From the NCBI GenBank assembly GCA_018667995.1, contig JABIQT010000667.1, forward strand, positions 1 through 11,567: a stretch of DNA of 11,567 nt. Reading direction: 5' to 3'. Numbering within the stretch: position 1 is the first letter of the stretch; each line of letters opens with the position of its first letter. Both the position numbers and the translations under genes were made by a program. The stretch comes from Candidatus Latescibacterota bacterium. GTDB taxonomy: Bacteria; JAAXHH01; JABIQT01. The notes beneath the pieces were generated by a model. That model was given only the letters and a program-made list of their open reading frames with translations, did no database searches and was not told the origin of the DNA. This document shows, one piece after another, positions 1 to 11,567 of this stretch.

Positions 1-2158
1 GATGCAGATAGAGCTCGATGATACGACACAAAGGATAATGGGCACCGAGACCATTACATACCACAATAACTCCCCTGATGAGTTGAATTATCTCTGGCTC
101 CAACTGGATCAGAACATGAGAGCCCAGGATTCTGATACCAAGAAAATCAGTACAGGAGCCATTAACGATCGGATGTCATTCCGGAATCTTCGTCAGATGC
201 ACGACGATTTTGACGGTGGCTTCAAGATTGAATGGGTTCAAGATAGACGCAGTCAACCTTTACCACACACCATTAATAAGACCATGATGCGCGTGGATCT
301 GCCTGGCCCGCTAAAATCTGGTTCAAGCTTTACCTTCAAAGTAAAATGGTGGTACAATGTTAATGACCGCATGAAGATCGGTGGGCGCTCTGGCTACGAG
401 TACTTCAAAGATGACGACAATTATCTATATACTGTCGCCCAGTTCTTCCCGCGCCTGGCTGTATACAACGAAGTGGACGGATGGCAGCACAAACAGTTCC
501 TCGGACGCGGAGAGTTCACGCTCGAATTCGGCGACTATAGAGTAAGCTTGACCGTTCCATCCGATCACGTCGTGGCCGCCACAGGTGTGCTGCAGAACCC
601 CAGAGATGTGCTTACCTCAACACAGCAGCAGCGATTTACAAGGTCCAGATCGGCATCTGAGCCGGTAGTCATCGTCACCGAAGAGGAAGCTATCGAGAAC
701 GAAAAGGAGAAGGCGACCGATAAGAAGACATGGGTGTTTCAAGGTGATAACGTGCGAGATTTTGCATTCGCATCTTCTCGGAAATTCATCTGGGATGCCA
801 TGGGTGTTAAGTCTGGCGACAAGACTGTAATGGCCATGTCCTTTTATCCGAAGGAAGGAAATCCGCTCTGGGAGAAATACTCCACACGAGCTGTAGCCCA
901 CACATTAGACGTATACTCCAAATTCACGTTCTTCTATCCCTACCCCACGGCCATCTCAGTCCATACTAACAGAATCGGCATGGAATATCCGATGATCTGT
1001 TTCAACGGCGGTCGGCCGGAGAAGGATGGAACCTACAGTGAGCGTACGAAATATGGAATGATTAGCGTAATAATACATGAAGTGGGGCACAATTACTTCC
1101 CGATGATTGTTAACTCGGATGAACGCCAATGGACTTGGATGGACGAAGGGTTGAACACCTTCCTTCAATATCTCGCGGAACAAGAGTGGGATAGAGAATA
1201 CCCTTCACGGCGTGGCCCGGCTCACCGGATCGCAGATTACATGAAGGGGGACAAGTCACGGATATCTCCGATCATGACTAATTCCGAGTCGGTCTGGCAA
1301 CTCGGCAATAATGCCTACGCAAAGACTGCCACGGCACTCAATATCCTCAGGGAAACAATCATGGGCCGGGAACTTTTCGATCATGCATTCCGGACGTATT
1401 CCCAACGTTGGATGTTCAAGCAACCTATGCCGGAAGACTTCTTTCGGTCGCTCGAAGACGCATCAGCAGTCGATCTTGATTGGTTTTGGCGCGGCTGGTT
1501 TTACGGTACGGACCATGTTGATATCGCCCTCAACGATGTCCAGTGGTTCAAAATAGACAGTAAGGATCCGGAAATCGAGAAGCCGATTCTGCGCACAGAT
1601 CGCGAGCAGGAAAACCGAGGGATTAGTGCAACCCGCAATGCGGATGATATAGACGTGACTGTTGTTGAACAAGATCCCGACATGAAGGATTTCTATAACG
1701 AATATGACCCGTTTGACACATCTGTCCTGGACAAAGAAGAATACGCCAAATACATAGCTGACCTCGATGATGAAGATCGGAAGTTGATGGAAAAGGAGTC
1801 CAATTACTACGAGCTGAAGCTAACAAATGTCGGCGGGCTTGTAATGCCGGTGATTCTTGAGTTTGAGTTCATCGACGGTTCGAAAGAGGTCCACAGAATA
1901 CCGGCAGAAATCTGGCGCCTACGATCAGATGCTATAACCAAAGTCTTCGCCACCGAGAAAGAAATCAAGGCAATAACACTTGATCCCTTTCTTGAAACAG
2001 CGGACACAGATTTGAGCAATAATCACTGGCCGCCGCAGGCAAAGCCTTCACGTTTTCAACTGTTTAAGCAACGAACACGAACTCCCGAGAATCCGATGCA
2101 GCGGCAAAAACGAGCAAGCGATCGGGAAAAGGAAGATAGCAAGACAGATATGGATTAA
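1..2158 (+). CDS. M1-family zinc metallopeptidase, 5' end outside the window
   Basis: Zinc-dependent peptidase of the gluzincin M1 (aminopeptidase N-like) clan, probably exported and acting on peptides. Residues are counted from the ATG at position 2. The catalytic HEVGH lies at 359-363, and the third zinc ligand E382 (in WMDEG) follows after exactly 18 residues, giving the complete HExxH-x18-E signature. The exopeptidase motif, GAMEN in most M1 enzymes, reads GMEYP at 326-330. Y439 (in AYAKT) is a good candidate for the transition-state tyrosine. Residues 1-200 look like the beta-rich N-terminal domain, and about 530-718 form a charged C-terminal region ending in a Lys/Glu/Asp-rich tail. The first visible residues are already inside the N-terminal domain and no signal peptide is seen, so the true start lies upstream and the ATG at position 2 is internal. 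Family assignment is firm; substrate is unknown. Confidence 0.93.
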   Translation, partial: MQIELDDTTQRIMGTETITYHNNSPDELNYLWLQLDQNMRAQDSDTKKISTGAINDRMSFRNLRQMHDDFDGGFKIEWVQDRRSQPLPHTINKTMMRVDLPGPLKSGSSFTFKVKWWYNVNDRMKIGGRSGYEYFKDDDNYLYTVAQFFPRLAVYNEVDGWQHKQFLGRGEFTLEFGDYRVSLTVPSDHVVAATGVLQNPRDVLTSTQQQRFTRSRSASEPVVIVTEEEAIENEKEKATDKKTWVFQGDNVRDFAFASSRKFIWDAMGVKSGDKTVMAMSFYPKEGNPLWEKYSTRAVAHTLDVYSKFTFFYPYPTAISVHTNRIGMEYPMICFNGGRPEKDGTYSERTKYGMISVIIHEVGHNYFPMIVNSDERQWTWMDEGLNTFLQYLAEQEWDREYPSRRGPAHRIADYMKGDKSRISPIMTNSESVWQLGNNAYAKTATALNILRETIMGRELFDHAFRTYSQRWMFKQPMPEDFFRSLEDASAVDLDWFWRGWFYGTDHVDIALNDVQWFKIDSKDPEIEKPILRTDREQENRGISATRNADDIDVTVVEQDPDMKDFYNEYDPFDTSVLDKEEYAKYIADLDDEDRKLMEKESNYYELKLTNVGGLVMPVILEFEFIDGSKEVHRIPAEIWRLRSDAITKVFATEKEIKAITLDPFLETADTDLSNNHWPPQAKPSRFQLFKQRTRTPENPMQRQKRASDREKEDSKTDMD

Positions 2159-2164
2159 TGGGAC

Positions 2165-2202
2165 AAAAGGGGCGGCCACTATCATGTGCCCGCCCCTTTT
2201 TC
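2165..2202 (+). terminator. Rho-independent terminator after the M1 peptidase
   Basis: AAAAGGGGCGG at 2165-2175 pairs perfectly with CCGCCCCTTTT at 2190-2200. After one C/C mismatch the stem continues as CAC/GTG around a TATCAT loop. The 3' arm ends in a run of five T (2197-2201). It starts 6 bases after the peptidase stop codon. The A-tract on the 5' side means it could also act weakly on the opposite strand, but no minus-strand gene ends here. Confidence 0.92.
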
Positions 2203-2214
2203 TCCGTCTTCCAT

Positions 2215-2244
2215 TTGACCTCGTGAAACCGTTGGCCTTATCAA
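2215..2244 (+). promoter_or_regulatory. Possible sigma70 promoter for the hydroxybutyrate dehydrogenase gene
   Basis: A TTGACC hexamer (2215-2220, 5 of 6 consensus) is followed after 18 bases by TATCAA (2239-2244, 4 of 6). It sits between the peptidase terminator and the SDR gene. Predicted transcription start is near 2251, which leaves a leader of about 35 bases before the ATG at 2285. This is a pattern match only. Confidence 0.4.
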
Positions 2245-2284
2245 TACGTTCCGCTTGGAACATTCAGTCAATAGTGATGCGGAT

Positions 2285-3052
2285 ATGACGAATCTGAAGG
2301 GCAAATCAGCCATCGTTACAGGTGGGGCCAGTGGTATTGGTCAAGCCGTAAGTAAGCGGCTCTCTGACGAGGGTGTTTCAGTAGTGATAGGAGATATTGA
2401 ACAGGAAGCAGGACGTTCTACTGCGTCATCTATTGGAGGGGAATTCGTACTGACAGATCTGACTGACAGTATCGCATGTCAAGCCTTAGTCGATCAGACT
2501 GTCCAACGAAACGGTGGCGTGGATATCCTGGTGAACAATGCCGGATTTCAACATGTGGCGGCCATTGACGAGTTTCCATTGGATAAATGGCATTCTATGA
2601 TCTCAGTTATGCTTACGGCTCCTTTTCTTCTGACCAAGTTCGCATGGCCTCATATGAAACGTCAGAATTGGGGGCGCATCGTAAACATGGCCTCCATCCA
2701 CGCTCAGGTCGCTTCTCCCTATAAGAGCGCCTATGTGTCAGCCAAACATGGATTATTGGGTCTCACGAGAACCACGGCTCTCGAAGGAGCAGAATTCGGG
2801 ATTACCGTAAACGCCCTGTGCCCGGCATACGTGCGTACGCCACTTGTAGAAAAGCAGATCGCGGACCAGGCAGCCATCAGAAAGATCGCGCCTGAACAGG
2901 TTGTCGAGGACGTCATGCTGGGGCCAGCCGCGATTAAGCGACTAATTGAACCTACGGAGATCGCAGAAGCAGTTACATATCTGTGCGGTTCGGCAGCGGC
3001 TTCAATAACAGGTTCAGCTTGGTCGATGGATTTAGGATGGACCGCCAGATAG
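2285..3052 (+). CDS. bdhA: 3-hydroxybutyrate dehydrogenase-like short-chain dehydrogenase
   Basis: Classical SDR of 255 residues that probably oxidises (R)-3-hydroxybutyrate to acetoacetate with NAD+ in the cytoplasm (ketone body/PHB turnover). The Rossmann glycine motif TGGASGIG is at 12-19 and NNAG at 84-87. The catalytic S137, Y150 and K154 are all present. Features recalled as typical of 3-hydroxybutyrate dehydrogenases are NNAGFQHVA, the CPAYVRTPLVEKQI segment at 179-192 and the C-terminal ITGSAWSMDLGWTA. The position usually holding the fourth SDR residue (Asn) is Met109 (ISVML), which I recall in other members of this branch. I chose ATG 2285 because MTNLKGKSAIVTGG matches the usual N-terminus; a TTG at 2255 would add ten atypical residues. 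The Shine-Dalgarno is weak. It stands alone and converges on the minus-strand cluster. Another hydroxyacid or sugar substrate cannot be excluded. Confidence 0.9.
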   Translation: MTNLKGKSAIVTGGASGIGQAVSKRLSDEGVSVVIGDIEQEAGRSTASSIGGEFVLTDLTDSIACQALVDQTVQRNGGVDILVNNAGFQHVAAIDEFPLDKWHSMISVMLTAPFLLTKFAWPHMKRQNWGRIVNMASIHAQVASPYKSAYVSAKHGLLGLTRTTALEGAEFGITVNALCPAYVRTPLVEKQIADQAAIRKIAPEQVVEDVMLGPAAIKRLIEPTEIAEAVTYLCGSAAASITGSAWSMDLGWTAR

Positions 3053-3130
3053 GCGCTACGAACATACCCCTCTAACAAACCCATTTCCCAATGTAAATCG
3101 CCTACCGGTAGCTCGGACAGGCTTCAGAAT

Positions 3131-3799
3131 CTAGACGAACGATGCGATTTCACCGAGAGATTTCTTAGTGATATCGGGTACCTGTGCCTGCTCATCCGGA
3201 TAGCCAACAACCAGCAACAAGAATGGCCGCTCATGGGCTGGTCGTCCCAAGATCTTGTTGAGGAAATTCATGGGACTGGGTGTGTGGGTCAGCGTGGCCA
3301 ACCCCGCGTGATGCAATGCCGTAATGAGTATGCCTGACGCAATGCCCACCGACTCCACCGCATAGTAGTGCTTCACCTTTCGACCGTCCGGCAAAATTCC
3401 GTGTCGTTGCGCGAATATGGCGATCAAAAAAGGAGCTGTCTCCAGGAAAGGTTTGTGTTGGTCGGTCCCAAGTGGAGCAAGCGCATCTAGCCACTCCTGC
3501 GGTGCCTTACTGTTATAGAATTCCTGTTCCTCTTCCTCAGCAGCTTCACGGATCTGCCGCTTCACATCAGTGTCAGATACCACGACAAAGTGCCAGGGCT
3601 GCATATTGGCTCCATTGGGAGCTGTGCCCGCGGCCAGAACACAATTCTCTACAATCGACCGTGGTACTGCGCGCTCGGAGAATTCCCGCACGGTCCGTCG
3701 GCGTCGAATTTCCCCATAGAACTCGGCCGCTCTGGCCTCCATCTCATCTGCGGGATATTCCTGATACGATGTCAGAGGGATGAAATTAGGTTGAGTCAT
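3131..3799 (-). CDS. Nitroreductase-fold flavoprotein resembling iodotyrosine deiodinase
   Basis: FMN enzyme of the nitroreductase superfamily, 222 residues, cytoplasmic. It resembles the iodotyrosine deiodinase (IYD) branch, which reductively removes halogen from halotyrosines, far more than the general nitroreductases. The FMN-binding RRRRTVREF is at 32-40 and the [11 protein letters not shown] segment at 59-69. By ungapped alignment with my memory of human IYD, E91, Y95 and K116 fall on human E157, Y161 and K182, the residues that clamp the substrate's amino acid zwitterion. LGRPAHE at 184-190 and VVGYP at 197-201 also match the IYD C-terminal half. There is no membrane anchor, as in other bacterial forms. 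AGGA (3807-3810) lies 7 bases before the ATG, supporting this start. It is last in the minus-strand cluster, 112 bases after the small membrane protein gene. Substrate specificity is inferred, not shown. Confidence 0.9.
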
Positions 3800-3911
3800 T
3801 GCTATTTCCTAAGGAATTAGTGCTGGACTTGTGGTAAGAGGACAGGGGACTTCGCAACAGGGGGTATCGGCTTTGACACGCTTATTCTCTGCATATTACT
3901 CGCATAGAACC

Positions 3912-4085
3912 CTATCGAATGAGCACATAATAGACTACGTACAACCACGAGAGGATTCCGTGAATGATGGCCCACAGCACCGATTGATGTTGCCACCATG
4001 ATATCGCGATCGCGAGTGCGGTCCCAAAACTGACACCTTTCTTGATGACTTCATTTCTTACGATTGTTGATCTCTTCTCACTCAT
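3912..4085 (-). CDS. Small conserved-looking membrane protein, 57 residues
   Basis: Short ORF of 57 codons plus TAG. The N-terminus is charged (MSEKRSTIVRNEVIKK) and the rest is hydrophobic. One likely membrane segment covers about 17-30 (VSFGTALAIAIS) and a second about 36-56 (VLWAIIHGILSWLYVVYYVL), with a WWQHQ turn between. The AIIHGILSW and YVVYY pattern resembles short uncharacterised membrane proteins I have seen in other bacteria, usually annotated hypothetical; this is recollection, not a search. A GGGGTG sequence about 4 bases before the ATG (4090-4095) is a good ribosome site. The start lies 32 bases after the epimerase stop, in the same direction. Translation and family membership would be settled by homologue conservation. 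The function is unknown. Confidence 0.75.
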   Translation of the reverse strand: MSEKRSTIVRNEVIKKGVSFGTALAIAISWWQHQSVLWAIIHGILSWLYVVYYVLIR

Positions 4086-4117
4086 ATTTCACCCCAATGG
4101 ATGAACTTCGAATTACA

Positions 4118-4843
4118 TCAAACCATTGCCGTTCCATCTTGCGGTTCATAACCTAGGATTCGGCAGCTATCTTCTACATCCATCCATGCTTTCCTATGTC
4201 GTGAGATCCCATGCACGATCGCAAAATCCACGTCGTCCACATCAACACACCGCCCAAATAGTTGAGCCGTGTCACGTGGGCTTATTCCCATGCTTGGCTT
4301 ATCAAGGTCCGCTGCCTGAACCGCATCCATATCGAACCGCGGAGAACCCAACCGTACACAGATACAGGAGAGATCGTTCTGATCAGCGTACACTCGCGCC
4401 AGCGCCTCTCCCCAGCATTTCGTCGCGCCATATACATTTTGAGGATAAATGGGAACGTCCCAGCTGGTGGCAGTCTCCCCACCATATCCCAACACAGCGT
4501 TGACACTGCTGGCGAATACAATTCTCCTACATCCAGCTTCAGCAGCAGCCTGAAAGCCGTTATACCCTCCGATGACGTTCAACGGCAGCAGTGATGCGTA
4601 GAACTCGGCCGCCGGACTCGGATCTGCAGCCAGGTGTACCACCGTATCAACCCCATTGCAGGCTGCCAGCATCTGCTCGTAATTCGAGATATCTGTCTCC
4701 AGGAAACTCTCATGGTCGGCCAGATTCTCGACCGGGCGACGATCCGCAAGACGCAGGGAATACCTACTGCCCCAATGAGATCTAAGAATTCCGCCGACAA
4801 ATCCGGCTGCGCCCGTGATCAGTACCTGCTTGGCTTCGCTCAT
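4118..4843 (-). CDS. NAD(P)-dependent epimerase/dehydratase, uronate-dehydrogenase-like
   Basis: Extended-type SDR, 241 residues, cytoplasmic. The nucleotide-binding motif TGAAGFVG is at 10-17 and D34 at the end of beta-2 favours NAD over NADP. HLAA is at 70-73, Ser in FASS at 112-113, and the catalytic pair is Y138/K142 (VYGATK). The short length, the LNVIGGYN and RIVFASS segments and the C-terminal LGYEPQD resemble uronate dehydrogenases (about 265 residues), which oxidise glucuronate or galacturonate to the aldarolactone. Sugar epimerase or another sugar dehydrogenase remains possible. The ATG has AGAGG only about 3 bases upstream, a tight spacing. The gene follows signal peptidase by 67 bases and precedes the small membrane protein gene by 32 bases. 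Confidence 0.82.
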   Translation of the reverse strand: MSEAKQVLITGAAGFVGGILRSHWGSRYSLRLADRRPVENLADHESFLETDISNYEQMLAACNGVDTVVHLAADPSPAAEFYASLLPLNVIGGYNGFQAAAEAGCRRIVFASSVNAVLGYGGETATSWDVPIYPQNVYGATKCWGEALARVYADQNDLSCICVRLGSPRFDMDAVQAADLDKPSMGISPRDTAQLFGRCVDVDDVDFAIVHGISRHRKAWMDVEDSCRILGYEPQDGTAMV

Positions 4844-4867
4844 ATTCCTCTTTCGAATGTCTTACCG

Positions 4868-4904
4868 TTGATTGATTTAATGATAAAAATTGGCCGTCAA
4901 TCAA
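4868..4904. repeat. Inverted repeat between signal peptidase and epimerase genes
   Basis: TTGATTGA (4868-4875) and its exact complement TCAATCAA (4897-4904) flank 21 AT-rich bases. There is no T-run placed like a terminator. On the minus strand the element lies 25-61 bases upstream of the epimerase ATG and includes TTGACG, which resembles a -35 box, but no convincing -10 at the right spacing. It may be an operator or internal promoter region. Confidence 0.45.
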
Positions 4905-4910
4905 TAAAAT

Positions 4911-5507
4911 CTATAGATCCAACCAGACAAATCCATCGGCGCTTCGATAATACACGGCCAGTGCACGTCCATATATGGCGTCTTCATCAATCATCCCAAA
5001 TATCCGGCCATCTCGACTGTTACCTCGGGCATCACCAATAGTCAGGACGAGGCCAGGTGGGACTAAAGTCGGATCTAAATGGGGACCGCCACCATGTTTC
5101 AGATTCAGATGAACGGTACGTTCGCCAAAGACTTCCATTGCAGCATCCTGGCGACCGTAGAGATATTCACCATTGATGCTCACCCGACCGCCTCGTATGG
5201 CAACGGTATCCCCGGCAACGGCCACGACACGCTTCACCAGGCGTACATCCTCTACCGGAGAGTCGAATATCACCACTTCCCCCCGTGTCACCGGCGCATC
5301 CGTCAGCTTCCAATTGGTAAATGGAATTCGCATCCCGTACGCGCGTTTGTCCACAACTATCCGATCGCCGGGAACCAGCGTGTACTCCATTGAGCCTGTA
5401 GGCACCTCATAATGATCGGCCAATGACGAACGCCCGGCAAATAGTACAAGAGCCAGTATGGATAGGGATATCGCCTCTTTTGCTATCCCACGAAACCGCT
5501 TTTTCAT
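4911..5507 (-). CDS. lepB: Signal peptidase I
   Basis: Membrane-bound serine/lysine protease (family S26A) that removes signal peptides from exported proteins; 198 residues. A basic N-terminus (MKKRFRG) is followed by one membrane segment, about 10-25. The catalytic Ser39 lies in TGSMEYTLVPGD, where the usual SMxPT proline is Tyr. The general base Lys92 lies in RLVKRVVAVAGD. The later conserved box reads GDARGNSRDGRIFG at 158-171, against the usual GDNxxNSxDSRxFG, so two normally conserved positions differ. A longer frame opens at 5564, but it would overlap the upstream gene; ATG 5507 has GGAG 5 bases away and puts the start 23 bases after the previous stop. It sits between unrelated metabolic genes, so it may be a second, specialised copy. 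The family call is firm. Confidence 0.93.
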   Translation of the reverse strand: MKKRFRGIAKEAISLSILALVLFAGRSSLADHYEVPTGSMEYTLVPGDRIVVDKRAYGMRIPFTNWKLTDAPVTRGEVVIFDSPVEDVRLVKRVVAVAGDTVAIRGGRVSINGEYLYGRQDAAMEVFGERTVHLNLKHGGGPHLDPTLVPPGLVLTIGDARGNSRDGRIFGMIDEDAIYGRALAVYYRSADGFVWLDL

Positions 5508-5512
5508 TCTTG

Positions 5513-5516
5513 CTCC
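5513..5516 (-). promoter_or_regulatory. Ribosome binding site fixing the signal peptidase start
   Basis: GGAG on the minus strand, 5 bases before ATG 5507. It supports this start over the upstream in-frame ATG at 5564, which lies inside the beta-propeller gene. Confidence 0.75.
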
Positions 5517-5530
5517 AAGGCTGAAGACCT

Positions 5531-6235
5531 TCACTCCCCGCCACACTCGGCTTTCACAATCCATCCAGTCATGGCGTCACAGTAAATAAGATCAGTCCCA
5601 AGACGAGTCAGTCCATGAGGTTCGGGATGCTCGGGACCTATATCGATGGTATCCATGATTTTGCCGTCGACCAGATCAAGCTTGCAGATCTTTCGCGACT
5701 GTTTGAAGACCATCCAAAGCCCATCCGAAACGCGTGCCATACCATGACCGCCATCATATGGTAGCGGTACCGTCCGGCGTACGGACCAGTCCTCTATCAC
5801 GACCTGTGAGATGGTCTTCTCGTGAAGGGTACTCAACCAAATCGTGCCAGGTTCATAGCTGTCATAGTCGAGTCCATGAGTACCCCCGCCCCCGGGTAAC
5901 TGCCATCTTCCCTGTGTTTCTCCCGTGTAAGGGTTTACTCGAAGAATATCGCCCTTGATAGCATCCGTACCTCTCGCGGCACGCCACTTGCTGCCAGGCC
6001 CATTTGCCGCAAGCCACAGTGACCCATCACCATAGCTCACGCCGCTGGTTGTGGACGACTCTGTAGAGATTTCATGCAGTATTCTGGAAACGCCGTACTC
6101 GTGAGGATCTTCAGCCGCAACAAGACTCATGCGATCGGTAAGCTGGTCCACAATCCAAATTCCCTGTTCCGTGACCTGCAGTCCGTTTGGCACGGCATAG
6201 GGTGCCCTCATGTAATTTTCTATCTTCCGCGACAA
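5531..6235 (-). CDS. Beta-propeller protein, SMP-30/Vgb-like repeats
   Basis: Predicted cytoplasmic beta-propeller of 234 residues without signal peptide or membrane segment. Five copies of a (N/S/H)-G-(L/V/M)-x(4-8)-G-x-(I/L)-(W/I) unit begin near residues 17, 64, 120, 164 and 207. Examples are PNGLQVTEQGIWIVD, TSGVSYGDGSLWLAA and GHGMARVSDGLWMVF. A His precedes the Gly in the last three copies, suggesting a ring of histidines near the central channel, as in lactonase and Vgb-like lyase propellers where such residues bind metal or substrate. No specific enzyme can be assigned; gluconolactonase-like, lyase-like or purely binding roles are all open. The start is TTG with GGGGAG 6 bases upstream; an ATG eight codons further in has a poorer site. 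It lies 23 bases from each neighbour, so it is probably in an operon with threonine aldolase and signal peptidase. Confidence 0.75.
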   Translation of the reverse strand: MSRKIENYMRAPYAVPNGLQVTEQGIWIVDQLTDRMSLVAAEDPHEYGVSRILHEISTESSTTSGVSYGDGSLWLAANGPGSKWRAARGTDAIKGDILRVNPYTGETQGRWQLPGGGGTHGLDYDSYEPGTIWLSTLHEKTISQVVIEDWSVRRTVPLPYDGGHGMARVSDGLWMVFKQSRKICKLDLVDGKIMDTIDIGPEHPEPHGLTRLGTDLIYCDAMTGWIVKAECGGE

Positions 6236-6241
6236 GTGTAT

Positions 6242-6247
6242 CTCCCC
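6242..6247 (-). promoter_or_regulatory. Strong ribosome binding site for a TTG start
   Basis: GGGGAG on the minus strand, 6 bases before the TTG at 6235. It is the main reason to prefer this non-ATG start for the beta-propeller gene. Confidence 0.65.
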
Positions 6248-6258
6248 GAATCAGGTTG

Positions 6259-7296
6259 TCAGTTGGATTCCATCAGTACACTCTGGCATATTTCCAGAGC
6301 CTGATCTATCTGCCCTTCGGTCACATCCAGATGCGTCACGGCACGTACCACACCCCCTGCTTGAGCCAACATGCGCACGCCTCGACGCCCCAGTTCTGCA
6401 ACGAAACCGGTATGGTCCAGCCCCGCTCGTAGACGGAAGAAGACCATATTGGACCTAACGGCATCTGTGTCTATTTTTACAGAATCGAGGTTGGAGAGTC
6501 CTGCGGCCAACCGACGGGCATTGGCATGGTCTGCGCTTAGTCTCGTTATATTGTGCTCCATTGCATAGAGACCCGCCGCTGCTAGAATACCGCCCTGACG
6601 TAGCCCACCCCCAAACATTTTTCTGAAGTATCGTGCCCGATCGATTGTTTCCTCATCCCCCGACAGGACGCTTCCAACTGGTGCTCCCAATCCCTTTGAT
6701 AGACACACAGAGACTGTGTCCACGTGAGAGGCATAGTCACGCGCCGGTATCCCCGTTGCGGCGGCAGCATTGAACAATCTGGCACCATCCATATGTAGAC
6801 GGATCTTGTGGGCTTGCGTAAACTCGGCAACGGCGACCAGCGACTCCATAGGCCAGGGCGTTCCGCCGGATTTATTATGGGTGTTTTCGATCGACACAAG
6901 ATCAATTCGCCCATAATGCACATTTTTCGGTCGTATCAGCGGCTCAATCTGGGCAGGAGTAATCACGCCATTTTCACCAGGCAGCAACCAGGGCTGAACA
7001 CCGGAAAGGGCGCCAAGGGCACCTGCTTCGGATATGAAAATATGGGACGATTCTTCGGCGACAATTTCATTCCCATGATGGGTCTGTGTACGAATGGCGA
7101 TCTGATTTCCCTGAGTACCGCTCGTCACAAAAACCGCGGCCTCCTTTCCTAACATGCGGGCCATGGATTCTTCGAGCTTGTTGACAGTCGGATCTTCTCC
7201 GAAACAGTCGTCACCCACCTCGGCTCCAGCGATGGCTTCCCGCATACCCGGCGAAGGCTTCGTCATAGTGTCACTGCGCAATTCAACGATTTCCAT
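6259..7296 (-). CDS. ltaE: Low-specificity threonine aldolase (PLP enzyme)
   Basis: Pyridoxal-phosphate fold-type I enzyme of 345 residues, cytoplasmic. The family cleaves L-threonine/L-allo-threonine and related beta-hydroxy amino acids to glycine plus an aldehyde. Visible motifs are the N-terminal LRSDTMTKPS (6-15), phosphate-binding SGTQGN (59-64), the His stacking on the cofactor H84 in ESSHI, D170 and R173 in HMDGAR, and the Schiff-base Lys201 in LSKGLGAPVGS. Full length matches the family (about 335-350). I place the start at ATG 7296, because GTGAGG lies 5 bases upstream and MEIVELRSDT is the normal N-terminus. ATG 7311 has no ribosome site and abuts the T-run of the preceding terminator. 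It is first gene of the minus-strand cluster. Stereospecificity (L-allo or low-specificity) cannot be read from the sequence. Confidence 0.93.
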   Translation of the reverse strand: MEIVELRSDTMTKPSPGMREAIAGAEVGDDCFGEDPTVNKLEESMARMLGKEAAVFVTSGTQGNQIAIRTQTHHGNEIVAEESSHIFISEAGALGALSGVQPWLLPGENGVITPAQIEPLIRPKNVHYGRIDLVSIENTHNKSGGTPWPMESLVAVAEFTQAHKIRLHMDGARLFNAAAATGIPARDYASHVDTVSVCLSKGLGAPVGSVLSGDEETIDRARYFRKMFGGGLRQGGILAAAGLYAMEHNITRLSADHANARRLAAGLSNLDSVKIDTDAVRSNMVFFRLRAGLDHTGFVAELGRRGVRMLAQAGGVVRAVTHLDVTEGQIDQALEICQSVLMESN

Positions 7297-7301
7297 TCGG
7301 T

Positions 7302-7307
7302 CCTCAC
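7302..7307 (-). promoter_or_regulatory. Ribosome binding site fixing the threonine aldolase start
   Basis: GTGAGG on the minus strand, 5 bases before ATG 7296. It lies inside the five extra codons that a start at 7311 would add, so it argues for the shorter protein. Confidence 0.65.
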
Positions 7308-7319
7308 CCATTATCGAGT

Positions 7320-7353
7320 AAAAAAAAGGCGAAAAGGATAATACCTCTTCGCC
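7320..7353 (-). terminator. Rho-independent terminator after the RsbW-like ATPase gene
   Basis: On the minus strand GGCGAAGAGG (7353-7344) pairs with CCTTTTCGCC (7337-7328). This is a 10-base stem with one G-U pair and a six-base TATTAT loop. It is followed directly by eight T (7327-7320). It begins 33 bases after the ATPase stop and ends only 23 bases before the threonine aldolase ATG. Confidence 0.93.
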
Positions 7354-7386
7354 GTGTCGTTAGCCCACCATCTAGACGCGATGACG

Positions 7387-7830
7387 CTAGGCTTCATATT
7401 TCTTCACGAGGGTAACTCTTGTTCCCTCGGCCGTAGTGTCAACTCTCACTTCGTCCATCAAAGTACGCAGGATCAATAGCCCCCTGCCAGTTTCCTTCAA
7501 CAGGTTTTCCGGGTCGAGTGGGTCGGGTACATCTTCGGGGTCAAAGCCAGTTCCGTGATCAGAAACTAGAATGCGAAATTCAGTCGGATCGCAACTGCAG
7601 GTTATCGCCACCAACTTACCGCTGTCGCACTTGTTACCATGCAGAATAGCGTTCTTGACCACTTCATTCACGGCGATTGCAATATCACCACGCATGGATT
7701 CATCGTAGCCCGCCCGGGTGGTCAAATCATCGATAATCTGATCGACATCAGCCGCCTTTTCCGGCACACTGGGAATCGTCAGGTCGAGCGTGGTGTCTTT
7801 CAATGATGACGGAGACTGCTGACCACCCAT
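7387..7830 (-). CDS. RsbW/SpoIIAB-like serine kinase, anti-sigma ATPase
   Basis: GHKL-fold (HATPase_c_2) protein of 147 residues, cytoplasmic. Members bind sigma factors or phosphorylate STAS-domain antagonists in partner-switching stress control. The N box is AVNEVVKNAILHGNK (53-67) with E56 and N60. The G1 box is DHGTGFD (91-97) with the ATP-binding D91. The G2 region is GRGLLILRTLMDEV (115-128). Length and order match stand-alone anti-sigma kinases, and no histidine-kinase phosphoacceptor domain is present. ATG 7830 has GGAG 8 bases upstream. The gene has its own promoter and terminator, so it is a single-gene unit. No STAS antagonist, PP2C phosphatase or sigma factor gene is in the window, so partners must be encoded elsewhere and the regulated process is unknown. 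Confidence 0.9.
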   Translation of the reverse strand: MGGQQSPSSLKDTTLDLTIPSVPEKAADVDQIIDDLTTRAGYDESMRGDIAIAVNEVVKNAILHGNKCDSGKLVAITCSCDPTEFRILVSDHGTGFDPEDVPDPLDPENLLKETGRGLLILRTLMDEVRVDTTAEGTRVTLVKKYEA

Positions 7831-7901
7831 ATTTCATACTCCGAAATAGCTGAATTCCCGTACTTCAGTGGGCTGATTGGCTCTTTTTCCAATACTGCCA
7901 C

Positions 7902-7930
7902 ATAATAAACTTTCACCAAAAGATTGTCAA
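7902..7930 (-). promoter_or_regulatory. Near-consensus sigma70 promoter for the RsbW-like gene
   Basis: On the minus strand a perfect TTGACA (7930-7925) is followed, after exactly 17 bases, by TATTAT (7907-7902; 5 of 6). The predicted transcript begins near 7894, giving a leader of about 64 bases. ATTGG/CCAAT arms (7876-7880 and 7889-7893) could form a small hairpin at its 5' end. Confidence 0.82.
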
Positions 7931-7978
7931 GTAACAGATTCGCAGCACACCTACTACAGCGGGTCTACGGCCATCTGT

Positions 7979-8009
7979 CCGGCCCGTGCCAGATTGCTTT
8001 CACGGCCGG
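7979..8009. repeat. GC-rich stem-loop between the divergent genes
   Basis: CCGGCCCGTG (7979-7988) pairs with CACGGCCGG (8001-8009), with a single bulged C and a 12-base loop. There is no T-run on either side in the right place, so it is not an ordinary intrinsic terminator. It lies between the ATPase promoter and the proposed promoter of the TIM-barrel gene and could be an operator or an RNA structure. Confidence 0.45.
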
Positions 8010-8016
8010 TAACGCC

Positions 8017-8045
8017 TTGACATTAAGGAGCCATGGGGGCATACT
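8017..8045 (+). promoter_or_regulatory. Possible sigma70 promoter for the TIM-barrel gene
   Basis: A perfect TTGACA (8017-8022) is followed after 17 bases by CATACT (8040-8045; 4 of 6 consensus). The predicted start near 8052 leaves about 40 bases before the ATG at 8092. The -10 match is modest. Confidence 0.45.
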
Positions 8046-8091
8046 CTCCGCACACTTTGAATGCGCCAATTATTGACCAGCGGAGCCGCCA

Positions 8092-9258
8092 ATGTCCTAT
8101 ACTACCTTGTGGGCCTATACTTGGGATCTAACCTACGAATCAACAGCCGATACAATAGCTTATCTAAAACAGGACGTGGGCCTGGACGCCCTCAGCGTTG
8201 CCACAAGTTACCACACGTATGAGATGCTCTGTCCCCACCGTAGTGGACCCAAATTCGTCTGGGCGCCTGAAGCGGCCGTATACTTCCAGCCTACGCTCTC
8301 CCACTATGAAAACACGCCTATCAAGCCCAATGTCAGTCCAACGGCTCGGGTGAATGACCCACTTCGGGAAATCGGAAATGCCTGTGTTGCCAACGGAATG
8401 GGACTGACATCGTGGACTGTTTGCCTCCATAACTCCTACTTAGCCTCAGCCTACCCGCAGCACGCCCAGGTCAACGCATTCGGGGATGTGTTGCCTCACG
8501 CTCCATGCCCGAGCAGTCCCGCCGTACGGGAGTATATGACAGCGCTATTGATAGATCTTACGACCAACTACCCGGTGACAGCCATTGAGGTCGAGACATT
8601 GAACTTCAACGGATACAGCCAGGGCCATTACCATGAGAAGATTGGTCTACCTATAGGCGCGCTCGAATCATTCCTATTCTCTCTCTGTTTCTGTGACCAC
8701 TGTTCCGATCGCGCGGGGACGGCCAACATCGATGCACAGCGTGTCCGATCATCAGTCGCTGAATACCTGGACAAATTCTGTTTGGACGGAACTCCATCGG
8801 AGCAGTCGATCGAGGATCATGTGGCAGGGAACGAAGAGCTTGCCGAGTACGTCAGGATGCGCGCCGAGACCGTCGCGTCCCTGACGCGTATGGTTAAGGG
8901 TGCTGTGACGGTTCCCGTTTACTATCTACTTATGGGGAACTACTTTGGAAGTGGAATGGACCACCACGAGATTTCGCGAATTGTAGACCGTGTGGAGATT
9001 TTGGCTTACAGCCCCGATACCGATCAGGTTCGCGAGAGCATAAGGCAGACCTGCAATCAAGGGATCGCACCCGAAAACATCCATGCGGGTTTCGGCGCCT
9101 ACTATCCGGCATCGCCTGACGAAGAAACTCTCATTGCAACGACGGAAGCCGCCCTCGATGAAGGCGTGAGTGGATTCTCATATTACAATTACGGCATCAT
9201 GCCTCGGCAAAATCTCCAGTGGGTCAAGTCGGCTGTCAAAGCCGTCAATGGTGCATAG
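8092..9258 (+). CDS. Uncharacterised TIM-barrel, glycoside-hydrolase-like protein
   Basis: Protein of 388 residues without signal peptide, so probably cytoplasmic. Its layout suggests a (beta/alpha)8 barrel of the hypothetical glycosidase type. Strand-like segments end in polar or aromatic residues: LWAYTWDL (6-13), LDALSVAT (31-38), MGLTSWTVCLHN (103-114), VTAIEVETLNFNG (162-174), VPVYYLLMGNYF (274-285), VEILAYSPDTD (301-311), IHAGFGAYYP (330-339) and VSGFSYYNYG (359-368). E166 and E168 at the end of a strand are candidate catalytic acids. A compact CxCxxC (C199, C201, C204, in CFCDHC) follows, as in some uncharacterised barrel hydrolases, and may bind a metal or iron. GGAG 6 bases before the ATG supports the start. 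The gene diverges from the RsbW-like gene and lies upstream of a secreted glycosidase, so a role in sugar breakdown is plausible but unproven. Confidence 0.85.
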   Translation: MSYTTLWAYTWDLTYESTADTIAYLKQDVGLDALSVATSYHTYEMLCPHRSGPKFVWAPEAAVYFQPTLSHYENTPIKPNVSPTARVNDPLREIGNACVANGMGLTSWTVCLHNSYLASAYPQHAQVNAFGDVLPHAPCPSSPAVREYMTALLIDLTTNYPVTAIEVETLNFNGYSQGHYHEKIGLPIGALESFLFSLCFCDHCSDRAGTANIDAQRVRSSVAEYLDKFCLDGTPSEQSIEDHVAGNEELAEYVRMRAETVASLTRMVKGAVTVPVYYLLMGNYFGSGMDHHEISRIVDRVEILAYSPDTDQVRESIRQTCNQGIAPENIHAGFGAYYPASPDEETLIATTEAALDEGVSGFSYYNYGIMPRQNLQWVKSAVKAVNGA

Positions 9259-9808
9259 ATTCTTTTATGCAGCGAATACAACACCTACAACGGCCTGACC
9301 GATGGCTTCCCGCCAGCACCTATGGTCAGACGAAGCTGCACCCGGGGAATGCATGTTTTTCATGATCAACCAGATCTGGATGTAGACCAGCATTCGTGCT
9401 GTGAGAGCGTCGACGATCATGGCACATATGACGGAATCATTGGGAATTGAGCATCATCAATAAAGCCCTCAGTAGAATCTATCATAGGACGCCATGCCCT
9501 GCTATCCCGACTGAAGACAGAATTCGCCCCAACTCCATATCGTCCAAGCTGCCCATATGAGTCTTGATATACACTCGAGTGCCGTTCCAGGACAAGTAAG
9601 GTCGACAAAGTTCAGAAATCGGAATCACTGAATCAAGGCTTGTCACGAGCGCCTAGCTCCGAGTTATCACCTGAAGTCTCTCAGGTCGACAGGCCTCCCA
9701 TGCCAAATCCACTTAATTGCCGTACGGCGAGTTATGGCCTTCCATATGTCCTAATCTCACCATGTTGGCCATTTATTCACTGCCTCTGGCTCAGTTGGGC
9801 ATGCAAAC
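9259..9808. other. 550-base stretch with no convincing gene
   Basis: No frame gives a recognisable protein with a good ribosome site. Small frames exist on the minus strand: 9265-9420 (51 codons) and 9417-9608 (63 codons, TTG start) share a four-base ATGA overlap, and 9482-9646 (54 codons, GTG) overlaps the latter. None has a Shine-Dalgarno or a family motif I know. On the plus strand a short stretch near 9322-9360 (PGECMFF, then QIW) faintly recalls the C-terminal part of phytanoyl-CoA dioxygenases, but stops surround it. Small symmetries occur: GCCGTACGGC at 9719-9728, ACCTGA/TCAGGT at 9669-9686, and AGGTCGACA twice (9599 and 9683). No tRNA-like fold or terminator is evident. It could be a decayed gene plus the promoter region of the next gene. 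Confidence 0.6.
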
Positions 9809-11567
9809 ATGTTACCCGCTCGGCGATCAATGAATTTATCCCTGTTCAGTTATCTCACCATAGCACTGGCAATGAGTCCTCTCCATGCAGTCGCAGGAGC
9901 TTCTCAGGACTCAACGGCCACTCAGTTCCAGCCGTTTGAGATCAGACTGGAATCAACGCATATTTATGAGCATCCCACCGATCATATTTCTCTCTTTGCT
10001 GCTTTCACAGGGCCTCGGGGGGCGGTCAATGAAATCCGCGGATTCTGGGATGGCGACCGGACATGGCGAATTCGATTCTCTCCGCCCGATGCCGGTCCAT
10101 GGACATTCTCAACGTCGTGTTCAGATCGGTTGAATCCTGGTCTTCATGGTATTAAAGGGAGTTTTGAGGTCGGCAGAGCGGTCAGTGGTCTTCCATTTTC
10201 AAGGAGAGGCTGGCCGAGTGTCTCCGACAACGGCCGCCATCTCATTTACACAGATGGCACACCTTTCTTCTGGTTGGCCGATACCGCTTGGGAGATGACG
10301 TGGAAATCAAATACCGAGACCATGATTAGGTACCTCGATGATCGGAAACGGAAGGGATTCAATGTCATACAAGTCGTCGTACTTTCACATCAAATCATGC
10401 GATCTTTCGGCGTGGAGAACCGGCTGGGTGAGAAGGCTTTCCTGGATAATGATTTTGCACGCGTAAATCCTCGCTACTACGACTATCTCGACAGGATTGT
10501 ACTTGAGGCTAACAGTCGAGGGCTCGCCGTTGCGCTCGTGCCGCTCTGGGCAGCTATGACACGTCAACATAGTGACAACGAAACGCATCAAAGATTGTCT
10601 GACAAAGATGCCCTCGGCCTGGCATCATACATAGGGGCCAGATATGCGGGCGACAACGTAATCTGGATGATTGGCGGCGACAATAGTTACGATTCAGCTC
10701 CACAACGGGAATTCTGGCGGAATTTCGCCGAGGCGATAAACATCGCCAGCGGGGATATGCACCTTACCACCATCCATCCCAAAGGGTTGACCGCCTCATT
10801 CGATTACTTCGGCGAAGGGGCGGATTGGTTGGATTTTCATGCCTACCAGTCCTCCCATCTGGCGGGCGGCACTTACACGTTCAGGGCAGCTGCGTCAGGA
10901 TATCGTCTGAAGCAGCCAAAGCCCATTCTGAACGCCGAAGCAACCTACGAAGATATATTTCACAACCTGTGGGAACCTGGTGACACAAAGAACGTGCACA
11001 CATTCCGTATTCGGCCGGAACACGTGCGACAGTCCAGTTACGAGAGCATTCTCTCCGGCGCCTTGGTCGGGATTACATATGGCGCGAACGGTGTCTGGCA
11101 GTGGGCTACTGAGGAAATTGGGGGGACTCATCTACCGCGTACCACCGTCAAAGAGGCCTGGTCCTTCCCAGGCTCATTCCAGATGACGGTTCTAAAGGAT
11201 ATCATGACCGGGCACCGATGGTTTGAGATAACGCCCCGTCCAGAATATGTTGTTGCGAAGACTCCGGGGGACCGGTACATTCCGCTCGCCCGTAACCGTG
11301 ATAACATCATTGTGTACATTCCGCAAAACACAGAGTCCGTGGTGCTACGCACCTATGACTTTGTGATTCGCGGGGATCAATCATGGATCGATCCGCAATC
11401 TGGATTGACTCTGAATGTACAGGCTCCCAATTTCGGCCGGGGCCCAGTAGTCTTGGAGACGCCGGATAGTCGGGATTGGGTAGTCATTTTGCATCGGTCG
11501 AAACAAGTTTTCTCGTGGGATGGCACTCAAATCCCTGCGTCCAGTACTTTGCATCAGAATGCACCCA
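9809..11567 (+). CDS. Secreted DUF5060/DUF4038 glycoside-hydrolase-like protein, 3' end outside the window
   Basis: One uninterrupted frame of 586 codons that runs off the window end. Residues 1-31 look like a signal peptide: MLPARR, then a hydrophobic core and AVAGA as a possible cleavage site. About 40-122 fits the beta-sandwich DUF5060, with FTGPRG, GFWDGDRTWRIRF and GPWTFST. From about 144 a DUF4038 (apiosidase-like) TIM barrel begins with YTDGTPFFWLADTAWEM and includes VIWMIGGDNSYD (284-295) and PILNAEATYED (372-382). E377 is a candidate catalytic glutamate and D291 a candidate acid. From about 470 a beta-rich region may be the C-terminal collagen-binding-like domain often found in these proteins. 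It likely acts on plant or algal polysaccharide side chains outside the cytoplasm. I prefer ATG 9809 for its basic n-region; ATG 9830 is the alternative. Neither has a strong ribosome site. Substrate is unknown. Confidence 0.88.
   Translation, partial: MLPARRSMNLSLFSYLTIALAMSPLHAVAGASQDSTATQFQPFEIRLESTHIYEHPTDHISLFAAFTGPRGAVNEIRGFWDGDRTWRIRFSPPDAGPWTFSTSCSDRLNPGLHGIKGSFEVGRAVSGLPFSRRGWPSVSDNGRHLIYTDGTPFFWLADTAWEMTWKSNTETMIRYLDDRKRKGFNVIQVVVLSHQIMRSFGVENRLGEKAFLDNDFARVNPRYYDYLDRIVLEANSRGLAVALVPLWAAMTRQHSDNETHQRLSDKDALGLASYIGARYAGDNVIWMIGGDNSYDSAPQREFWRNFAEAINIASGDMHLTTIHPKGLTASFDYFGEGADWLDFHAYQSSHLAGGTYTFRAAASGYRLKQPKPILNAEATYEDIFHNLWEPGDTKNVHTFRIRPEHVRQSSYESILSGALVGITYGANGVWQWATEEIGGTHLPRTTVKEAWSFPGSFQMTVLKDIMTGHRWFEITPRPEYVVAKTPGDRYIPLARNRDNIIVYIPQNTESVVLRTYDFVIRGDQSWIDPQSGLTLNVQAPNFGRGPVVLETPDSRDWVVILHRSKQVFSWDGTQIPASSTLHQNAP

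Follow-up and report, generated by a model that had tools for sequence, protein, structure and literature searches.

An iodotyrosine deiodinase homologue with a complete substrate clamp in an uncultured bacterial phylum that includes sponge-associated members

Iodotyrosine deiodinase (IYD, also termed DEHAL1) is the thyroid dehalogenase that takes iodine, and also bromine, off halotyrosines. The animal enzyme has an N-terminal membrane anchor; bacterial versions were recognized about ten years ago. Structures are available for human and mouse IYD (4ttb, 4ttc, 3gb5, 3gfd, and 3gh8), for the IYD of Haliscomenobacter hydrossis (5ko7, 5ko8, and 5krd), and for the more distant 6pz0, which its depositors named IYD and which we take to come from a Thermotoga-type organism. 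On the basis of established knowledge and the ligand-bound PDB entries, we take E157, Y161, and K182 of the human enzyme to form the substrate clamp, T239 to lie near flavin N5, and R100, R101, and R104 to hold the FMN phosphate (human residue numbers are chain numbers plus 30; the clamp residues are 127/131/152 in the chain).

We analyzed an 11,567-nucleotide stretch of a Candidatus Latescibacterota genome (contig JABIQT010000667.1), referred to here as the window. A preliminary description had located an IYD homologue in it, and the open reading frame given there was exact. The gene and the elements discussed below are as follows:

3131..3799, minus strand: IYD homologue, 222 aa plus stop (open reading frame, family, tree, and predicted-fold evidence)
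3803..3812, minus strand: ribosome-binding-like TTAGGAAATA upstream of the ATG (by eye)
3686..3700, minus strand: FMN-phosphate arginines R34, R35, and R38, corresponding to human R100, R101, and R104 (alignment, homologue sets)
3446..3529, minus strand: lid segment, codons 91-118, with E91, Y95, and K116, the substrate zwitterion clamp (gap-free alignment, homologue invariance)
3281..3283, minus strand: codon of T173, the equivalent of human T239 near flavin N5 (alignment, 87 homologues)

The gene starts with ATG, and an AGGAA was seen by eye a few bases upstream. Substitutions relative to related genes are distributed 44/20/144 over the three codon positions across 220 codons; this dominance of third positions indicates a functioning coding gene. 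It is the single IYD copy in the window genome, where all other nitroreductase matches are weak, none better than E 4e-5. The gene stands alone, with the next minus-strand gene about 320 bp away in the 5' direction and a convergent 3-hydroxybutyrate dehydrogenase gene as its 3' neighbor. Clustering the neighbors of 81 IYD loci revealed clade-level synteny only, none of it common to the window, and no conserved neighbor suggestive of halogen chemistry or of a partner reductase; thus, no functional partner can be proposed. Elsewhere in the window are a signal peptidase I gene (4911-6235, minus strand) that shares 34 bp with a beta-propeller-like ORF whose sole match, to Vgb_lyase, is weak, a 388-aa ORF without a match in Pfam or NCBIfam (8092-9258, plus strand), and an apiosidase-like glycoside hydrolase with DUF5060 (9809-11567, plus strand; E 1.4e-85) that runs past the window end.

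Automatic annotation would label this protein generically, as the preliminary description had said of nitroreductase-fold genes: PF00881 (Nitroreductase, E 2.4e-24) is the sole Pfam model above its cut-off, and all NCBIfam equivalogs stay below theirs. These calls are what one would also expect of a general nitroreductase or flavin reductase wrongly taken for an IYD, an explanation that the following comparisons already contradict and that we consider very improbable. A phmmer search of the PDB returned H. hydrossis IYD first (E 6.6e-79, 57% identity over 213 residues), followed by mouse and human IYD (about 1e-56, 1.4e-56 for human; about 47% identity), then 6pz0 (3e-25), and only then ordinary nitroreductases; a family profile gave the same order. 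The ranking thus drops from 1e-56 to 1e-25 after the first IYDs. Matches to TAL-effector repeats covered only ~30 residues and were taken as chance similarity. Generic nitroreductases aligned mostly only to about residue 90, without the lid residues, and the E/Y/K set was absent from all 14 used as an outgroup.

A maximum-likelihood tree of 103 proteins (the query, animal IYDs, H. hydrossis IYD, 85 bacterial homologues, and the 14 nitroreductases) separated the query together with human, mouse, H. hydrossis, and bacterial IYDs from the nitroreductases on a branch of length 2.16 with SH-aLRT 99, in what is a quick tree with long outgroup branches; the placement of the query among bacterial IYDs was poorly resolved. 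The query therefore falls inside the IYD clade, and membership of the 222-aa protein in the known IYD family is supported, the preliminary description having been right about gene, residues, and family. Compared with human IYD, it has THTPSP where the human protein has TTTPLN, lacks the N-terminal membrane anchor of the animal enzymes, and has no thyroid role.

The clamp residues proposed in the preliminary description were confirmed by alignment to both human and H. hydrossis IYD: E91, Y95, and K116 correspond to human E157, Y161, and K182 with no gap between them, and occupy the same residue numbers in the H. hydrossis enzyme. Only two gaps separate the query from human IYD, each of a single residue, close to the N-terminus and around residue 178. 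LGRPAHE, followed by VGYP, is shared with the human protein, as had also been claimed. The FMN arginines, T173, and an SPMNF loop are likewise shared with H. hydrossis IYD, which comes from a different phylum and has S62 and A169 where the query has N62 and T169; position 62 corresponds to human S128 and is also N in 30 of 87 homologues. Six residues (E91, Y95, W103, K116, T171, and T173) were invariant among these 87 homologues, drawn from many phyla. Since the peptide patterns used to collect homologues overlapped the lid, we rechecked invariance on 28 sequences from a whole-protein search, which retained E in 28/28, K in 28/28, and Y in 27/28, with one W; the six residues as a group were nearly invariant in this set too. 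A natural variant of the clamp occurs in the IYD homologue L125, where Trp replaces Tyr95 and the Glu and Lys are kept.

The predicted structure points the same way. An AlphaFold2 monomer model built from a 50-sequence alignment (pLDDT 92.1, pTM 0.89) matched halotyrosine-bound IYDs with Z scores of 28.1-28.3 (28.3 for the iodotyrosine complex of H. hydrossis IYD) and an rmsd of 1.1-1.2 over 217-219 residues, lid included; the fit to the human and mouse folds is within this range. IYD structures without an amino-acid ligand have shorter chains (184-202 residues) and aligned over 182-200. The fit across the whole lid to ligand-bound structures indicates that the lid was modeled much like the substrate-bound state. 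Because the model superposes on iodotyrosine-bound IYDs in this way, E91, Y95, and K116 are predicted to face the flavin, in keeping with the preliminary description. Similarity to 6pz0 was lower (Z 23.0): it has the same fold, but is only 32% identical, shorter (185 residues), and without the N-terminal arm. The next named structural family was BluB, 5,6-dimethylbenzimidazole synthase (2isj), which shares the nitroreductase fold (Z 18.6) but only 20% identity. BluB itself was rejected as an identity for the query, which scores 62.5 bits against the TIGR02476 cut-off of 150. Fold and tree alike thus group the query with IYD and not with general nitroreductases.

The best explanation, to which we assign a probability of roughly 0.88, is that the gene encodes a soluble, FMN-dependent, bacterial-type IYD that uses the clamp mechanism in halotyrosine salvage or detoxification; halotyrosine as its substrate, its electron donor, and its physiological role are what we infer. 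This explanation is based on sequence, clade, predicted fold, invariant residues, and the presence of hpd and an hmgA-like gene (see below). In the proposed mechanism, a free mono- or dihalotyrosine (iodo- or bromo-) would stack on reduced FMN under the helical lid, its ammonium and carboxylate groups gripped by E91, Y95, and K116 and its phenolate held by the backbone around A64 together with the FMN 2'-hydroxyl. At flavin N5, T173 would support one-electron steps, after which halide would leave and tyrosine be released. A bromotyrosine substrate is consistent with published work, in which IYD (DEHAL1) debrominated free bromotyrosine and dibromotyrosine in vitro (PMC4708624).

The clamp reads the alpha-amino-acid part of its ligand and not the halogen, so that an IYD-fold enzyme could instead act on another ortho-substituted or otherwise modified tyrosine, with dehalogenation as a side activity. 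No substrate is known for the C. elegans orthologue SUP-18 (PMC3930498), and some lineages that carry bacterial IYDs lack an obvious halotyrosine supply, for example groundwater and lake metagenome-assembled genomes (MAGs), judging by record titles. Against this stand the 57% identity to an enzyme crystallized with iodotyrosine bound (5ko8) and the retention of all active-site positions checked, and we consider such a substrate improbable.

If the query is a halotyrosine dehalogenase, its likely role would be to salvage or detoxify free halotyrosines from outside the cell, the freed tyrosine passing into protein or being degraded via 4-hydroxyphenylpyruvate and homogentisate. The window genome encodes hpd (4-hydroxyphenylpyruvate dioxygenase; 434.7 bits, cut-off 277) adjoining a divergent hmgA-like (homogentisate-dioxygenase-like) gene (69 bits against an NCBIfam cut-off of 511; G000:C1129, L118:316-2604), and dehalogenated tyrosine could therefore be degraded. 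Both families were also matched in G013, G011, and G001. In the sponge-associated genus g3, which carries IYD, neither hpd nor hmgA scored above cut-off; the degradation step is therefore not common to the sponge-associated relatives, and in this genus incorporation of the tyrosine into protein or simple detoxification stands as an equal alternative.

A halogenase as an internal source of halotyrosine was considered and found not credible, as PF04820 matches in the window genome were all weak (best E 6.5e-7). IYD-carrying sponge-associated relatives have a stronger match, a PF04820 tryptophan-halogenase-like flavoprotein (157.6 bits; L113:161-1447, minus strand, with equivalents in G002-G010, G012, and G015) adjoining a class I/II-type aminotransferase; no halogenase equivalog passes for this flavoprotein.

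Peptide-pattern searches recovered 80 IYD loci (61-78% identity) from some fifteen phyla; to judge by record titles, their sources include marine, lake, and groundwater MAGs. The preliminary description had raised marine sources of halotyrosine; the sponge-associated relatives of the window genome favor this, while the non-marine lineages mean that the source need not be marine. The nearest relative, L004 (78% identity), has a record name, ERR599008, that suggests an ocean plankton sample. Within the window's phylum, IYD was present in 13 of 16 genomes examined, and in 9/9 of those with completeness of 90% or more and contamination of 5% or less, compared with 16/193 genomes of another phylum and 1/43 genomes taken from across the domain (Fisher tests, p of about 1e-10 and 1e-9, respectively, with shared ancestry ignored).

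Over 3,660 bp, eight genomes of the phylum match public MAGs with 100% identity; most of these MAGs are named Candidatus Latescibacterota or Gemmatimonadetes, the others uncultured bacterium. Among these matches, the series jk18x7bins was obtained from an Ircinia sponge of the Caribbean (PMC9531527); a sponge origin is also suggested by the MAG names APA_bin and IRC1_bin. In Dictyoceratida and Verongida, the sponge skeletons are reported to hold 3-iodo-, 3,5-diiodo-, and 3,5-dibromotyrosine, and dibromotyrosine is the main halogenated amino acid of Ianthella basta (PMC5334614). Sponge-skeleton halotyrosines are a possible source of IYD substrate. A search of the open-access literature returned nothing relevant on IYD in sponges, sponge symbionts, or metagenomes; the work that we found on the sponge organohalogen cycle considers anaerobic debrominating bacteria (PMC12203066).

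Near-universal IYD in a small phylum with sponge-associated members lifts this gene above the routine. Its occurrence in most of the phylum's genomes examined, sponge symbionts among them, and in few elsewhere names a habitat with halotyrosines and makes the question of what bacterial IYDs do in nature testable. We put forward, tentatively and with the balance against it, that IYD in this small uncultured phylum removes iodine and bromine from halotyrosines that are set free from bromotyrosine metabolites and the skeletal protein of sponges, a form of halogen recycling within the holobiont that differs from anaerobic organohalide respiration. If true, IYD would be an added enzyme in the sponge organohalogen cycle, and, in an uncultured group, the bacterial version of a known thyroid enzyme would gain a plausible function in nature.
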